Source of the DNA: an uncultured Thalassolituus sp.
GTDB taxonomy: Bacteria; Pseudomonadota; Gammaproteobacteria; Pseudomonadales; Oceanobacteraceae
NCBI RefSeq assembly: GCF_950066645.1
Contig: NZ_CATMFB010000005.1
Span: forward strand, 1 to 64,000
Length of the DNA: 64,000 nucleotides
Direction of reading: 5' to 3'
Shown here: in pieces, positions 1-64,000 of the stretch
How positions within the stretch are numbered: position 1 is the first letter of the stretch
Layout: every line of letters starts with the position of its first letter
The notes under the pieces: generated by a model
What the model was told of the DNA's origin: nothing
Database searches by the model: none
Seen by the model: only the letters and a program-made list of their open reading frames with translations
Position numbers and translations under genes: made by a program

Positions 1-1
1 A

Positions 2-77
2 TGGCATCCCCAAGGGGATTCGAACCCCTGTTACCGCCGTGAAAGGGCGGTGTCCTAGGCCTCTAGACGATGGGGAC
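2..77 (-). tRNA. tRNA-Glu (anticodon UUC)
   Basis: On the minus strand the 76 bases fold as a cloverleaf that begins GTCCCCA, has the anticodon loop CTTTCAC (anticodon TTC), a T arm with GGTTCGAATCC, and ends in an encoded CCA. The sequence is nearly that of enterobacterial tRNA-Glu. The first acceptor pair is a G-U wobble. The gene lies at the edge of the window, so any tRNA neighbours are not visible. Confidence 0.96.
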
Positions 78-221
78 GTCTCAAAGAGGACGCGAATTCT
101 ATGGCCCCGATGAGCGCACGTCAATACCCCATTTCTGTAAATCTCGCCTACGCTTATAATTGGAGCGTTCTGAGTTGCCCTCGTTCCAACGAACCAGCCC
201 CAAACAACAGGGACACACGGC

Positions 222-971
222 ATGAACACGAACATCATGATAGGACTGGCCATTATCACGGGTACCGTTGCCGTCGGTGCCCTGGTACTTAACCGGTGGC
301 TGGAGCAGCGTCGGCTGGAACGGATGCGCGCAGCCCTGCTTCACACCGATGAGATGTCCCGGGCCAGTTCATTCGGAGAAGCACTGATGCCATGGCTCAG
401 CGCCGATGCACAGCGCTTTCTGGGTGAATTCATCCAGTTTCATGCGCAGAAGCTCGCCCAGTTAAAAGTTCCGGGCACTCCGCGAAGCGAGCGCGCGAGT
501 GCACTTGCCGAAGAGTGGCTGGTCGCCCCTCCCCCTTCAACGAATAAGCCCGTTCCACAGCAGCTCAAAGAGGCAAAGTCCCTGAGAACCATCCTGATGG
601 ACTACCTTGAACTGATTAAATCGGCCCATCATCAGCAGTTGATTGCGACTCCAGCAGCCAAAGACCGGATAAAAGAGGCAAAACTGCTGAATGCCCGCAT
701 CTGTGTGAGCGCATACCGGGCCAGAGCGAAGGCATCACTGGCTCAGAATTCCCCCAATCAGGCACTGCACTTTCTGAAACGCGCAGAAACCGCTATGCGC
801 TCAGTCGTTGATCTGCCGGATGATATGAAATCCGATCTTGAGATCATGCAAAAAGACATCAGTGAACTGGAAGAGCAACGCTATCAGAGCAACACTACGT
901 CAAGACTGGCCGATGCTACAGATCAGCTGACGGAAGAAGACGATGCCTGGAAGAAAAAGCACTACGACTGA
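222..971 (+). CDS. Hypothetical membrane-anchored protein
   Basis: I do not recognise this 249-residue protein. Residues 5-24 form one hydrophobic segment (IMIGLAIITG onward) followed at once by an arginine-rich stretch, which suggests an N-terminal membrane anchor with the rest in the cytoplasm. The remainder is charged and mostly predicted helical, with a possible coiled coil near residues 200-225 and a highly charged C-terminus. It stands alone on the plus strand and ends exactly where the convergent ohrR gene ends, with no gap for a separate terminator. The start is the only plausible ATG; the ribosome site (gggac) is weak. Confidence 0.75.
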   Translation: MNTNIMIGLAIITGTVAVGALVLNRWLEQRRLERMRAALLHTDEMSRASSFGEALMPWLSADAQRFLGEFIQFHAQKLAQLKVPGTPRSERASALAEEWLVAPPPSTNKPVPQQLKEAKSLRTILMDYLELIKSAHHQQLIATPAAKDRIKEAKLLNARICVSAYRARAKASLAQNSPNQALHFLKRAETAMRSVVDLPDDMKSDLEIMQKDISELEEQRYQSNTTSRLADATDQLTEEDDAWKKKHYD

Positions 972-1430
972 TCACTTCCACTTGCGCAACCAGTCCCACA
1001 AACGAGCCTTGAGAGATAACGCCTCACCAACCGGCATCTGCAGCTGACACAGGGCCTCCAGAGGAAGAGAAATCGCCTGCTCGCGTAACTGAATTCCCTC
1101 ATCCGTCAGACCAACCACCACAACCCGCTCGTCACTGTCTGAACGTCTACGACTGACCAGCCCGGCAGATTCCATGCGTTTCAGAAGCGGAGTCACAGTC
1201 CCGGTGTCTAACATCAAGACGTCGCACAACTCCCCGACCCGCATACTGTCGTCCGACTGCTCCCGCTTCTGCCACAGAACCAACATCACCAGGTATTGCG
1301 GATAGGTAAGCCCAAGCTTTGCAAGCAAGGGCTGATACGCCTGAGTGATGCGTCTTGAAACAGCATAGGCGGCAAAACACACCTGATTATCCAGGTGAAG
1401 CTGCGGCGCGGGTCTCAGGGTGTCAGTCAT
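972..1430 (-). CDS. ohrR: MarR-family organic hydroperoxide sensor OhrR
   Basis: This 152-residue winged-helix repressor has the MarR/OhrR layout: a helix around DNQVCFAAY, a QYLVMLVLW segment, a helix-turn-helix near GTVTPLLKRM and the wing SDERVVVVGLT. Cys18 sits where OhrR proteins carry the peroxide-reactive cysteine, so it is expected to lose DNA binding when oxidised. It overlaps the stop codon of the upstream glutathione peroxidase gene by one base (TGATG), so the two are translationally coupled. The palindrome at 1939-1950 ahead of gpx is the likely operator. A general MarR repressor is the alternative, but the cysteine and the peroxidase partner favour OhrR. Confidence 0.88.
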   Translation of the reverse strand: MTDTLRPAPQLHLDNQVCFAAYAVSRRITQAYQPLLAKLGLTYPQYLVMLVLWQKREQSDDSMRVGELCDVLMLDTGTVTPLLKRMESAGLVSRRRSDSDERVVVVGLTDEGIQLREQAISLPLEALCQLQMPVGEALSLKARLWDWLRKWK

Positions 1431-1909
1431 CAGCCCAACGCTTTCTCAATGTCAGCAACCAACGCCTCAGGCTTAGAGGTCGGCGCGTAACGATCAAGCA
1501 CCTTGCCATCACGACCAATCAGGAACTTAGTGAAATTCCACTTAATCGCCTTCGTACCCATCAGACCAGGTGCCTGCTCTTTCAGGTCGGAATAAAGAGG
1601 CGCACTGTCAGGGCCATTGACTTCGATTTTGGAAAACATCGGGAAAGAAACGCCGTAGTTCTTCTGGCAGAAGGCACCGATATCAGACTCAGACCCTGGC
1701 TCCTGCTTACCGAACTGATTGCACGGGAAACCAAGAATCACCAATCCTTTGTCTTTGTACTGCTCGTAAAGCTTCTCAAGACCTTCGTACTGATAAGTAA
1801 AACCACACTTACTGGCGGTGTTTACAATCAGAACGACCTTGCCGAGGTACTCACTCAGGTCCTGAGGCTGTCCATTAAGCAATGGCATGGTGTGGGAAAG
1901 TACTGACAT
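1430..1909 (-). CDS. gpx: Glutathione/thioredoxin peroxidase (BtuE/GPx family)
   Basis: A 159-residue non-selenium peroxidase that reduces hydroperoxides in the cytoplasm. The active-site loop is NTASKCGFT with Cys35 as the peroxidatic residue, followed by [12 protein letters not shown] (catalytic Gln69) and KWNFTKFL (catalytic Trp). A further cysteine in AFCQKNYG is placed as a resolving cysteine, which suggests thioredoxin rather than glutathione as reductant. I chose the ATG at 1909 because AGGAG lies just upstream and the protein aligns from there; an open frame continues 23 codons further but runs through the promoter. It forms an operon with ohrR. Confidence 0.93.
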
Positions 1910-1930
1910 AGCCGGCTCCTTTAATTTTAC

Positions 1931-1956
1931 AAAATTATATTGTGCACAATTTATAT
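1931..1956 (-). promoter_or_regulatory. Probable OhrR operator overlapping the gpx-ohrR promoter
   Basis: A perfect 12-base palindrome ATTGTGCACAAT lies at 1939-1950 inside a wider AT-rich imperfect palindrome. On the minus strand a perfect TATAAT box sits at 1934-1939, so the palindrome overlaps the promoter spacer. Its position 30-45 bases ahead of gpx and its resemblance to MarR/OhrR operators suggest autorepression relieved by peroxide. The site assignment is inference. Confidence 0.65.
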
Positions 1957-1992
1957 CAGCCAGACGTAAGTCGATCAAGACCCAATAGCGCC

Positions 1993-2391
1993 TTACTCGC
2001 TATCGGGCTCGAATTTCAAAGCAACGGAGTTGATGCAATAACGAAGGCCGCCAGGGGCGGGACCGTCAGTAAACACATGACCAAGGTGTGCATCACAGTG
2101 GCTGCAGACAACCTCGGTACGCACCATAAAGTGACTGGTGTCGACGCGCTCTTCCACCACAGATGCCTCAGCAGGCGCAGCAAAGCTTGGCCAGCCACAC
2201 CCTGAGTCGAATTTCTCACCAGAAAGAAAGAGTGCTTCGCCGCAACAGATACAGTGATAAGTCCCCTCTTCCCTGAAATCATAATACTGACCACTGAACG
2301 GCAACTCGGTACCCGCTTCCCGGGTAACACGATAGGCTTCCTGTGACAGTTCAGTGCGCCACTCCTCTGGCGTTTTCACTATTTTTTTCAT
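1993..2391 (-). CDS. msrB: Peptide methionine-R-sulfoxide reductase MsrB
   Basis: A 132-residue enzyme that reduces methionine-R-sulfoxide in oxidised proteins. Two CxxC pairs (CICC and CSHC) bind structural zinc, GCGWPSF is the family signature, and RYCINSVAL carries the catalytic cysteine. I start it at the ATG at 2391 ([11 protein letters not shown]), preceded by TAAGG; the open frame runs 16 codons further upstream without family similarity. It lies 83 bases upstream of gpx on the same strand, so the three oxidative-stress genes may be co-expressed, although gpx has its own promoter. It is divergent from alaA. Confidence 0.95.
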
Positions 2392-2474
2392 GACCTTAAC
2401 CACTTTCAGACAACTCCGGTCCGGAGTATGATGCTTCACTTTCTTTTTAGTTTTTAACAGGCAGGCGAAGTTCC

Positions 2475-3692
2475 ATGCAGGAGATACTCAAATCCAACAA
2501 ACTGGCGAACGTATTTTACGACATTCGTGGACCAGTGCTGGACGCCGCCAAGCGCATGGAAGAAGAAGGCCATCGCATCCTGAAACTGAATATTGGTAAC
2601 CCGAAACCTTTTGGCCTCGATGCACCAGAAGAAATCATTCAGGACGTAATCTATAACCTTCCTGATTCCGAAGGCTATTGCGATTCAAAAGGCCTTTTCT
2701 CTGCGCGGAAAGCGATTATGCAGTACGCACAGCAGAAAGAAATAGCTAACGTCGGCATTGAAGACATTATTGTCGGTAATGGCGTAAGTGAACTCATCGT
2801 TATGTGTATGCAGGGGTTGCTCAATAACGGCGACGAGGTTCTGGTTCCGGCACCGGATTACCCTCTCTGGACCGGAGCGGTCAGCCTGAGTGGTGGTAAA
2901 GCAGTCCACTACATCTGCGACGAGCAGTCAGAATGGTTTCCCGATCTCGACGATATGCGCAGCCGCATCACGGATAAAACCCGTGCGATGGTAATCATCA
3001 ACCCGAACAACCCGACAGGCGCCGTATATCCGACGGAAATCCTCGAAGGCATGCTGCAGATCGCGCGTGAACATAACCTGATCGTTTTCTCGGATGAGAT
3101 CTACGACAAGATACTGTTCGACGGTGTCACACACACATCAACAGCTTCTCTCGCCGATGACCTGCTGATTATCACCTTTAACGGGTTGTCCAAAAACTAC
3201 CGTCTGGCCGGTTTCCGCTCCGGCTGGATGATCATCAGTGGCGCCAAGCATAAAGCCCGCGATTACATCCAGGGCCTGGAGATGCTCGCCACGATGCGCC
3301 TGTGCGCCAACGTGCCGTCAATGCATGCGATTCAGACCGCTCTCGGCGGCTATCAAAGCATTTTTGACCTGGTAAACGGCGATGGTCGCATTCTGCAACA
3401 GCGTAATATCGCTTATGAGATGCTCAACGATATTCCGGGAGTCAGCTGCGTCAAACCGAAAGGAGCGCTGTATTGTTTCCCGAAAGTGGACGTGAAGAAA
3501 TTCAACATTCACAACGACGAGCGCATGGTGCTCGATCTGCTGGAACAACAGAAGATTCTGTTGGTACACGGCACGGCGTTTAACTGGAAGTCACCGGATC
3601 ACTTCCGTGTTGTCTTCCTGCCCCGCCCGGAAGATCTGACCAGCGCAATGCGCAAAATGAAGCATTTCTTCGAGAGCTACCAGCAACTCTGA
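2475..3692 (+). CDS. alaA: Glutamate-pyruvate (alanine) aminotransferase AlaA
   Basis: A 405-residue class I/II PLP aminotransferase of the AlaA (YfbQ) type that makes alanine from pyruvate with glutamate as donor. The start is characteristic ([17 protein letters not shown]). Seen motifs include NPNNPTGA, the [11 protein letters not shown] loop and the PLP lysine Lys240 in [15 protein letters not shown]. Length fits the family. The gene is divergent from msrB and is followed after 14 bases by a small gene on the same strand. Confidence 0.94.
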
Positions 3693-3706
3693 CCGGGATA
3701 TTCAGG

Positions 3707-4108
3707 ATGCTTGATGTTCACATCGATGATTTTTTCAAAGATGCTTCTGCCATCCTGCTCACCGGAATACAGCAGTTTCCGGTGCCCATCACCCTGTTCA
3801 TAGAAGACATCAGCGGCCCGGATGACATGGATGAATTCGGGCTGCACTCACGTCGCCATCTGGAGGCACTGGGGACACTGGTATGGCTGAAAGATGAAGG
3901 CTATATCAGATTCGGAACACCGGACAGACAGGAATCGGTCGACGAATTTATCCTGACCTCAAAAGCATTCACACGCCTGATCCGCCAGCTACCGGATACG
4001 CAGACGCCTGTCTTCCGCGCCCTTTACGACGCCAGAACCGACGGAAACTCCACGCAACTCACACAGTTGCTGAGTCAGTGGGTATTGAAGCCTGATTACA
4101 CGGATTAA
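3707..4108 (+). CDS. Hypothetical protein downstream of alaA
   Basis: A 133-residue soluble protein that I cannot assign. Residues about 45-80 (RRHLEALGTLVWLKDEGYIRF) look like the recognition helix and wing of a winged-helix fold, and the C-terminal half is helical. It starts 14 bases after alaA on the same strand and is probably co-transcribed. It ends 18 bases before the convergent pdxB gene with no clear terminator between. A role in regulation is possible but not shown. Confidence 0.75.
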   Translation: MLDVHIDDFFKDASAILLTGIQQFPVPITLFIEDISGPDDMDEFGLHSRRHLEALGTLVWLKDEGYIRFGTPDRQESVDEFILTSKAFTRLIRQLPDTQTPVFRALYDARTDGNSTQLTQLLSQWVLKPDYTD

Positions 4109-4126
4109 ACAGGCCCCGGAAGAGTA

Positions 4127-5269
4127 TTAGCGGGTTCTGACGTCGAACCCTGCCGCCTCTAACACATCCTGAAGATCGTGCGCCCGCGCAGGCACCCCAA
4201 CCCGGAGTGTCGGAGTATCACGTCGCAATGGATATTCGCGGCGCAACTTATCGAAGGATGTTTTCAGGTCTTTGCTGTGACGCATTTCAGAACGCATCAC
4301 GCCATCGTCGACCCGGATTTCATAGGAAGCACGAATAGCGGTGCGCAGAGCCTGATGCATAGGCACCTGATCGCTGAAATCCACGCGCTTAATGCCGGGC
4401 TCAGGAAGAAACTGCGCAAGCTTGCCGCGGACAGGCAAACCGAAGAACTCGCATACGCCGTGATACACCTGCTCCGTTCCCCGCATTTTTCCGTCCAGCG
4501 AGTAGCCCGCAATATGAGGCGTACCGAGTGCGCAGTGATTCAGCAGCTCGCGATCCAGCTCCGGCTCATTCTCCCAGACATCGAGAATGGCGCAGAAATC
4601 TTCATGCGTGCGTAAATGCTCAAGCAACGCTTTGTTATCCACCACAGCTCCGCGGGAGGCGTTGATCAGGCAGGCGTCATCTTTCATCTGATTCAGAGTA
4701 GTTTCATTGATCAGATGCCAGGTAGGGTGCTGCCCTTCTTTTTCGAGCGGGGTGTGCAGCGTCACGACGTCAGCCTGCAGCACCTGCTCAAGTGAGGACA
4801 GCTCACCAACGTCTTCTTCATCGCGGAATGGATCGACGGCCAGTACCGACAGCCCCATTTCTTCCAGCCGGCGCCTCAGAAGCAGCCCGACATTGCCGAC
4901 CCCGACAATACCCACGGTGAGATCACTGAAATCAATTCCTCGGGTATCAACCAGAACACTCAGCGCACTCATCACATAATCGACAACCGCCTGAGCATTA
5001 CAGCCCGGCGCGCTGGCGAAACCTACGCCGCGGGACTTCAGATACTCCCGATCAATGTGATCTTCACCAATGGTCGCCGTGCCAACGAACTTGACCTTGC
5101 TGCCTGCAAGCAGTGCTTCGTTCACCTGCGTAACCGAACGCACAAGCAGAATATCGGCATCGGCCACATCGGCTGCGGTCATGGTGCGGCCGGTCACCCG
5201 GGTAATGTCTCCGAACTCTCCGAAGAACTGATCAATTAAAGGGATATTTTCGTCGGCTACGATCCGCAC
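4127..5269 (-). CDS. pdxB: Erythronate-4-phosphate dehydrogenase PdxB
   Basis: A 380-residue D-2-hydroxyacid dehydrogenase that oxidises 4-phosphoerythronate in the DXP-dependent route to pyridoxal phosphate. It begins MRIVADENIPLIDQFFG, typical of PdxB. The NAD site is GIVGVGNVGLLLRRRL, and the catalytic residues appear as Arg in NASRGAVVDN, Glu in DVWENEP and His in GTPHIAGYSLDG. The last 90 residues form the PdxB-specific dimerisation domain. Its product serves PLP enzymes such as the neighbouring AlaA. It is transcribed towards alaA's partner gene. Confidence 0.96.
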   Translation of the reverse strand: MRIVADENIPLIDQFFGEFGDITRVTGRTMTAADVADADILLVRSVTQVNEALLAGSKVKFVGTATIGEDHIDREYLKSRGVGFASAPGCNAQAVVDYVMSALSVLVDTRGIDFSDLTVGIVGVGNVGLLLRRRLEEMGLSVLAVDPFRDEEDVGELSSLEQVLQADVVTLHTPLEKEGQHPTWHLINETTLNQMKDDACLINASRGAVVDNKALLEHLRTHEDFCAILDVWENEPELDRELLNHCALGTPHIAGYSLDGKMRGTEQVYHGVCEFFGLPVRGKLAQFLPEPGIKRVDFSDQVPMHQALRTAIRASYEIRVDDGVMRSEMRHSKDLKTSFDKLRREYPLRRDTPTLRVGVPARAHDLQDVLEAAGFDVRTR

Positions 5270-5350
5270 TGGTGGTAATCCTGATCTGGCAAGAGGACGT
5301 CATTGTGGCAACTGAGTGCCACAATGACAACGGCTAGCAACGGCAGAGCG

Positions 5351-7477
5351 TCATCCGGCAACGGCTGATACTGACACCGGCACTCCATTCAGCGCCGCAT
5401 TTCCGGTCAGCCCATCCAGACGCGCATCATCCGTCAGCACATTGGTATTCACCCCGCCAGCCTCACGTGCAGTCTGCAGACGCACGCCATCGACGTTGTG
5501 TCCCCAGCCATGCGGCAGACTCACCACACCGGGCATGACTTCTTCGGTGATCTCAGCCTCAGTCACCAGCTTTCCGACGCGCGAGCGGACTTCAACAGCC
5601 GCATCCGCAGCAATACCTAAACGCACGGCATCATCAGGGTGAATCATCAAGCGGTCACGACGCGGCCCTTTAATCAGGCGGCGACTGTTATGCAGCCAGC
5701 TGTTGTTGCACCGCACATGCCGCCGCCCTATCAGCACAAGATCGTCGACGTTCTGCGCCAGCAACTGTGGGCGCACCTTATCGAGCTCCTGCAGATACAG
5801 ATCAGGCGCCAGATACAGCTTTTTATCCCGGGTAAACAAGCGCCCCGGCATACTTGGGCGCAACGGCCCCAGATCCATTCCTGACTCGGCAGCTTTCAGC
5901 TGTTTCAGTGACAGTTTATAAGGGCCACGTTTGAGCATCGTATTAAGAATACCTGACGGCTTCATCCAGCCCATGATGCCCAGTACGAGGCGGCCCTGAA
6001 GACGGGCTTTCAGGCTGCCACGGCCCATGCGTTTCAACAGACCGTGAATAATCTGCCAGTCTTCCTTGACATTTTTGGCCGGCGGAAATAACGCAGGCGC
6101 GTACTTCGCGACATTGCGAACAGCGAAGCTGTTAAAGATCAGATCGTAATGGTCACGCTCCAGTGGTCCACAGGGCGGCAGAATCACATGGGCATGACGG
6201 GTCGTCTCATTGAGGTAGTAATCAATGGATACCATAAACTCCAGTGATTCCAGCGCCGTCACCAACTGGGCACTGTTGGGTGTCGAGACAACCGGATTCC
6301 CGGCCATCGTCAGCAATGCTTTTACCTGCCCTTCTCCGGGCGTCAGAATCTCTTCACCAAGCACAGATACCGGCAACTCTCCGCCAAACTCAGGCAGCCC
6401 ACGCACACGACTCTGATAGCGGTTGAAGTTTCCACGACTGCCGCGCGCAGCAAGAATCGCAGGCAGGTCCACCGCAGGATGGGACAGCATCAATCCGCCT
6501 TCCCGGTCAAAATTACCACTGACGATATTCAGCAACATGATCAGCCACTGACACAGTCCACCATACTGCTGCACTGACAAGCCCATACGGCCGTAACCGC
6601 TGGCCGACTTCGCGCTCAGCCAGTCACCAGCCAGCCGACGGATCGCTTCGGCACTGATGCCAGTCCGCTCCGCGGCATGTTCTGGCGTTATGCCCGCACA
6701 GATCGCGCTCAGATCGGTCGGCGTGACATAGTCGGGCAATGCCGGCAACTGAGCAGACAATTCATGCACCCAGACATGGAGAACAGCGAGCAGCAGCTGA
6801 ATGTCCTGACCGGGGCGGATAAACCAGTGCTCATCGGCAACTTTGGCAGTTTCAGTTACCCGCGGATCAATCACCAGAACACGACCACCACGCGCCTGAA
6901 TCGCTTTGATACGACCACGGAAATCCGGCACGGTCATCATGCTGCCATTCGACGCCAGTGGGTTGCCGCCCATGATGATCAGAAAATCCGTTCGATCGAT
7001 ATCAGCAACCGGCTGCAACAACTGATGCCCAAGCATCTGCAGGCTCGCCATATGATGCGGAAGCTGATCGACAGACGTTGCCGAGAACTTATTCTTCGAG
7101 CCGATCGCCTTCAACAGCATCGGACCAAACAGCATATTGCCGTAATTGTGAACATTGGGATTGCCAAGATAAGACGCGACGGCATCCCGGCCATACTGAT
7201 CGCGGATACGCATCAGCTCACGGGCAGTAAAATCCAGAGCTTCGTCCCAGCTGACCTCCTGCCAGTCATCACCCCTGCGGATCATCGGCTGTCGCAGGCG
7301 GTCGGGATCTTCATGAAGGTCCTGCAATGCCGTCGCTTTCGGGCAGATATAACCCTTACTGAACGGATCATCCTTATCGCCCTTGATGGACAGAATCCGG
7401 CCATTCTCATGCTGGACTGCAATGCCACAGGTAGCCTCACACAGGCTGCAGGTGCGTTTATGTGTCTGAATGGTCAT
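5351..7477 (-). CDS. Cytoplasmic molybdopterin oxidoreductase, substrate unknown
   Basis: A 708-residue member of the DMSO-reductase/formate-dehydrogenase superfamily. The N-terminal 4Fe-4S site is CSLCEATC plus a fourth Cys in GYICPKATA. The molybdopterin dinucleotide regions include IIMGGNPLASNGS and VLVIDPRVTETA, and a C-terminal MopB dinucleotide-binding barrel begins near residue 600. There is no Tat signal, so it should act in the cytoplasm. At the usual metal-ligand loop (SATSVDQLPHH) I see no Cys or selenocysteine. No partner subunit or maturation gene is adjacent, so the substrate cannot be inferred. The start follows an AGGA site. Confidence 0.86.
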   Translation of the reverse strand: MTIQTHKRTCSLCEATCGIAVQHENGRILSIKGDKDDPFSKGYICPKATALQDLHEDPDRLRQPMIRRGDDWQEVSWDEALDFTARELMRIRDQYGRDAVASYLGNPNVHNYGNMLFGPMLLKAIGSKNKFSATSVDQLPHHMASLQMLGHQLLQPVADIDRTDFLIIMGGNPLASNGSMMTVPDFRGRIKAIQARGGRVLVIDPRVTETAKVADEHWFIRPGQDIQLLLAVLHVWVHELSAQLPALPDYVTPTDLSAICAGITPEHAAERTGISAEAIRRLAGDWLSAKSASGYGRMGLSVQQYGGLCQWLIMLLNIVSGNFDREGGLMLSHPAVDLPAILAARGSRGNFNRYQSRVRGLPEFGGELPVSVLGEEILTPGEGQVKALLTMAGNPVVSTPNSAQLVTALESLEFMVSIDYYLNETTRHAHVILPPCGPLERDHYDLIFNSFAVRNVAKYAPALFPPAKNVKEDWQIIHGLLKRMGRGSLKARLQGRLVLGIMGWMKPSGILNTMLKRGPYKLSLKQLKAAESGMDLGPLRPSMPGRLFTRDKKLYLAPDLYLQELDKVRPQLLAQNVDDLVLIGRRHVRCNNSWLHNSRRLIKGPRRDRLMIHPDDAVRLGIAADAAVEVRSRVGKLVTEAEITEEVMPGVVSLPHGWGHNVDGVRLQTAREAGGVNTNVLTDDARLDGLTGNAALNGVPVSVSAVAG

Positions 7478-7886
7478 GCTGATTTCCTGGCTGCTGATCG
7501 CCAGACGGCGACCGGACTTATTGTTTTAGCTGACTATACTCGTTGCCCAATGGCTCGGAACAGGCCTTTTGTGCCAAAGTTACGTGCGCGGCCCGGTCGC
7601 AACGAAAAGCCGTCGACGATCTGATAAACCGGGAAAATATCAAGTCTGGCTATCATAAACAGCGTGAATAGTGCGTATCAGGGGCGCAAATGAATCTGTT
7701 TGCAGAATTCCGGTATACTTCCGCCCAGTAAAAGTAGGCGATCTGTTTTTTTGAGGTGACTTTCATCTCTATAGTGGATTCCTAACTGGACATAGCGGTG
7801 CCGAAGCTAGACAGCGAACTTCTTCTTTCGTTGTTGAACTAAAGTGCCTTGACGTTGCACACAAAGGCTTTGAGAGAGGGTCGGAA
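7478..7886. other. Intergenic region between divergent genes (about 410 bases)
   Basis: No credible gene. It separates the molybdopterin enzyme (minus) from acnB (plus) and must hold both promoters. A TATACT box at 7714-7719 is the best -10 candidate for acnB, giving a leader of about 160 bases, but no good -35 hexamer lies at the right distance. A long plus-strand open frame (6677-7624) crossing this region is antisense to the enzyme gene and looks spurious. Confidence 0.5.
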
Positions 7887-10682
7887 ATGAGTCTGTATTC
7901 AGAATACCTGAAAGAAATTGAGGTTCGTAAGAGTGAGCTGGGGTTGCACCCTAAGCCGATCGACAGCGCAGAACTGCTGTCTGAAATCATCGAACAGATC
8001 AAAGATGTTAACAATGAACACCGTAAAGATTCATTGAACTTCTTCATCTACAACACGCTTCCAGGTACGACTCCTGCGGCCGGCGTTAAAGCTGCATTCC
8101 TGAAAGAAATCATTCTGGGTCAGGCTTCTGTAGAAGAAATCAGCCAGGAGTTCGCATTTGAACTGCTGTCTCACATGAGCGGTGGCCCATCTATCAAAGT
8201 ACTGCTGGACCTGGCACTGGGCGACGACGCTGCTATCGCAAAAGCGGCTGCAGACGTTCTGAAAACCCAGGTATTCCTGTACGAAGCTGACACTGATCGT
8301 CTGGCTGCTGCTTACAAAGCAGGCAACGCCGTTGCTAAAGAGATTCTGGAAAGCTACGCCAAAGCAGAATTCTTCACCAAGCTGGACGACATCCCAGAAA
8401 AAATCAAAGTTATCACCTACATCGCTGCTGAAGGTGATATCTCTACCGACCTGCTGTCTCCGGGCAACCAGTCTCACTCCCGTGCTGACCGTGAACTGCA
8501 CGGCCTGTGCATGATTTCTCCTGAAGCTCAGCAAGAAATCAAAAAAATGGGCGAAGACAACCCAGACGCTAAAGTGATGCTGATCGCTGAGAAAGGCACC
8601 ATGGGTGTGGGTTCTTCCCGTATGTCTGGTGTGAACAACGTGGCACTGTGGGCGGGTGAAAAAACCTCTCCTTACATCCCGTTCATCAACAACCGCCCTG
8701 TGGTTGCCGGTACTAACGGTATCGCGCCTATCTTCCTGACGACTGTTGGCGTAACCGGCGGTATCGGTCTGGACCTGAAAAACTGGGTACAGAAGAAAGA
8801 CGAAAACGGCAACATCGTACGTGACGCTAACGGCGACCCAGTATTGGAAGAGAAATTCTCTGTTAAGACTGGCACCGTTCTGACCATCGACACCAAAGCC
8901 AAGAAACTGCTCGACAGCGAAGGCAACGAACTGGTTGACGTAGCATCTGCTTTCACTCCACAGAAAGTGGAATTCATGAAAGCTGGCGGTTCTTACGCAG
9001 TAACTTTCGGTAAGAAAATTCAGACCTTCGCTGCTGAAACTCTGGGCGTTGAAGCACCCGTTGTTTACGCTGCATCTAAAGAAATCTCTCACGAAGGCCA
9101 GGGCCTGACTGCTGTTGAGAAGATCTTCAACCGCAACGCTGTTGGTGTAACTTCCAAGACTCCACTGCACGCTGGTTCTGACGTTCGCGTTAAAGTGAAC
9201 ATCGTAGGTTCTCAGGACACTACTGGTCCTATGACTACTCAGGAACTGGAAGCAATGGCTGCTTCTACCATCTCTCCAAGCGTTGATGGTGCGTTCCAGT
9301 CTGGCTGTCACACTGCCTCTGTATGGGACAGCAAAGCTAAGGCCAACACGCCTAAGCTGATGGCGTTCATGAACGCGTTCGGCGTGATCACTGCACGTGA
9401 TCCTAAGGGTGTTTACCCTCCAATGACCGACGTAATCCACAAGGTACTGAACGACATTACTGTTGACGATCGCGCGATCATCATCGGTGGTGACTCTCAC
9501 ACCCGTATGTCTAAAGGTGTCGCGTTCGGTGCTGACTCCGGTACTGTTGCTATCGCACTGGCGACTGGTGAAGCTGCCATGCCAATCCCAGAGTCTGTGA
9601 AAGTTACCTTCAAAGGCAACATGAAGCCGCACATGGACTTCCGTGACATCGTACACGCTACCCAGGCGCAGATGCTGAAGCAGTTCAACGGCGAAAACGT
9701 CTTCCAGGGTCGTGTGATCGAAGTACAGATCGGTACTCTGCTGGCTGACCAGGCCTTCACCTTCACCGACTGGACTGCAGAAATGAAAGCGAAAGCTTCT
9801 ATCTGTATTTCTACCGATGAAACCCTGATCCAATCTCTGGAACTGGCTAAGTCACGTATCCAGATCATGATCAACAAAGGTATGGAAAACGAAGCTGGCA
9901 TGCTGCAGAAGCTGATCGGCCTCGCTGACAAGCGTATCGAAGAAGTGAAATCAGGCACTGCACCTGCTCTGGCTCCAGACGACAACGCTAAGTACTACGC
10001 TGAAGTAGTTGTTGACCTCGACGCAATCGACGAGCCAATGATTGCTGACCCAGACGTAAACAACGAAGACGTATCTAAGCGTTACACCCACGACGTAATC
10101 CGTCCGGCTTCTTACTACGATGGCCGTCAGGTTGACCTGGGCTTCGTTGGTTCTTGTATGGTTCACAAAGGTGACATGCAGATCATCGCTGCGATGCTGC
10201 GTAACCTGGAGAAGAACGGTCCTATCACGTTCAAGGCTCCACTGGTTGTAGCGCCACCAACGTACAACATCGTTGACGAGCTGAAAGCAGAAGGCGATTG
10301 GGACATCCTGGCTAAGTACGCTGGCTTCATCTTTGACGATGCAAATCCGAAAGAAGCAGCTCGTACCAAGTACGAAAACCAGCTGTACCTGGAGCGTCCT
10401 GGATGTAACCTGTGTATGGGTAACCAGGAAAAAGCAGAGCCAGGTGACACCGTACTGGCAACTTCTACCCGTCTGTTCCAGGGCCGTGTTGTAGAAGACA
10501 GCGCTGAGAAGAAAGGTGAGTCACTGCTGGGCTCTACCCCAATGGTTGTTCTGGGCACTATCCTGGGTCGCTTCCCGACTCTGGAAGAGTACAAAGCAGC
10601 AGTTGAAGGTATCAACCTGACTTCTTTCGCACCACCATCGAAAGACCTGGCTCGCCCAGCGATCCCTCTGAAAGCTGTTTAA
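7887..10682 (+). CDS. acnB: Aconitate hydratase B / 2-methylisocitrate dehydratase
   Basis: A 931-residue AcnB that interconverts citrate and isocitrate in the TCA cycle and can dehydrate 2-methylisocitrate. The HEAT-like N-terminal domain, the swivel domain (GVGSSRMSGVNN) and the catalytic core are in AcnB order. The 4Fe-4S cysteines are Cys757 (GSCMVHKGD), Cys840 and Cys843 (GCNLCMGNQ). It is about 65 residues longer than the enterobacterial enzyme, part of the extra length lying in a charged insert near residues 300-320. Codon use is strongly biased to CTG, GGT and GCT, as in highly expressed genes. A terminator follows at 10751-10785. Confidence 0.96.
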   Translation: MSLYSEYLKEIEVRKSELGLHPKPIDSAELLSEIIEQIKDVNNEHRKDSLNFFIYNTLPGTTPAAGVKAAFLKEIILGQASVEEISQEFAFELLSHMSGGPSIKVLLDLALGDDAAIAKAAADVLKTQVFLYEADTDRLAAAYKAGNAVAKEILESYAKAEFFTKLDDIPEKIKVITYIAAEGDISTDLLSPGNQSHSRADRELHGLCMISPEAQQEIKKMGEDNPDAKVMLIAEKGTMGVGSSRMSGVNNVALWAGEKTSPYIPFINNRPVVAGTNGIAPIFLTTVGVTGGIGLDLKNWVQKKDENGNIVRDANGDPVLEEKFSVKTGTVLTIDTKAKKLLDSEGNELVDVASAFTPQKVEFMKAGGSYAVTFGKKIQTFAAETLGVEAPVVYAASKEISHEGQGLTAVEKIFNRNAVGVTSKTPLHAGSDVRVKVNIVGSQDTTGPMTTQELEAMAASTISPSVDGAFQSGCHTASVWDSKAKANTPKLMAFMNAFGVITARDPKGVYPPMTDVIHKVLNDITVDDRAIIIGGDSHTRMSKGVAFGADSGTVAIALATGEAAMPIPESVKVTFKGNMKPHMDFRDIVHATQAQMLKQFNGENVFQGRVIEVQIGTLLADQAFTFTDWTAEMKAKASICISTDETLIQSLELAKSRIQIMINKGMENEAGMLQKLIGLADKRIEEVKSGTAPALAPDDNAKYYAEVVVDLDAIDEPMIADPDVNNEDVSKRYTHDVIRPASYYDGRQVDLGFVGSCMVHKGDMQIIAAMLRNLEKNGPITFKAPLVVAPPTYNIVDELKAEGDWDILAKYAGFIFDDANPKEAARTKYENQLYLERPGCNLCMGNQEKAEPGDTVLATSTRLFQGRVVEDSAEKKGESLLGSTPMVVLGTILGRFPTLEEYKAAVEGINLTSFAPPSKDLARPAIPLKAV

Positions 10683-10750
10683 TTAACAGTTTTTGAGGCG
10701 ACTAGCCCACTGCCCTGACCGTTTGGTTGAGGCAGAGGGTTAAGCAAGTA

Positions 10751-10785
10751 GAAAACCGGCACTCGTGAGAGGCGCCGGTTTTTTT
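10751..10785 (+). terminator. Rho-independent terminator of acnB
   Basis: The arms ACCGGC (10755-10760) and GCCGGT (10774-10779) enclose a 13-base loop and are followed by a run of seven T. It lies 70 bases after the acnB stop codon. Confidence 0.85.
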
Positions 10786-10968
10786 GTGTCTAGCAGAATT
10801 TAGCTGTTCCAGCGTCCACACTGGCAAAAGGCGTCGCTTCAGGCACTTTTCATAGTGATCACGGGGAGTTATGCTCGGGAATCGAAGGGAAGCGGAGTGT
10901 AAGAACGCTCACGAATAGACAGTGAGCTGATTCGATTCTTAGAATTAGTGCTCGCCGGAGGTTAATCA

Positions 10969-12192
10969 TTGGACGAAAAGGCTGAAGAAATACCAGAAGA
11001 CATCTCAAAATTAAGGCAAAAGGTGCTGGATGCGCTGGATGGTATCGAGCCAGCAGGTAAACCTCGGTCGAATCATGAACCGACGGCACTGATGCTTTCA
11101 TCCACAACGAGAGCCAGTAAGAGGCTCCCTCCTTATTATCTTGTTTACTTCCTGCTCGTTGATTTTCTACAGTTCCCAAGGATGGGCGCATGGGAAAAAA
11201 GCGCATGGACTGTGCCATTCAGGTACAAGGACAGGCTATATGCTATTGAGCATCAAAAGATGGGACTTCGAATTTGTGCTCCAAATGAGGATCCCGATGC
11301 TCGTATCAGCGCTCGTCCGACTGAGCAACAGGAAGCAGACTCAGATTTGATAGCGAATAAAATACGCAAAGCTGTAGATTTAGCAAGACCGTATTTTGAT
11401 TGGCGAGCAAAACAAGAGGCCAAAGGTAACAGGCTTAACGTTGCAAACCATAGTAAATGGCTCTTTGATCGTTACCTATATTTTAAAGATATATTTATAG
11501 AACAACAGGCTGAAGCTGAGAACAAGAGAGCAGAGCTAAGACAAGGGAAAGATTCCTCTGATCTCCTTTCACTGCAACGGGTGTTTAATTCAGGGCTGTT
11601 GGAGCTTACCTCTCAGAGTGACTGGATAGCTCAGGCCGCCGTCGACGCATTTTTTAGCTGGACTGAGCATGCTTTTATTCATGTTGCAATTTTGAGGGGG
11701 CGAATAGAGAACGGACATCAAGTCGCTGAACTGGCTTCGGCCAATTGGAAAGAGAAATTCCGAGAAGCATTGGATTTAGATGACTCTTACTTTAAGAAAC
11801 ATTACGACAAGCTACTAATACTCAGAATTCAGATGAGAAATTTCATGGCCCATGGTGCTTTTGGTAAACGTGGAGAGGCATTTTCCTTTCACTCGGGTGC
11901 TGGGGCAGTTCCAGTGCTATTATCTGAATCTGAAACGAATTGTTATTCACTAGATGGGGCGCCCGAATTTGATGAGGCAGAGGCGATCAAGAATATTGAT
12001 TCCTTCTTGGATGATTTTTGGTCAAGTAAGTTTTCTCCAGTAAAATTACACCTATTTAGCAACGTACCGAGCATACTTACTTTCGTGGCTGATTCTACAT
12101 ATTCAAAAGCCATGCGCTCAGATAAGGCCATGTCAGAACTCATAGAATATATTGAGAGTCGGATGGACGCAGCAACAAATATGGACTGGTGA
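10969..12192 (+). CDS. HEPN-motif protein of unknown function
   Basis: A 407-residue protein that I do not recognise as a whole. Near the C-terminal third, MRNFMAHG gives Arg290-Asn291 and His295, the RNxxxH pattern typical of HEPN RNase or nucleotidyl-transfer-related domains, preceded by an amphipathic helix. The rest is soluble and helical, with no membrane segment. The start is a TTG at 10969, supported by a GGAGG seven bases upstream; no ATG is well placed. The gene opens the accessory patch after acnB, has no partner on its strand and is followed by repeats and a broken restriction gene. A role in phage defence is inference only. Confidence 0.75.
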   Translation: MDEKAEEIPEDISKLRQKVLDALDGIEPAGKPRSNHEPTALMLSSTTRASKRLPPYYLVYFLLVDFLQFPRMGAWEKSAWTVPFRYKDRLYAIEHQKMGLRICAPNEDPDARISARPTEQQEADSDLIANKIRKAVDLARPYFDWRAKQEAKGNRLNVANHSKWLFDRYLYFKDIFIEQQAEAENKRAELRQGKDSSDLLSLQRVFNSGLLELTSQSDWIAQAAVDAFFSWTEHAFIHVAILRGRIENGHQVAELASANWKEKFREALDLDDSYFKKHYDKLLILRIQMRNFMAHGAFGKRGEAFSFHSGAGAVPVLLSESETNCYSLDGAPEFDEAEAIKNIDSFLDDFWSSKFSPVKLHLFSNVPSILTFVADSTYSKAMRSDKAMSELIEYIESRMDAATNMDW

Positions 12193-12675
12193 GTATCAAT
12201 TATTCTCTATTTCAAATCACGTAGATGCTCATGTAATTAGACTAACTTACCTCTTTGTGATGCCACCCCAATGACGTTATCGGTTTGTAGCAAACCACGT
12301 CCCAGTAGAGGGCACGCCTTTTTCGACAACAAGGAGTCTAATTAGAACCTAAATGTGAACCTAAATGGACGGTCATAGTTAGAGAAAAAGCCTTGGCTTC
12401 TGCTTCAAAATTACGCCGGTCGTTCTAGTTGGTTTGGCTAGCCTCTCAATGCCTTGAAGTCGCGGTTTTTGAGACGAAAAAGCCATATTTCAGGCGAACC
12501 GGAATCTCAGATTACTCTGATGGGGGATCACGGTGGATAGGAGTCTTTAAGAAAGGCGCAGTTTACAAGCCGCAATGCCTGCCGCTCGCCTTCGTTCTCG
12601 TTGGCCGTCTCAAAACTTGGTGATTTTCGACTTCACTTCATGGGCTGCGTCGAAAAGTTACATGGACGGTCATAG
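12193..12675. other. Gene-poor accessory stretch with a 279-base segment between direct repeats
   Basis: I see no functional gene. Two exact copies of an 18-base repeat (12365-12382 and 12662-12679) bracket a 279-base segment. Within the segment an open frame of 64 codons (12429-12623) has no ribosome site and no recognisable domain. No integron attC site or insertion sequence ends were found. Confidence 0.5.
12365..12382 (+). repeat. 18-base direct repeat, copy 1
   Basis: ATGGACGGTCATAGTTAG, identical to the copy at 12662-12679 and differing in the next base on each side. The pair may be a recombination scar or target duplication, though 18 bases is longer than most transposon target duplications. 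Confidence 0.8.
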
Positions 12676-12679
12676 TTAG
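12662..12679 (+). repeat. 18-base direct repeat, copy 2
   Basis: Exact copy of the repeat at 12365-12382. It abuts the 5' edge of the broken restriction endonuclease frame, whose first readable codon is within this copy (after an in-frame TAG), so the event that left the repeat may also have removed the start of that gene. Confidence 0.8.
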
Positions 12680-13161
12680 TAACAACTTATCCAGAAAGCG
12701 ATAAAAAGCGTGGACAAGGAAATGGTGTTAAACCAATAAAGATTCCTTGTATGCATTCTTTAAAAAATGACGATTGGAAAACTGAAAGCCTACCAGATAT
12801 AGAAGCATCTGTTCTTGGTACCAGAGACCTAGACGCTCTCAAAATGACATCGGAGGGCTACATAGCATTTGAATGGGAAACCGGGAATATTTCCTCAAGT
12901 CATAGGGCACTTATTAAATTATTTCTTGCTATGCAGGAAACTGATCTACTTGGTAGTTTCCTTGTGGTTCCTAGCAATAACATGAAGCAGTATGTAACTG
13001 ATCGGATTGGGAACATTGGTGAACTTTAGCCCTATTTCCCTTTATGGAGAAATTTAACAGCGATCAAAGGCGCTTTAAGAATCGTAGTTGTAGAGCACGA
13101 TGCAACAAGTTTTGATGTGCCCAAAATTCCAAAAGGTACAGATGGACGGGCCAAGAGGTAA
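12676..13161 (+). pseudogene. Remnant of a type II restriction endonuclease
   Basis: Reading one frame from 12676 gives YPESDKKRGQGNGVKPIK, then AFEWETGNISSSHRALIKL, which I recognise as the conserved core of a BamHI/BglII-like restriction endonuclease group (Glu and the SSHR segment being catalytic or DNA-contacting). The frame is cut by a TAG at 13027-13029 but continues in register with PYFPLWRNL and RIVVVEHDATSF to a TAA at 13159. The 5' end is missing. The only intact piece has 92 codons from the ATG at 12751. No methyltransferase gene is present, consistent with decay of the system. Confidence 0.7.
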
Positions 13162-13238
13162 TAGAGCTAAAGCCAGCCGTAACCGACGGATTTTTTGTGA
13201 GCGTAGCGAAAAATAAAACGTCCGAGTTTACGGAATTG

Positions 13239-14666
13239 TTAGCTTTCGGTTTCCAGTGCTTTATTTTCTTGTTCTTCTTTCAACTCAGAATCTCTTTCAA
13301 AATCAGGTACATATTCATTTCCATAAATTTCTTTATAAGACTCCTTAAACTCATCTGTTTCACGAAAGAGTTTAAACACTGGCCAAGCTCTAAGTCCACC
13401 CTGTCCAACACTAGATTTAATTTCATCACTCTTCATTAATTTCGCAGCAGCTGAATACTCTTCTCTTAAAACATGAATTGAAAGCGCATATTTTGGATGA
13501 AAAACCTTCCACGGGTCTTCTGATAAGCCTTTTTCAAAATCTTTTTCTTGAAATTTTTGAGACACTGCTCTGTTAATTTTTGCAAAGTATAAAAATTCAG
13601 TATCTGATGAGCGAAGCTTCTCAGGGATTGCAAGATCAAATTCAGTAATAGTTTCAGCTAATGAGTACTCCCCTAAATTCATGAATTTTACCGCAAGATT
13701 GTTTAATGCTTGGTCTGCTATCTCTATCTCATCCTCAAATACTCTTCTATATGAGGCCTGTCCAATTCGAAGTCCTATCTCGAAATATACAAGAAAAGCA
13801 CTATTAAAATACTCAATATTAGAACCCAATTTATCACCCAATGTACTTTCCACTTTACAGCCAAAGCTTCTACATTTATCAATATATTGACTAGAAACAG
13901 TTCCACCAGTGTGAACAAATAGGTTTCTTCTCTCTGCAACCTCTAAAAACTCTTTTAGTTTTGAGAAGTTTTCCTTAATACCTAGCTTTAGTTTATCATC
14001 AATATATTGGATCTGTTTCTCATGAGAATCTCGCAATAAGTCTTCCACTTCTTTATAGATAATACCCTGGATAGCTTTATCTACTGATTTCAAAGCAATT
14101 AGATCTTTATAGCTAATTGTTTTGTCATCAGAAATAACCCACTCGGGGTTTTTTTCAAGAATTAGCTTTAAAATTTTTCCTAGAAACTCGTCAAATCTAG
14201 AAACCAATGTCACTACTAACTGTTTTTCGAATAGCTTCTCAGCCTTTTCAATTTTTTTCACATTAGTTGTTATATATTCAAGATCTGTGCGTTTAAATTT
14301 TAAAGTGATTTTCTTTTCTTCTTTTTCACCATCGTCAGCAGCTTCGTCTATGCTTTCGTTACCATCGTCATCAGCTTCGTCTATGCTTTCGTTACCATCG
14401 TCATCAGCTTCGTCTATGCTTTCGTTACCATCGTGGAGCGCTACATTCGTTTTTTGCAATCCACTTTTTTCTTTCCCCTTTTCTTCAGCGAATCTAAATA
14501 TCTCAGCTAGTGCATCTTTCCGCTCTTTGTCTTGAGCTTGCAAAACAGGAACGACACTAGCGTGCATTTCTCTCAAACATTCAAGATCAACAAGGTACTC
14601 ATCAATGATAGAAAGTAATTTTTTATGTTTTGGTTTTTCTTCTTTATCTGATGATAAATTTGACAT
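13239..14666 (-). CDS. HEPN-motif protein with acidic in-frame repeats
   Basis: A 475-residue protein of unknown function. Residues about 80-120 hold three copies of the 11-residue acidic repeat NESIDEADDDG, encoded by 33-base tandem repeats. ERRNLFVHTGG gives Arg247-Asn248 and His252, an RNxxxH pattern as in HEPN domains, and the C-terminal half is helical and TPR-like. The gene is distinctly AT-rich compared with its neighbours, a sign of transfer. I use the ATG at 14666; a GTG three codons upstream is also possible and neither has a strong ribosome site. It faces the restriction remnant. A defence role is inference. Confidence 0.75.
   Translation of the reverse strand: MSNLSSDKEEKPKHKKLLSIIDEYLVDLECLREMHASVVPVLQAQDKERKDALAEIFRFAEEKGKEKSGLQKTNVALHDGNESIDEADDDGNESIDEADDDGNESIDEAADDGEKEEKKITLKFKRTDLEYITTNVKKIEKAEKLFEKQLVVTLVSRFDEFLGKILKLILEKNPEWVISDDKTISYKDLIALKSVDKAIQGIIYKEVEDLLRDSHEKQIQYIDDKLKLGIKENFSKLKEFLEVAERRNLFVHTGGTVSSQYIDKCRSFGCKVESTLGDKLGSNIEYFNSAFLVYFEIGLRIGQASYRRVFEDEIEIADQALNNLAVKFMNLGEYSLAETITEFDLAIPEKLRSSDTEFLYFAKINRAVSQKFQEKDFEKGLSEDPWKVFHPKYALSIHVLREEYSAAAKLMKSDEIKSSVGQGGLRAWPVFKLFRETDEFKESYKEIYGNEYVPDFERDSELKEEQENKALETES
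14341..14433 (-). repeat. 33-base tandem repeats inside the HEPN-like gene
   Basis: Units at 14341-14373 and 14374-14406 are identical and a third begins at 14407 and matches for 27 bases. The unit length is divisible by three, so copy-number change by slippage would lengthen or shorten an acidic linker without a frameshift. Confidence 0.9.
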
Positions 14667-14926
14667 TAGTGACACTCATTTCTATAAAAAGCTAACTGCG
14701 TATTAGTGTGCATGCCTATTAATCAGGAAAGGGCTTGCACATTAACTTTTAAGCCAAAGTGTTAACTCTCTGATTTACCTTGATTTCAAGCTATCACTCA
14801 CCTGAAAAACGAGCAAGTTCAAATGTAAAGAGTGCACTATTTCACACTATCACGACACGCACATTAGCACTATGTCCTGCGATGATATGCCAACGTCCGT
14901 TTTACGGCTCAAGTATTGCTCATTTA

Positions 14927-14955
14927 TGAGCCGCAAATACGAAATCTGCGGCTCA
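14927..14955. promoter_or_regulatory. 29-base palindrome, unit 1
   Basis: TGAGCCGCAAA and TCTGCGGCTCA face each other across a 7-base centre (one mismatch between arms). A TTTACGGCTCA half-site lies at 14901-14911. It has the same length and spacing as units 2 and 3, so it is likely a binding site for a dimeric protein. Confidence 0.6.
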
Positions 14956-14956
14956 T

Positions 14957-14984
14957 CACTACTATCGGGACACTACTATCGGGA
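14957..14984 (+). repeat. 14-base tandem duplication
   Basis: CACTACTATCGGGA occurs twice in tandem and is followed by the start of a third copy (CAC). It lies two bases after palindrome unit 1. Confidence 0.8.
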
Positions 14985-15097
14985 CACCCACGTTAGCGGC
15001 CAGCTACCCAGACACCCACGCAAACACCTCCCTTGACTGACGCTCGTCTCTAAGCGGTCCACAAAACCCTCTTCCCGGCTCATCCAACAATCCACCT

Positions 15098-15126
15098 TGA
15101 GCCGCAAACCTTGCCTTTACGGCTCA
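15098..15126. promoter_or_regulatory. 29-base palindrome, unit 2
   Basis: TGAGCCGCAAA (15098-15108) and TTTACGGCTCA (15116-15126) with a 7-base centre. A partial half-site CCCGGCTCA lies at 15074-15082. Spacing is identical to units 1 and 3. Confidence 0.6.
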
Positions 15127-15141
15127 TATAACCAACAATAA

Positions 15142-15170
15142 TGAGCCGCAAATTTGAAATTTGCGGCTCA
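15142..15170. promoter_or_regulatory. 29-base palindrome, unit 3, just ahead of the Fic gene
   Basis: TGAGCCGCAAATTT and AAATTTGCGGCTCA form a perfect 14-base inverted repeat around one base. It ends 40 bases before the chosen Fic start codon, where it could act as an operator or, in RNA, as a strong hairpin. Confidence 0.65.
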
Positions 15171-15210
15171 CGACACCATATATTGCGCATCACTACCACC
15201 CGGACAGCCC

Positions 15211-16362
15211 ATGAACTACATCTGGCAACACAAATACTGGCCCCAGTTCAGCTACGACAGCAGCAAGCTGTCGGCGCTTGCCTACCAGTACGCCAAGCAA
15301 GCCTCCCAGCTGTCGGGCCGCTTGTCGCAGACGGATGACGGGGACTCTATTACCGCTCAGTTAGACCTGATGGTGGATGAGGCGATCCATACCAGCCTGA
15401 TTGAGGGTGAGAGCCTGAATCCGGCCAGCGTGCGTTCTTCATTGCAGAACTACCTGAATCTGTCACCCACTCCGATCAATGTCGCTGATGTTAAGGCAGA
15501 GGGTATGGCTGCGTTGCTTGTGGATGTGCGCAAACACTTCAATGAGCCCCTAAACAAAGAGGTGCTGTTCAACTGGCACCGTATGGTGCTCGCTGGCTTT
15601 GAAGACAATATCCTCCACAGCGACCTGACCGTCGGCCAATGGCGAGACAGCCCCGAACCCATGCAAATTGTCTCAGGGCCTGTTGGTTATGAGCGTGTGC
15701 ATTATGAGGCACCTGCTGCTCAGGATGTTGATGCCTTAATGGCTGAGTTTCTGAGTTGGTTCAATCAGCAGGAGAGCCGGCAGATACCTGGCGTCATCCG
15801 CGCTGGTATCGCTCATCTGTGGTTTGAGGTCGTTCACCCATTTGATGACGGTAATGGCCGTATCGGTCGTGCCATCATCGAATACGCACTGGCACAGGAC
15901 CTGGGCATGCCAGTCGTGCTCAGCATGTCGACGCATATCGAAAAGAACAAAAAGGAATACTATCGCCAGCTGAATACCGCCAGTTGCTGCGACGTATCTG
16001 AACTGGAAGATCCTGACGTACTTGATATCACTGAGTGGCTCAGCTGGTTTATCGAAACACTGATCGCAGCTCAACAAGAAGCCGCCGGTAAGGTAGCGAC
16101 GATATTTGAGAAAACCGCGTTCTGGCAAAAACACAAGAATACGGAGTTATCAGAACGCCAGAAGATGGTACTAAACAAGGTATTTAAAGCCGGGAAGGAA
16201 GGCTTTCCGAATGGCATTAGTGCGCAAAAGTACGCCGCGCTTGGCAAATGCTCCAAGGCCACCGCGACCCGTGACTTGAGCGATTTACTCGCCAAGAACT
16301 GCCTGCGGTCGGAAGGGGTTGGTCGCGGGCTGCGATATTTTATTGCTCTTGCATCCGCGACC
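15211..16362 (+). CDS. Fic-domain adenylyltransferase with N-terminal inhibitory motif and C-terminal winged helix
   Basis: A protein of about 384 residues that should transfer AMP (or a related group) to target hydroxyls. The N-terminus (NYIWQHKYWPQFSYD) matches the DUF4172 domain. TSLIEGE fits the inhibitory (S/T)xxxE(G/N) motif, and HPFDDGNGRIGRA with His209 is the full catalytic Fic motif. The last 65 residues look like a winged-helix DNA-binding domain (SAQKYAALGKCSKATATRDL). I use the ATG at 15211 because the open frame before it runs through palindrome unit 3. It stands alone. Autoregulation through the upstream palindromes is inference. The stop codon follows Ala-Thr at 16363-16365. 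Confidence 0.9.
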
Positions 16363-16513
16363 TGACACTCAGTGTACGGGGGCACACGCTCGAATTTCGC
16401 AAAGTTGTATACAATCCCGCCCAAACAGCGGCTGTTCACCTTGATTTAGCCCCTTTAACCATTAAAATTGCGGACAATCTACAAACATCAGCTCATCCTG
16501 CTAGGTATCCAGC

Positions 16514-19222
16514 ATGACTTCATTTGATCCATCCAGCTCAATCAAGACGCTGCCAGGCACGTCTCATCGTTATCACAGCCTGCCAGACACCGCCGCACGT
16601 TTAGGTATCAATCTGGATGAACTACCCTTCTCTCTGCGCCCTATTCTTGAGGGTATCGCCCGTAATGTCGGTAAAAACGGCATCACGGTTGAGCAGCTGC
16701 AGGCGCTGGGTAACTGGCCAGCGCATCAGGGTACCGAACCGGTAGAGATTCCGTTCACAGCGGGTCGTGTGATCATGCACGATCTGAGTGGTACGCCTGC
16801 CATCGTCGATTTCGCGGCGATGCGCTCTGCGGTTGAGCGTATGGGCCTGAACCCTTCCATTATTGAGCCTCTGGTGCGTGCAGATCTGGTGATCGACCAC
16901 ACGGTGACGATGGATAACACTGGTAGCCCGGCGTCACTGCGCATTAACAGTGAGCTGGAGGCTGCCCGTAACACCGAGCGTTATGCCTTCCTTAAGTGGG
17001 GTGCGCAGGCGTTTAACACTATTCGTATTATTCCGCCGCAAACTGGCATCGTGCATCAGGTGAATCTGGAGTATCTGGCGCAAGGCTACTTAAACCAAGA
17101 TGACCTCATGATCCCAGATACCCTGATTGGTATGGACAGCCACACGCCTATGGCTAACGCGCTGGGTATTGTTGGCTGGGGTGTCGGCGGTATTGAAGCT
17201 GGCGCGTCTATGCTGGGCCAGCCTATGGAAATGCTTGCCCCTGAGGTTATAGGTGTTGAGCTGACGGGCGCTCTGAAAGAAGGCGTGACCGCAACCGACC
17301 TGGTACTGACCATCACTGAAATGCTGCGTAAGTACCCACGCGGTGTTGTCGGTAAGTTCGTTGAATACGTGGGTGAAGGCAGCGCGAACCTGTCTCTGCC
17401 TGACCGTGCGACCATCGCTAACATGTCGCCTGAATACGGCGCGACTATGGGCTTCTTCCCGTTTGATGAAATCGCTGCTGATTATATGAAGGCAACCGGC
17501 CGCGATGGCGATCTGCCGCTGGCGTATTACCAGGCGCAGAACATGGCGTGGAAAGCGGGTCAGAAACTGCCGCGCTACACCGACCTGCTGCATCTTGATC
17601 TGTCTACCGTTGAGCCTTCTGTTGCCGGGCCAAAACGCCCGCAAGACCGTCTGCCGCTGGGTGGTATCGGTAAGGTATTCCAGCAGGCAGCGAGCGCTGG
17701 CGATCGTATCCCTGAAGAAGTCACCGTTACGCCGGTTAAGGCCGACGAGAACGGTATCTTCCAGTCTCTGCCAGAGCGCACTTTAAAAGACGGCGATATC
17801 GTGATTGCTGCGATTACCGCCTGTACTAACACCTCTAACCCAGGCCTGTTGATTGCCGCTGGCCTGCTGGCGAAGAAAGCCAACGAGCTGGGCCTGAAAG
17901 TGCCAGACGGCGTTAAGACGTCAATGGCTCCTGGCTCACCGGTAGCGACAGACTTCCTGACCAAGGCTGGGCTGCAGGAGCATCTGGATGCGCTGGGCTT
18001 TAACACTGCAGGCTACGGCTGTACTACATGCGTTGGTAACTCTGGGCCGCTGGCGCCAAGCATTGAAGCGGCGCTGCGTGACCACGACATTATTGTGTCG
18101 TCTGTGTTGTCGGGTAACCGTAACTTCGAAGGCCGTGTGCACCCGGATGTCGACACTAACTTCCTGATGTCGCCACCGCTGGTGATTGCTATGGCGATTG
18201 CGGGCAACGTGAACATCGACGTGACCAAAGAGCCGCTGGGCCAAGACGCTCAGGGTAATGATGTGTTCCTGAAAGACATCTGGCCAAGCAACGCCGAAAT
18301 TACTCAGACCATGCACGAATGCATGGACCCGACCGCCTTCCGCGAAACCTATGAAAACTCCATGGGTGGCCCGGAAACCTGGCAGAAGCTGGAGTCACCG
18401 ACTGGCCCTGTGTATCAGTGGGACGAGAAGTCGAGCTACATTCAGGAAATCTCGTTCTTCGATGGCTTCGCGCTGGAAACTCCGAAGGATTCACTGAACA
18501 ACATCAGCGACGCACGTATGCTGGTGATGTGTGATGACAACACCACCACTGACCACATCTCACCTGTGAGCCGTATCCGCCCTGACTCTCCTCCGGGCGA
18601 GTACCTGATGTCGATCGGTGTAGATGCCAACGACCTGACCTCTCTGGGCGCTCGTCGTGGTAATCACCACGTCATGCTGCGCAGCATCTTCGGCAACGTA
18701 AAAGCCCGCAACCTGATGCTGCCGGGCACCACGGGTGCGGTGACGAATTATTACAACGCCAATGGCGACGCTGAAAAGATGTCGATCTACGATGCGGCCT
18801 CCCGCTACCAGCAGGAAGGCACGCCATCGGTGGTATTCGGCGGCAAGCTGTACGGTACCGGCTCATCACGTGACTGGGCGGCCAAAGGCCCTGCTCTGCT
18901 GGGGGTGAAAGCGATTATTGCTGAGAGCTTCGAGCGCATTCACAAGTCCAACCTGGTGGGCATGGGCGTACTGCCACTGCAACTGCCAGGAGGCGTGACG
19001 CTGGGTTCTCTGAATCTGGATGGCTCTGAAACCTTCGATCTGGCGGGTATCGATGCACTGCAGCCACGTGGCTCTGTGACGCTGACGATCAAGCGCAAAG
19101 ACGGTTCAACCGAACAGCACACGCTGTTATCTCGGGTGGACACCTCATCTGAGCTTGAGCAGATCCGCCATAAGGGCATTCTGCCAATGGTGTTGCGCGA
19201 TATTATTGCTGCAAACAGCTGA
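16514..19222 (+). CDS. acnA: Aconitate hydratase A
   Basis: A 902-residue AcnA/IRP-type aconitase, the second citrate-isocitrate isomerase in the window. The 4Fe-4S cysteines are Cys437 (TACTNTSNP), Cys503 and Cys506 (GYGCTTCVGN). Other family blocks seen are QVNLEYL, MDSHTPM, GWGVGGIEA and GSSRDWAAKG. Order and length match AcnA. The methylcitrate enzyme AcnD is similar, but no prpF or other prp gene is near. In enterobacteria AcnA is the stress-stable enzyme and AcnB the main one. It lies just after the accessory patch and ends in a strong terminator. Confidence 0.93.
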   Translation: MTSFDPSSSIKTLPGTSHRYHSLPDTAARLGINLDELPFSLRPILEGIARNVGKNGITVEQLQALGNWPAHQGTEPVEIPFTAGRVIMHDLSGTPAIVDFAAMRSAVERMGLNPSIIEPLVRADLVIDHTVTMDNTGSPASLRINSELEAARNTERYAFLKWGAQAFNTIRIIPPQTGIVHQVNLEYLAQGYLNQDDLMIPDTLIGMDSHTPMANALGIVGWGVGGIEAGASMLGQPMEMLAPEVIGVELTGALKEGVTATDLVLTITEMLRKYPRGVVGKFVEYVGEGSANLSLPDRATIANMSPEYGATMGFFPFDEIAADYMKATGRDGDLPLAYYQAQNMAWKAGQKLPRYTDLLHLDLSTVEPSVAGPKRPQDRLPLGGIGKVFQQAASAGDRIPEEVTVTPVKADENGIFQSLPERTLKDGDIVIAAITACTNTSNPGLLIAAGLLAKKANELGLKVPDGVKTSMAPGSPVATDFLTKAGLQEHLDALGFNTAGYGCTTCVGNSGPLAPSIEAALRDHDIIVSSVLSGNRNFEGRVHPDVDTNFLMSPPLVIAMAIAGNVNIDVTKEPLGQDAQGNDVFLKDIWPSNAEITQTMHECMDPTAFRETYENSMGGPETWQKLESPTGPVYQWDEKSSYIQEISFFDGFALETPKDSLNNISDARMLVMCDDNTTTDHISPVSRIRPDSPPGEYLMSIGVDANDLTSLGARRGNHHVMLRSIFGNVKARNLMLPGTTGAVTNYYNANGDAEKMSIYDAASRYQQEGTPSVVFGGKLYGTGSSRDWAAKGPALLGVKAIIAESFERIHKSNLVGMGVLPLQLPGGVTLGSLNLDGSETFDLAGIDALQPRGSVTLTIKRKDGSTEQHTLLSRVDTSSELEQIRHKGILPMVLRDIIAANS

Positions 19223-19248
19223 GCTGACTTTTGAGTTTAAGCACCAAA

Positions 19249-19272
19249 AACCCGGCAATTGCCGGGTTTTTT
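19249..19272 (+). terminator. Rho-independent terminator of acnA
   Basis: AACCCGGC and GCCGGGTT pair around AATT and are followed by six T. It lies 27 bases after the acnA stop codon. Confidence 0.92.
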
Positions 19273-19364
19273 ATGCACCCCGGATAAATGACCACATTTT
19301 CCGGGCAAGATCCTGAATGAATTGGTACCCTCGGAGCAGGTTCCAGTTCTTACAGAAGATAATA

Positions 19365-20171
19365 ATGTCTAACAAGTTTCTGATTTCTGCGTTTACTTCC
19401 TGCCTGTTTCTGTCTTTCTCAACCTCGGCCGAGGTGTGCCAGCACGAAATAGCGCCGACAGAGGCCTACAAAGAGGCCGTCTTTTTTTATCCGTGTGATA
19501 TTTCCGTTGAGCTTCCCGCAATCACCCTGACCGGTGGTTACAGCAATACCTACCGGAATATGCAATGGCTGGCGGATGCCGTCGTTGAGCAAGGGTATGT
19601 TGTACTTGCGATGACTCCCCCCGATATCTACGGCAAGGTCGAAGGCTGGAGAGACGCTCATCTTGCAGGACAGAAGACACTTGTCTCGACAGCGACGGCG
19701 GAGCAATCGCCACTGAGTGGCTATATTGATACCTCACGCCGGGGGATCGCCGGGTTTTCTATGGGCGGTGGCGGAACCTTACTCGCCGGCACGGAACTGG
19801 GTGACGAGGTTAAAGTGCTTGCCGCTTTTGCGCCTTTCCTTCTTGAAGAACAACGTGCTGTCAGCCCGACCGCTCCGACTATGATTCTTGCTGGGGCCAG
19901 AGACCTGCTCGTGACCAATGAATCCATCGAGCAGATATACGCGAGTGTGTCAGCCAGCGCTGATAATCATTTTCTGGCGGTATATTCCGATGGCCGGCAT
20001 CAGCAGTGGTACCGGCCTGAAATCACTAAAAACCGGGACAGCTATACCCGCCTGACCATTGCTTGGCTGAACCGCTTTCTGAAAGCCGATGCAACGTCTG
20101 CTATCACCTTAAGCGAAGAAGAAAAACGTGAGCCCGGCTTTACCAGCTACCAACTGACGCTGGAGCAATAA
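19365..20171 (+). CDS. Secreted alpha/beta hydrolase, PETase/dienelactone-hydrolase-like
   Basis: A 268-residue alpha/beta hydrolase. A Sec signal peptide (MSNKFLISAFTSCLF onward, likely cut after STSA) places it in the periplasm or outside. The nucleophile elbow GFSMGGGG carries Ser132, with Asp180 (GARDLLV) and His212 (DGRHQQW) completing the triad. The GxSMGGGG elbow is shared with the polyester hydrolase/cutinase-like group, but overall similarity to those is low, so the true ester substrate is unknown. Two cysteines (CQHE and YPCD) recur in the paralogue at 22573. The ATG at 19365 is chosen because the signal peptide starts there; the frame opens 16 codons earlier. Confidence 0.85.
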   Translation: MSNKFLISAFTSCLFLSFSTSAEVCQHEIAPTEAYKEAVFFYPCDISVELPAITLTGGYSNTYRNMQWLADAVVEQGYVVLAMTPPDIYGKVEGWRDAHLAGQKTLVSTATAEQSPLSGYIDTSRRGIAGFSMGGGGTLLAGTELGDEVKVLAAFAPFLLEEQRAVSPTAPTMILAGARDLLVTNESIEQIYASVSASADNHFLAVYSDGRHQQWYRPEITKNRDSYTRLTIAWLNRFLKADATSAITLSEEEKREPGFTSYQLTLEQ

Positions 20172-20198
20172 AAAAATGCCGCACTGGCGGCATTTTTT
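20171..20198. terminator. Bidirectional terminator between convergent genes
   Basis: TGCCGC and GCGGCA pair around ACTG, flanked by six A on the left and six T on the right, so it can serve both the hydrolase gene (plus) and the outer-membrane protein gene (minus). Confidence 0.9.
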
Positions 20199-20210
20199 AA
20201 GCACTGTCGA

Positions 20211-20792
20211 TCAGAAAATAAATTCTGCGCCGACGCTGGCGAAATCGAGATCGGCCTCGATGTTATCGTCGTCGAAGGCAGCGCGTTCATACTCCAGACG
20301 AAGGTTTAACACCGGCAACAATGCGGTGCTCACACCTGCTCCGTAGAACATGGTGTCCCCCTCGCGTTTGTCGCTGAATCCCAGTGGGCCGTTGGTCTCG
20401 GCTTCCCACCACATGCGCCCGCCTTTGACATACACACGGGAGTGTTCGGCAAGTGGCAGGCCCAATAATACGGAGGCGGTTTTAGCTTCGGGGTCAATGC
20501 TCACCCCATTATCTTTGTACTTGCCGAGATCGAGATACTGCCCCTCCAGGCCCAGCCAGGGAGTGAACCAGACACCGGCAAACACCTTCCAGCTGTTGCG
20601 GTCGTCTTCGAAGTTATCGAGGTCACCAAGGTCGTCAACGTCGTTACCACCGACCTTGAGATCACTGAGTTTACCGTAGGACAACGCTCCGCCGACGAAT
20701 ACATCCGGTGCGTCTGAATCTTTCATAGGTTCTGCCAACACTGGAGCACTGGCCAACATAGATGCGATTACCAAAAAACCTGTCTTCTTCAT
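20211..20792 (-). CDS. Small outer-membrane beta-barrel protein
   Basis: A 193-residue protein with a Sec signal peptide (MKKTGFLVIASMLASAPVLA). The mature part alternates hydrophobic and polar residues in strands and ends in a terminal phenylalanine (VGAEFIF), the signal for BAM-dependent insertion. It resembles an eight-stranded OmpA/OmpW-like barrel. Acidic loops (DDLGDLDNFEDD) face outwards. It is transcribed against the hydrolase gene and divergently from the LplT-like gene. No ligand can be named. Confidence 0.8.
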   Translation of the reverse strand: MKKTGFLVIASMLASAPVLAEPMKDSDAPDVFVGGALSYGKLSDLKVGGNDVDDLGDLDNFEDDRNSWKVFAGVWFTPWLGLEGQYLDLGKYKDNGVSIDPEAKTASVLLGLPLAEHSRVYVKGGRMWWEAETNGPLGFSDKREGDTMFYGAGVSTALLPVLNLRLEYERAAFDDDNIEADLDFASVGAEFIF

Positions 20793-20977
20793 CGTAAGTA
20801 CCTCGTTATTATCATGGCCCCAGTAGGAATACAGACGGGATAAGGTCGTTCCTGAGACAAAAGAAAAAAACTGTTCCGGGAACTCAGGTCAGCAAACGTG
20901 AGATCCCGTTCAGCAAACGTTTTGAGTCGGTGGTAAACTGCCGGGCAAAATAACAAAGTACTCATACGGAGCCCGCC

Positions 20978-22324
20978 ATGTCTGGCCCAGAGAAGCATTC
21001 TTCACAGTTTTCACTATTGGCAAACCGCCGTTTTCTGCCGTTTTTCCTGACTCAGTATCTGGGCGCGTTTAACGACAACATCTATAAAAATGCCCTGATG
21101 GGGATGGTTACATACGGCGTACTGCAGGCGTCTCTTGACCTTAATCAGATGAATAATCTGGGTGCCCTGCTCTTTATTCTTCCCTTTTTTCTGTTCTCCG
21201 CACTCGCCGGACAGCTCGCCGATAAATATGACAAAGCCTGGTTGATGCGACGGATTAAACTGGCAGAAATCGCCATTATGTCCGCCGGGGCCGCCGCCTT
21301 CTTTTTCGAACATACCTGGGGGCTGATGATACTGCTGTTTCTGATGGGCTCGCAGTCGGCATTCTTTGGCCCGGCCAAGTACGGGATCATTCCTCAACAT
21401 CTGAAAGATGAAGAACTGGTTGGCGGTAATGCCCTGATCGAGACGGGAACATTTCTGGCGATTCTGACGGGCACCATGACCGCCGGGGTGATCAGTACCA
21501 CTGAGAACAGCATTCTGCTCACGTCTTTATTTGTGCTGGCACTCTCGGTCGCCGGATATCTCGCCAGCCGCCAGATTCCGCCAGCCCCGTCGTCTAATCC
21601 TGACCTGAAGATAGACTTCAACCCCATCACCTCCAGCTGGTACACGCTGGGCTTTGCCCGTCGTAACCCCTCTGTGTTCATCGGGACGCTGGCCATTGCC
21701 TGGTTCTGGTTTATCGGTGCCGCAAACCTGACTCAGCTGTTCGTGTTCACGAAAGACTACCTTTACGGAGACCAGTCAGTCGTCACGCTTCTGCTGACCA
21801 TGTTTTCTGTGGGAATCGCCGTCGGGTCGCTGATGTGTAACCGGCTTTCTGGTGGGCGTCTGGAGTTAGGACTGGTGCCTCTGGGGGCGATAGGTCTGAC
21901 CCTCGCAGGCATTGATCTCTACTTTTATCCTCTGCCAACCCATGGCACCGAGCTGATCAGCGTCGGCGAATTTATGGCAGCCCCCTCTTCCTGGAAAATC
22001 GTTGCTGACTTCCTGGTACTGGGCGCGTGCGGCGGGTTCTATATCGTGCCTGTGTTCACTATGGTGCAGAAACGTGGAGAAGCCGCTCACCTGTCACGAA
22101 TCATTGCCGCGGGAGCCATTCTCAGTGCGCTCGCCATGGTGGGTTCTGCCATCTTCGGGCTGGTGATTATCAGCACACTGCACTGGACGATTCCGGAGTT
22201 CTTCCTTCTGCTCGCCCTTATTAACGCGGTCGTGTGCCTGCTTCTGTTCAGAGCCATGCCAGAAATGTGGCATCGCTTCCTGATCTGGAGCCGTCTGCGC
22301 CCCGGTTATCACCCGGCTGAATAA
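20978..22324 (+). CDS. LplT-like lysophospholipid transporter (MFS)
   Basis: A 448-residue major-facilitator protein of 12 membrane segments. FLTQYLGAFNDNIYKN at the first helix and FGPAKYGIIPQHL after the fourth are typical of the LplT group, which flips lysophospholipids across the inner membrane for re-acylation. It matches the N-terminal 430 residues of the fused protein at 23959 over its whole length, so the two are paralogues. Unlike that protein it has no acyltransferase domain and ends soon after helix 12 (RLRPGYHPAE). It lies alone on its strand after a divergent promoter region. Confidence 0.88.
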   Translation: MSGPEKHSSQFSLLANRRFLPFFLTQYLGAFNDNIYKNALMGMVTYGVLQASLDLNQMNNLGALLFILPFFLFSALAGQLADKYDKAWLMRRIKLAEIAIMSAGAAAFFFEHTWGLMILLFLMGSQSAFFGPAKYGIIPQHLKDEELVGGNALIETGTFLAILTGTMTAGVISTTENSILLTSLFVLALSVAGYLASRQIPPAPSSNPDLKIDFNPITSSWYTLGFARRNPSVFIGTLAIAWFWFIGAANLTQLFVFTKDYLYGDQSVVTLLLTMFSVGIAVGSLMCNRLSGGRLELGLVPLGAIGLTLAGIDLYFYPLPTHGTELISVGEFMAAPSSWKIVADFLVLGACGGFYIVPVFTMVQKRGEAAHLSRIIAAGAILSALAMVGSAIFGLVIISTLHWTIPEFFLLLALINAVVCLLLFRAMPEMWHRFLIWSRLRPGYHPAE

Positions 22325-22572
22325 CAGTTATCCGCCAATTGAATACACCAGGTTGACCTGAAAACAGGCAACGGAAAAATCGGAAAAATTCGATATAAAT
22401 CATATAGTTACACTAATACAAAGCATGACTTTCGTGCCTTTTTTCGGAAAAAACGGCCAAAAGTGTAACTGCATGAGCCAAGTTGCTCATAAGGCCACAT
22501 TTGAACGTGGCCCCGGGTTAACATTGCGTACTCTGATACCTCCTAAAAACAAAAATAAGTCTGGAGTTCAAA
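22325..22572 (+). promoter_or_regulatory. Structured leader ahead of the lipoprotein hydrolase
   Basis: AGTTACACT at 22406-22414 has its inverted copy AGTGTAACT at 22462-22470. Two hairpins follow: ATGAGC/GCTCAT at 22473-22490 and GGCCAC/GTGGCC at 22493-22512, before the gene at 22573. None is followed by a T run, so these are not clear terminators. An operator or a stabilising leader are both possible. Confidence 0.4.
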
Positions 22573-23448
22573 ATGTATAAGAATATTGCGCGTACTCTTC
22601 CTCTGGCGGCAGCCGTTCTGCTTCAGGGCTGTTTTGGTGGTTCCGATCCGGTTGACCCGAACGATCCGACAGCACAGGACCTGACCAACCCGGGCTCTTA
22701 TGAGATCTGTTCATACGACGCTGAACTGGATAACGAAGGTTACGCTTCTGCTCGCATGTCATACCCATGTGATCTGAGTGGCGGTCCACTGCCAGCAACG
22801 ACACTGACCGGTGGCTTCACTAACACGAAAGAACAGATGTACTGGCTGGCAGACCACCTGACCTCACACGGTTACGTGGTACTGACTATGACCCCGAATA
22901 ACACTCTGGGTGTTCCACCAGGCTGGCGTGATGCTCAGCTGGGCGGCTTTGCTGAGCTGGCTGACGAGAACGCACGTAGCAACAGCCCGCTGAAAGGTAA
23001 AATCGACCTGAGCAAGCGCAACATCATGGGCTTCTCCATGGGCGGTGGCGGCGTTATTCTGGCCGCTGAAGAAATGGGCGATGCTCCAACCAGCGCGATT
23101 GCACTGGCGCCATGGCTGGGTGCTTACAACGTTGATTATTCAGCGATTGAAGTTCCTATGCTGATGCTGGGTGCTGAGAACGACGAACTGGCGTACTACA
23201 CCGAAGACTACTATTCACAGTTGCCTGCGGATATCGAGAAAGGTGTAGCCATCTACGCAGGTGCGAGCCACTTCGACTGGTTTGGTCAGAACAACCAGGA
23301 TGAAAAAGCGAAGTTCCGCACACTGGTTACTGCTTTCCTTGAAGTTCAGCTGAAAGGTAACACTGACGCATACTCTTATTTCGATGGTGCAGAACACGAT
23401 CAGCATGTGACTGACGGTTGGTTCTCTGCCTACGACTACCAGAAATAA
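22573..23448 (+). CDS. Lipoprotein alpha/beta hydrolase, PETase/dienelactone-hydrolase-like
   Basis: A 291-residue paralogue of the hydrolase at 19365. The N-terminus is a lipoprotein signal with the lipobox LLQGC (Cys20), and the next residue is not Asp, so the protein should be anchored in the outer membrane. The triad is Ser155 in GFSMGGGG, Asp204 in GAENDELAY and His233 in GASHFDWF. Both paralogues share TGG(Y/F)xNT and a YPCD cysteine. Codon use is strongly optimised (CTG, GGT, CGT), so high expression is likely. A terminator follows. Esterase activity is well supported; the substrate is not known. Confidence 0.87.
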
Positions 23449-23471
23449 GTCACAGACTTAGCTCTGAAAAG

Positions 23472-23494
23472 AACCGCCTTCGGGCGGTTTTTTT
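23472..23494 (+). terminator. Rho-independent terminator
   Basis: AACCGCC and GGCGGTT pair around the tetraloop TTCG and run into eight T, 24 bases after the lipoprotein hydrolase stop codon. Confidence 0.93.
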
Positions 23495-23565
23495 GTGTCT
23501 GTTACAGCAGCGGCCGGAGTTTTCCATTACTATCAGCCTGTCATACAGATACGAGTGCCCCTATT

Positions 23566-23949
23566 TTGCAGCTGAACGTGACCGTTACCGCACGATTACA
23601 GGACAGGAAGCACGCTACACTGCCCCTGCCCACAACCCACGCAACTTCAGTGCACAACGATGCCGGCCTTATCCTGCATCTTGATATTGAAACCTGCGAC
23701 CTCGCCCCAATTACTGTTAAGGCGGTTCCGGAGCGCGGCATCAGTGTCGGTAATTTTCTGTTCTATTCAGCCAGCCCCGGTGAACTCTGTCAGCGGTTGG
23801 CCGACGGCAGTTTCAGGCACTATACGGTGACAGACGATGAACTGATCGTCGAAGAAACATCACGCTTCAGTACGGAATACAACCAACAGATCTTTTGGTG
23901 CTATCAGACTCTCACGTTCAGAATCTCGCAGGCCAAAGGCTCAGAATAA
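23566..23949 (+). CDS. Hypothetical protein upstream of the LplT-PlsC fusion
   Basis: A protein of up to 127 residues that I do not recognise. It is soluble, without a signal peptide, and looks beta-rich. The start is uncertain: no ATG lies at the beginning, the frame opens with TTG at 23566, and GTG codons at 23578 or near 23650 are alternatives. It ends nine bases before the fused transporter gene on the same strand, so the two are probably co-transcribed. Confidence 0.6.
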   Translation: MQLNVTVTARLQDRKHATLPLPTTHATSVHNDAGLILHLDIETCDLAPITVKAVPERGISVGNFLFYSASPGELCQRLADGSFRHYTVTDDELIVEETSRFSTEYNQQIFWCYQTLTFRISQAKGSE

Positions 23950-23958
23950 GGACATCAG

Positions 23959-25857
23959 ATGGAAAATTCAGGTTCTCCTAAAGATCACTCTCAGTTTACC
24001 TTGCTGGGGTCAAAGCGGTTTGCTCCGTTCTTTTTCACCCAGTTTTTCGGTGCCTTTAACGATAACGTTTATAAAAATTCGTTGATGGCGATGATTACAT
24101 TTGGAGTGCTATCCAGCAGCGCAGACCTCAGCCTGATGAATAACCTGGGGGCACTGCTCTTCATTCTGCCCTTCTTTCTTTTTTCTGCGCTTGCGGGTCA
24201 GCTTTCCGACAAATACGAAAAGTCGTCTCTGATTCGCAAAATCAAATTGCTCGAAATTGTCATCATGGGGCTCGGTGCCTTTGCTTTTATCACGGGCGCC
24301 ACGTGGGGGCTCATGCTACTGCTCTTTCTGATGGGTACTCAGTCGGCATTTTTCGGCCCGGTTAAATACAGCATTATTCCTCAGCATCTGGACAGCCATG
24401 AACTGGTTGGTGGTAACGCACTGGTGGAGATGGGCACCTTTGTGGCTATTCTGCTGGGTACGCTCGCAGCGACGTCCATCGCGACGACCGAGAACGGTGC
24501 TCTGATCACGGGGATTGCTGTTGTCACAGTAGCTATTCTCGGGTACGGCGCCAGCCGTGCGATACCTTCAGCGCCCTCGCCCAGCCCTGAACTGAAAATC
24601 CACTTTAATCCTCTGACCGAAACCTGGCGCACTATCGGCTTTGCGAGAGAGCAGCGAAGTATCTTTCTCGCGGTACTCGCCATTTCCTGGTTCTGGTTTC
24701 TCGGCGCTGCGTACCTTACCCAGATCTATGGTTTTACCTCGGACATTCTTAAGGGCGACCAGAGTGTCGTGATGATACTCCTGGGCACATTTTCGATCGG
24801 CATCGCTCTTGGTTCTCTCCTGTGTGAGAGACTGTCCGGGCATAAAGTCGAGCTCGGACTCGTGCCTCTGGGCTCTATCGGGCTGACCATCTTCGGGGCG
24901 GACCTTTTCTTTCACACCGCAAGCCCGGATTCAGCAACGCTGATATCGGCCTCCCAGTTTCTCAGCCAGGCTGGCAACCTGAGAATCGTGTTTGATTTTC
25001 TTATGATAGGCGTCTTTGGTGGATTTTATATCGTCCCGCTCTACGCCATGATTCAGGCCCGATCCGATGAGAAACACCGCTCCCGGATTATTGCTGCGAT
25101 CAATATTATGAACGCGCTGTTTATGGTGGTCTCGGCGATTACCGCGATCGTCTTCCTTGGTGTGCTGGAGTGGAGTATTCCGGAATTCTTTTTACTTCTG
25201 GCTATTCTCAATGCCCTGGTAGCTATTTATATCTACCGGACCATTCCAGAGTTTGCGATGCGGTTTATCATCTGGGTGATCACCCACACGGTTTACCGTG
25301 TACGCCACATCAACCTCGACAACATCCCCGACGAAGGCGCATGTGTGTTGGTCTGCAACCATGTCTCTTTTATGGACGCACTGATCATTGGCGGTGCGTG
25401 CCGTCGCCCTGTCCGTTTCGTGACCTTCAAACCTATTTATCATCTTCCGGTGCTCAACTTTGTTTTCAGAACGGCCAAAGCAATTCCGATTGATAGCAAG
25501 AAAGCCGATCCGGAAGGTTACGAGCGCGCATTCGCCCAGATCCGCGAAGAGCTTCAGGCTGGTGAAGTCGTATGTATTTTTCCCGAAGGCAAGCTGACCA
25601 CCGATGGCGAGATAGACGAATTTAAAAATGGCGTCAGCAGAATACTCGAAGAAACACCGGTACCGGTCGTACCGATGGCATTACGGGGCCTATGGGGAAG
25701 TTTCTTCAGCCATATGGGCAAGCCTGCCATGACGCGTTGGCCAAAGCGTTTCTGGTCTAAAGTCGACCTTGTTGCAGGTGAAGTCGTCAGCGCCGACCAG
25801 GCTACGCCAGAGGTTCTGAAAGACAGAGTTCAGGCGTTACGAGGGGATGCCCGCTGA
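23959..25857 (+). CDS. Fused LplT-like transporter and PlsC-type acyltransferase
   Basis: A 632-residue fusion. Residues 1-430 are a 12-helix LplT-like transporter (FFTQFFGAFNDNVYKN; FGPVKYSIIPQHL). Residues 440-632 are a lysophospholipid acyltransferase with block I NHVSFMD (HxxxxD), block III FPEGKLT and block IV VPMALRG. Together they could import a lysophospholipid and re-acylate it. Some bacteria carry a third, acyl-ACP synthetase domain on such fusions; it is absent here and no such gene is adjacent, so the acyl donor must come from elsewhere. The gene ends in a strong terminator. Confidence 0.9.
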   Translation: MENSGSPKDHSQFTLLGSKRFAPFFFTQFFGAFNDNVYKNSLMAMITFGVLSSSADLSLMNNLGALLFILPFFLFSALAGQLSDKYEKSSLIRKIKLLEIVIMGLGAFAFITGATWGLMLLLFLMGTQSAFFGPVKYSIIPQHLDSHELVGGNALVEMGTFVAILLGTLAATSIATTENGALITGIAVVTVAILGYGASRAIPSAPSPSPELKIHFNPLTETWRTIGFAREQRSIFLAVLAISWFWFLGAAYLTQIYGFTSDILKGDQSVVMILLGTFSIGIALGSLLCERLSGHKVELGLVPLGSIGLTIFGADLFFHTASPDSATLISASQFLSQAGNLRIVFDFLMIGVFGGFYIVPLYAMIQARSDEKHRSRIIAAINIMNALFMVVSAITAIVFLGVLEWSIPEFFLLLAILNALVAIYIYRTIPEFAMRFIIWVITHTVYRVRHINLDNIPDEGACVLVCNHVSFMDALIIGGACRRPVRFVTFKPIYHLPVLNFVFRTAKAIPIDSKKADPEGYERAFAQIREELQAGEVVCIFPEGKLTTDGEIDEFKNGVSRILEETPVPVVPMALRGLWGSFFSHMGKPAMTRWPKRFWSKVDLVAGEVVSADQATPEVLKDRVQALRGDAR

Positions 25858-25860
25858 GAA

Positions 25861-25893
25861 AAAAAAGCGGGCACACAAGGTGCCCGCATTTTA
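25861..25893. terminator. Bidirectional terminator between convergent genes
   Basis: GCGGGCAC (25867-25874) and GTGCCCGC (25880-25887) pair around ACAAG, with A-rich sequence on the left and ATTTTATT on the right. Confidence 0.88.
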
Positions 25894-25913
25894 TTGCTGA
25901 ATACTACAAATAA

Positions 25914-27377
25914 TCAGCGTAGAACTGGATAGTCAGAAGACGTTCCGAAGTCCCAATCGTCATTACTCCAAAGAGTGAAGAGTGACGTGTCACAAGAAGC
26001 ATCGGGATAAAGCGTAGGACAAGTGAGCTCCGAAGTAGTTTTACCTTCCCCATAGCCTTCCACAGATAAAACAGTGCCTGTAGCTTCAACGTCCCAGAAA
26101 GCGTTATTTACCGACAGAGCAATCCCTGGCGTATAAATCTCTCTTATTAATCCAGCTTTAAACTCTGGATCAGTTTTACCGGTAACGGTCAAATAGTTAG
26201 CAACAAAAACATTTTCAATTGTCACTTCTTCTCTTACACGATGAACCAGACCTGCCGCACTCCAGGTCCCTATTACTGCTCCAAAGGCATATGAATCGGA
26301 AACGTGAGAATTACGCAGTTGCCCGAACATCCCACCTGGGTGCCTGGCTGAAACTGAAGACTCGCTACCCACAGAAGCGTTTCTAATAATAACACCGCTG
26401 CCACTTCCCAAAACGGCACCGACGTCATGCGTACCAGTAATATGACTACCGATATAAGCATCATTGATAGAGCCATCGCTCAGAGATCCTACAACGCCAC
26501 CGTTGTAGTTTGATGTCGAATCTATCGAACATTTTGAGATTATCTGAGTTACTGCCACTCCTCGGCCGAGGCCTAAAATACAACCTGTATAGTAGTTGTT
26601 TGTAATCTCCACCGTAGAAATTACATCGCCGAACACAAGATGTGATTCAGATAGAGACTGTGAGTCAGACTCAACCCAGCCAGCAACACCGCCAGAGTAT
26701 TTAACCCCCTGAACATTTCCATCGACATTAATCGTACTTAATAGATCTCCGTCTCCAAACACTCGGCCAGCGACCATTCCGACTTCATCGATCCCGGTAA
26801 CTGAGCTATCGACAATGCGAACATTTTTAATGTCAGTATTATTACTACCACCGGTCAAGACACCGGTTGCATCGCCACCAGTAACCTCAGCACCTCTAAG
26901 TACCAGATTACTGACCTCACTCTCGTACATATTCGCGAAAAGACCCACCCAGCTCCGATCACTTCGGCTTATGTACAGATTAGATACCTGAAACCCATTA
27001 CCATTGAATTTTGCAGTAACCGCACCAGTTACTTTCTTCTGAGCGTAAGCAGCGGCGCCATCGGTATCACCTACCGGCAGCCAACCCGCACCATCATTCC
27101 AGAAAAGATCCCCTTCATCGGCTACACCATTTCCATTGGTGTCAAAATCCAGGTCAGCAACCAGCTCATAACCGTTACAACCAGTGGCTGGGCAACCCGT
27201 GCTATCACCATTGAGGCTGGTACCCGCTGGGTCATAACGCATCAGGTCGAGTTGTTCGAGTGTTGATATTTCAATCAGGCCGTCATTATCAATGTCGACG
27301 TCTGTCGAAGCCTGAACGAGTGTTGGAGAAACGATGGCCATGGCAAGAGCCGCTGGCATCCATTGTCGCAGTTTCAT
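25914..27377 (-). CDS. Secreted protein with GLUG-type repeats
   Basis: A 487-residue exported protein with a Sec signal peptide (MKLRQWMPAALAMAIV, ending VQA-ST). The start of the mature part, DVDIDNDGLIEI, looks like a calcium-binding dockerin-type loop. The central part repeats GG(V/M)xG followed by a short beta segment (GGVAGW, GGVVGSLSDGS, GAVLGSGSG, GGMFGQLRNS), as in GLUG-motif surface proteins, and should form a beta-solenoid. The ATG at 27377 follows AAGGA; the frame opens 15 codons further up. Probable surface or adhesion protein; no catalytic motif seen. Confidence 0.82.
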   Translation of the reverse strand: MKLRQWMPAALAMAIVSPTLVQASTDVDIDNDGLIEISTLEQLDLMRYDPAGTSLNGDSTGCPATGCNGYELVADLDFDTNGNGVADEGDLFWNDGAGWLPVGDTDGAAAYAQKKVTGAVTAKFNGNGFQVSNLYISRSDRSWVGLFANMYESEVSNLVLRGAEVTGGDATGVLTGGSNNTDIKNVRIVDSSVTGIDEVGMVAGRVFGDGDLLSTINVDGNVQGVKYSGGVAGWVESDSQSLSESHLVFGDVISTVEITNNYYTGCILGLGRGVAVTQIISKCSIDSTSNYNGGVVGSLSDGSINDAYIGSHITGTHDVGAVLGSGSGVIIRNASVGSESSVSARHPGGMFGQLRNSHVSDSYAFGAVIGTWSAAGLVHRVREEVTIENVFVANYLTVTGKTDPEFKAGLIREIYTPGIALSVNNAFWDVEATGTVLSVEGYGEGKTTSELTCPTLYPDASCDTSLFTLWSNDDWDFGTSSDYPVLR

Positions 27378-27554
27378 ATCAGATCCTTTGTGTATTCTTG
27401 TTGTCTGCATCGGATGATGCATCCAGCAGCCTACTCCAAAGTGTTTATTGATATATTTGCAAATAGCGACACTTGTACAGAAATTGATTATCAGTCAGAA
27501 GGCATAGGCAATCACCTTGCCATCCTTCTTTTCCATGTCCATGCTGGTCTAATA

Positions 27555-27583
27555 CAAAAAAAGCGCCCGAAGGCGCTTTTTCA
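27555..27583 (-). terminator. Rho-independent terminator of aspS
   Basis: AGCGCC and GGCGCT pair around CGAA. On the minus strand the stem is followed by a run of T, 20 bases after the aspS stop codon. Confidence 0.9.
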
Positions 27584-27603
27584 GAAAAACAGCGTTTGGC
27601 CGA

Positions 27604-29379
27604 TTACTCAGCAGGCTTAGCCTTCTCACGCAGTTTAATGTTCAGCTCGCGCAGTTGCGCGTTGCTGACTTCGCCCGGCGCTTGTGTCATGACACAGGCT
27701 GCAGACTGAGTTTTCGGGAAGGCAATCACTTCACGGATGCTGTTCGCACCAGTCAGCAACATGATCAGACGATCAAGCCCGAATGCCAGACCACCGTGTG
27801 GCGGCGCACCGAACTTCAGGGCATCCAGCAGGAAGCCGAATTTTTCGCGCTGTTCTTCTTCGCTGATGCCCAGTACGTCGAATACTTTGGCCTGCATGTC
27901 CTGATCGTGGATACGGATAGAACCACCACCCAGCTCACAGCCGTTGAGTACCATGTCGTACGCACGGGACAGAGCTGCGGTTGGGTTCGCTGCCATTTCT
28001 TCAGGAGTACAGCTTGGTGCTGTGAACGGATGGTGCAGCGCTGTCAGCGAACCATCGTCGTTTTCTTCGAACATCGGGAAGTCGACAACCCAGAGAGCAG
28101 CCCACTCAGAGGTGTACATGTTGAGGTCTTCTGCCACTTTGCAGCGCAGGGCACCAAGTGCATCACACACGATCTTGGTTTTATCAGCGCCGAAGAAGAT
28201 GATATCACCGTTCTTCGCGTCGAGTTTTTCCATGATCTTCATGGTGTTGTCATCACCGATGAATTTGATGATCGGTGACTGAAGACCTTCAACGCCGTTT
28301 TCGATCTCGTTGACCTTGATCCACGCCAGACCTTTTGCACCGTAAATGCCTACAAATTTCGTGTACTCATCAATCTGTTTGCGTGACAGCTCTGCGCCGC
28401 CTGGTACTTTCAGTGCAGCAACGCGGCACTTAGGATCTTTCGCTGGTGCTGCAAACACTTTGAAGTCGATGTCCTGCAGGAATTCTTCGACGTCCACGAT
28501 TTCCATCGGAATACGCATGTCCGGCTTATCAGAACCGTATTTGCTCATCGCTTCTGCAAAAGGCATACGCGGGAAGTCGCCGAGATCAACGTTCAGCTCT
28601 TTGAGGAAGATCTCTTTGATCATGCCCTGAGCCAGACCCATGATGTCTTCTTCATTGATGAAAGACGCTTCGATATCGATCTGGGTAAATTCCGGCTGAC
28701 GGTCAGCACGCAGATCTTCGTCACGGAAGCATTTAGCAATCTGGTAGTAACGATCAAAGCCAGACACCATCAGCAGCTGTTTAAACAGCTGTGGCGACTG
28801 AGGCAATGCGAAGAACGAGCCTTCGTGAGTACGGCTTGGTACCAGGTAGTCACGCGCGCCTTCTGGTGTTGCACGGGTCAGAATCGGGGTCTCGATATCG
28901 AGGAAGCCGTTGTCTTCGAGGAAGCGACGTGCGGTAGAAGTCACTTTAGAGCGGAAGCGCAGCTTGTCCTGCATTTCAGGGCGACGCATATCCATGTAAC
29001 GGTACTTGAGGCGGATGTCTTCGCCCACATCAGTGTAACCATCAAGAGGGAACGGAGGCGTTACCGCTTTGTTGAGGATAGCGATTTCTTTGCCCAGTAC
29101 TTCAATCATACCGGTCTTCATGTTCGCATTGGTTGTGCCTTCCGGACGCCCACGAACACGGCCAGTGATCTGTACGACAAATTCAGAGCGAACGCTGTCG
29201 GCAGTGGCAAATGCTTCAACAGTGTCAGGGTCAAAGACTACCTGCACCAGACCTTCACGGTCGCGCACGTCAAGGAAGATCACACCACCGTGGTCGCGGC
29301 GACGGTGTACCCAGCCGCAGAAGGTCACGGTCTGATCGATAAGTGTTTCGTTGATATCACCACAGTAATGTGTGCGCAT
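27604..29379 (-). CDS. aspS: Aspartate-tRNA ligase
   Basis: A 591-residue bacterial-type class II synthetase that charges tRNA-Asp. An N-terminal OB-fold anticodon domain ([21 protein letters not shown]) is followed by the catalytic core: motif 2 around [16 protein letters not shown] and motif 3 in [10 protein letters not shown]. The GAD insertion domain lies between residues about 300 and 420. Whether it also charges tRNA-Asn cannot be judged here. A promoter with a perfect -10 box lies upstream at 29483-29511 and a terminator follows. Confidence 0.97.
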
Positions 29380-29482
29380 CGCTATGTCCCAATCCTGTCA
29401 TAAAGCGGCCCGTTCGCCGCCGGTGTCGTAAAAAGTTCAGCGCCGTAACATACGGCAACCGGCTGTCGAGTGAAAGCCGCGC

Positions 29483-29511
29483 ATTATAACGAATCAGGGC
29501 GCCCGGGTTAA
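29483..29511 (-). promoter_or_regulatory. Sigma-70 promoter of aspS
   Basis: On the minus strand TTAACC (29506-29511) and TATAAT (29483-29488) are separated by 17 bases. The predicted leader to the aspS start codon is about 95 bases. Confidence 0.6.
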
Positions 29512-29657
29512 GGACTCTTCACCGGGCCTGAAGTGCCATTCTCGCGCCAGGAACCCATATTCCACCCAAGTACGACACAATCGCACCTTGAGTTGGCGTG
29601 TTATCCCGGTAATCTCATCGCCCGACGAATAATAACTTTCACTCAGGAGTATGCTTC

Positions 29658-30479
29658 ATGCAGTCTTTCGCAAACAAAGTTGTGGTGGTGACAGGTGCCG
29701 CCTCTGGTATCGGCCGGGCACTGGCTCAACAACTGAGCATGCAGGGAGCCCACCTCGCTCTGTCCGACGTTAATCTCGATGGACTGGAAGAAACCCGCAC
29801 TATGCTCCGTGGCTCAGGTAAGGTCACAACTCAGCAGCTGAACGTAGCCGACCGCGAAGCCTGGGAAGCATACGCAGAACAGGTAGTCGCCGATCATGGT
29901 CAGGTCGATATGATCATCAATAACGCTGGCGTTGCACTGTCTGAAACGGTCGAGCGCATGAGCTACGAAGACATGGAGTGGATTGTGAACATCAACTTCT
30001 GGGGTGTCGTCTACGGCACTAAGTCGTTCCTGCCACATCTGAAAGAACGCCCGGAAGCGGCCATCATCAACGTCTCCAGCATCTTCGGTATTATCGCACT
30101 GCCCACTCAGGCAGCGTACAACGCAACTAAATTCGCGGTGCGTGGCTTTACCGAATCGCTGCGTCAGGAACTGAAAAATACCAACGTATTTGTCAGCACC
30201 GTTCACCCTGGCGGCATCAAAACCAATATCGTGCGCAATGGTCGTATGAAAACCAGCATGACTGGCGACAATCAGACGCTCGAACAGCAGGCAAAGCACT
30301 TTGAAAAGATTGCCCGCACGACTCCGGCCCAGGCAGCTGACACCATTCTGAGTGGTGTGAAAGACGGTAAGCGCCGTATTCTGATCGGCTCGGACGCCCG
30401 TCTGATGGATCGCATTCAGCGCCTGTTCCCGGTGCGCTATACCGATATTTTCGGCTGGGCACTGAAAAAATTAGGCTGA
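29658..30479 (+). CDS. Short-chain dehydrogenase/reductase
   Basis: A 273-residue classical SDR. The nucleotide site is VTGAASGIGRAL, NNAGVAL is the conserved strand-4 motif, and Ser in NVSSIFG with YNATK supply the catalytic Ser-Tyr-Lys. The Asp after beta-2 (LSDVNLDG) suggests NAD rather than NADP. The C-terminal region resembles acyl or lipid-modifying SDRs found in marine gammaproteobacteria, but the substrate cannot be named. The gene stands alone and ends in a strong terminator. Confidence 0.88.
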   Translation: MQSFANKVVVVTGAASGIGRALAQQLSMQGAHLALSDVNLDGLEETRTMLRGSGKVTTQQLNVADREAWEAYAEQVVADHGQVDMIINNAGVALSETVERMSYEDMEWIVNINFWGVVYGTKSFLPHLKERPEAAIINVSSIFGIIALPTQAAYNATKFAVRGFTESLRQELKNTNVFVSTVHPGGIKTNIVRNGRMKTSMTGDNQTLEQQAKHFEKIARTTPAQAADTILSGVKDGKRRILIGSDARLMDRIQRLFPVRYTDIFGWALKKLG

Positions 30480-30504
30480 TAAGTGATCTATGCCCGAAAA
30501 AACA

Positions 30505-30535
30505 GGGGTTAGCGGCTTGCTAACCCCTTTTTTTT
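30505..30535 (+). terminator. Rho-independent terminator
   Basis: GGGGTTAGC and GCTAACCCC pair around GGCTT and are followed by eight T, 25 bases after the SDR stop codon. Confidence 0.94.
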
Positions 30536-30625
30536 GCATAAAAATCGAACAGCACTCAATCGAAGGGAAAACACGGCTCTCATTGAGTTCGCAAACGACG
30601 CTACCAATACAAGAAGGAAATGATT

Positions 30626-31051
30626 ATGGCTGTAAAGAAAGCACCAGCGGCTAAGAAGCCAGCTGCGAAGAAAGCACCTGCTGCCAAAGCAGCGCCTGCA
30701 AAAGCGGCAGCTCCTAAAGCCCGCAAAGTGACTGCACTGAGTGAGCGATACACAAAGACTCAGATTCTGAATGAAATCGCAGACAACACCGGCCTGACAC
30801 GCAAGGAAGTCAACGCAGTTCTGGAAGAACTCGGTATCGTCATTGAACGCCATATTAAAAAGCGTGCCGTGGGTGAGTTCACTCTGCCAGGCCTGCTGAA
30901 AATCAAGACCATCAAGAAGCCTGCACAGAAAGCACGCAAAAACGTGCCAAACCCATTCCGCCCAGGCGAAACCATGGATGTTGCAGCTAAGCCAGCGTCG
31001 ACCCGCGTTAAAGTGCTTCCTCTGAAGAAGCTGAAAGATATGGCCGTCTGA
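30626..31051 (+). CDS. HU-family DNA-binding protein with lysine/alanine-rich tail
   Basis: A 141-residue nucleoid protein. The first 35 residues are a Lys-Ala-Pro repeat (KKAPAAKKPAAKKAPAAK) like the tails of AlgP and histone H1-like proteins. Residues 40-135 form an HU/IHF fold (TKTQILNEIADNTGLTRKEV; GEFTLPGLLKIK; NPFRPGE). The ATG at 30626 lies seven bases after AAGGA, whereas an in-frame ATG at 30620 overlaps that site. Tail plus HU core suggests DNA compaction with extra non-specific binding. It faces gloB across a perfect 10-base hairpin at 31069-31092. Confidence 0.9.
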   Translation: MAVKKAPAAKKPAAKKAPAAKAAPAKAAAPKARKVTALSERYTKTQILNEIADNTGLTRKEVNAVLEELGIVIERHIKKRAVGEFTLPGLLKIKTIKKPAQKARKNVPNPFRPGETMDVAAKPASTRVKVLPLKKLKDMAV

Positions 31052-31068
31052 TCAGACGCTGCCTTATG

Positions 31069-31092
31069 ACAGGAGTACGTCAGTACTCCTGT
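31069..31092. terminator. Hairpin between convergent HU-like and gloB genes
   Basis: ACAGGAGTAC and GTACTCCTGT pair perfectly around GTCA. No strong T run follows in either direction, so termination efficiency is uncertain. Confidence 0.5.
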
Positions 31093-31093
31093 T

Positions 31094-31888
31094 TCACCAC
31101 TGATCCCTCAGTTGCCGCAGGGCTCTGAAGACATCCGGGTCGGCCAGTCCAAGCGCCGGAAATTCTTCCTGTAATCTGTGTTTAATTGCCGGCTCATGCA
31201 GTCGCAGAAACGGGTTGTAGGTACGCTCCTGCCCCAGCGTCATTACCGGCATGTCATCCGGTGCGAAGCTTTCTACCTGTTTCTGCCAATGAGAGATCAT
31301 TGCGTTACCGGCTTCCCGCGTTTCTGCGAACGCCAGATTATTCTTCATATAATCATGCCCCGGATATAACAGGGTCTCGTCCGGCAGCGGCTGCAACTGC
31401 GAGACAAAGCTGTCGTACATTTCGTCGACGTTGCCACCATTACGACAGTTTCCAGCACAGGCATTAAACAGGGTATCGCCCGAAAACAGCACAGGTACTC
31501 CGTTGTTATCTTCTGCCTCAACAAGTAGGCAGACATGCACTGGGGTGTGTCCCGGGGTATGCAGAACTTTCAGACGCAGCGAGCCCAGCTCAATTCTGTC
31601 GCCGGGTTTAAGACCCCGGTCAACATCCGGTATCCGGTTCACCGCATTTTCATGCGCCCAGATTTCTGCGCCGGTTGCCGCCTTAACAACCGGGTTTCCT
31701 TCGATATGATCATGGTGTTCGTGCGTGTTTATGATCAGCCGTATGCTGTAGCCCTGCTCCTCAGCCAATGCCAGCATTGCGTCGCCATCAAGAGGGTCCA
31801 GCACGATCGCCTGTTTTGTTTCTTCACATCCAATCAGGTAATTAAAATTCCTGAGTGGATTATGCATAAAACGTCGGAACACCTTCAT
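31094..31888 (-). CDS. gloB: Hydroxyacylglutathione hydrolase-like metallo-beta-lactamase protein
   Basis: A 264-residue metallo-beta-lactamase fold enzyme of the glyoxalase II type, which releases lactate and glutathione from S-lactoylglutathione. The metal site is THEHHDHIEG, HTPGHTPVH, FSGDTLF and YPGHDYM. NGGNVDEMYDS and a C-terminal helical domain with NPFLRL, typical of GloB, follow. It is 27 bases downstream of the HIT-protein gene on the same strand. Other thioester hydrolases of this fold are possible, but the full motif set favours GloB. Confidence 0.88.
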   Translation of the reverse strand: MKVFRRFMHNPLRNFNYLIGCEETKQAIVLDPLDGDAMLALAEEQGYSIRLIINTHEHHDHIEGNPVVKAATGAEIWAHENAVNRIPDVDRGLKPGDRIELGSLRLKVLHTPGHTPVHVCLLVEAEDNNGVPVLFSGDTLFNACAGNCRNGGNVDEMYDSFVSQLQPLPDETLLYPGHDYMKNNLAFAETREAGNAMISHWQKQVESFAPDDMPVMTLGQERTYNPFLRLHEPAIKHRLQEEFPALGLADPDVFRALRQLRDQW

Positions 31889-31911
31889 TGTTACCCGCCT
31901 TCTGACTCTGC

Positions 31912-32370
31912 TTACCAGTAAACCGTATCGTCTGAGTCGTCATGAAGTGACGATTCATCAATAAAATGGCTGGAAAACAGATCCTGCAGGGCCTCAACAC
32001 GCTCCGCTTTCTCGGCCTCAGAAAACGGTACCGCTGGGCTATGCCCCCAGACAGGTCCGGGCCACGCGGGGTCGTCGTCATAACGTGCAATATGATGAAC
32101 ATGAAGTTGCGCAACCACGTTGCCCAGTGCTGCAACGTTCATCGATTTTGCTTCAAAGAAATCGCTCATTTTTTCCGCCACCCAGGCAGACTCTTCCATT
32201 AACTGTGCGCGTTCCTGCTGGGAAAGATGGTAGTACTCGCGGATGTCATTACGGCAAGGCACCAGAATTACCCAGGGGTAGCGGCTGTCATTCATCATCA
32301 GTGCCTGGCACAGTGGGAAACGCCCCAGATACAGGGTGTCGCCTTGCAGGCGTTTGTCTAAGCGGAACAT
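31912..32370 (-). CDS. HIT-domain hydrolase
   Basis: A 152-residue histidine-triad protein. QLHVHHIARYDDDPAWP holds the HxHxH-like catalytic triad of the family, which hydrolyses nucleotide phosphoramidates or dinucleoside polyphosphates. The ATG at 32370 is chosen because GAGGAG lies directly upstream; a TTG five codons earlier would sit inside that ribosome site. It is followed by gloB on the same strand, probably one operon. The C-terminal 25 residues are acidic and probably disordered. Confidence 0.9.
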   Translation of the reverse strand: MFRLDKRLQGDTLYLGRFPLCQALMMNDSRYPWVILVPCRNDIREYYHLSQQERAQLMEESAWVAEKMSDFFEAKSMNVAALGNVVAQLHVHHIARYDDDPAWPGPVWGHSPAVPFSEAEKAERVEALQDLFSSHFIDESSLHDDSDDTVYW

Positions 32371-32462
32371 AATAACTCTCCTCAACTGCCGGGGCTGTGA
32401 CTCGCCCGGAACACGGTGTAAACATTAATAATAGAACCCCGCCCAACGCAGGTCACTGATTT

Positions 32463-33578
32463 ATGACGGAATTTATTAGTTTGAGTGACATAGAGAGCGC
32501 TCCTGCGGGGGTCTGGCCGAACACACCAGTCACGCCCTTTATGCGTCAGACCTTTCTCGCCGCGCTTGAGCGAAACGGTTGTGTGGGCCCCGGCACGGGC
32601 TGGACACCCTCTCACTTCTGCAACGACGACCTGCTCATACCTGCCTACGTAAAAGACCACAGCTACGGTGAATACGTGTTCGACTGGAGCTGGGCAGAGG
32701 CCTATGCGCGTTATGGTATGGATTACTACCCTAAGCTGCTGCTCTCGGTGCCTTTTACTCCCGTCCCGGGGCCGGCGACCTCCGGGGGTAATGAACTTCC
32801 GGACAACTTCGCTGCTGTGCTCAATGAACATTGCCATTCCCAACAGCTGTCTGGCTGGCACCTGAATTTCACCAACAGCGCACTGACAGAGCAGCTGAAA
32901 CAGCAGCAGATGCCTGACGGCCCCCATCAGAGAACCGGGGTGCAATTTCACTGGTTTAACCGCGACTACGAGTCTTTCGAGCACTACCTGGCGCATTTCG
33001 TCAGCCGTAAACGCAAAAACACCCTGAAAGAGCGGCGCTCAGTCTCCGGGCAGGGCTATCGCTGTCAGCGCCTGACGGGAACCGATATCGAGGCTGAGCA
33101 TATTCACTTTTTTTACCAGTGCTATCTGAACACCTACCGGGAACGACGTTCGACGCCTTACCTGAATGAAGATTTCTTTCAGCAGCTACGGCAGCAGATG
33201 AATGATCAGATGCTGCTTGTTATCTGCAGTAACAGCGAGGGGCCAGCGGCCGCCGCGCTCTGTTTTTACGATCAGACCCACCTCTACGGCCGCTATTGGG
33301 GAGCACTGGTACACGCGGATGCCCTGCACTTCGAAGCCTGTTACTACCAGGGCATAGAGTTCTGCATAGAGAAAGGCCTGAAAGCGTTCAATCCCGGCAC
33401 CCAGGGCGAACATAAAATCGCCCGTGGTTTCGAGCCCGTGCTGACACACAGTTTCCACTGGCTGGCGCATCCCGGATTTCATCAGGCCGTGGGCGACTTT
33501 GTTCAGGAAGAGCGGCAGCACATACTTCAGTATCAACAGGCAGCCAGGACACAACTCCCCTTTCACCGGACGAGCTGA
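32463..33578 (+). CDS. FemABX/GNAT-like acyltransferase (DUF482)
   Basis: A 371-residue protein of the DUF482 (COG3146) family, related to the FemABX branch of the acetyltransferase superfamily whose members join amino acids to peptides from aminoacyl-tRNA. I see the family blocks HFVSRKRKNTLKERRSV and the C-terminal FNPGTQGEHKIARGFEP. No membrane segments or signal. It is followed after about 50 bases by a 70-residue protein and then by the GNAT-C39 and RimK-like pair. An aminoacyl or acetyl transfer role is inferred from the family. Confidence 0.85.
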   Translation: MTEFISLSDIESAPAGVWPNTPVTPFMRQTFLAALERNGCVGPGTGWTPSHFCNDDLLIPAYVKDHSYGEYVFDWSWAEAYARYGMDYYPKLLLSVPFTPVPGPATSGGNELPDNFAAVLNEHCHSQQLSGWHLNFTNSALTEQLKQQQMPDGPHQRTGVQFHWFNRDYESFEHYLAHFVSRKRKNTLKERRSVSGQGYRCQRLTGTDIEAEHIHFFYQCYLNTYRERRSTPYLNEDFFQQLRQQMNDQMLLVICSNSEGPAAAALCFYDQTHLYGRYWGALVHADALHFEACYYQGIEFCIEKGLKAFNPGTQGEHKIARGFEPVLTHSFHWLAHPGFHQAVGDFVQEERQHILQYQQAARTQLPFHRTS

Positions 33579-33630
33579 TACTGGAGATCCCTCACTCACT
33601 TTGCTATAACAGCGCGAAAAGAGGTCCCTT

Positions 33631-33843
33631 ATGGCATTACGAGCATACAAAGTTCAGGAAATTCTGGTATTCGCAGGTCGCGGTACCGAAGCGAAGCTAT
33701 TGGCAGCTCCACAACTGCGGCCCAATGAAGAGTGGAAAGCAGATGTTGCCGCCTGGGTAGCCTTACGCGCAGAACGCACGCCTGAACTGGATGAACTCGC
33801 CGACCCCAGCCGCACCGAGCCCTACATTCACGCGGCGCAATAA
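33631..33843 (+). CDS. Small protein of unknown function (70 residues)
   Basis: A short open frame with a GAGG ribosome site close to its ATG. The product is soluble with no signal, one hydrophobic strand (QEILVFAGRG) and a charged helix (EWKADVAAWVALRAER), and ends PYIHAAQ. It abuts the convergent GNAT-C39 gene (stop codons adjacent) and follows the DUF482 gene. In peptide-ligase systems small genes can encode the substrate; nothing in the sequence proves that here. Confidence 0.65.
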   Translation: MALRAYKVQEILVFAGRGTEAKLLAAPQLRPNEEWKADVAAWVALRAERTPELDELADPSRTEPYIHAAQ

Positions 33844-34938
33844 TCAGCGTTTTAAAAGAACTGCGGCCATGTATTTGCGCCTGCCGTACTGCACCATGGC
33901 TGAAAAGTTATCAAGGCTGACCGGTACATACAGATTATCGGCCTCTGCCTGATCAAGCTCTTCGTCAACATCCGGATCATTGATGTACGCAAACCGGTCG
34001 TCCATCGCCACCAGCCAGACCCAATGTGGGGCTTTATTGCGGTTCAGGCGATACGTACTGATAAGAAGCAGAACCCGCTGACCATCCGCCAGAGCCTCCC
34101 GCAATTCATCCGCCGTAAACTGCGACTCACGGGTTTCAATGCCGGCATCATCACAACGCCTCTGAAACTCATCACTGACCAGTGTTAATACTTCCCGCTT
34201 ATGCGCATTTCTGACCCCTTCCAGAAATGGCACAGAACGATCAGAGACCAGAATTCTGACGTCCAGCCCACGCTTATCAGCCGCCAGTGCGAGCCCCTGT
34301 GCGGAACAGCCGCCGTGCCCGGTTGTCAGGTATATGGTTGTCGCTTCACGCCAGATATCCAGCTCCTGAATTCTGTCGGGAACTGAGTAGGAAGTTCTGT
34401 CGCTGTTCAGGCTCTGCATCGCCATCAGCAGCGCCGAAGGGCCACAGGTAAATGGGGTGGTCTGAGCATAAAAAGGCAGCTGCTCAGGCACCTTACGCCC
34501 AAGTGACAGGTGTTTCTCGAGACGCCAGCCATCAGCACCATCATCGTAGTACGCCGGAAGTGAACGGATAACGGAATACCCTGCCCGTCGGTACAGAGCC
34601 AGCGCGTGCGTATTGTCCTGCCTGACTTCCAGACGCATAAACAGCACTCCGCGCTTTACCGCCTGCTGTTCGCACCATTCAAGCAGCTGCTGCGCCAGTC
34701 CCTGGCCACGGGCGGCGGGATCAACGGCTATGGAGTAGAGCCTGGCCAGCGACGTCCCGCGATGAAAGAGAACCAGCGCATACGCAGACAGTGGCTCGCC
34801 CACGCACCAGAGCTCCGACAGCTCACTGCGGATAAAATGGCGGAATTTCCGTGCTGACAAACGGTCACCCGGAAAAGAGTTTTCTTCGATAGAGGTCAGT
34901 CGTGGAAGGTCTGCACTGACGGCCTGTCTGGGGATCAT
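33844..34938 (-). CDS. GNAT acetyltransferase fused to a C39-like peptidase domain
   Basis: A 364-residue two-domain protein. Residues 1-150 are a GNAT domain (SIAVDPAARGQGLAQQLLEW is the acetyl-CoA loop, and ALYRRAGY the closing motif). Residues 155-364 are a papain-like C39 domain with Cys in TPFTCGPSALL and His in PHWVWLV, then YINDPD. This fusion is known to pair with RimK-like ligases, as here: the RimK gene starts 174 bases away on the opposite strand. Family knowledge points to processing or modification of a peptide or amino-acid conjugate. Confidence 0.88.
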   Translation of the reverse strand: MIPRQAVSADLPRLTSIEENSFPGDRLSARKFRHFIRSELSELWCVGEPLSAYALVLFHRGTSLARLYSIAVDPAARGQGLAQQLLEWCEQQAVKRGVLFMRLEVRQDNTHALALYRRAGYSVIRSLPAYYDDGADGWRLEKHLSLGRKVPEQLPFYAQTTPFTCGPSALLMAMQSLNSDRTSYSVPDRIQELDIWREATTIYLTTGHGGCSAQGLALAADKRGLDVRILVSDRSVPFLEGVRNAHKREVLTLVSDEFQRRCDDAGIETRESQFTADELREALADGQRVLLLISTYRLNRNKAPHWVWLVAMDDRFAYINDPDVDEELDQAEADNLYVPVSLDNFSAMVQYGRRKYMAAVLLKR

Positions 34939-35112
34939 GCGGATTAGAGCCCTGGAGTTCGTGATGAACGCTATAGTAGAGCCCTTAGTAAACCAGGGAT
35001 ACAGTGAGTTTCACGAGAAATATCACTCTCTACGACAAAAAAAAACTGTTAGCGAAGCAGGAAACCTGTTTCTAATATGCGGACTCACAAAACTCATATC
35101 ATAAGGGAGCCT

Positions 35113-36588
35113 ATGAAACCTTTGCTCGTTCTGGTCGACCAGATCTCCGACTGGAGCCCCTACTACCCAACCAACCAGGTCGTCGCCATCAGTGACTACC
35201 TCAGCGACTATGCGGAAACCAAAGGCTACGTCATCAACCTTTGCCGCGATTACAGTTATCTTGGTTCGGGTTATTACGGGTCGCTGCTGGCGGAAGCCCG
35301 CGGTGGGCAGGTATTCCCGAGTGTCCGCGCGATCCGCGAACTGAACAGCTTCGAAAGCGGCCAGCCGCTGCTGCCGAAGCACAGCCGCACGCTGGAAAAT
35401 ATCAGTCGCAAAGACGAAACCCATCCGGATCGTCTGGACCTGCGTTCATTCTTTGGCATCACGCAGAACGCAGAAATGGCGTCCATCGCGCGACGTATTT
35501 TTGAAGTGTTCGGTTTTCCGGTCGTCGATGTCAGCTTTACCCGGGTTCAGGCGAATCTCTGGGTCATCAGCTCAGTACAGGTGCGCGCACTGGATGAGCT
35601 GGAAGAAGCTTCTCAAACCGAGTTTGCAGAAGCACTGGATACGTTCAGCCATAAAATCTGGCGTACGCGCCGATCCTCCAAGCGCTACAAATACGACGTT
35701 GCGATTCTGGTCAACCCGGAAGAAGCGCTGCCGCCCTCAAATAAAGGAGCGCTGAAAGCGTTTGAGAAAGCTGGCAAAGAGCTGGGGTTGAATGTCGACT
35801 TTATTACCCATCGCGATGCTAACCGCGTGGGAGAATACGACGCGCTGTTTATCCGTGAAACGACCCAGGTAGATCACCACACCTACCGCATTGCGCAGAG
35901 TGCCGAAAATCAGGGGCTGTTTGTTATCGACAGTCCGACTGACATCATGCGCTGCTCAAACAAGGTCTATCTGCATGAAACCCTGAAGCGTCATAACGTC
36001 GATACACCAAAGACGCACCTGCTTCTGGTTCAGCAGAATTACAACATTGACGACATCATCGAAGAGCTCGGACTGCCCGTTATCGTTAAGATTCCGGATG
36101 GTTCTTTTTCCATTGGCGTAGAGAAAGCCAAAACACGGGAAGACCTGCTCGAATGCATTACCCGCCTGGGTGAACGGTCTGCGCTGTTGCTTCTGCAGGA
36201 GTTTATGCCGACCGACTTTGACTGGCGCATAGGTATTATTGATAACCAGGTGATTTATGCCTGTCGTTATTTTATGGCCAAAAGCCACTGGCAGATTTAC
36301 AACCACAGCGCACGAAGTAACGCTAATAAATCAGGCAACGCAGACGCATTCGCGATCGATAAAGTGCCGAAGAATGTCATCCGCACTGCCCTGAAAGCGG
36401 CCAAATGCATGGGGTCCGGCTTTTATGGCGTTGACCTGAAAGCCAGCGGCGACCGGGCGGTTATTATCGAAGTGAACGACAACCCAAGTATCGACATGGG
36501 CGTCGAAGATCTGCACAGTGGCAACATGCTTTATCAGCAGATCATGGGCACCATGCTGCGCAAACTCGACGAGCTGAACGGCCGCTGA
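35113..36588 (+). CDS. RimK-like ATP-grasp ligase with N-terminal RLAN-type domain
   Basis: A 491-residue amidoligase. The N-terminal 190 residues (LVDQISDWSPYYPTNQVV) form the RimKL accessory domain and the C-terminal half the ATP-grasp core: KIPDGSFSIGVEKA is the P-loop-like strand and IEVNDNPSIDMGVED carries the metal-binding Glu and Asn. Such enzymes join amino acids (often glutamate) to a peptide or metabolite using ATP. The ATG at 35113 follows AAGGGAG. Divergent from the GNAT-C39 gene with which the family is commonly paired. The acceptor is unknown. Confidence 0.9.
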   Translation: MKPLLVLVDQISDWSPYYPTNQVVAISDYLSDYAETKGYVINLCRDYSYLGSGYYGSLLAEARGGQVFPSVRAIRELNSFESGQPLLPKHSRTLENISRKDETHPDRLDLRSFFGITQNAEMASIARRIFEVFGFPVVDVSFTRVQANLWVISSVQVRALDELEEASQTEFAEALDTFSHKIWRTRRSSKRYKYDVAILVNPEEALPPSNKGALKAFEKAGKELGLNVDFITHRDANRVGEYDALFIRETTQVDHHTYRIAQSAENQGLFVIDSPTDIMRCSNKVYLHETLKRHNVDTPKTHLLLVQQNYNIDDIIEELGLPVIVKIPDGSFSIGVEKAKTREDLLECITRLGERSALLLLQEFMPTDFDWRIGIIDNQVIYACRYFMAKSHWQIYNHSARSNANKSGNADAFAIDKVPKNVIRTALKAAKCMGSGFYGVDLKASGDRAVIIEVNDNPSIDMGVEDLHSGNMLYQQIMGTMLRKLDELNGR

Positions 36589-36604
36589 GTCTGAATCCGG
36601 CGGA

Positions 36605-37456
36605 CTACCAGTGATCTGGTAGTCCGTCTGTCTGCAGCATCGCCGCAATGTCCATTGTCAGTGCAATCGACACGTGTACTGCCACTCCCCCCCAGATGGA
36701 TCGCGACATCAGTGCGAGTACTCCAAGAAAGAACCCGAATAAAATTGCGCCAAAGGACTCCGGCCACAGCTTCGGGAAATGCAGCATCAGATAAGGCAAA
36801 CACATAATAGCGATAGAAAGACTGCCAAACTGCCGTCGTAATCCATTCACCAGGTAACCCCGGAAGAAGAACTCGACCGCGACAAACTGAAGTATGTAAA
36901 TCACTTCAAACGACAGAAAATCAAACCAACTGCGTTCGGCCTTACTGTAAAAAGGATAATGCCGGGAAAAATCTTCACCGAAACTCGCGATCATCGCAAA
37001 CACCATGATAGGCAAGGCCAGAAACACATAACCCCGCCAATGCTCATGCACTGTCCCCCACTGCCAGCCGTAATAGCTGAGTGGTTCCTTCAGCCATAAC
37101 CGCACCGTAAGCATCGGGATAATCATAAACCCAAGCAGGTTAATACTTCCCCACCAGAGATAGCCGAGCAACTCCCGGAATTCGTATTTCCGATAGTCTT
37201 GATAGAGCTGATTATTGCCCGTCAGATCGCCAGCCCACTGCACCAGAGCCGTCAGGTTGGCGCTGTATTTTCCGTAGTGAACCAGCAGCAGACACAAGCA
37301 AGCAACGGTCAGAAGCTTCCAGACGCGAATACGCCCCTCCGCGTCACTCGCCTGGCTCGCGCGTCGTTCCTCTTCTGCGGCCCCATCAAAGGCCATGATC
37401 TGTGCTGCTACGAATTTGGGTGACAGCCAGCGCATAGAGCCCTGTTGTGAATTCAT
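36605..37456 (-). CDS. CPBP-family intramembrane protease-like protein
   Basis: A 283-residue membrane protein with about seven or eight hydrophobic helices. The CPBP (Abi/CAAX protease) motifs appear as AVEFFFRGYL, HFPKLWPESFGAILFG and WGGVAVHVSIAL. The first Glu of the usual EExxxR motif is Val here, so peptidase activity is doubtful or the subfamily uses a single Glu. The ATG at 37456 is preceded by AAAGGA and overlaps the stop codon of the upstream glycosyltransferase (ATGA), so the two are coupled. Confidence 0.88.
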   Translation of the reverse strand: MNSQQGSMRWLSPKFVAAQIMAFDGAAEEERRASQASDAEGRIRVWKLLTVACLCLLLVHYGKYSANLTALVQWAGDLTGNNQLYQDYRKYEFRELLGYLWWGSINLLGFMIIPMLTVRLWLKEPLSYYGWQWGTVHEHWRGYVFLALPIMVFAMIASFGEDFSRHYPFYSKAERSWFDFLSFEVIYILQFVAVEFFFRGYLVNGLRRQFGSLSIAIMCLPYLMLHFPKLWPESFGAILFGFFLGVLALMSRSIWGGVAVHVSIALTMDIAAMLQTDGLPDHW

Positions 37457-38529
37457 ACGTCGTCCTTTAGCCATTGTTGCCAACGTTCAGCGGTCGCCTC
37501 TGACAACCAACGTCTAATCTCCGGTGAAGGCAGCTGCCCATCAAATGCCAGCCTGATGCGCTCAACCGCACTGTCGGTATCATGCACTTTATACCGGCAC
37601 TCCGACGGATACTGCTCCCGGTAGCACAGTGCGTCAGGCGCGACCGGTATACATCCAGCGCTGACCGCCTCAATCATTGAGAGCCCCTGAAATTCATGAT
37701 CTGCACAACTGATCACTACCTGTGCCCGGCGTAGCAGCTCGCAATATTCTGCTCTGGATACGCGACCATCGGCGACAATCACCTCGTGAAACTGCGTGCG
37801 GATGTCCTCCAGCGTCGCCGGTATTTTCGCCGGACGCGGCCCCAGTAATGCCAGTGTAAAAGGCACGCCCTGCAGGCGCAGTTTCTGCAGAATCGCGAGA
37901 AACAGATCAGGGCGTTTATCGTATTCCCAGCGATGATTCCACACGATCAGGCCCTGAGTTTTTGCCCCAGAGCCTACGCCATCAACCGGCACAGGCAGCA
38001 ACGACGACTTGTCTTCGAGTTCCTGTCTTAGGGATTCTGGCCGGCAATCGGGCAGCTTCTTCAACAGGTGATCCACGCCGGACACGAAAGAGCTCAGGTT
38101 GTACTGCGAATTAAACAGGCATCGGTCTGCCGCAAGCGCACCGTACAACTGGACCATCTGCGGATCGACCGATGAGTGTTGTTCCTTACCTACCGGATAG
38201 GAAAACTGATTCTCATGAAAGTAATAGGTCAGAGGAACGGAGGCTAGCGCCGGCAGAAGCCCGCGCAGGGTAGCGACATCCACCATAGACGTCGCCAGGA
38301 TATGGTCGGGTTTCCAGTCAGCGAAAAGTTCGGTGAGTTCTTCGCGCCAGGATAAGGGGTTTCCACGGATGCGCCAGCGGAAATACCGCCCCGGTAACTC
38401 AAGTACGCGCCAGTCGACGTCGAGGTGTCGGGTCAGCCAGGTGACCCATGCCGCATGACTGTCTGAGCGGTAGGCAGACAGCAGCAGAATACGTTTGTCA
38501 GTACTCAAGACGGACCGATCCATCCTCAT
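37453..38529 (-). CDS. DUF3524 glycosyltransferase, tRNA-queuosine mannosyltransferase-like
   Basis: A 358-residue GT-B glycosyltransferase. The N-terminal domain (LLLSAYRSDSHAAW; LELPGRYFRWRIRGNPLSW) is the DUF3524 signature of the QTMAN/GTDC1 group, which in animals mannosylates queuosine in tRNA-Asp. The C-terminal half has the donor-site loop (FQGLSMIEAVSAGCIPV). Conservation from the first residues supports a functional enzyme; whether the bacterial homologue modifies tRNA here is inference. It overlaps the upstream DUF4124 gene by 32 bases and the downstream CPBP gene by 4, so the three form an operon. Confidence 0.87.
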   Translation of the reverse strand: MRMDRSVLSTDKRILLLSAYRSDSHAAWVTWLTRHLDVDWRVLELPGRYFRWRIRGNPLSWREELTELFADWKPDHILATSMVDVATLRGLLPALASVPLTYYFHENQFSYPVGKEQHSSVDPQMVQLYGALAADRCLFNSQYNLSSFVSGVDHLLKKLPDCRPESLRQELEDKSSLLPVPVDGVGSGAKTQGLIVWNHRWEYDKRPDLFLAILQKLRLQGVPFTLALLGPRPAKIPATLEDIRTQFHEVIVADGRVSRAEYCELLRRAQVVISCADHEFQGLSMIEAVSAGCIPVAPDALCYREQYPSECRYKVHDTDSAVERIRLAFDGQLPSPEIRRWLSEATAERWQQWLKDDV

Positions 38530-39016
38530 GCTGCTCTACACTGGGAGATCTCGCACTTTCCATCGACTCACGAGCAGAGTTAATGACCTCTTTTTCACGG
38601 TTTATGGCGTCGTCGACGCGCTTGCGCTCTGCATTCATCTGATCAACCACGGCCTGACTGCGGTTGGCTGCATTGACTCCGGCGATAGAATTCGCCAGTT
38701 CTGTTCCCCGGCTGACGATACTTTCGCGCTCTTTTTCGAGCTTAGTCAGCCGACGCTCAGCGCTGCGTATTTTTCGTTCAGCCTCAAGACGGCGATTGTT
38801 ATTTGCGACATCGTTAGCCATCGCATCAAGATCTGGCGTAGAAAATGAACTCTGGGGCGCCGTAGCCTGAATCGTCTTCTTCTCAGCGGTCACGCTGCCT
38901 GACGGGCACGGCATCTGTGAGTAAAGCGTCGAGCCATCCGCTTGCTTGCACACATACACACCTCCAGCGAGTGCCAGCTCACTGACGAACAGACTCAAAA
39001 GCACACAGAAACGCAT
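38498..39016 (-). CDS. DUF4124-domain periplasmic protein
   Basis: A 172-residue exported protein. Its signal peptide (MRFCVLLSLFVSELALA) leads into VYVCKQADGSTLYSQMPC, the DUF4124 pattern with two cysteines that probably pair. The middle (residues 75-150) is a long charged coiled coil. I use the ATG at 39016, which follows GGGAGA; the frame opens 17 codons earlier. It is first in the operon with the glycosyltransferase and the CPBP protein. Confidence 0.85.
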   Translation of the reverse strand: MRFCVLLSLFVSELALAGGVYVCKQADGSTLYSQMPCPSGSVTAEKKTIQATAPQSSFSTPDLDAMANDVANNNRRLEAERKIRSAERRLTKLEKERESIVSRGTELANSIAGVNAANRSQAVVDQMNAERKRVDDAINREKEVINSARESMESARSPSVEQHEDGSVRLEY

Positions 39017-39144
39017 CGCAAAATCTCCCAGTAGACGGCGGGATACTACCATAGGCTCAGGATGCAACCTACGCTACCGGAATTAGTGTCTATACTTCGG
39101 CGTAAGCGCGGGAAACCGCCCAAGGTCTCAAAACGGAGTCGTGA

Positions 39145-42100
39145 ATGACCAAGCCCGACCAGCTCCCGGTGCAACAGGGAAAGCAAAGCCTGTGGACACT
39201 GCAGAAATATGCGCTGGATAAGCACGCCATCGTCGCCATCACTGATCTTCAGGGACGGATCACCTACGTCAATGATCTGTTCTGCGATATCAGTGGATAT
39301 CGTCGGGAAGAAATTCTCGGCAACACTCACCGGCTGATTAACTCTGGCTTTCATCCGAAAGAGTTTTTCACCGAAATGTTCCGCGCGGTACATGAAGAAG
39401 GGCAATGGCGCGGTGAGATCTGTAATCGTCGCAAAAACGGCGAACTCTACTGGGTAGAATCCACCATCTCCCAGCTCTTGGATGACCAGGGTAATCCCGA
39501 TGGCTATATCGCTCTGCGGACTGATGTCACTGACCAGCACCGCACGCTGGAGGCCATGCGCAGACTGCACGAAATCACCTCTGCACGTGAGACCGATGTC
39601 AATCAGAAAGCCCAACAGATTCTGGAGCTGGGCTGCGAGATATTTAACCTGCCGATCGGCATCATTTCCCACATTACGACCGATACATACACAGTGCGCT
39701 ACTGTGTCGCCCCCGGAGATGGCCTGAACCCAGGAGATACCTTCGAACTGGGGAACACCTATTGCTCACAAACCCTGGCCTGTCATGCTCCTGTCGCGTA
39801 CCACCACGTCGCAGAGAGTGATTTTAACGGCCATCCTGCATACAAAAGTTTTGGCCTGGAGGCCTATATCGGCGCACAACTTATGGTTAATGACGTTCCC
39901 TTCGGAACCATTAACTTTTCGGGACCTGATTTTCGCGAACGTCCCTTCAGCTCTGGCGAAATCGAACTGATTCAACTTTTTTCCAAATGGATCGGAGATG
40001 CTTTTGCGCGTCACGAAACAGATACGGAACTTGACCGCCAGCGCGCCCTGCTCGACTCCGTCAGTGAGCAGGCCAGAATCGGCGCCTGGGAGCTGGATCT
40101 GAGCACCAACGAGCTGCACTGGTCACGCATGACCCGTGTCATTCATGAAGTCGATGACGACTACCAGCCTGATGTCGCTACCGCCATCAACTTTTATAAA
40201 GATGGGCCCGCACGGGATACCATTCGTACCGCCGTTGAAGAGGCAGTTTCTTTTGGCAAAAGCTGGGAACTGGAGCTTCCACTGGTCACCGCGAAAGGAA
40301 ATCCCATCTGGGTCCACGCTCGCGGTGAAGCCATAATGGCCGGTGGCGTCTGTATACGCCTGTTCGGTTCGTTTCAGGACATAACACAGCAGCGCAAAGC
40401 GAAAGCTCAGCAGATTGAACAGGCTCAGCGTCATCAGCTGATGGTCGAATCCACCGCTGTCGGTTTCTGGGACTGGGATATCGAAACGGACGCAGTGACC
40501 TACAGTGAGCGCTGGGCCGACATCATAGGGTACGACCTTTCCGAGCTGGAGCCCGCGAATGTCAAAACCTGGCGAAGCGCATGCCACCCCGATGACCTTA
40601 AGCGTTCCGACGAAGCTCTGCAGAAACACTGGAACAGAGAAACCGACCTGTACGCCTGCGAAGCGCGGATGAAACACAAGGATGGCCACTGGGTGTGGGT
40701 GCACGATACAGGCCGGGTTGTCGAGTGGACAGCCGACGGTAAACCCAAAAGAATGATAGGTACGCACCTCGACATTTCACAGCAGAAAGAAAGCGAAGAA
40801 GCCATTCTTCAGGCCAAGCGTGAGGCCGAGAGTGCCGCCCGCGCCAAGAGTGAATTTCTCGCCACCATGAGCCATGAAATTCGTACGCCGATGAACGGTG
40901 TACTGGGTATGCTGAATCTGCTGCAGAACACGCCTTTGTCTGAAGATCAGGTGAACCGGATCAGGATTGCTCAGAACAGCGCGCAATCTCTGCTCGCCCT
41001 GATCAACGATATTCTCGATTTCTCCAAAATCGAAGCCAATAAGCTGGAGCTGGAACACATTGATTTCGATATCAACCAGACACTGACGGAATGTATCGAG
41101 AGCCTCGCCAGTCAGGCGGAGGTCAAAGGTCTCGAACTGATTGTGGATACTTCTCTGCTATACAGCCCGTTCGTCAATGGCGACCCCGGGCGCATACGCC
41201 AGATTCTGACGAATCTGATCAGTAATGCCGTGAAGTTCACGACATCTGGTCACATTGTTGTGACACTGACTCAGGTGCGGCAGAAGAATCACTGGCTGAC
41301 CAAGCTGATTGTCGAAGATTCTGGCATCGGTATTCCTCCGGAGAAGCAGGAGCATCTGTTTAAGGCATTCAATCAGCTGGATTCATCCACCACCCGCCAG
41401 TTCGGCGGCAGCGGACTGGGCCTTGCCATTGTGAGAAACCTCTGTGAACTGATGGATGGTGATATTGAAGTAGAAAGTAAGGCCGGTGTTGGCAGTCGCT
41501 TCACCGCCACGGTCAGTCTGGGCCAGGCTGCTGGTCAGCATGAGGTGGTCAGAGAAAGCCTGAAAGGCAAAAAGATTCTTCTGATTGAAGACCACCCCAA
41601 AGGACGCGAGGTTCTGGCCAACCATTTTTCTGAATCCGGCGCCCAGGTAACGACCGCAATGGATGGCCAGGAAGCAGCGCAGAAGTCTGCAACCAGTACG
41701 GAGTCCTTCGATATTGTTCTTCTGGACTACGACATCCCAGGAGACGACTGGCGCCGTACCGCAGCAAAACTTTCAACAATACCGTCGTGTGAAACCGCCC
41801 TGAGATTACTGACAGTGCCGGTCACCTATCAGAAGAATTATCGCGTTGTGGAATCTGGCGATCTTCACGGTCATATCCAGAAACCATTGAATATTCTCAA
41901 CCTGCAGAGCTTCCTGGGTAAGCGGAATCAGTCACCGATCGATATTATGGACAGTACCCAAAATGCGCGTATGCCAACATTTTCAGGCAAGCGCGTGCTT
42001 CTGGTCGAAGACAACCATGTCAACCAACTGGTCGCCGAAGAAATGTTGACTGCCTTTGGCATCCAGGTGGATGTCGCTGAGCATGGTAAGCAGGCGCTGG

Positions 42101-42999
42101 ATATTCTGGGGTCGCAGAAGGCCCCTCCCTATGACCTCATTCTGATGGACTGCCAGATGCCCGTCATGGATGGCTATGAAGCAACCCGCAGACTGCGCCA
42201 TGGTCAGGCTGGCGATATCTGCCAGAGTCTGCCCGTGATCGCTATGACCGCTCACGCGATGACCGGCGATAAAGAACGTTGCCTGGCGAGCGGCATGAAC
42301 GATTATCTGCCAAAACCGGTGGATCCTTCGCAACTTCTGACACTACTCGAACGTTGGTTGGGGAATGCAACAATGGAAGCAGAAAGACCTGCTGGTGACC
42401 TCGCGCAGGCGAACCGCCCTCCACAGATTACTGAGGTGTGGGACAGGGCTCAGGCGCTGAACCGTGTTGTCGGAAACCAAAGTCTGCTGAACCAGTTGAT
42501 TAACATGTTCCGAAGTGAACAGCCTGTCCGCCTCCAGGAAATGCGGGATGCATACAAGGCTGGGGACTACAGCACACTCACCGATATCGCTCACAGCCTT
42601 AAGGGCGTCGCCGGTAACCTCGGCATCCGACATGTACAGTCAATATCGGCTGAGCTTGAGTCGGATCTGAGAAGTGGAGATACCTCAGATATCGAGGCGA
42701 CACTGACCAGGCTGGAAGAGGAAACTGAACGGTTTGTCACTCTTTTCAAAGATCAGGAGCCTCCGGCTAAACGCGGAAACCCTCATACCCTGCGGGCAAA
42801 TCTGCTGAGTATTCGCAGTAATCTTGCGCAGAATGATTACATTAGTCAGAAAAGTCTCGAATTCCTGAATTATTCCTACAATGACGCCGTTATTGAAGAA
42901 GAACTCAGTAAACTTGCGCGCGAGATCACAGCATTTGAAAACGCGCAGGCACAGACTAGGCTTAACAGACTGCTCGAAGAGATGAAAGAGCCAAAATAA
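39145..42999 (+). CDS. Hybrid sensor histidine kinase (PAS-GAF-PAS-PAS-HisKA-HATPase-REC-REC-Hpt)
   Basis: A 1284-residue soluble phosphorelay kinase without membrane segments. Domains in order: PAS (about 20-135), GAF (about 150-290), two further PAS domains (about 300-420 and 430-550), HisKA with His577 in [11 protein letters not shown], HATPase ([25 protein letters not shown]), a divergent receiver with Asp861, a canonical receiver with Asp1002 in [11 protein letters not shown], and Hpt with His1150 in AHSLKGVAG. The stop codon overlaps the start of the GGDEF response regulator, which is the obvious output partner. Confidence 0.93.
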
Positions 43000-43910
43000 T
43001 GATTAGTAACTCGCCACTGTCTACCGTTCTGATTGTCGATGACTCGCCGTCTAACATTCGTGTGATGGCTGCCGTCCTCCAGGAACGCTATCGCGTGAAG
43101 ACTGCCACGAGTGGTCAGCAGTGCATTGAAATGGCCATCCGACACAAACCAGACCTGATTCTGCTGGACATTGAAATGCCCGGTATCAGTGGTTATGACG
43201 TGTGTCGTGAACTGAAACGCCTCAGTGAAACTCAGGACGTGCCTATCATATTCGTTACCGGGCGCGACAACATTGAAGACGAAGAAATGGGACTAAGGAT
43301 CGGTGCCGTGGACTATATTACTAAACCTATCCGTCCGGTGATTCTCTCGGCACGGGTAGACACACACATCACGCTTAAGCGCCAGCAGGATCACCTGCTC
43401 AAGCTAGCCATGCACGATCAGCTGACGGGTCTGTACAACAGGCACTACATGCTGGAAACCGTCGACCGTAAGATCGCCCGCGCCCGTCGACATTCCACAC
43501 CGCTCAGCGTGATGATTATTGACCTGGACCACTTCAAGAAAATCAACGATACCCACGGGCACATCGTCGGTGACCAGATTCTGGAACACGTCGGTGGTTT
43601 TCTGAACCATCAATGCCGAATTGAAGATACCGTCACCCGCTTTGGCGGAGAGGAATTCCTGATCCTGATGGAGCCCTGCAGCCTCAATCAGGCGCACTAC
43701 AAAGCAGAAGTGATCCGCCATCAGGTGTCGGAGCTTCACCCATCGGGGATCCCCGTGACTGTCAGTATCGGTATTGCCGAACTTACGGATACAGACTCGG
43801 ATTTCAGTGCCCTTCTGAAGCGCGCTGATGATGCCCTTTACCGGGCAAAAGATGCCGGCAGAAACTGTACTATGCTGGACGAAATTCGCCCACTCACTCA
43901 ATTGGGCTGA
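42999..43910 (+). CDS. Response regulator with diguanylate cyclase output (PleD-like)
   Basis: A 303-residue protein: receiver domain with phospho-acceptor Asp57 in LLDIEMPGISG, then a GGDEF domain from about residue 135. The active-site signature is RFGGEEF, and RIED five residues before it is an intact I-site for product inhibition, so it should make cyclic-di-GMP. Its ATG overlaps the kinase stop codon (TAATG), so the hybrid kinase at 39145 is its likely activator. It ends by overlapping the convergent LysR gene by 17 bases. Confidence 0.95.
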   Translation: MISNSPLSTVLIVDDSPSNIRVMAAVLQERYRVKTATSGQQCIEMAIRHKPDLILLDIEMPGISGYDVCRELKRLSETQDVPIIFVTGRDNIEDEEMGLRIGAVDYITKPIRPVILSARVDTHITLKRQQDHLLKLAMHDQLTGLYNRHYMLETVDRKIARARRHSTPLSVMIIDLDHFKKINDTHGHIVGDQILEHVGGFLNHQCRIEDTVTRFGGEEFLILMEPCSLNQAHYKAEVIRHQVSELHPSGIPVTVSIGIAELTDTDSDFSALLKRADDALYRAKDAGRNCTMLDEIRPLTQLG

Positions 43911-44805
43911 CTGGCGTATCCTGATTCAGATACTCGGCGTGCTCACGCGCCAGACGATAGAATACATCGGCGGTATCACTCAGGCCGGTGCTTCTGAATA
44001 ACGCAAATGAATGCCACACAACCGGGTAGTTAACCGGCAGCACGACCATAGTGTTCTGTCGGATTTCTTCCCGGAAGAGAGTAACCGGACCTCCGGTGAG
44101 ATAATCTGAGCTGGCGACCAGGTTTTTACATATCCGATAGTTCTCGCACTCAACAGTAGTACCTCCCCTCACCAGGTTCTCTGGTAACTGCCTCGCCATG
44201 TACTCTGGCAAAGGTGGGCCGATTCTCGGATATTCAATGACGTCGAACAGATTCAGTGATTCTCTACCCTGATCCAGCGGGTGACCTTTCCTCGCCACAA
44301 ATACGATGCGCGCAGACACCAGGGCTTCACGAATCAACGAAGCAGGAACCTGCCCCTGGTCAAACGGTCCCAATGCAAGATCCACAGTCCCTTCTTCTAC
44401 CGCCTTCACCATGTCGTCAGCCGACATCTGCTTCAGTGACACCTGACAGCCGGGTTGTTCTTCTAGAAAGTCCTGCAGCAACTTCGGAAACAGCAGTTGT
44501 TCTATAAGTGGCCCCATCGCCACAGTGAGACTGCGCTGATCTCCGGTGGCGATCTGACGAGCCTGTTTCTCAATCCCCGTCATCTGCCGTCGAACAGAGG
44601 CACCCTGAGCGATCAGTAACTCACCGGCGGGTGTCAACTTTGCGCCGGTACTACCGCGCTGTACGACCTTGAAGCCGAGCCGGCTCTCTATCCTGTCGAC
44701 TTTACGGGAAAGCGTGGGTTGCGACAGATTCAGAGAAACTGCCGCTTCGCTCAGACTTCCTTCGCGGAAGATAACTTCCAGAATCCAGAGATCAGATAAA
44801 TCCAA
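43894..44805 (-). CDS. LysR-family transcriptional regulator
   Basis: A 303-residue LTTR. The N-terminal helix-turn-helix is EAAVSLNLSQPTLSRKVDRIE, followed by the linker helix and a two-lobed effector domain starting near residue 92. It follows the tautomerase gene on the same strand with its ATG adjacent to that gene's stop, so it is probably co-transcribed with the two tautomerase-like genes and may control them and the divergent aldehyde dehydrogenase. The effector is unknown. Confidence 0.92.
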   Translation of the reverse strand: MDLSDLWILEVIFREGSLSEAAVSLNLSQPTLSRKVDRIESRLGFKVVQRGSTGAKLTPAGELLIAQGASVRRQMTGIEKQARQIATGDQRSLTVAMGPLIEQLLFPKLLQDFLEEQPGCQVSLKQMSADDMVKAVEEGTVDLALGPFDQGQVPASLIREALVSARIVFVARKGHPLDQGRESLNLFDVIEYPRIGPPLPEYMARQLPENLVRGGTTVECENYRICKNLVASSDYLTGGPVTLFREEIRQNTMVVLPVNYPVVWHSFALFRSTGLSDTADVFYRLAREHAEYLNQDTPVSPIE

Positions 44806-45189
44806 TTAATAACGCTCCATCAACCCTTGCCAACCACCCTCCTGGCCGGGCTCGGGAAGGATTTCGCCCCCCTCCATTGCCCAGCTGGCAGGTATGTCCG
44901 TCAGCACAATATCTATCGTCGTTTCTTCCAGGTTCAGTAATGATGCGATCGATGCGGACACTGCGCTCGCAATCCGGGAGTTCGCATCCGACGCTTCGCG
45001 CAACCGCACAACGCCATTGACGTGACATTGCGTATCGGCTTTCAGGCTGACCCGATCCTGAACATATACGTTAACAAAATGTTCCGGCGCATCAGTCTCG
45101 CCACAGTGTGCCTTAATCACTGCCAGTGAAACCGCACTCCTCTGAGCCTGCGTGAGTTCGCCACGTACCGCCACATTGTAGAGAGGCAT
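44806..45189 (-). CDS. Tautomerase-superfamily protein, cis-CaaD-like
   Basis: A 127-residue protein that begins Met-Pro, giving the catalytic N-terminal proline of the superfamily. It resembles cis-3-chloroacrylate dehalogenase: KAHCG (the His28 position), two arginines near VVRLRE, and the C-terminal ILPEPGQEGGW block with the preceding Glu. The tyrosine that cis-CaaD uses (Tyr103) is not visible, so dehalogenase activity is unlikely. It probably isomerises or hydrates a small unsaturated acid. It is between the LysR gene and a second, degenerate tautomerase-like gene. Confidence 0.85.
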   Translation of the reverse strand: MPLYNVAVRGELTQAQRSAVSLAVIKAHCGETDAPEHFVNVYVQDRVSLKADTQCHVNGVVRLREASDANSRIASAVSASIASLLNLEETTIDIVLTDIPASWAMEGGEILPEPGQEGGWQGLMERY

Positions 45190-45203
45190 AAAAAGACTTC
45201 CTT

Positions 45204-45647
45204 TCAGTTGAGTGTGTATTCCGCCAGTCCGGTCGAGAGGCGACTACGGATCAGGTTAACCAGAGTGCGCAGGACGAAACCGATGCGCGCGCATGTGCTC
45301 AGGCGAGCCAGCATCTGCCGTTGAACCGTCGCAAACATGGACTGGTTAAGAGCAGCGACCATCAGATCCCGGTCATCGTGACCCAGAGCCAACCATTGAT
45401 TGTTCACTGACTGAAGAACAGCTGTACGGGTTCTCGCATCTGTTCCGTCCGGCAGGATTACAGAAACAGACACAAGGCCTGACTGCTCCCGAGCCCGGAA
45501 AAGGTGGTCGGCCTCTAGCCGGCACCAGAGAACAAGGGGACTGCGGCCACTGTTGAATATTTCCAGGGTTTCTTTCAGCGCCCGCTGAAACAGACGACGA
45601 TCGTCCTCTGACAAGCGTCCTTCCGGGTACATACAGTTAATGCGCAT
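45204..45647 (-). CDS. Hypothetical protein, possibly tautomerase-like
   Basis: A 147-residue soluble protein. The spacing of SVSVILPDGTDARTRTAVL and the helix that follows resembles a tautomerase subunit, but residue 2 is Arg, not Pro, so the usual catalytic residue is missing. It might be an inactive partner of the tautomerase 14 bases downstream, with which it is surely co-transcribed. It is divergent from the aldehyde dehydrogenase gene. I hold the family assignment as tentative. Confidence 0.65.
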   Translation of the reverse strand: MRINCMYPEGRLSEDDRRLFQRALKETLEIFNSGRSPLVLWCRLEADHLFRAREQSGLVSVSVILPDGTDARTRTAVLQSVNNQWLALGHDDRDLMVAALNQSMFATVQRQMLARLSTCARIGFVLRTLVNLIRSRLSTGLAEYTLN

Positions 45648-45740
45648 AGCACGCTCCGAAATAATTATTTTGTATAGCGTAACCCAATAAAAACCAATCG
45701 CTATTCATATTCTTTAACACTAAGCCAAATATCCGAATAG

Positions 45741-45759
45741 GCCAACATTCATGATTGGC
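45741..45759. promoter_or_regulatory. Candidate LysR binding site in the divergent promoter region
   Basis: GCCAA and TTGGC face each other across nine bases between the divergent operons at 45647 and 45794, 35 bases before the aldehyde dehydrogenase start. The position suits a LysR operator, but the arms are short. Confidence 0.3.
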
Positions 45760-45793
45760 GGTACTTTAGTGGTTCACATTAAGGAGTCGGCCG

Positions 45794-47215
45794 ATGAATG
45801 CTATTGCCTCTGATCCATTGCTCAGCAGTTTCGAGAAACTGCGACAGGCACATACCAACAACACACCTGCGGCGGTGCGTATCAATCGGCTCGACCGTTT
45901 GCAGAGATCTCTGAAAGAGCATCAGTACGCATTACAGGAGGCGCTGAAAACGGATTATGGTAGCCGCAGCGAGGCAGACACCTTAATAGCGGAGATACAC
46001 GCCCTGGCCTCCTGTATCCAATATCACCGCCGCCATCTGCGTCGCTGGATGAAACCTCAGCGCCGGCATGTACCTATGCATCTGCAACCCGGAAGCGCCC
46101 GGGTTATTTACCAGCCCGTCGGGCTGGTGGGCATTGTTGCTCCCTGGAACTTCCCTGTTTATCTGTCGCTGGCCCCTCTTGTCACTGCGTTGTCAGCAGG
46201 AAACCTCGCGATGATAAAGACTTCCGAGTTCGCACCAGCAACATCGGCGGCACTCGCCAGGCTGATCCGTGATGCCTTCACTGACAACGAGGTCAGTGTT
46301 ATTGAGGGAGACATTGATACTGCGGTTGCTTTTACACACCTGCCTTTCAATCATCTGGTATTTACCGGGGCCACGACCATCGCCCCTACCGTAATGAAAG
46401 CCGCCGCAGACAACCTGACTCCTGTCACTCTTGAACTCGGAGGCAAATCCCCTGCTCTGATTCACCCGGAATATCCCGTCGAGACGGCAGCGGGCCACAT
46501 CGTCTACGGTAAGGCCATCAATTGCGGGCAAGTGTGTGTATCCCCTGACTACGTACTCGTTCACGAGAGCAAAAAGGACGAGCTGCTAGCAGCGCTAGAG
46601 GATGAATTCCGCCGCCGTTATCCGACGGTTATCAACAACGCTGATTACACCAGCATCATCAACACCCGACATGACGATCGGCTTGAAGGCCTGCTTTCCG
46701 ACGCTGAAGCCAAAGGTGCAACAATCAAGGCTCTGTGGCCTGCGGGCGAAACCCCAGAAAAGCCATGTCGACGACCACTGACGCTTGTCTCCGATACCAG
46801 TGACGATATGCGTGTTACGCGCGAAGAAATTTTTGGGCCAATACTTCCTGTGATCACTTATCGGACTCTGGACGAAGCGTTCAGATACATTAACGAACGC
46901 GAACGTCCCCTTGCGCTGTACTACTTCGACCAGAAGCGCAGCCGCGCCGATAAAGTCATCAGTGAAACCATCTCTGGGGGAGTGTGCATTAATGAATGCA
47001 TGACCCATATATCAGTCGATGATATGCCATTCGGAGGCGTAGGCCCCTCCGGAATGGGCCACTACCATGGAGTTGAAGGTTTCAGGAACTTCAGTCATGC
47101 GCGTAGCGTGCTGTATCGTGGAAAAATCAACTTTACTCAGTTAACAGGCGCTCCGAGAAATCACTGGCGCTGGCGCCTGTTCAAGCGATTCCAGGCTTGG
47201 CGCCTCGGTTTGTAA
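45794..47215 (+). CDS. Coniferyl-aldehyde-dehydrogenase-like enzyme
   Basis: A 473-residue aldehyde dehydrogenase of the coniferyl aldehyde dehydrogenase group. The cofactor site GIVAPWNFPVYLSL, the general base in LELGGKSPAL and the catalytic Cys in NCGQVCVSPDYVL are all present. The N-terminus and the C-terminal MPFGGVGPSGMGHYHG match this group, which oxidises aromatic or long-chain aldehydes to acids. The LysR gene on the other strand may regulate it. A start at 45794 follows AAGGAG. Confidence 0.9.
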   Translation: MNAIASDPLLSSFEKLRQAHTNNTPAAVRINRLDRLQRSLKEHQYALQEALKTDYGSRSEADTLIAEIHALASCIQYHRRHLRRWMKPQRRHVPMHLQPGSARVIYQPVGLVGIVAPWNFPVYLSLAPLVTALSAGNLAMIKTSEFAPATSAALARLIRDAFTDNEVSVIEGDIDTAVAFTHLPFNHLVFTGATTIAPTVMKAAADNLTPVTLELGGKSPALIHPEYPVETAAGHIVYGKAINCGQVCVSPDYVLVHESKKDELLAALEDEFRRRYPTVINNADYTSIINTRHDDRLEGLLSDAEAKGATIKALWPAGETPEKPCRRPLTLVSDTSDDMRVTREEIFGPILPVITYRTLDEAFRYINERERPLALYYFDQKRSRADKVISETISGGVCINECMTHISVDDMPFGGVGPSGMGHYHGVEGFRNFSHARSVLYRGKINFTQLTGAPRNHWRWRLFKRFQAWRLGL

Positions 47216-47297
47216 GGGCTGCTGACGATCTCTTTCAATACAGGTACAATCGCCGCCCCGGATTCAACACAGCTGGCGCGCGGCGAAGGTATAAGGC

Positions 47298-48674
47298 ATG
47301 ACAGATCAGAACTCTCAATCCCCTATCGGCGAAGGTACTGTCGTACCGACGAGTGGAAAAGTCGGCTTTGTGTCCCTGGGCTGTCCGAAGGCCCTGGTGG
47401 ACTCCGAACGTATTCTCACTCAGCTGAAGCTGGACGGCTATGATGTCGTTAACAGCTACGGCGACGCTGACGTTGTCGTGGTTAACACCTGCGGCTTTAT
47501 CGACGATGCCAAGCAGGAATCTCTCGACGCCATCAACGAAGCGATGAACGAAAACGGTCGCGTTATCGTCACCGGCTGTATGGGGAAAGGCGCCGATGCC
47601 GAGCTGATTAAAAGCAAGAACCCCGGCGTTCTGGCCGTCACAGGCCCACAGGCGTATGAAGAAGTCATGACCGCCGTGCATGAATGGTCGCCAAAGAAAG
47701 CGGAACATAACCCATTTACCGATCTGGTTCCGCCACAGGGTGTTAAGCTGACGCCACGTCATTATTCCTACCTGAAGATTTCTGAAGGCTGCAACCACAG
47801 CTGCACCTTCTGCATTATCCCGGACATGCGTGGGAAACTGGTCAGCCGGCCAGTGGGCGATGTTCTCGAAGAGGCGAAACGCCTCGTCAACGCCGGGACA
47901 AAAGAACTGCTGGTAATTTCTCAGGACACTTCCGCCTACGGCGTCGACCTGAAATACCGCACTGGTTTCTGGGATGGCAAGCCCGTGAAAACCCGTATGC
48001 TCGAACTCTGTCAGGAGCTGGGCAAAATGGGCGTCTGGGTTCGCCTGCATTACGTTTACCCTTACCCTCACGTGGACGAAGTCATCCCGCTGATGGCTGA
48101 GGGCAAAATTCTTCCGTATCTGGATATCCCCTTCCAGCACGCCAGCCCACGGGTTCTGAAACTGATGAAGCGTCCTGCACATGCAGAAAACACGCTTGAG
48201 CGGATCAGAAAATGGCGGGAAATCTGCCCTGAACTGGTACTGCGCTCAACCTTTGTTGTGGGTTTCCCGGGCGAAACCGAAGAAGACTTCCAGACGCTTC
48301 TCGACTGGCTTGATGAAGCGGAGCTTGATCGTGTCGGCTGCTTTAAATACAGCCCTGTGGACGGTGCTAAGGCGAATGACCTGCCAGACCATGTACCCGA
48401 AGAGATTCAACAGGAACGTCACGACCGCTTTATGGAGAAAGCTCAGGAAATCAGTACCCGTAAGCTGGCGCGCCGTGTTGGCACCCGCATGACGGTTCTG
48501 ATTGATGAAGTAGACGAAGAAGGAGCGATCGGCCGCACGGTCGCTGACGCACCCAATATCGACGGCATGGTTTATCTGAACGAATTCTTTGACTGTCAGC
48601 CGGGTGACTTCGTCGAAGTAACCATTGAACACTCGGATGAGTATGACCTTTGGGGTTCACCGGTTAACGCTTGA
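47298..48674 (+). CDS. rimO: Ribosomal protein S12 methylthiotransferase RimO
   Basis: A 458-residue radical-SAM enzyme that methylthiolates Asp of ribosomal protein S12. The UPF0004 domain ([16 protein letters not shown]) has three Cys for a 4Fe-4S cluster, the radical-SAM motif is CNHSCTFC in [17 protein letters not shown], and the C-terminus is a TRAM domain. [10 protein letters not shown] distinguishes RimO from MiaB. The gene stands alone with AAGG near its ATG. Confidence 0.97.
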
Positions 48675-48678
48675 TTGG

Positions 48679-48733
48679 ATCCCCGCCTTCGCGGGGATGA
48701 CACAGCCTCTGCCGTTCCCGCCAGGGCGGGAAC
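48679..48733. repeat. Paired REP-like hairpins after rimO
   Basis: ATCCCCGC/GCGGGGAT (48679-48698) and GTTCCCGCC/GGCGGGAAC (48714-48733) form two stems in the gap between convergent genes. They resemble dispersed intergenic palindromes; neither has a T run, so they are not clear terminators. Confidence 0.7.
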
Positions 48734-48748
48734 CCAGCCCCCTGAAGA

Positions 48749-49642
48749 TCACCCTGCCAGCATAGAATCCAGATCTTCCTGCGATGGCATAAACCAGTAC
48801 GAGCCGGTCAGTGCATCGCTGTAATCCATCATAGCGTCCGTCACGCCGTCGGTTTTCCCCAACATGCTGTCGATAACATGGGTAAAGCGCCCCATATCGC
48901 AGGCAAACGCGAGAAAATACAGTCCTTTGTCTGAACCACCACCGTAGGGGGTTCCGCGGCGGTACATCTTCATCGGAACATCCTCGACGTCGATATCGGT
49001 GCGCCCCACGTGAGACTCAGGCGGCAGTTCCGCGCCTTCGAGTTCAATGTTCGTTTCTTTGGTACGACCGATGACTTTTTCCTGTGCAACCACACTGAGG
49101 TTCAGGAACGGCTCAAGACGGTGTGTCCATTTCTGGCCAAGTACAAACGCGCCTCCGGCCCCTTGCTCACCCTCAGGGATAAGCGCTGCGGCACGCTTTT
49201 TTTCGTCTGTCCCAGGGTTACCCGTTCCATCAACAAACCCCGTTAAAATTCGGGCGTCACGGGTTTTAAATCCATCGAGATCCAGTACTAGCTCAGCGAG
49301 AGGTTCCAGTGCCTGAGTGACCTGCACGACGGCATTCATGATATCGCCACGATCTTCCCCTACGATCCATACAAAGAGATCTCGTTGGGTCGCTGGCATG
49401 ACGTGGCCTTTTGCGGAAGAAAGCGCCGTGAAATCCTGCAGGCCAGACGGCGTCCAACCCGGACCCAGTCTTTCCCAGGTATGTTTACTGAAAGCGAAAA
49501 GAATGGCGGCGCCCTCTACGGGGGTAGCAGCCGCTTTTAGTGCTGAGCGGATGTCCTGATCGGTCGCATTATTAAACTGATATTCAAGATACTGTGCACT
49601 GCGGCCTGGCTCATTAAAAAGTCCCGCTTGTGGTGTTGCCAT
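48749..49642 (-). CDS. Dyp-type peroxidase
   Basis: A 297-residue haem peroxidase of the dye-decolourising type. GFVDGTGNPG is the GxxDG signature with the catalytic Asp, and the haem-ligand region is around PESHVGRTD with an RRGTPYG block after it. There is no Tat signal, consistent with a B-type cytoplasmic or encapsulin-loaded enzyme; no encapsulin gene is adjacent and I see no cargo tail. The gene faces rimO. Confidence 0.93.
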   Translation of the reverse strand: MATPQAGLFNEPGRSAQYLEYQFNNATDQDIRSALKAAATPVEGAAILFAFSKHTWERLGPGWTPSGLQDFTALSSAKGHVMPATQRDLFVWIVGEDRGDIMNAVVQVTQALEPLAELVLDLDGFKTRDARILTGFVDGTGNPGTDEKKRAAALIPEGEQGAGGAFVLGQKWTHRLEPFLNLSVVAQEKVIGRTKETNIELEGAELPPESHVGRTDIDVEDVPMKMYRRGTPYGGGSDKGLYFLAFACDMGRFTHVIDSMLGKTDGVTDAMMDYSDALTGSYWFMPSQEDLDSMLAG

Positions 49643-49703
49643 GCTCCACTCCTGATGTTTGCTATCGCTTTATGATAACGACTTCAGACTTCAGGAGCGA
49701 GTG

Positions 49704-52112
49704 TCAGCCCGCCTTTGCGTTGTAATCATTGGCCCAGGTCAGGAAGCCCTGCGCTGGCATTGAGCGACTGAAATAAAATCCCTGAACACAGCCGCACCCC
49801 ATCTCTTTGAGAATAGATAATTGCCTCTCATTCTCAACTCCTTCTGCCGTCACACTGAGCTTGAGCACATTGCAGAGTGCAAAAATGGCCCGGCATATTT
49901 CGGTATCACTTTCACTGTCCGGCAGGTCTGTAACGAAACTCCGGTCAATTTTGACACGGTCAAAAGGCAACGTTTTGAGCCGGCTCAGTGAAGAGTATCC
50001 CGTACCAAAATCATCAATGGCAAACCGCAGACCGAGCTTACCAAGAATCTCCAGTTGCTCACGGGCACGATCATTATTCTGGATGGCGGTTTCAGTAATT
50101 TCGAGCTCAATGCCCGACGCCGGAACATCATGCCGGATCAGGGTATCCCTGACGATGTCAGGGAAGCGTTTGTCGTTTAACTGACGGGCCGAGACATTGA
50201 CCGAAACGACCATGTCTTTATACCCCGAATTTATCCAGCTACGCAGTGCCTTACAGCTTTCATCAAGCACCTGCGCACCCAACTCCAGAATCATGTTGCT
50301 CTGCTCTGCAATCGGAATAAATCTCTCCGGCGGAATAACGCCCAGATCGTGACTGTACCAACGACACAGTGCCTCTGCCCCATATATCCGATGATTTTTC
50401 AGATCAATAAGAGGCTGAAATTCGACGCAGATTTCCTGATTATTGAGGGCTCCTTTCATATTCCGCTCAATTCTGAGCTTCTCGCCGGATTCCATAGCGA
50501 GTTTAAAATCGTAAAAGTAATAGCAGTTTTTGCCCATGTGCTTAGCATGAAACAAGGCGGTATCTGCAGCCGTGATCAGCTCTTCATGAGTAGACAGACT
50601 ATTACTTGAAATGGCGATACCAATACTTGCGGAGACCTCGACAACTTCACGCGCCAGCGTCATGGGAGAAGATACCGAGCGCAACAGCTTGGACGCCATT
50701 ACTTTAAGACCTTCTTCATCATCGACGCTGGGTACCACAATCACAAACTCATCACCGCCGACCCGGGTAACAATGTCATCGTCTCTGACCGAGGTCACAA
50801 AGCGCTCAGCCACCTGCTGTAGCATTCGATCTCCCTCGGCATGCCCCAGGGTATCGTTAATGGCTTTAAAGCCATCAAGGTCTATGTACAGCACAGCGAC
50901 CTGCTCACCTGTCTCTTCACGGCGACTGAGGGCTTCTTTTAACGTCCGCTCAAGATGAACACGATTTCCCACACCGGTCAGTGCATCCAGAAAAGCCATA
51001 CGCGCGAGACTTTTTTCAGCCCGCCTCAGTTCACCGATATCTGATATGGTGAATACGTAGTTGCTCAGCTGCCCCTGATCATCAAACACTCCAGAGATAT
51101 GCTCCCAGGCGGGAAAACGCCCACCCGCTTTTTTATTGCAGCCAATTTCACCATTCCAGTGGTGAGATCCCTTTTCTGTGAGGCGGGGATAAAAGTGATC
51201 GCTGTGGCGGCGGGCATGTAAAAATTCATCGGGGTCGCGCCCGATGATATCGTCCAGGGAAAACCCCGTGATATCAAAAAAAGCTGGGTTGGCAGTTGTT
51301 ACCTTGCGGTATTTATCCGTGATCAGTATGCCTTCTGACGTTGATTCAAAAACGGCTCGGGCCTGACGCAGTTTTTCCTGCGCACGAAAGTCGTCTTCAA
51401 CATCGCGTACGACACCAATCACCCTGCGGCTGCCATCGTTCCACTCAAAAACCGCGGCGAAAACCTCTGCATGATCGTAGTCTGCTCCTTCTTCAAACCG
51501 CATTCTGATCTGACAGTGAATACGGGAAGAGGCCTTCAGGTTGTCGTAAATAATCGAGCGATCATCGGGATGTACTTTCTCGACCAGTTTATCGAGTGAC
51601 TGACTGAACACGCCTTTGTCTGCAGGAGGTTTCCCATCCGCCACCATGTCACCGGTCGGGTCCCACTCCCATATCGACATTTTTGCGGCATCAAGCGCCA
51701 TCCGCAGTCGTTCATCAGAACGCCGGAGTTCTTCGTCCGTTGAGTGCTTGGCGAATGCAACCCGTATAGCAGCATCCAGTTCGCGCTTTTCATAAGGCTT
51801 AATCAGATAACCGTACGCTTGGGCTTTCCCTGCTTCGTCGACGATATTCTTATCCGAATATGCAGAGAGAAAAATAACAGGAATAGAGTGCTCTTCGACA
51901 ATTTTCGCGGCAGCTTCGGTACCCAGCATGTCTGTTTTCAGGTGAATATCCATCAATACCAGATCGGGTTTCAGCTCTTTCGCTGCGATGATGGCATCTT
52001 CTCCAGTATCCGCTGTTCCGACCACTTCGTAATCAAGATCGGTGAGTGCCATTTTCAGATCAAGCGCAGTGATGCGCTCGTCTTCAGTAATAAGAATTCT
52101 TCGCTTGCTCAT
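49704..52112 (-). CDS. Response regulator with PAS, GGDEF and EAL domains
   Basis: An 802-residue cyclic-di-GMP protein. Domains: receiver (1-125, Asp in LMDIHLKTD), two PAS domains (about 130-380), GGDEF (RVGGDEF, with I-site RDDD five residues before) and EAL (AEALCRW; SVNVSARQ; EITETAI; DDFGTGYSSL). Both catalytic sites look intact, so the receiver may choose between synthesis and breakdown. Its ATG overlaps the stop codon of the upstream kinase (ATGA), a clear two-gene pair. Confidence 0.95.
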   Translation of the reverse strand: MSKRRILITEDERITALDLKMALTDLDYEVVGTADTGEDAIIAAKELKPDLVLMDIHLKTDMLGTEAAAKIVEEHSIPVIFLSAYSDKNIVDEAGKAQAYGYLIKPYEKRELDAAIRVAFAKHSTDEELRRSDERLRMALDAAKMSIWEWDPTGDMVADGKPPADKGVFSQSLDKLVEKVHPDDRSIIYDNLKASSRIHCQIRMRFEEGADYDHAEVFAAVFEWNDGSRRVIGVVRDVEDDFRAQEKLRQARAVFESTSEGILITDKYRKVTTANPAFFDITGFSLDDIIGRDPDEFLHARRHSDHFYPRLTEKGSHHWNGEIGCNKKAGGRFPAWEHISGVFDDQGQLSNYVFTISDIGELRRAEKSLARMAFLDALTGVGNRVHLERTLKEALSRREETGEQVAVLYIDLDGFKAINDTLGHAEGDRMLQQVAERFVTSVRDDDIVTRVGGDEFVIVVPSVDDEEGLKVMASKLLRSVSSPMTLAREVVEVSASIGIAISSNSLSTHEELITAADTALFHAKHMGKNCYYFYDFKLAMESGEKLRIERNMKGALNNQEICVEFQPLIDLKNHRIYGAEALCRWYSHDLGVIPPERFIPIAEQSNMILELGAQVLDESCKALRSWINSGYKDMVVSVNVSARQLNDKRFPDIVRDTLIRHDVPASGIELEITETAIQNNDRAREQLEILGKLGLRFAIDDFGTGYSSLSRLKTLPFDRVKIDRSFVTDLPDSESDTEICRAIFALCNVLKLSVTAEGVENERQLSILKEMGCGCVQGFYFSRSMPAQGFLTWANDYNAKAG

Positions 52113-53932
52113 TTCCTGCCCGCCTGCGTTGCAAACCGGAACTCAAAACGCGTGCCTTCCGAGCGGATCAAGCTCAGTTCAGCTTCCAGTTGCTCTGCCA
52201 GTCCGGGGATTAACTGAAAACCCAGTGACCTTGTGGTACTCAGCTCAACATTTTCGGGAAGGCCAATGCCGTCGTCCCTGACCATCACTTCTGTCATTTT
52301 TTCATCCTGAATAAGACTGATTTCTATCGTGCCGCTCTCCCGGCCGATAAATGCATGTTTTATGGCATTGGTAACTAATTCATTGACTAACAGACCGAAA
52401 GGCAATGCCTGATCCATCATCAGGTAGACCTGACCATTATCTGAGTGGATATCGATCGAAATATGACTGGTTACCCCGGTATAGCTCCGACGCATCAGAT
52501 CACACAGGTTTTTCAGATAGGAAACCGCCTCGATCTGCTCATAGCTTTTCTGCTCGTACAGCTGCTGGTGAATCAGCGCCATAGCCTTAACGCGCCCCTG
52601 ACTCTCATCAAAGTGTTTGCGCACATCTTCCGGCACACCGCGCGACTGAAGATTCAGCAGGCTTGAGACCACCTGAAGATTATTCTTCACCCTGTGGTGT
52701 ACTTCATTAAGCAAGGAGGTTTTCTCCAGCAAGGCATCGACCAGGCTTTTCTGGATATCCTTCTGGATGGACACATCCATGATTGTGGCGAGAATCCTCG
52801 TCCCCTCCGGGAATTCCAATGGCGTCAGCCCTACCTCGACCGGAAATCGGGAGCCATCCCGGCGCTCAGCAAACAGCTCGCGCATGGCGGCCATCGCTCG
52901 TGGCTGCGGCATATTCTGATAACGGGTGCGGTCGTGGCGATGGCGTTCTCTGTGGCTTTCGGGCACCAGATCTTCGACCTTCAGGTCATACATCTCATTC
53001 TGTTCATAGCCAAACATTTCCGCGGCGCGGCTGTTCACCAGCGTAATTGCTCCGCTTTCATCAATCATCAGCAAACCATCTGCCGTGGCCTCAAATACCC
53101 GACGGAAGCGCTCTTCACTGAATCTGAGCTCGCTTTCCCGGTCAATGCGCTCGGTAATGTCGTTTGCCGAAGGAATCAGGTAGGTAATGCGGCCGTTGGA
53201 ATCGCGTAACGGTGAGAGCATAAAGTCGATCGTGATGCGAGTGTCGCCGATCGTCCGCACAACCACATCGTAGCGGACTGTCTCTCCTTCAGACGCCTGC
53301 AGCACGGCCTCTTTTAACTGACGTTGCACGGCCGGTGAATAGTTCCACCAGAAGCAGTCCCAATACTTTTTGCCAACGACGTCATCAAGGGTAATTCCTG
53401 CAGCTTCAAGCGGTGAGCGATTGGCATCGACGACAGTGCCGTCCGGAGTCAGAATCCCCACGAAGGTAAACAGACTGTCGATGATTCTCCGTACCAGATC
53501 ATGCGACTCGCGACGCGCCTGCTCCAGAGCATATTCCATGGTGTGATTGGTCGCGGTAGCCAGCACCCCTATGGTCTGGCCCTCTTCGTCTTTGATCGGC
53601 AGATAGGAGGCTTCCCAGTAGTCCTGACCGTTTTCTTCACCAGGATTAAACTTCAGATCGGGAAGGCCGATGCCGGTTTCGAGAACAGCGGTAAGCTCAG
53701 GCACAATCGCCGGTGCCAGCGAAGGTAATACATCCCAGACCGTTTTTCCCAGATGGTCTTCAGCGCTCATACCGTTAAAACCAGCCAGCGTCTGGTTGAT
53801 ATGCCGGTACCTGAGTTCGTGGTCGAAGACAGCAATACCCAGGTCGGTACTTTCTAATAAAGTATCGAGCGCGCCAGCTTTCAGCTCTGTTAGCCCTGCA
53901 TCCTCTGCCACTGCCATCGCTTGCCCCGTCAT
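52109..53932 (-). CDS. PAS-domain sensor histidine kinase of the HisKA_2 type
   Basis: A 607-residue soluble kinase with three PAS domains (about 10-130, 140-260 and 270-390), then a HisKA_2 phospho-acceptor region LLNEVHHRVKNNLQVVSS and a HATPase domain (LVNELVTNAIKHAF; DDGIGLP). No membrane segment. It overlaps the start of the GGDEF-EAL regulator downstream, so it should signal to it. HisKA_2 kinases commonly pair with single-receiver partners, as here. Confidence 0.93.
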   Translation of the reverse strand: MTGQAMAVAEDAGLTELKAGALDTLLESTDLGIAVFDHELRYRHINQTLAGFNGMSAEDHLGKTVWDVLPSLAPAIVPELTAVLETGIGLPDLKFNPGEENGQDYWEASYLPIKDEEGQTIGVLATATNHTMEYALEQARRESHDLVRRIIDSLFTFVGILTPDGTVVDANRSPLEAAGITLDDVVGKKYWDCFWWNYSPAVQRQLKEAVLQASEGETVRYDVVVRTIGDTRITIDFMLSPLRDSNGRITYLIPSANDITERIDRESELRFSEERFRRVFEATADGLLMIDESGAITLVNSRAAEMFGYEQNEMYDLKVEDLVPESHRERHRHDRTRYQNMPQPRAMAAMRELFAERRDGSRFPVEVGLTPLEFPEGTRILATIMDVSIQKDIQKSLVDALLEKTSLLNEVHHRVKNNLQVVSSLLNLQSRGVPEDVRKHFDESQGRVKAMALIHQQLYEQKSYEQIEAVSYLKNLCDLMRRSYTGVTSHISIDIHSDNGQVYLMMDQALPFGLLVNELVTNAIKHAFIGRESGTIEISLIQDEKMTEVMVRDDGIGLPENVELSTTRSLGFQLIPGLAEQLEAELSLIRSEGTRFEFRFATQAGRK

Positions 53933-54083
53933 CCGGTTAACTGTAACTAAAGGTTAGCTGATACGCAGAAAGACGCCATTTATGGCCCCTGCGCAACATA
54001 AGTGATCCTTTTATGTACAGACAACGCTAACACGCAGCACCCGGGCACCCTATCAGAACAATGTATTAGAAATGTACACCCGC

Positions 54084-55094
54084 TTACGAATGACCATCGG
54101 TTTGAGTCTTATCGACGCTGAAGAGTTTCGCCCGGACCTGTTTGCGGTACTGCCCCGGAGTCACCCCACTCTGCTGGCGGAAAGTACGGACGAAATGGCT
54201 GGAGTCTGCGAATCCACACAGCTGCGCAATCTCAGTGATATCGAGGTCACTGCTTTGTAACCATTCCCGAGCGTGACGGCACTTTAATTGCTGCAGATAC
54301 AGCCCGGGGGCTGTTCCTGTTGCCTTTCTGAAGCGGCGCAGCAACTGGCGCTCGCTTAGCCCGGCAAGCTCTGCCAATCGGGAGGAATCCAGTGAAGATT
54401 GCCAGTGTTGATGCAGATACCCCTGCACCAATGCCATCTCTTCATCTGCATGGCTGGGAGCGTCAGCCCGGAATACACGCTTCTCAAAGGGGTTGCGGAC
54501 TTCCGGAGAAAACTGTTGCTCAACGGCACGAGCGATATCCACACCAAAGACGATACCGATCAGATGAATCATCAAATCTGCGCCAGAGTTAATACTAGCG
54601 GCGCAATAAATCCGACCAGACTGCGTCAGCAGATGATCGCGCTGCAGTCTGATCTGCGGAAACCGCTGTGAAAAGGCATCCAGCGCATGCCAGTGTGTGG
54701 TGGTCGCCTGACCATCAAGCAGACCCGCTGCCGCTGGCAACCAGGCCCCCGTGCCTATGGTCATAATCGCTGCGCCTTCGGCATGCCGGGAAGTTAACCA
54801 ATCCAGAATCTCACGCTGCTCTGCTCCCGACTTACGGGGGTTCCGCCACAAGGCCGGTATAAGGATCAGATCGGTTGCTGTCACTTCACTGATAAGCCGG
54901 TCCTGGCGAATACCAAACCCGCCCAGCGGGGTTACGCGCTTTTCCAGCCCCAACGTCTCAATCACCGGGCGCACCGTCTGTGACCTGTTGACTGCGCGAT
55001 GACGGGCGATCGCCGTCTCCAGCATTTCAACCGGCATCGCCAGGCTCGAAAAGAGCATCTGATCCAACATCAGCAATGACACACGTTTCAGCAT
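54084..55094 (-). CDS. GlxA-type AraC-family regulator
   Basis: A 336-residue regulator with an N-terminal DJ-1/PfpI-like amidotransferase fold (residues 5-190; SRHAEGAAIMTIGTGAW is the nucleophile-elbow region, with Gly-Thr-Gly in place of a reactive Cys) and a C-terminal AraC domain (ELAGLSERQLLRRFRKATG; AQLCGFADSSHFVRTFRQQ). It is divergent from the FabY gene with 116 bases between, so it may control it. Its ligand is unknown. Confidence 0.92.
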   Translation of the reverse strand: MLKRVSLLMLDQMLFSSLAMPVEMLETAIARHRAVNRSQTVRPVIETLGLEKRVTPLGGFGIRQDRLISEVTATDLILIPALWRNPRKSGAEQREILDWLTSRHAEGAAIMTIGTGAWLPAAAGLLDGQATTTHWHALDAFSQRFPQIRLQRDHLLTQSGRIYCAASINSGADLMIHLIGIVFGVDIARAVEQQFSPEVRNPFEKRVFRADAPSHADEEMALVQGYLHQHWQSSLDSSRLAELAGLSERQLLRRFRKATGTAPGLYLQQLKCRHAREWLQSSDLDITEIAQLCGFADSSHFVRTFRQQSGVTPGQYRKQVRAKLFSVDKTQTDGHS

Positions 55095-55210
55095 CTTCAG
55101 CCCCTGAAGAGTCTTAATTGATCAATAATATGTCTTTATTATTCTATATTAACAAGACTCACCCGGCGCACACTGTGCAGGCACACAACCTGAAACCGCC
55201 GGAGGCCGCT

Positions 55211-56950
55211 GTGTCTGAATCCAGAATCGACATCACTGACGTAGTTATCGCTGCTGCAGGAGGCATCAATGCAGCAGGACGCAGCTCCGGCCACCAGGCA
55301 TTCCGGCGTGTGGTTTTTGACGCCCTCTCACCCGTGCAACAAGCACAGCTATTGAATGAAATCGCCAACCTGACAGAGCGCCCGCCTCATGAAGCTCTGG
55401 AGGGCACACTGGTCCGGCGCTGGGACAGCGATTGTCCGCAGCTGCGTGGCTGGAATCCTGAGGCCATGCTCTATCACGAAGTCATTGATAGTGAAAAATC
55501 GAACATAGATAACGGTATAAAAACTTATCGCGAAAACCACCGCCGTTGCGATGTACAAAGTGCCGGGCAACTCCCCCGGGGCTTCAATCTGTCGGGCTTA
55601 TATAACTCCCGCCATCATCCCCGCGGTTTACAGATGGCACTGTATGCGGCAGCTGATGCGCTTGGAAATCTTGGCATGAGCGCTGATGACATCAAACAAC
55701 ACCTGCACCCGGATGATATCGCCGTCTATATGGGCTCGACCGCAGGTCAGCTGGATATGGAAGGCTTCGGCGGCATGCTCTGTTCTGCCTATCTCGGCCA
55801 GCGTAATACTTCACGCCAGTTACCGATGGGTATTTCGACCATGCCGGCCGATTTTATTAACGCGTATCTGCTCGGTAACGCCGGCAGCACAGGCAGCAAC
55901 AACGGTGCCTGCGCCAGTTTCCTCTATAACCTGCGCATGGCGCTCGACGATATCCGCAGCGGACGCCGCAAGCTGGTGCTGACAGGCAACAGCGAGGCCC
56001 CACTGATTCCGGGGATCGTTGAGGGCTTTAATGCCATGGGCGCCCTGGCGACCGAAGAGCGATTGAGAAAACTGGACAATCTGAGCGACGATCAGCAGCC
56101 CGATCTGCGCAAAGCGTCACGCCCTTTCGCGCAGAATGTTGGCTTTACCATGGCCGAGTCGGCGCAGTGCTTTATTCTCACCAGCCGTGAAACCGCACTG
56201 GAGCTGGGCCTCAACATTCTGGGAAGCGTCGGTGACGTCTTTATTCACGCCGATGGCCATAAGCGCTCTATTTCAGCCCCCGGCATCGGCAACTACATCA
56301 CCATGGGAAAAGCCCTGGCGAGCGCAGAACGCACCCTGGGGAAAGGCTGCTTAAATCAGAGCTTTGTTCACGCCCACGGTAGCAGCACCCCGCAGAACAG
56401 AACGACCGAATCCGATATGTTCAGCCGCCTGGCAACAGCATTTGATATTGAAAGCTGGCCAATTTGTGCAGTTAAAGCTCACCTCGGACACTCGATTTCC
56501 GCCGCTTCTGCCGACCAGCTATTGATGACGCTGGGAAGCTGGAACTACGGTATTCTGCCCGGTGTTACGACAGCCCCGGAAGTGGCGGCTGATGTCACAC
56601 TTGAGCACCTGGAGATTCCGTTCGCCCACACCCACAAAGAACAGAGCGACATCCAGCTCGCCTTTATCAACAGCAAAGGATTCGGCGGTAATAACGCCAG
56701 CGCTTGGGTGCTCAGCGGACAGGCAAGTCGCGATCACCTGCAAACTCTGGTCACGCAGAACGAGTGGCACCAGTACATCGCAAAAAATGAAAAAATACGC
56801 GAGAAACAAAAAGCGTATCTGAGCGCCGTCGCTAAAGAAAACATCCCTCTGCCGTACCGCGACAAAGAGAATCAGCCAGAGCCAGATGACATTGAATTAA
56901 GTGCAGAAGGTATGAAACTGCCGGGCTGGAAAGCGAGAATTAATTTCTAG
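55211..56950 (+). CDS. fabY: FabY-type beta-ketoacyl-ACP synthase
   Basis: A 579-residue ketoacyl synthase. Cys234 in NNGACASFL is the acyl acceptor, with His in VHAHGSSTPQN and KAHLGHSISAAS completing the triad. Length and the start (NAAGRSSGHQAFRR) resemble Pseudomonas FabY, which condenses acetyl-CoA with malonyl-ACP to start fatty acid synthesis. The C-terminal extension is charged. I choose the GTG at 55211 because GGAGG lies five bases before it and homology begins there. The frame opens upstream at 55118 (TTG) or 55130 (ATG) in a non-conserved stretch without a ribosome site. Acyl specificity is inference. Confidence 0.85.
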   Translation: MSESRIDITDVVIAAAGGINAAGRSSGHQAFRRVVFDALSPVQQAQLLNEIANLTERPPHEALEGTLVRRWDSDCPQLRGWNPEAMLYHEVIDSEKSNIDNGIKTYRENHRRCDVQSAGQLPRGFNLSGLYNSRHHPRGLQMALYAAADALGNLGMSADDIKQHLHPDDIAVYMGSTAGQLDMEGFGGMLCSAYLGQRNTSRQLPMGISTMPADFINAYLLGNAGSTGSNNGACASFLYNLRMALDDIRSGRRKLVLTGNSEAPLIPGIVEGFNAMGALATEERLRKLDNLSDDQQPDLRKASRPFAQNVGFTMAESAQCFILTSRETALELGLNILGSVGDVFIHADGHKRSISAPGIGNYITMGKALASAERTLGKGCLNQSFVHAHGSSTPQNRTTESDMFSRLATAFDIESWPICAVKAHLGHSISAASADQLLMTLGSWNYGILPGVTTAPEVAADVTLEHLEIPFAHTHKEQSDIQLAFINSKGFGGNNASAWVLSGQASRDHLQTLVTQNEWHQYIAKNEKIREKQKAYLSAVAKENIPLPYRDKENQPEPDDIELSAEGMKLPGWKARINF

Positions 56951-56977
56951 GGAATCCAGCGCAATACAAAACATCCA

Positions 56978-57673
56978 TCAAAATGGAATCACACTGCCAT
57001 CCCAGTGCAGTAAGCGCCCGTTCTGTGCTGCGTTCAAACCGCGCATTACGCCAATCAAACGCTCCGCCGTCTGCGCTTGTGTATAAAGCTTGCCATCTGC
57101 AATGCCTGCCTGAAATGGCTTTGACAAGGCTGATTCTGTAGTGCCCGGGTGTTGCGCCACAACCACACTGCCCGGTGCCTTACGCCCCCATTCAATCGAG
57201 AGATTCCGGATAAACATGTTCAGTGCCGCCTTACTCATGCGGTAACTGTACCAACCTCCGAGACCGTTATCCTCGATACTGCCCACCATCGCCGACAACG
57301 ACACCCATTTGATGGGGGCGGTACGCGTGACCTGCGGTGCAACCGCCTGCGCTAAATGAATATGCGTCTGCACATTCACCAACATATTCTGCTGCAGCCA
57401 CTCTGCCGTTAACTGCGACAACGACTTCTCCGGCATATTCCAACCGCCGTGAAGGATACCCGTGCAACAGAACACGGCATCGACCGGTCCGCGTTCTGCG
57501 AGAAACCTCGAAACCTGATCAGCAGACTCGGCTGAAGTCAGATCGCACACCAGATGCGTCGATGAAGGCTCGCCCGAGCGACTGATCGTCAGAACCTGAT
57601 CACCCTCATCACTCAGCTTTTCAGCAATCGCGGCGCCAATGGCACCGGATGCCCCTGCTACCAATACTCTCAT
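56978..57673 (-). CDS. SDR-family oxidoreductase (C-factor-like)
   Basis: A 231-residue SDR with VAGASGAIGAAIA as cofactor site, Ser in VSLSAMVGS and YSYRMSKAALNM as the Tyr-Lys pair. It is shorter than most SDRs and resembles the CsgA/C-factor group. An Arg after beta-2 (TISRSGE) suggests NADP. It is convergent with FabY and could be functionally linked to it, but no substrate can be named. Confidence 0.87.
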   Translation of the reverse strand: MRVLVAGASGAIGAAIAEKLSDEGDQVLTISRSGEPSSTHLVCDLTSAESADQVSRFLAERGPVDAVFCCTGILHGGWNMPEKSLSQLTAEWLQQNMLVNVQTHIHLAQAVAPQVTRTAPIKWVSLSAMVGSIEDNGLGGWYSYRMSKAALNMFIRNLSIEWGRKAPGSVVVAQHPGTTESALSKPFQAGIADGKLYTQAQTAERLIGVMRGLNAAQNGRLLHWDGSVIPF

Positions 57674-57744
57674 CGCCGCTCCTTCATCTGATAAATGGAT
57701 CTCTACGTTCGTGAAGATGACAGAGGCTGGTCATTCCAGTGCCC

Positions 57745-57768
57745 ACAAAAAAGGCGCGAATCGCGCCT
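57745..57768 (-). terminator. Rho-independent terminator of the DUF3127 gene
   Basis: AGGCGCG and CGCGCCT pair around AAT; on the minus strand the stem is followed by six T. It lies 50 bases after the DUF3127 stop codon. Confidence 0.85.
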
Positions 57769-57818
57769 CTTCATTGTAAGGAGGTCTCTCCCCACAAAAC
57801 GACTGTATTATGTAACGA

Positions 57819-58196
57819 TCAGAAAGGTACATCATCGTCAAAATCGTTATACGCCTGCGACGGCGCCGGCTGCTGCGCAAACTGCGGCGCATCACCCATG
57901 CGCTCAACACGCCAGGCCTGCAGGCTGGTAAAGCACTTCTCAGGCTTACCCGGAGCATTCCAGAGACGGCCGTTCAGGTTGAACTGCACCTGCACTTCAT
58001 CGCCCGGCTGAAACGTATCCATCAACGCACACTTGTCCTTAATCAGCTCCAGCGCCACATAGTTAGGGTACTCTGGCTTCTCGCCTTCACCAGTCAGTTT
58101 GATCACAAACTCACGCTTAGTGAACCCGTTCTGCCCGAACGACTGCGTGTCACCGATGGTGTGAATCACACCCTGTACTTCAAAACCTTTGGCCAT
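57819..58196 (-). CDS. DUF3127 OB-fold protein with SSB-like C-terminal tip
   Basis: A 125-residue protein. Residues 3-100 form the DUF3127 domain, an OB-type barrel (FEVQGVIHTIG; FTKREFVIKL; VQVQFNLNGRLW). A flexible Gln/Pro/Ala linker (PQFAQQPAPSQAYN) is followed by DFDDDVPF, one residue from the DFDDDIPF tip of E. coli SSB that recruits RecQ, PriA, RecO and other repair proteins. This arrangement suggests a single-strand DNA-binding or SSB-partner-competing role. The gene is monocistronic with its own terminator. It lies after an MCP remnant. Confidence 0.9.
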   Translation of the reverse strand: MAKGFEVQGVIHTIGDTQSFGQNGFTKREFVIKLTGEGEKPEYPNYVALELIKDKCALMDTFQPGDEVQVQFNLNGRLWNAPGKPEKCFTSLQAWRVERMGDAPQFAQQPAPSQAYNDFDDDVPF

Positions 58197-58264
58197 GGTC
58201 AGCTCCTTAAAAATAATGGAGCCATTGTAGGGGGGCTGACCGATGGGTACAACCGCGCCGGCAC

Positions 58265-58516
58265 TCAGCCACTGATCTCCTGCAGACGCTGCGCTAACTG
58301 GATAGAGTTCTGACTCATAGTATTGAGCGCACTGGCGTCCTGATTACTCTGGTCAGACAGCTTGCGGATACGCTCCGCCAGGCTGCTGATCATATAGGCG
58401 CGTGCATCCTCGCGTATCAGCGGCTAAGCCACTAATGACGTCACGAGATAGATACCTACGACTGACGACACCAGTAGCGCGCCGGCAAGAATACGGATTC
58501 GGGCAGAAATGAGCAT
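58265..58516 (-). pseudogene. Remnant of a methyl-accepting chemotaxis protein
   Basis: Reading from the ATG at 58516 gives a membrane helix (IRILAGALLVSSVVGIYLV) typical of the first segment of a chemoreceptor, then an in-frame TAG at 58424-58426. Beyond it the frame continues with LAERIRKLSDQSNQDASAL and ends at 58265, which looks like the C-terminal helix of an MCP. Nearly the whole receptor is missing between these ends, so the remnant is an internal deletion plus a stop. Confidence 0.65.
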
Positions 58517-58793
58517 AGATACTCAACAAAAGAGAAACTCATATCCTCTTGAGTGTAGACAGCCTATAGCGGTTGTCCCGGAAGAGCATGTTCAGACAGG
58601 ACATTGTGGCCTGTGAGTCATGTGAGAAGAAGATGACGAGTCGCCGGAAAAGCACGCGCAAAAACGACATTAATTAGTAGGTTGAAAAGACATACAGCCC
58701 CTTGAGTTTATTTGAGTCGTAAGCTGCCCTGAATGCCTCAGAGCCATACAACGTGTAGCAGGCACAGTCGCTTGTTACAGTCGCTCATTGCCA
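58517..58793. other. Intergenic stretch without recognisable features
   Basis: About 280 bases between the MCP remnant and the nuclease gene, part of a longer gap of about 600 bases without an intact gene. I see no gene, hairpin with T run, or repeat in it. Confidence 0.5.
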
Positions 58794-59873
58794 CTAACTA
58801 ATCATCCACACCTGTTTCAAACGCTCCACCGTATGATCCCATTTTTTATCGCGTGGCCGGGCGATGGTGTTCTGATTGCCGAACAGGCCCACTTCACTGA
58901 ATGCTGTACTCTGCGTTTCCGTATGTAGCCACTTTACGCCCACAAAAAACTCAGCGTTGTCTTCGCCAACGTCTTCTGCACGGGCGTAACTCCCTTTCAG
59001 GGTCATGCCTTCTGTGATGAATTCATCGGCCATAACGGCACTAGCGGTAACTTCAGCTACGCCGACATAGCCGGTACCGGGAATATTCACCCATAAACGA
59101 TCACCCGGTGAAACACCCAATAAGGTCTTGCTGTACCAGCGACCACCGCCTCCCGAAACAAAACCGTATTCAATCGCATCTTCCCAGTTTCTACTGCCCG
59201 GCCCAGCGCCAAAGCTGCAATAAAACTCGCCATTCCAATGGCCTTTGGCCGAGGTGTTTACGGCGTGTTCTTCGGTTTCTAACGGGTCAATCATCCAGGC
59301 ACGGCTGAGGTATTGGTGGCCGTTATCTTCAAAGACAGAGAAGAATACCGCGTTCACCGCGACGCTGGCTTTGTCGTTCAAGTAGGTAATAATCCGTTCG
59401 GTACTGGCGTCCAGTTCTGCGGCAACAATCACCATCTGGTGCGAGCTGTTTAATTCATCTTCAGACAACACTGAAGAAAACTTCTGACGGAATGCTTCAT
59501 CGAGCGATTGACTACTCAAGCCCTGCTTAACGGCAAAGTCTGAATAGATACGCGACAGGCGGTCACTGCTCAGTGTTTCGACCCACGAGGCATAATCAAT
59601 CGCCTGAGCGACTACATCTCTCGGGGTGCGGTCTTTTTTCAACTCAATCACAATGACCGAACCGCGGGCATCGACCGCCAGAAGATCAATCTTTTTACCA
59701 AAGTCGGTCGTGACCTGCTGGCCGATCAGCAACCAATGCGCATTCAGAATCGAAATATCCTTAACAATCTGTTGTTCGAGCAAAGCTTCGTTCTCAAGCT
59801 TGATCTCACGCAACGCCTGAGGTTTGGTATCTGCGCTTTGACTGATCTTCCATATTCCTTGCTGGACGGCCAT
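58794..59873 (-). CDS. PD-(D/E)XK nuclease-domain protein, NucS/DUF91-like
   Basis: A 359-residue protein. KKIDLLAVDARGSVIVIELKK (about residues 65-85) has the Asp and ExK spacing of a PD-(D/E)XK nuclease and resembles the NucS/DUF91 group. The C-terminal 120 residues contain GDRLWVNIPGTGYVGVAEV, a small beta domain that may bind nucleic acid or a modified base. I use the ATG at 59873, which follows GGAGAG; an ATG 11 codons upstream is possible. It follows the YgjP-like gene and hsdR on the same strand and is part of the restriction locus. Substrate is inferred, not shown. Confidence 0.85.
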   Translation of the reverse strand: MAVQQGIWKISQSADTKPQALREIKLENEALLEQQIVKDISILNAHWLLIGQQVTTDFGKKIDLLAVDARGSVIVIELKKDRTPRDVVAQAIDYASWVETLSSDRLSRIYSDFAVKQGLSSQSLDEAFRQKFSSVLSEDELNSSHQMVIVAAELDASTERIITYLNDKASVAVNAVFFSVFEDNGHQYLSRAWMIDPLETEEHAVNTSAKGHWNGEFYCSFGAGPGSRNWEDAIEYGFVSGGGGRWYSKTLLGVSPGDRLWVNIPGTGYVGVAEVTASAVMADEFITEGMTLKGSYARAEDVGEDNAEFFVGVKWLHTETQSTAFSEVGLFGNQNTIARPRDKKWDHTVERLKQVWMIS

Positions 59874-59922
59874 TAGTACTTCTCTCCGAATATCTTTAAT
59901 TCCCAAGCCTTGAATACCGCAC

Positions 59923-60672
59923 TCAAAAAAACAACTTCCCTGCCATACGATCCAAACGCTCTTTCGTAGTCTCCCACTTAGGCATCACCTGCCCCATCAA
60001 GCGATAGAACCGCTCGCTATGGTTATGTTCAGCAATGTGACACAGCTCGTGCAGAATCACGTAATCAATACAGTCTCGTGGCGCTTTAACCAAATGAGGG
60101 TTCAGAGTGATTCTGCCATTAGGCGAACAGCTCCCCCATTGGGTCTGCATAGTAAGCACTCTGATCGGTGGCCGTTCTTCAACCCAAAGCGCTTGCTCCA
60201 ATACGGCATCAAGGCGCTTGGCGAAGGTTTCTTTTGCCCGCAGCCGATACCAGTCTTTTAACAGCTCAGCGACTTTCTCCTGCGATTTATTTCTGACGGT
60301 TACTTCTATCGAACCGCGCAGCAGTTTTACTGACTGCTTCACTTCAGGATCTTCAATCACTTTGAGCAGATATTGCTTACCCAGATAGTAATGACTCTCG
60401 CCACTAACGAACTGGCGTGGCTGATAGTCTGCCAACTGTGTTTTAAATTCTGAAAGCTGCTGATAAATCCACCGGCCACGCTTTTTAACAGCAGATAACA
60501 CCGAATCCCGGCTGGCGGCTTCTGATGCCAGTGCAACTACCCGGCAATCCGGGTGTACTTTGATCAATACTTTTGAGCTTTCGGACTTTCGAGCCAATCG
60601 GGTGAACGAGATTTTTTCGTCCCCGTAATAAAAGCTCATTAACTCGCCCTTGGGGCGAACTGGCACGTTCAT
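59923..60672 (-). CDS. YgjP-like zinc metallopeptidase (M48/DUF45)
   Basis: A 249-residue protein with HELCHIAEHNHSERFY, a zinc-binding HExxH motif and third ligand region of the WSS/YgjP group, and MQTQWGSCSPNGRI, the family block before it. No membrane segment. It begins three bases after the hsdR stop codon, so it is coupled to the restriction gene; a second ATG at 60639 (MSFYYGDEKISF) is an alternative start. Members occur beside type I restriction genes. The protein substrate is unknown. Confidence 0.88.
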   Translation of the reverse strand: MNVPVRPKGELMSFYYGDEKISFTRLARKSESSKVLIKVHPDCRVVALASEAASRDSVLSAVKKRGRWIYQQLSEFKTQLADYQPRQFVSGESHYYLGKQYLLKVIEDPEVKQSVKLLRGSIEVTVRNKSQEKVAELLKDWYRLRAKETFAKRLDAVLEQALWVEERPPIRVLTMQTQWGSCSPNGRITLNPHLVKAPRDCIDYVILHELCHIAEHNHSERFYRLMGQVMPKWETTKERLDRMAGKLFF

Positions 60673-60675
60673 AGG

Positions 60676-63600
60676 TTACTTATTGCTCAGGCCAACACGA
60701 GTAATCTGCACGATCAGCTCAACCATCTTTTTCACTTTATCCAACCCGGCGCCAACGTCTTTGCAATACTTAAACAACATCGGCAGCAACTTAGTACGGA
60801 TATCAGCCTCAATATTCTGTGGATTAATTGAGTTCTCTGCGACGGCGGTTTCTACCTGGCGGTCTACCTCAAACGCCAGTTCGACCCAACGGTTCTGAAC
60901 CTGCTCATCCATCACTGCCAGCGCCTCTGGTAATACCTTCTTGAAGATACCAAAGTATGCCTGTGCATGACGATTGCCCGAGAAAGCATCCGGCAGATCA
61001 TCCAGGCGCCGTTCCTGAACTTGCTCTTCAAAGTCACGGAACAACATGTACTGCTTCAACGGATGATCGAACAGCGCCTCGGCCTCTTCAATCGCCTGAC
61101 GCAAAAGCTTTGAGAACTCCTCCTGCGCGTAAGGGTCATCCTGAAGATCCTGCTCAATCATCTTGGTAACACGGGTTTTGATGATATCGGTTTCGTTGCG
61201 GGTCTTATTGTCAGTCCAGTTTTCAGGTTTCTGGCTTTTACCCATATTGCCGACGTCGTACTGGCCACCGGGCTCACGAACTTCAACTCCCACCACATGT
61301 TTGTCGATGAGTTGTTTTACTTTTTCTGCATACTCGTCGTAATCAATCCGCTCGCCCGTATCGCGCTGAATGGTCTGACGCAATGACGTCATGGCTTTCA
61401 GGGTTTCTTTATAATGGTGGCGATCTTCATCGGTGAAGCTTTTGTCTTCAAAGAAGATCACCGACTGCAACGCGACCTTGAGGCAACTGGCAAAGGCCGT
61501 CAGCGCCTGATAGAAGTCTTCACGTTTCTTCAAGTTCACATCGACCAGCTCGCTTTGCTCACCTGGAACTGACGATTCTCGCTCTTCTATTTTGGGCACC
61601 AATGCCTGTCGCATAGATTCGGTGTCAGCTGTGTTTTTCACCCCATCGAAGATAGCCCAGAGCTGCTTATACAACTGCGGTAAGCGTTTGTATTCCGTGC
61701 TCATCTGGTTGTAGAGGCCAGCAATATCGTCAATATCGTAGCCGCCTTGAGTACGCGAGGCTAAATCCTGATATTTCTGTATCGTGGTATCCAGCTCAGA
61801 AAGTATCCCGCGATAGTCAATCAGATAGCCAAACTCTTTCTTCGGATGCAGGCGGTTAACACGCGCAATGGCCTGAATCAGGTTGTGCTCTTTTAATGGC
61901 TTGTCGATATACAAAACGGCGTTCTTCGGCTCATCAAAGCCCGTCAGCAGTTTATCCACCACGATCAAAAGCTTAAGTGAATCGTCTTTATCAAAACGTT
62001 CAATCAGATGCTTGGTGTACGTCTGTTCGTCTTGTGTGCCAACGTGCTCTTTCCACCACTGCGTCACTTCGGGTGTACCGGATTCGTCCACCGCCGTATT
62101 ACCCTCGCGGGTATCCGGTGAACTCATCACGACCGCCGACTCAAATAAGCCTGCTTCATCCAGGTATTTCTTGTAGCGAATCGCCGATGCTTTGCTGTCA
62201 CAGGCGAGCTGGGCTTTCAAACCATCGTCGACGTTCTTCACAAAATGGTTAGCGATATCCAGCGCAATCAGGTGAATGCGTTCCTCCGCGCCGTACACCT
62301 GCCCTTTTTTGGAGAACTTACGTTTAAGGTCGGCCTTCTGCTGATCCGTCAGGCCTTCAGTAATGCGCTCAAACCAACGGTCAATCGCCCGGTCGTTTAC
62401 ATCAATATCGGGGATGCGCTCTTCGTACAGCAAAGGCGTTACGGTTTTATCTTCCACCGCGCGCTGCATGGTGTAGGCATGCACGATCGGGCCGAATTTA
62501 TTGGTGGTTTTATCGTCTTTTAACAGTGGCGTGCCGGTAAAGGCCACGAAAGATGCGTTGGGCAAGGCCAGCTTCATGCGAATATGGTTTTCGCCACCCT
62601 GACTGCGATGGCCTTCGTCAATCAGTACGATCAGATCAGCACTGTCGTTATGACACTCGGGCAGCTTGGTGGCCGAGTTAAACTTCTGAATCAGCGAGAA
62701 CATAATGCGCTCATTGCCTTTGCCGATCTGCTCTGCAAGGCGAGCGCCTGAGGTCGCCATCGCCGCGTCTTTGTCTTTCGACGTTGCCAGTTCACCACCG
62801 CTGGCGAATGTTTTGCTGAGCTGAGTTTCAAGGTCGACCCGGTCAGTAACGACCAGAATCCGGCATTGTTTCAGACTGTCGTGAAGGATCAGCGCCTTAC
62901 TCAGAAACACCATAGTGAACGACTTACCCGACCCCGTGGTATGCCAGATAACACCGCCCTCACGACCGCCAGCAGAATTGCGGGTATTGATCCGGTCAAT
63001 TAAGCACTTGATGCCAAACACTTGTTGATAACGGGCAACGATTTTACCGACCTTCTTATCAAACAAAGTGAAATAGCGGGTCATTTCGAGCAAGCGCTCA
63101 GGGCTGAGCAGACTGATCAGAATCTTATCCTGCTCAGATACCGCTAGCTCGCCACTGCTGATCAAGTGGTCATACCAGTCCAGATCGTCCGGATTACGAT
63201 GGCCAAACAGCCCTGCTTTTGTGGCGTCATCCAAACGACGATTTTTGATGGCGAACATCTCAGCATCCGAGATGTCTTCTTCACGCCAGGCCGCCCAGAA
63301 TTTCAGAGGCGTGTCACAGGTGCCATAGCGGCCATCAATACCGTTAATCGAGAACAGTAGCTGGCTATACGCAAATAACTGTGGGATTTCATCATGGCGC
63401 TGATTACGCAACGACTGCGAAATACCGGCTTCAATGGTCGGGCCTTTGCGGCTACTGCCATCCGGGCGCTTGGCCTCGATAACAACTAAAGGAATACCAT
63501 TCACAAAGCAAACGATGTCGGGGCGACGGGTATCCTGCGCCGACGACCCCGCACCACCCGAGCAGGTAACAATAAACTCTTCGGTAAAGGTAAAGCTGTT

Positions 63601-63993
63601 ATTGGCAAGATTCTGCCAGTCGATAATGGCAATGGTCGGGTTGGCCTTACGGCCATCGACAAATTCAGTGACTGAAATGCCATACAGCAGATGATTATAG
63701 AGTCGCTCGTTAGCACGCAGCAGGCCTTCGTTCAGAGCTGGGCTGCAGATCTCCGCAATCAGGTTATCAATGGCCTTCTCTGACAACGGATAGCTCTTGC
63801 CAGCAAAGGTAAAGGTACGCTTCTGAAGCTCGCTGCGTAACACTGAGCGCAAGACGACCTCATCGGTTTTGCCGCCACGGGCAGCAAGCGCCTGTTCAGG
63901 CGAGAGAAACGACCACCCAAGATTGGCCAACAACGTCAGCGCCGGTAGCTTGGCACTGTATTCTTCCTGAAATTTGGGAGCGTGGTGTTCCAT
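60676..63993 (-). CDS. hsdR: Type I restriction enzyme R subunit
   Basis: A 1105-residue motor-nuclease. The nuclease centre lies about residues 160-175 (RPDIVCFVNGIPLVVIEAK), the Walker A site near 355 (HTTGSGKSFTM), the DEAD-type motif near 460 (LIDEGHRSQ), then AFTGTPL and the C-terminal helicase motif with ARVNRLHPKK. It cuts unmethylated DNA at a distance from sites recognised by HsdS, which with hsdM must lie beyond the window edge. The ATG is seven bases from the edge, so a longer N-terminus cannot be excluded, but the family similarity begins there. It leads a run with a metallopeptidase and a NucS-like nuclease. Confidence 0.94.
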   Translation of the reverse strand: MEHHAPKFQEEYSAKLPALTLLANLGWSFLSPEQALAARGGKTDEVVLRSVLRSELQKRTFTFAGKSYPLSEKAIDNLIAEICSPALNEGLLRANERLYNHLLYGISVTEFVDGRKANPTIAIIDWQNLANNSFTFTEEFIVTCSGGAGSSAQDTRRPDIVCFVNGIPLVVIEAKRPDGSSRKGPTIEAGISQSLRNQRHDEIPQLFAYSQLLFSINGIDGRYGTCDTPLKFWAAWREEDISDAEMFAIKNRRLDDATKAGLFGHRNPDDLDWYDHLISSGELAVSEQDKILISLLSPERLLEMTRYFTLFDKKVGKIVARYQQVFGIKCLIDRINTRNSAGGREGGVIWHTTGSGKSFTMVFLSKALILHDSLKQCRILVVTDRVDLETQLSKTFASGGELATSKDKDAAMATSGARLAEQIGKGNERIMFSLIQKFNSATKLPECHNDSADLIVLIDEGHRSQGGENHIRMKLALPNASFVAFTGTPLLKDDKTTNKFGPIVHAYTMQRAVEDKTVTPLLYEERIPDIDVNDRAIDRWFERITEGLTDQQKADLKRKFSKKGQVYGAEERIHLIALDIANHFVKNVDDGLKAQLACDSKASAIRYKKYLDEAGLFESAVVMSSPDTREGNTAVDESGTPEVTQWWKEHVGTQDEQTYTKHLIERFDKDDSLKLLIVVDKLLTGFDEPKNAVLYIDKPLKEHNLIQAIARVNRLHPKKEFGYLIDYRGILSELDTTIQKYQDLASRTQGGYDIDDIAGLYNQMSTEYKRLPQLYKQLWAIFDGVKNTADTESMRQALVPKIEERESSVPGEQSELVDVNLKKREDFYQALTAFASCLKVALQSVIFFEDKSFTDEDRHHYKETLKAMTSLRQTIQRDTGERIDYDEYAEKVKQLIDKHVVGVEVREPGGQYDVGNMGKSQKPENWTDNKTRNETDIIKTRVTKMIEQDLQDDPYAQEEFSKLLRQAIEEAEALFDHPLKQYMLFRDFEEQVQERRLDDLPDAFSGNRHAQAYFGIFKKVLPEALAVMDEQVQNRWVELAFEVDRQVETAVAENSINPQNIEADIRTKLLPMLFKYCKDVGAGLDKVKKMVELIVQITRVGLSNK

Positions 63994-64000
63994 TCGTTAT

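What the first reader, a model, noticed from the sequence alone, without database searches (positions are those of the whole stretch)
14881..15210. Three equal 29-base palindromes ahead of a Fic gene
TGAGCCGCAAA and its inverse face each other at the same 7-base spacing three times (14927-14955, 15098-15126, 15142-15170), with further half-sites at 14901 and 15074. The Fic protein that follows ends in a winged-helix domain. The simplest reading is an operator array for autoregulation of a toxic AMP-transferase. I know of no described array of this kind for Fic proteins, though I cannot search.
Basis: partly seen in the sequence, partly recalled or inferred. Interest (0 to 1): 0.7.

Follow-up and report, generated by a model that had tools for sequence, protein, structure and literature searches.

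The report
Self-regulating Fic gene with matched operators
A bacterial enzyme gene carries, at its own promoter, an array of DNA palindromes that its own DNA-binding tail very probably reads; the same layout recurs in three bacterial phyla, with the DNA letters and the reading residues changing together, so the enzyme looks like its own gene switch.

Summary
The palindromes are real and specific. The pattern TGAGCCG-N15-CGGCTCA occurs without mismatch three times in the 3.7 Mb genome, all here. The conserved unit is two 29-bp palindromes 44 bp apart plus a half-site; the third palindrome (14927) lies in a decayed partial copy. Of 212 DUF4172 Fic genes from Pseudomonadota, Bacteroidota and a chlamydia-like phylum, 148 have an 11-N7-11 palindrome of the same format upstream, against 5 of 1060 shuffles. 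The format (TG-N4-RA-WWA) is constant but the core differs between lineages. On a tree built without the DNA-binding domain, the two protein positions that best co-change with the core, of 307 tested, are 349 and 350, at the start of the winged-helix recognition helix. Gaps between neighbouring half-sites cluster at 4-5, 15-16 and 25-27 bp, one helical turn apart. So the Fic protein very probably binds, and probably represses, its own promoter. CccR of Yersinia pseudotuberculosis is a published Fic autorepressor with different site geometry. I found no description of this array or its recognition code in the papers searched. Binding, repression, toxicity and the AMPylation target are untested.

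The parts
15098..15126 (.). operator palindrome, distal member of the conserved pair (TGAGCCGCAAA-N7-TTTACGGCTCA)
   Evidence: same place in 4 of the 5 close relatives (L009, L011, L012, L013; in L010 only its right half-site remains)
15142..15170 (.). operator palindrome, proximal member, 44 bp from the distal one (TGAGCCGCAAATTTGAAATTTGCGGCTCA)
   Evidence: in all five close relatives L009-L013
15072..15082 (-). additional half-site, 15 nt before the distal palindrome
   Evidence: same half-site and 15-nt gap visible in three of the five close relatives, L009, L012, L013
14901..14955 (.). partial, partly decayed duplicate of the array: half-site 14901-14911 (-), 15 nt, palindrome 14927-14955
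   Evidence: direct repeat of 15116-15170 at 78%, 90% over 30 nt
15137..15142 (+). candidate -10 element AATAAT between the two palindromes (TATAAT in L012); inferred, weak
   Evidence: sequence; no consensus sigma-70 match here at the scan's threshold
15211..16365 (+). Fic gene, 384 aa: DUF4172 (res. 3-84, with inhibitory motif TSLIEG 61-66), Fic domain (113-227, HPFDDGNGRIGR 209-220), C-terminal winged helix (about 315-378)
   Evidence: Pfam, alignment A1, AlphaFold model pLDDT 85.9, closest solved fold 8cil
16222..16344 (+). codons 338-378, the winged-helix DNA-reading part: helix 338-345, recognition helix 349-361, wing 365-378
   Evidence: AlphaFold secondary structure; co-change positions 349 and 350; wing residues against half-site positions 7-8

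Best explanation
This is the promoter-operator of a DUF4172-type Fic AMP-transferase that represses its own gene. The protein pairs through its N-terminal DUF4172 helix, as published for CbFic2, and each C-terminal winged helix reads one 11-bp half-site TG-N4-RA-WWA: the recognition helix (349-361) reads the variable core at positions 3-6, the wing reads positions 7-8. One dimer covers one 29-bp palindrome. Neighbouring dimers sit on the same face of the DNA, because gaps between sites come in steps of one helical turn, and together they cover the promoter and block RNA polymerase. When the amount of free Fic falls, repression lifts and the gene is made again. Shown here: the sites, their conservation and phasing, promoter overlap in many relatives, and the co-change of helix and half-site. 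Inferred: binding, dimer stoichiometry and repression. Unknown: the AMPylation target and the signal.
For: Own genome: 3 exact operator palindromes in 3.7 Mb, all here, and one PF13776 gene. Relatives: 148 of 212 genes anchored against 5 of 1060 shuffles; in 150 bp upstream, 71% have an 11-N7-11 palindrome of at least 9/11, against 2.4% shuffled, 7.8% downstream (204 genes), 2.8% coding. Fic_N-type Fic genes: 1 of 27 usable of 30 loci. Phasing: 147 of 166 gaps of at most 40 nt are 4-5, 15-16 or 25-27 nt. Promoter overlap: of 74 genes (of 162) with a scored sigma-70-like promoter, the -10 begins at axis+2 of the anchor palindrome in 21 and of another own-core site in 15 more (8 more with one arm only); control offsets gave 0 full sites of 318. 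Operator almost only at the fic promoter: extra copies in 6 of 162 loci, against 9 wrong-spacing control hits.
Against: 64 of 212 genes fall below the palindrome threshold; some have half-sites or wrongly chosen starts, some may lack an operator. Of nine plasmid genes, 5 reach the threshold, two more have weaker palindromes at the usual place, and two (H2, H4) have none; of three with the SKAT helix, one (H2) shows no site, and the cores of the three with SRATATRDL fit the training cores poorly. The mutual-information ranking also contains non-winged-helix columns such as 229 and 149, positions 295 and 198 follow in the tree test, and the linker keeps a partial correlation of 0.29, so ancestry is not fully removed. 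30 of 74 scored promoters do not lie on a site. The window's own promoter has no clear sigma-70 box. No binding or expression was measured.
Confidence: 0.88

Rival explanations
1. The palindromes are bound by another transcription factor, and the Fic gene is only a member of its regulon.
For: Palindromic operators are usually read by dedicated regulators; no binding was measured here.
Against: The core changes together with the recognition helix of the Fic protein itself across three phyla. The exact motif has no other target in the window's genome and extra copies in the 162 loci are no more frequent than a wrong-spacing control.
Confidence: 0.05
2. The palindromes act in RNA, as hairpins in the leader (attenuator, terminator or translation block).
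For: The proximal palindrome is a 14-bp perfect inverted repeat with a one-base loop, and a terminator-like hairpin is scored there on the minus strand. If the window's -10 is at 15137, the proximal palindrome is transcribed, so an added RNA role in this species is not excluded.
Against: No Rfam match. In about half of the relatives where a promoter could be scored, a site overlaps the -35/-10 region. Half-sites of one gene share one core, gaps follow the DNA helical repeat, and cores co-change with a DNA-binding helix.
Confidence: 0.04
3. The repeats are remnants of a mobile or repetitive element (REP, MITE) with no role at the Fic promoter.
For: The 14901-14955 copy and the L013:664-731 copy lie in rearranged, variable DNA upstream of fic.
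Against: Three exact copies per genome is no repeat family. A like architecture stands at the same place before Bacteroidota genes 39-41% identical.
Confidence: 0.02
4. The array binds Fic mainly to control its enzyme activity: the operator DNA is an allosteric ligand that holds the protein as a harmless deAMPylating dimer, and repression is a side effect.
For: For CbFic2 the authors report that DNA binding induces dimerisation, stimulates deAMPylation and abrogates auto-AMPylation (PMC10628234, sections 12, 13 and 16 part 1 read). 64 of 162 genes have two or more palindromes. No conserved partner gene was found.
Against: Promoter overlap fits plain repression. Operator copies per cell are few. 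Nothing was measured for this protein.
Confidence: 0.12

Closest known systems
CccR (YPK_0951), Yersinia pseudotuberculosis, PMC9755527 (passages read)
   Same: Fic enzyme with a C-terminal HTH domain that binds palindromic sequence in its own promoter, as a dimer, and represses its own gene (EMSA, footprint, reporter).
   Different: Its footprint is AGATAATCAT-N26-ATGATAATCT, one widely spaced pair; here it is compact 11-N7-11 palindromes in phased arrays, with a TG-N4-RA-WWA half-site. CccR is a secreted T6SS effector; whether the window's Fic is secreted was not examined.
CbFic2 (PDB 8CIL), PMC10628234 (sections 12, 13 and 16 part 1 read, other passages seen)
   Same: Best sequence and fold match; same domains DUF4172-Fic-wHTH, like inhibitory and catalytic motifs.
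   Different: The discussion says random DNA was used; the authors call for study of a specific binding sequence. I saw no operator described in what I read.
SoFic (SO_4266, PDB 3EQX)
   Same: Fic with C-terminal wHTH, named in PDB a Fic domain containing transcriptional regulator.
   Different: Distant (16-19% identity in the fold search). DNA binding not shown, according to PMC10628234, which counts its N-terminus as DUF4172; the window protein is far below the SoFic family cut-off (51 against 550 bits).
Type II toxin-antitoxin operons such as phd-doc (recalled)
   Same: Toxin-type fold under autoregulation through palindromic operators.
   Different: There the antitoxin partner takes part in DNA binding; here one polypeptide holds enzyme, inhibitor helix and presumed repressor, and no conserved partner gene was found.

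Membership tests
DUF4172-type Fic AMP-transferases (PF13776 + PF02661) | DUF4172 and Fic domains above curated cut-offs | tested here: met
   91 bits (cut-off 25) and 62.5 bits (cut-off 24)
DUF4172-type Fic AMP-transferases (PF13776 + PF02661) | intact catalytic motif HPFx(D/E)GN(G/K)R and N-terminal inhibitory motif | tested here: met
   HPFDDGNGRIGR 209-220 and TSLIEG 61-66, alignment A1
DUF4172-type Fic AMP-transferases (PF13776 + PF02661) | AMPylation activity | not testable with these tools
   needs enzyme assay
Autorepressing Fic regulators (CccR kind) | C-terminal winged helix on the Fic protein | tested here: met
   AlphaFold model, 8cil match
Autorepressing Fic regulators (CccR kind) | palindromes at its own promoter matched to its own HTH | tested here: met
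   by co-variation and conservation only; binding not measured
Autorepressing Fic regulators (CccR kind) | CccR-type site: 10-bp half-sites separated by 26 bp | tested here: not met
   sites are 11-N7-11
Autorepressing Fic regulators (CccR kind) | repression of own promoter | not testable with these tools
   reporter assay needed
Autorepressing Fic regulators (CccR kind) | secreted T6SS effector | not tested
   no secretion genes were sought
Type II toxin-antitoxin module | adjacent antitoxin gene conserved with the toxin | tested here: not met
   frames of 80 aa or more in the flanks held: largest cluster outside the acnA neighbourhood spans 6 loci; ATG frames of 35-130 aa within about 500 bp: likewise 6 of 229 loci. 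Non-homologous or smaller partners cannot be excluded.
Rfam RNA element | match to a known RNA family | tested here: not met
   0 matches at E<=1 in 14400-16500
REP/MITE repeat | many copies per genome | tested here: not met
   3 exact copies, all in the array

The most novel reading that the evidence does not exclude
The array is a DNA-borne antitoxin. Bound to its own operator, the Fic protein is held as a dimer that removes AMP instead of adding it, and autorepression keeps the protein about as scarce as its sites. If the gene and its array are lost, for example with a plasmid, the leftover protein comes off as an AMP-adding monomer and harms the cell. That would be a one-gene addiction module in which DNA itself is the antidote. 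It would explain the missing partner gene, the multi-site arrays and the many plasmid-borne homologues. It rests on the published behaviour of a homologue with random DNA, and on the operators found here; toxicity of this protein is not shown.
Probability: 0.1. Interest if true: 0.92.

Novelty: new variant of a known kind. Interest (0 to 1): 0.7.

Why it matters
The paper on the closest solved homologue leaves open whether that enzyme recognises a specific DNA sequence and asks for studies of one (PMC10628234). The array gives a concrete predicted site for a family found in at least three phyla, and a natural recognition code (helix residues 349, 350, 353 and the wing against half-site positions 3-8) that can be tested by residue swaps. 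It also shows a self-contained arrangement of enzyme, inhibitor helix and presumed repressor in one chain, with helically phased operators and no conserved partner gene found, and it makes testable whether the operator DNA switches the enzyme's direction.

Tried and rejected
Partner gene or antitoxin: flank clustering found none; the seven-locus cluster is acnA in Thalassolituus-type genomes, and a cluster that I recognise from memory as HipA-like spans 6 loci; short frames near fic gave no cluster wider than 6 of 229 loci. Wider regulon: in the window's genome no further exact operator exists; in relatives, 6 of 162 loci have extra own-core palindromes (one of them the window's own first palindrome), against 9 hits for a wrong-spacing control. 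Only the DNA held around each gene was scanned, not the relatives' whole genomes. Insulation between paralogues: 12 of 16 within-genome pairs have different cores, but random pairs differ even more often (16% share a core, against 4 of 16 here), so selection for different cores inside one genome is not supported. RNA element: no Rfam match. All Fic proteins: the Fic_N type lacks this format, 1 of 27, and that hit is an A/T-rich repeat. Sigma-70 promoter at the array in the window: none at threshold.

Rows dropped. Not all DUF4172 matches were fetched: the tool gave loci for the best-scoring ones, I fetched further stretches, and left partial or lower-scoring ones; the choice did not look at upstream DNA. 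The genome sets of these calls overlap in part. Of 234 Fic frames, 10 were dropped for a profile start beyond 12 and 1 for short upstream DNA, and 11 duplicates were merged; 20 paralogue loci were then added, 2 of which were duplicates. 155 of 162 anchored genes had proteins longer than 330 aa and entered; 142 of 148 entered. Nine plasmid hits were taken by hand from the 30 listed of 828 records. The p-values treat branches or gaps as independent, which they are only roughly.

Full report
Observation. Three 29-bp palindromes of the form TGAGCCGCAAA-N7-inverse stand at 14927-14955, 15098-15126 and 15142-15170, with minus-strand half-sites at 14901-14911 and 15072-15082. From half-site to next palindrome, and between the second and third palindromes, the gap is 15 nt. 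In the window's genome (3.7 Mb, 30 contigs) TGAGCCGCAAA occurs exactly five times, four of them here; TGAGCCG-N15-CGGCTCA without mismatch occurs three times, all here, and the next best has one mismatch. Loose matches to the 11-mer (up to two mismatches) are no more frequent in the window than in shuffles; the pairing and clustering are what is not chance.

What it precedes. The gene 15211-16365 encodes 384 aa with DUF4172 (91 bits) and Fic (62.5 bits) domains, and the only DUF4172 match in the genome is this one. Catalytic motif HPFDDGNGRIGR and inhibitory motif TSLIEG are intact. An AlphaFold model (mean pLDDT 85.9, 11 sequences) ends in a winged helix: helices 315-331, 338-345 and 349-361, strands 365-368 and 375-378. 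The closest solved structure by sequence and fold is 8cil, CbFic2.

Close relatives. Five loci titled Oleibacter, Thalassolituus or Oceanospirillaceae encode the gene at 85-94% identity. The pair of palindromes 44 bp apart stands at about -113 and -69 from the start codon in four of them; L010 keeps the proximal palindrome and only the right half-site of the distal one. Similarity to the window is lost to the left at about 15063-15073 in L009, L011, L012 and L013, and at 15117 in L010, while the right side continues into acnA. The window's first palindrome belongs to a partial copy of the array. L013 carries a comparable decayed copy 2.3 kb upstream of fic. I therefore read the functional unit as the pair plus the half-site at 15072.

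Distant relatives. Bacteroidota genes 39-41% identical (L014, L015, L016, L018) have two TGAGCCGA-like palindromes of 28-29 bp, 43-45 bp apart, one of those in L018 degenerate; L017 has one palindrome with another core, and L019 (chlamydia-like) none by this scan. PF13776 was then sought in Gammaproteobacteria (71 of 369 genomes), Pseudomonadota (69 of 299), relatives of the host (32 of 93), Bacteroidota (38 of 345) and the phylum of L019 (54 of 151); the first three sets overlap in part. From the loci fetched, 234 Fic reading frames came from 229 loci; 223 had a usable start and upstream DNA, 212 after merging duplicates. In the 150 bp upstream, 71% have an 11-N7-11 palindrome with at least 9 of 11 pairs, against 2.4% of shuffles, 7.8% of downstream and 2.8% of coding stretches; odd spacers from 3 to 13 reach 47-75%, even ones 14-19%, so the axis lies on a base. 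With a score that adds the half-site format, 148 of 212 genes pass, against 5 of 1060 shuffles. Adding paralogues gave 162 of 230. As a contrast, Fic genes with the other N-terminal family, Fic_N, pass in 1 of 27.

The code. The half-site is TG-N4-RA-WWA. The outer TG and the inner A/T-rich stretch are nearly constant; the core differs by lineage. The commonest pairings are TGAGCCG with recognition helix SKATATR(D/H)L, TGCGGAG with SQDTAYRDI, TGCGG(T/C)G with SxDTALRDI, TGAAGCG with SRATAFREI, TGAG(T/C)TA with SRATATRDL, TGATTAA with PIATTTRDL and TGGCGTG with NRTASRDL. Aspartate 350 goes with C at position 3 in 63 of 63 genes and alanine 350 with A in 78 of 82; wings ending in G-R go mainly with G at position 7, wings with L-K or L-R with A. 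Given the other domains, the rank correlation of core identity is 0.57 with the recognition helix, 0.43 with the winged helix, 0.29 with the linker, 0.04 with DUF4172 and -0.07 with Fic; 200 permutations of the winged-helix value reached at most 0.079. Predicting the 5-nt core from the most similar recognition helix plus wing, among proteins under 40% identical in the body, is exact in 23% and right per base in 58%, against 4% and 41% with the Fic domain. On a tree from residues 3-300 (155 proteins, 308 branches), changes of the core coincide best with changes at residue 349 (21 of 37, 7.3 expected) and residue 350 (8 of 8, 1.6 expected), the top two of 307 positions; 367 in the winged helix comes third, 295 and 198 outside it fourth and fifth. 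Non-winged-helix columns also rank high in raw mutual information, so shared ancestry is not fully removed, but the tree test points to the recognition helix.

Check on named plasmids. Of nine plasmid genes taken from the 30 listed hits, five have a palindrome above threshold, two a weaker one at the usual place, two none. Of three genes with the SKAT helix two have the expected AGCC core in at least one arm and one shows no site; one with SQDTAGRDM has CGGA in one arm; three with SRATATRDL fit poorly: one has no site, one has AGCC and AGGC, one has AGCG and AGCT, both minor cores of that helix in training. Two helices absent from the training set carry perfect palindromes with cores absent from it.

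Geometry. Gaps between neighbouring divergent half-sites are 4-5 nt (69), 15-16 nt (48) or 25-27 nt (30), together 147 of the 166 gaps of at most 40 nt, with the strongest periodicity at 10.5 among the periods tried. Full palindromes lie mostly 33-34, 44 or 53-56 bp apart, and 64 of 162 genes have two or more. Spacings thus differ by whole helical turns, as expected for protein dimers in contact on one face of DNA. In 74 of 162 genes a sigma-70-like promoter could be scored; its -10 box begins at axis+2 of the anchor palindrome in 21, of another own-core site with both arms in 15 and with one arm in 8, and on no site in 30; control offsets gave no full site and 8 single arms in 318 trials. The Thalassolituus type departs here: the only -10-like sequence I see is AATAAT abutting the proximal palindrome, and the scan found none there at its threshold.

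Function. No conserved partner gene was found beside fic, in longer flank frames or short ones, and other own-core palindromes nearby are no more frequent than a wrong-spacing control. The plain reading is single-gene autorepression by promoter occlusion, with the operator matched to the protein. CccR is the published precedent for a Fic protein that represses its own promoter through its HTH (PMC9755527, passages), with a different site (10-N26-10). For CbFic2 the authors found DNA-induced dimerisation and a shift to deAMPylation with random DNA, and asked for a specific site (PMC10628234). Joined with the present result this suggests that the operator may also set the enzyme's direction; that is the novel case, not a result.

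Novelty. Searches of the held library for DUF4172 (3 papers), CccR, and Fic with palindrome or autorepression terms were seen in full as listings; some searches showed only the first 20 of 1757, 15 of 50 and 12 of 363. In these I saw no description of a conserved operator array or recognition code for this family; passages of a 2026 review (PMC12894286) mention CccR's binding to its own promoter and CbFic2's DNA response. Subscription journals and preprints are not covered. I file it as a new variant of a known kind.

Noticed in passing
12751-13029 (+): 92-aa frame matching positions 62-152 of 157 of the BamHI endonuclease profile: apparently a fragment, in the variable stretch between acnB and fic.
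   Followed up: no
13239-14675 (-): 478-aa frame without Pfam or NCBIfam match, with about three copies of the repeat DDGNESIDEA; it diverges from the decayed array copy.
   Followed up: no
10683-15073: Stretch between acnB and fic differs among close relatives while the fic-acnA side is conserved: a likely insertion hotspot.
   Followed up: partly
14847-15020 and 15185-15206: Short direct repeats around CTATCGGGACACCCACG, resembling the sequence just before the fic start codon: perhaps further remnants of the fic 5' region.
   Followed up: no
L013:601-790 and 2717-2790: Similar stretches GATTCAAGGGGTCAG... followed by fic half-sites on both sides of about 2 kb of cargo: possible recombination or insertion scar.
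   Followed up: no
L279, L285, L262, L284: Fic_N-type Fic genes show other upstream palindromes such as TTTCGATATA...TATATCGAAA and CTATACAT...ATGTATAG: this subfamily may have its own operator format.
   Followed up: no
plasmid collection: 441 plasmid records hold a homologue covering at least 80% of the protein, all under 60% identical: such genes are common on plasmids.
   Followed up: partly
L098 (-962 from start) and L014 (+1129 from start): Extra palindromes with the gene's own core away from the fic promoter: possible second targets in these two genomes.
   Followed up: no
L035, L042, L044, L057, L179, L252: A protein that I recognise from memory as HipA-like lies near fic in six loci.
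   Followed up: no
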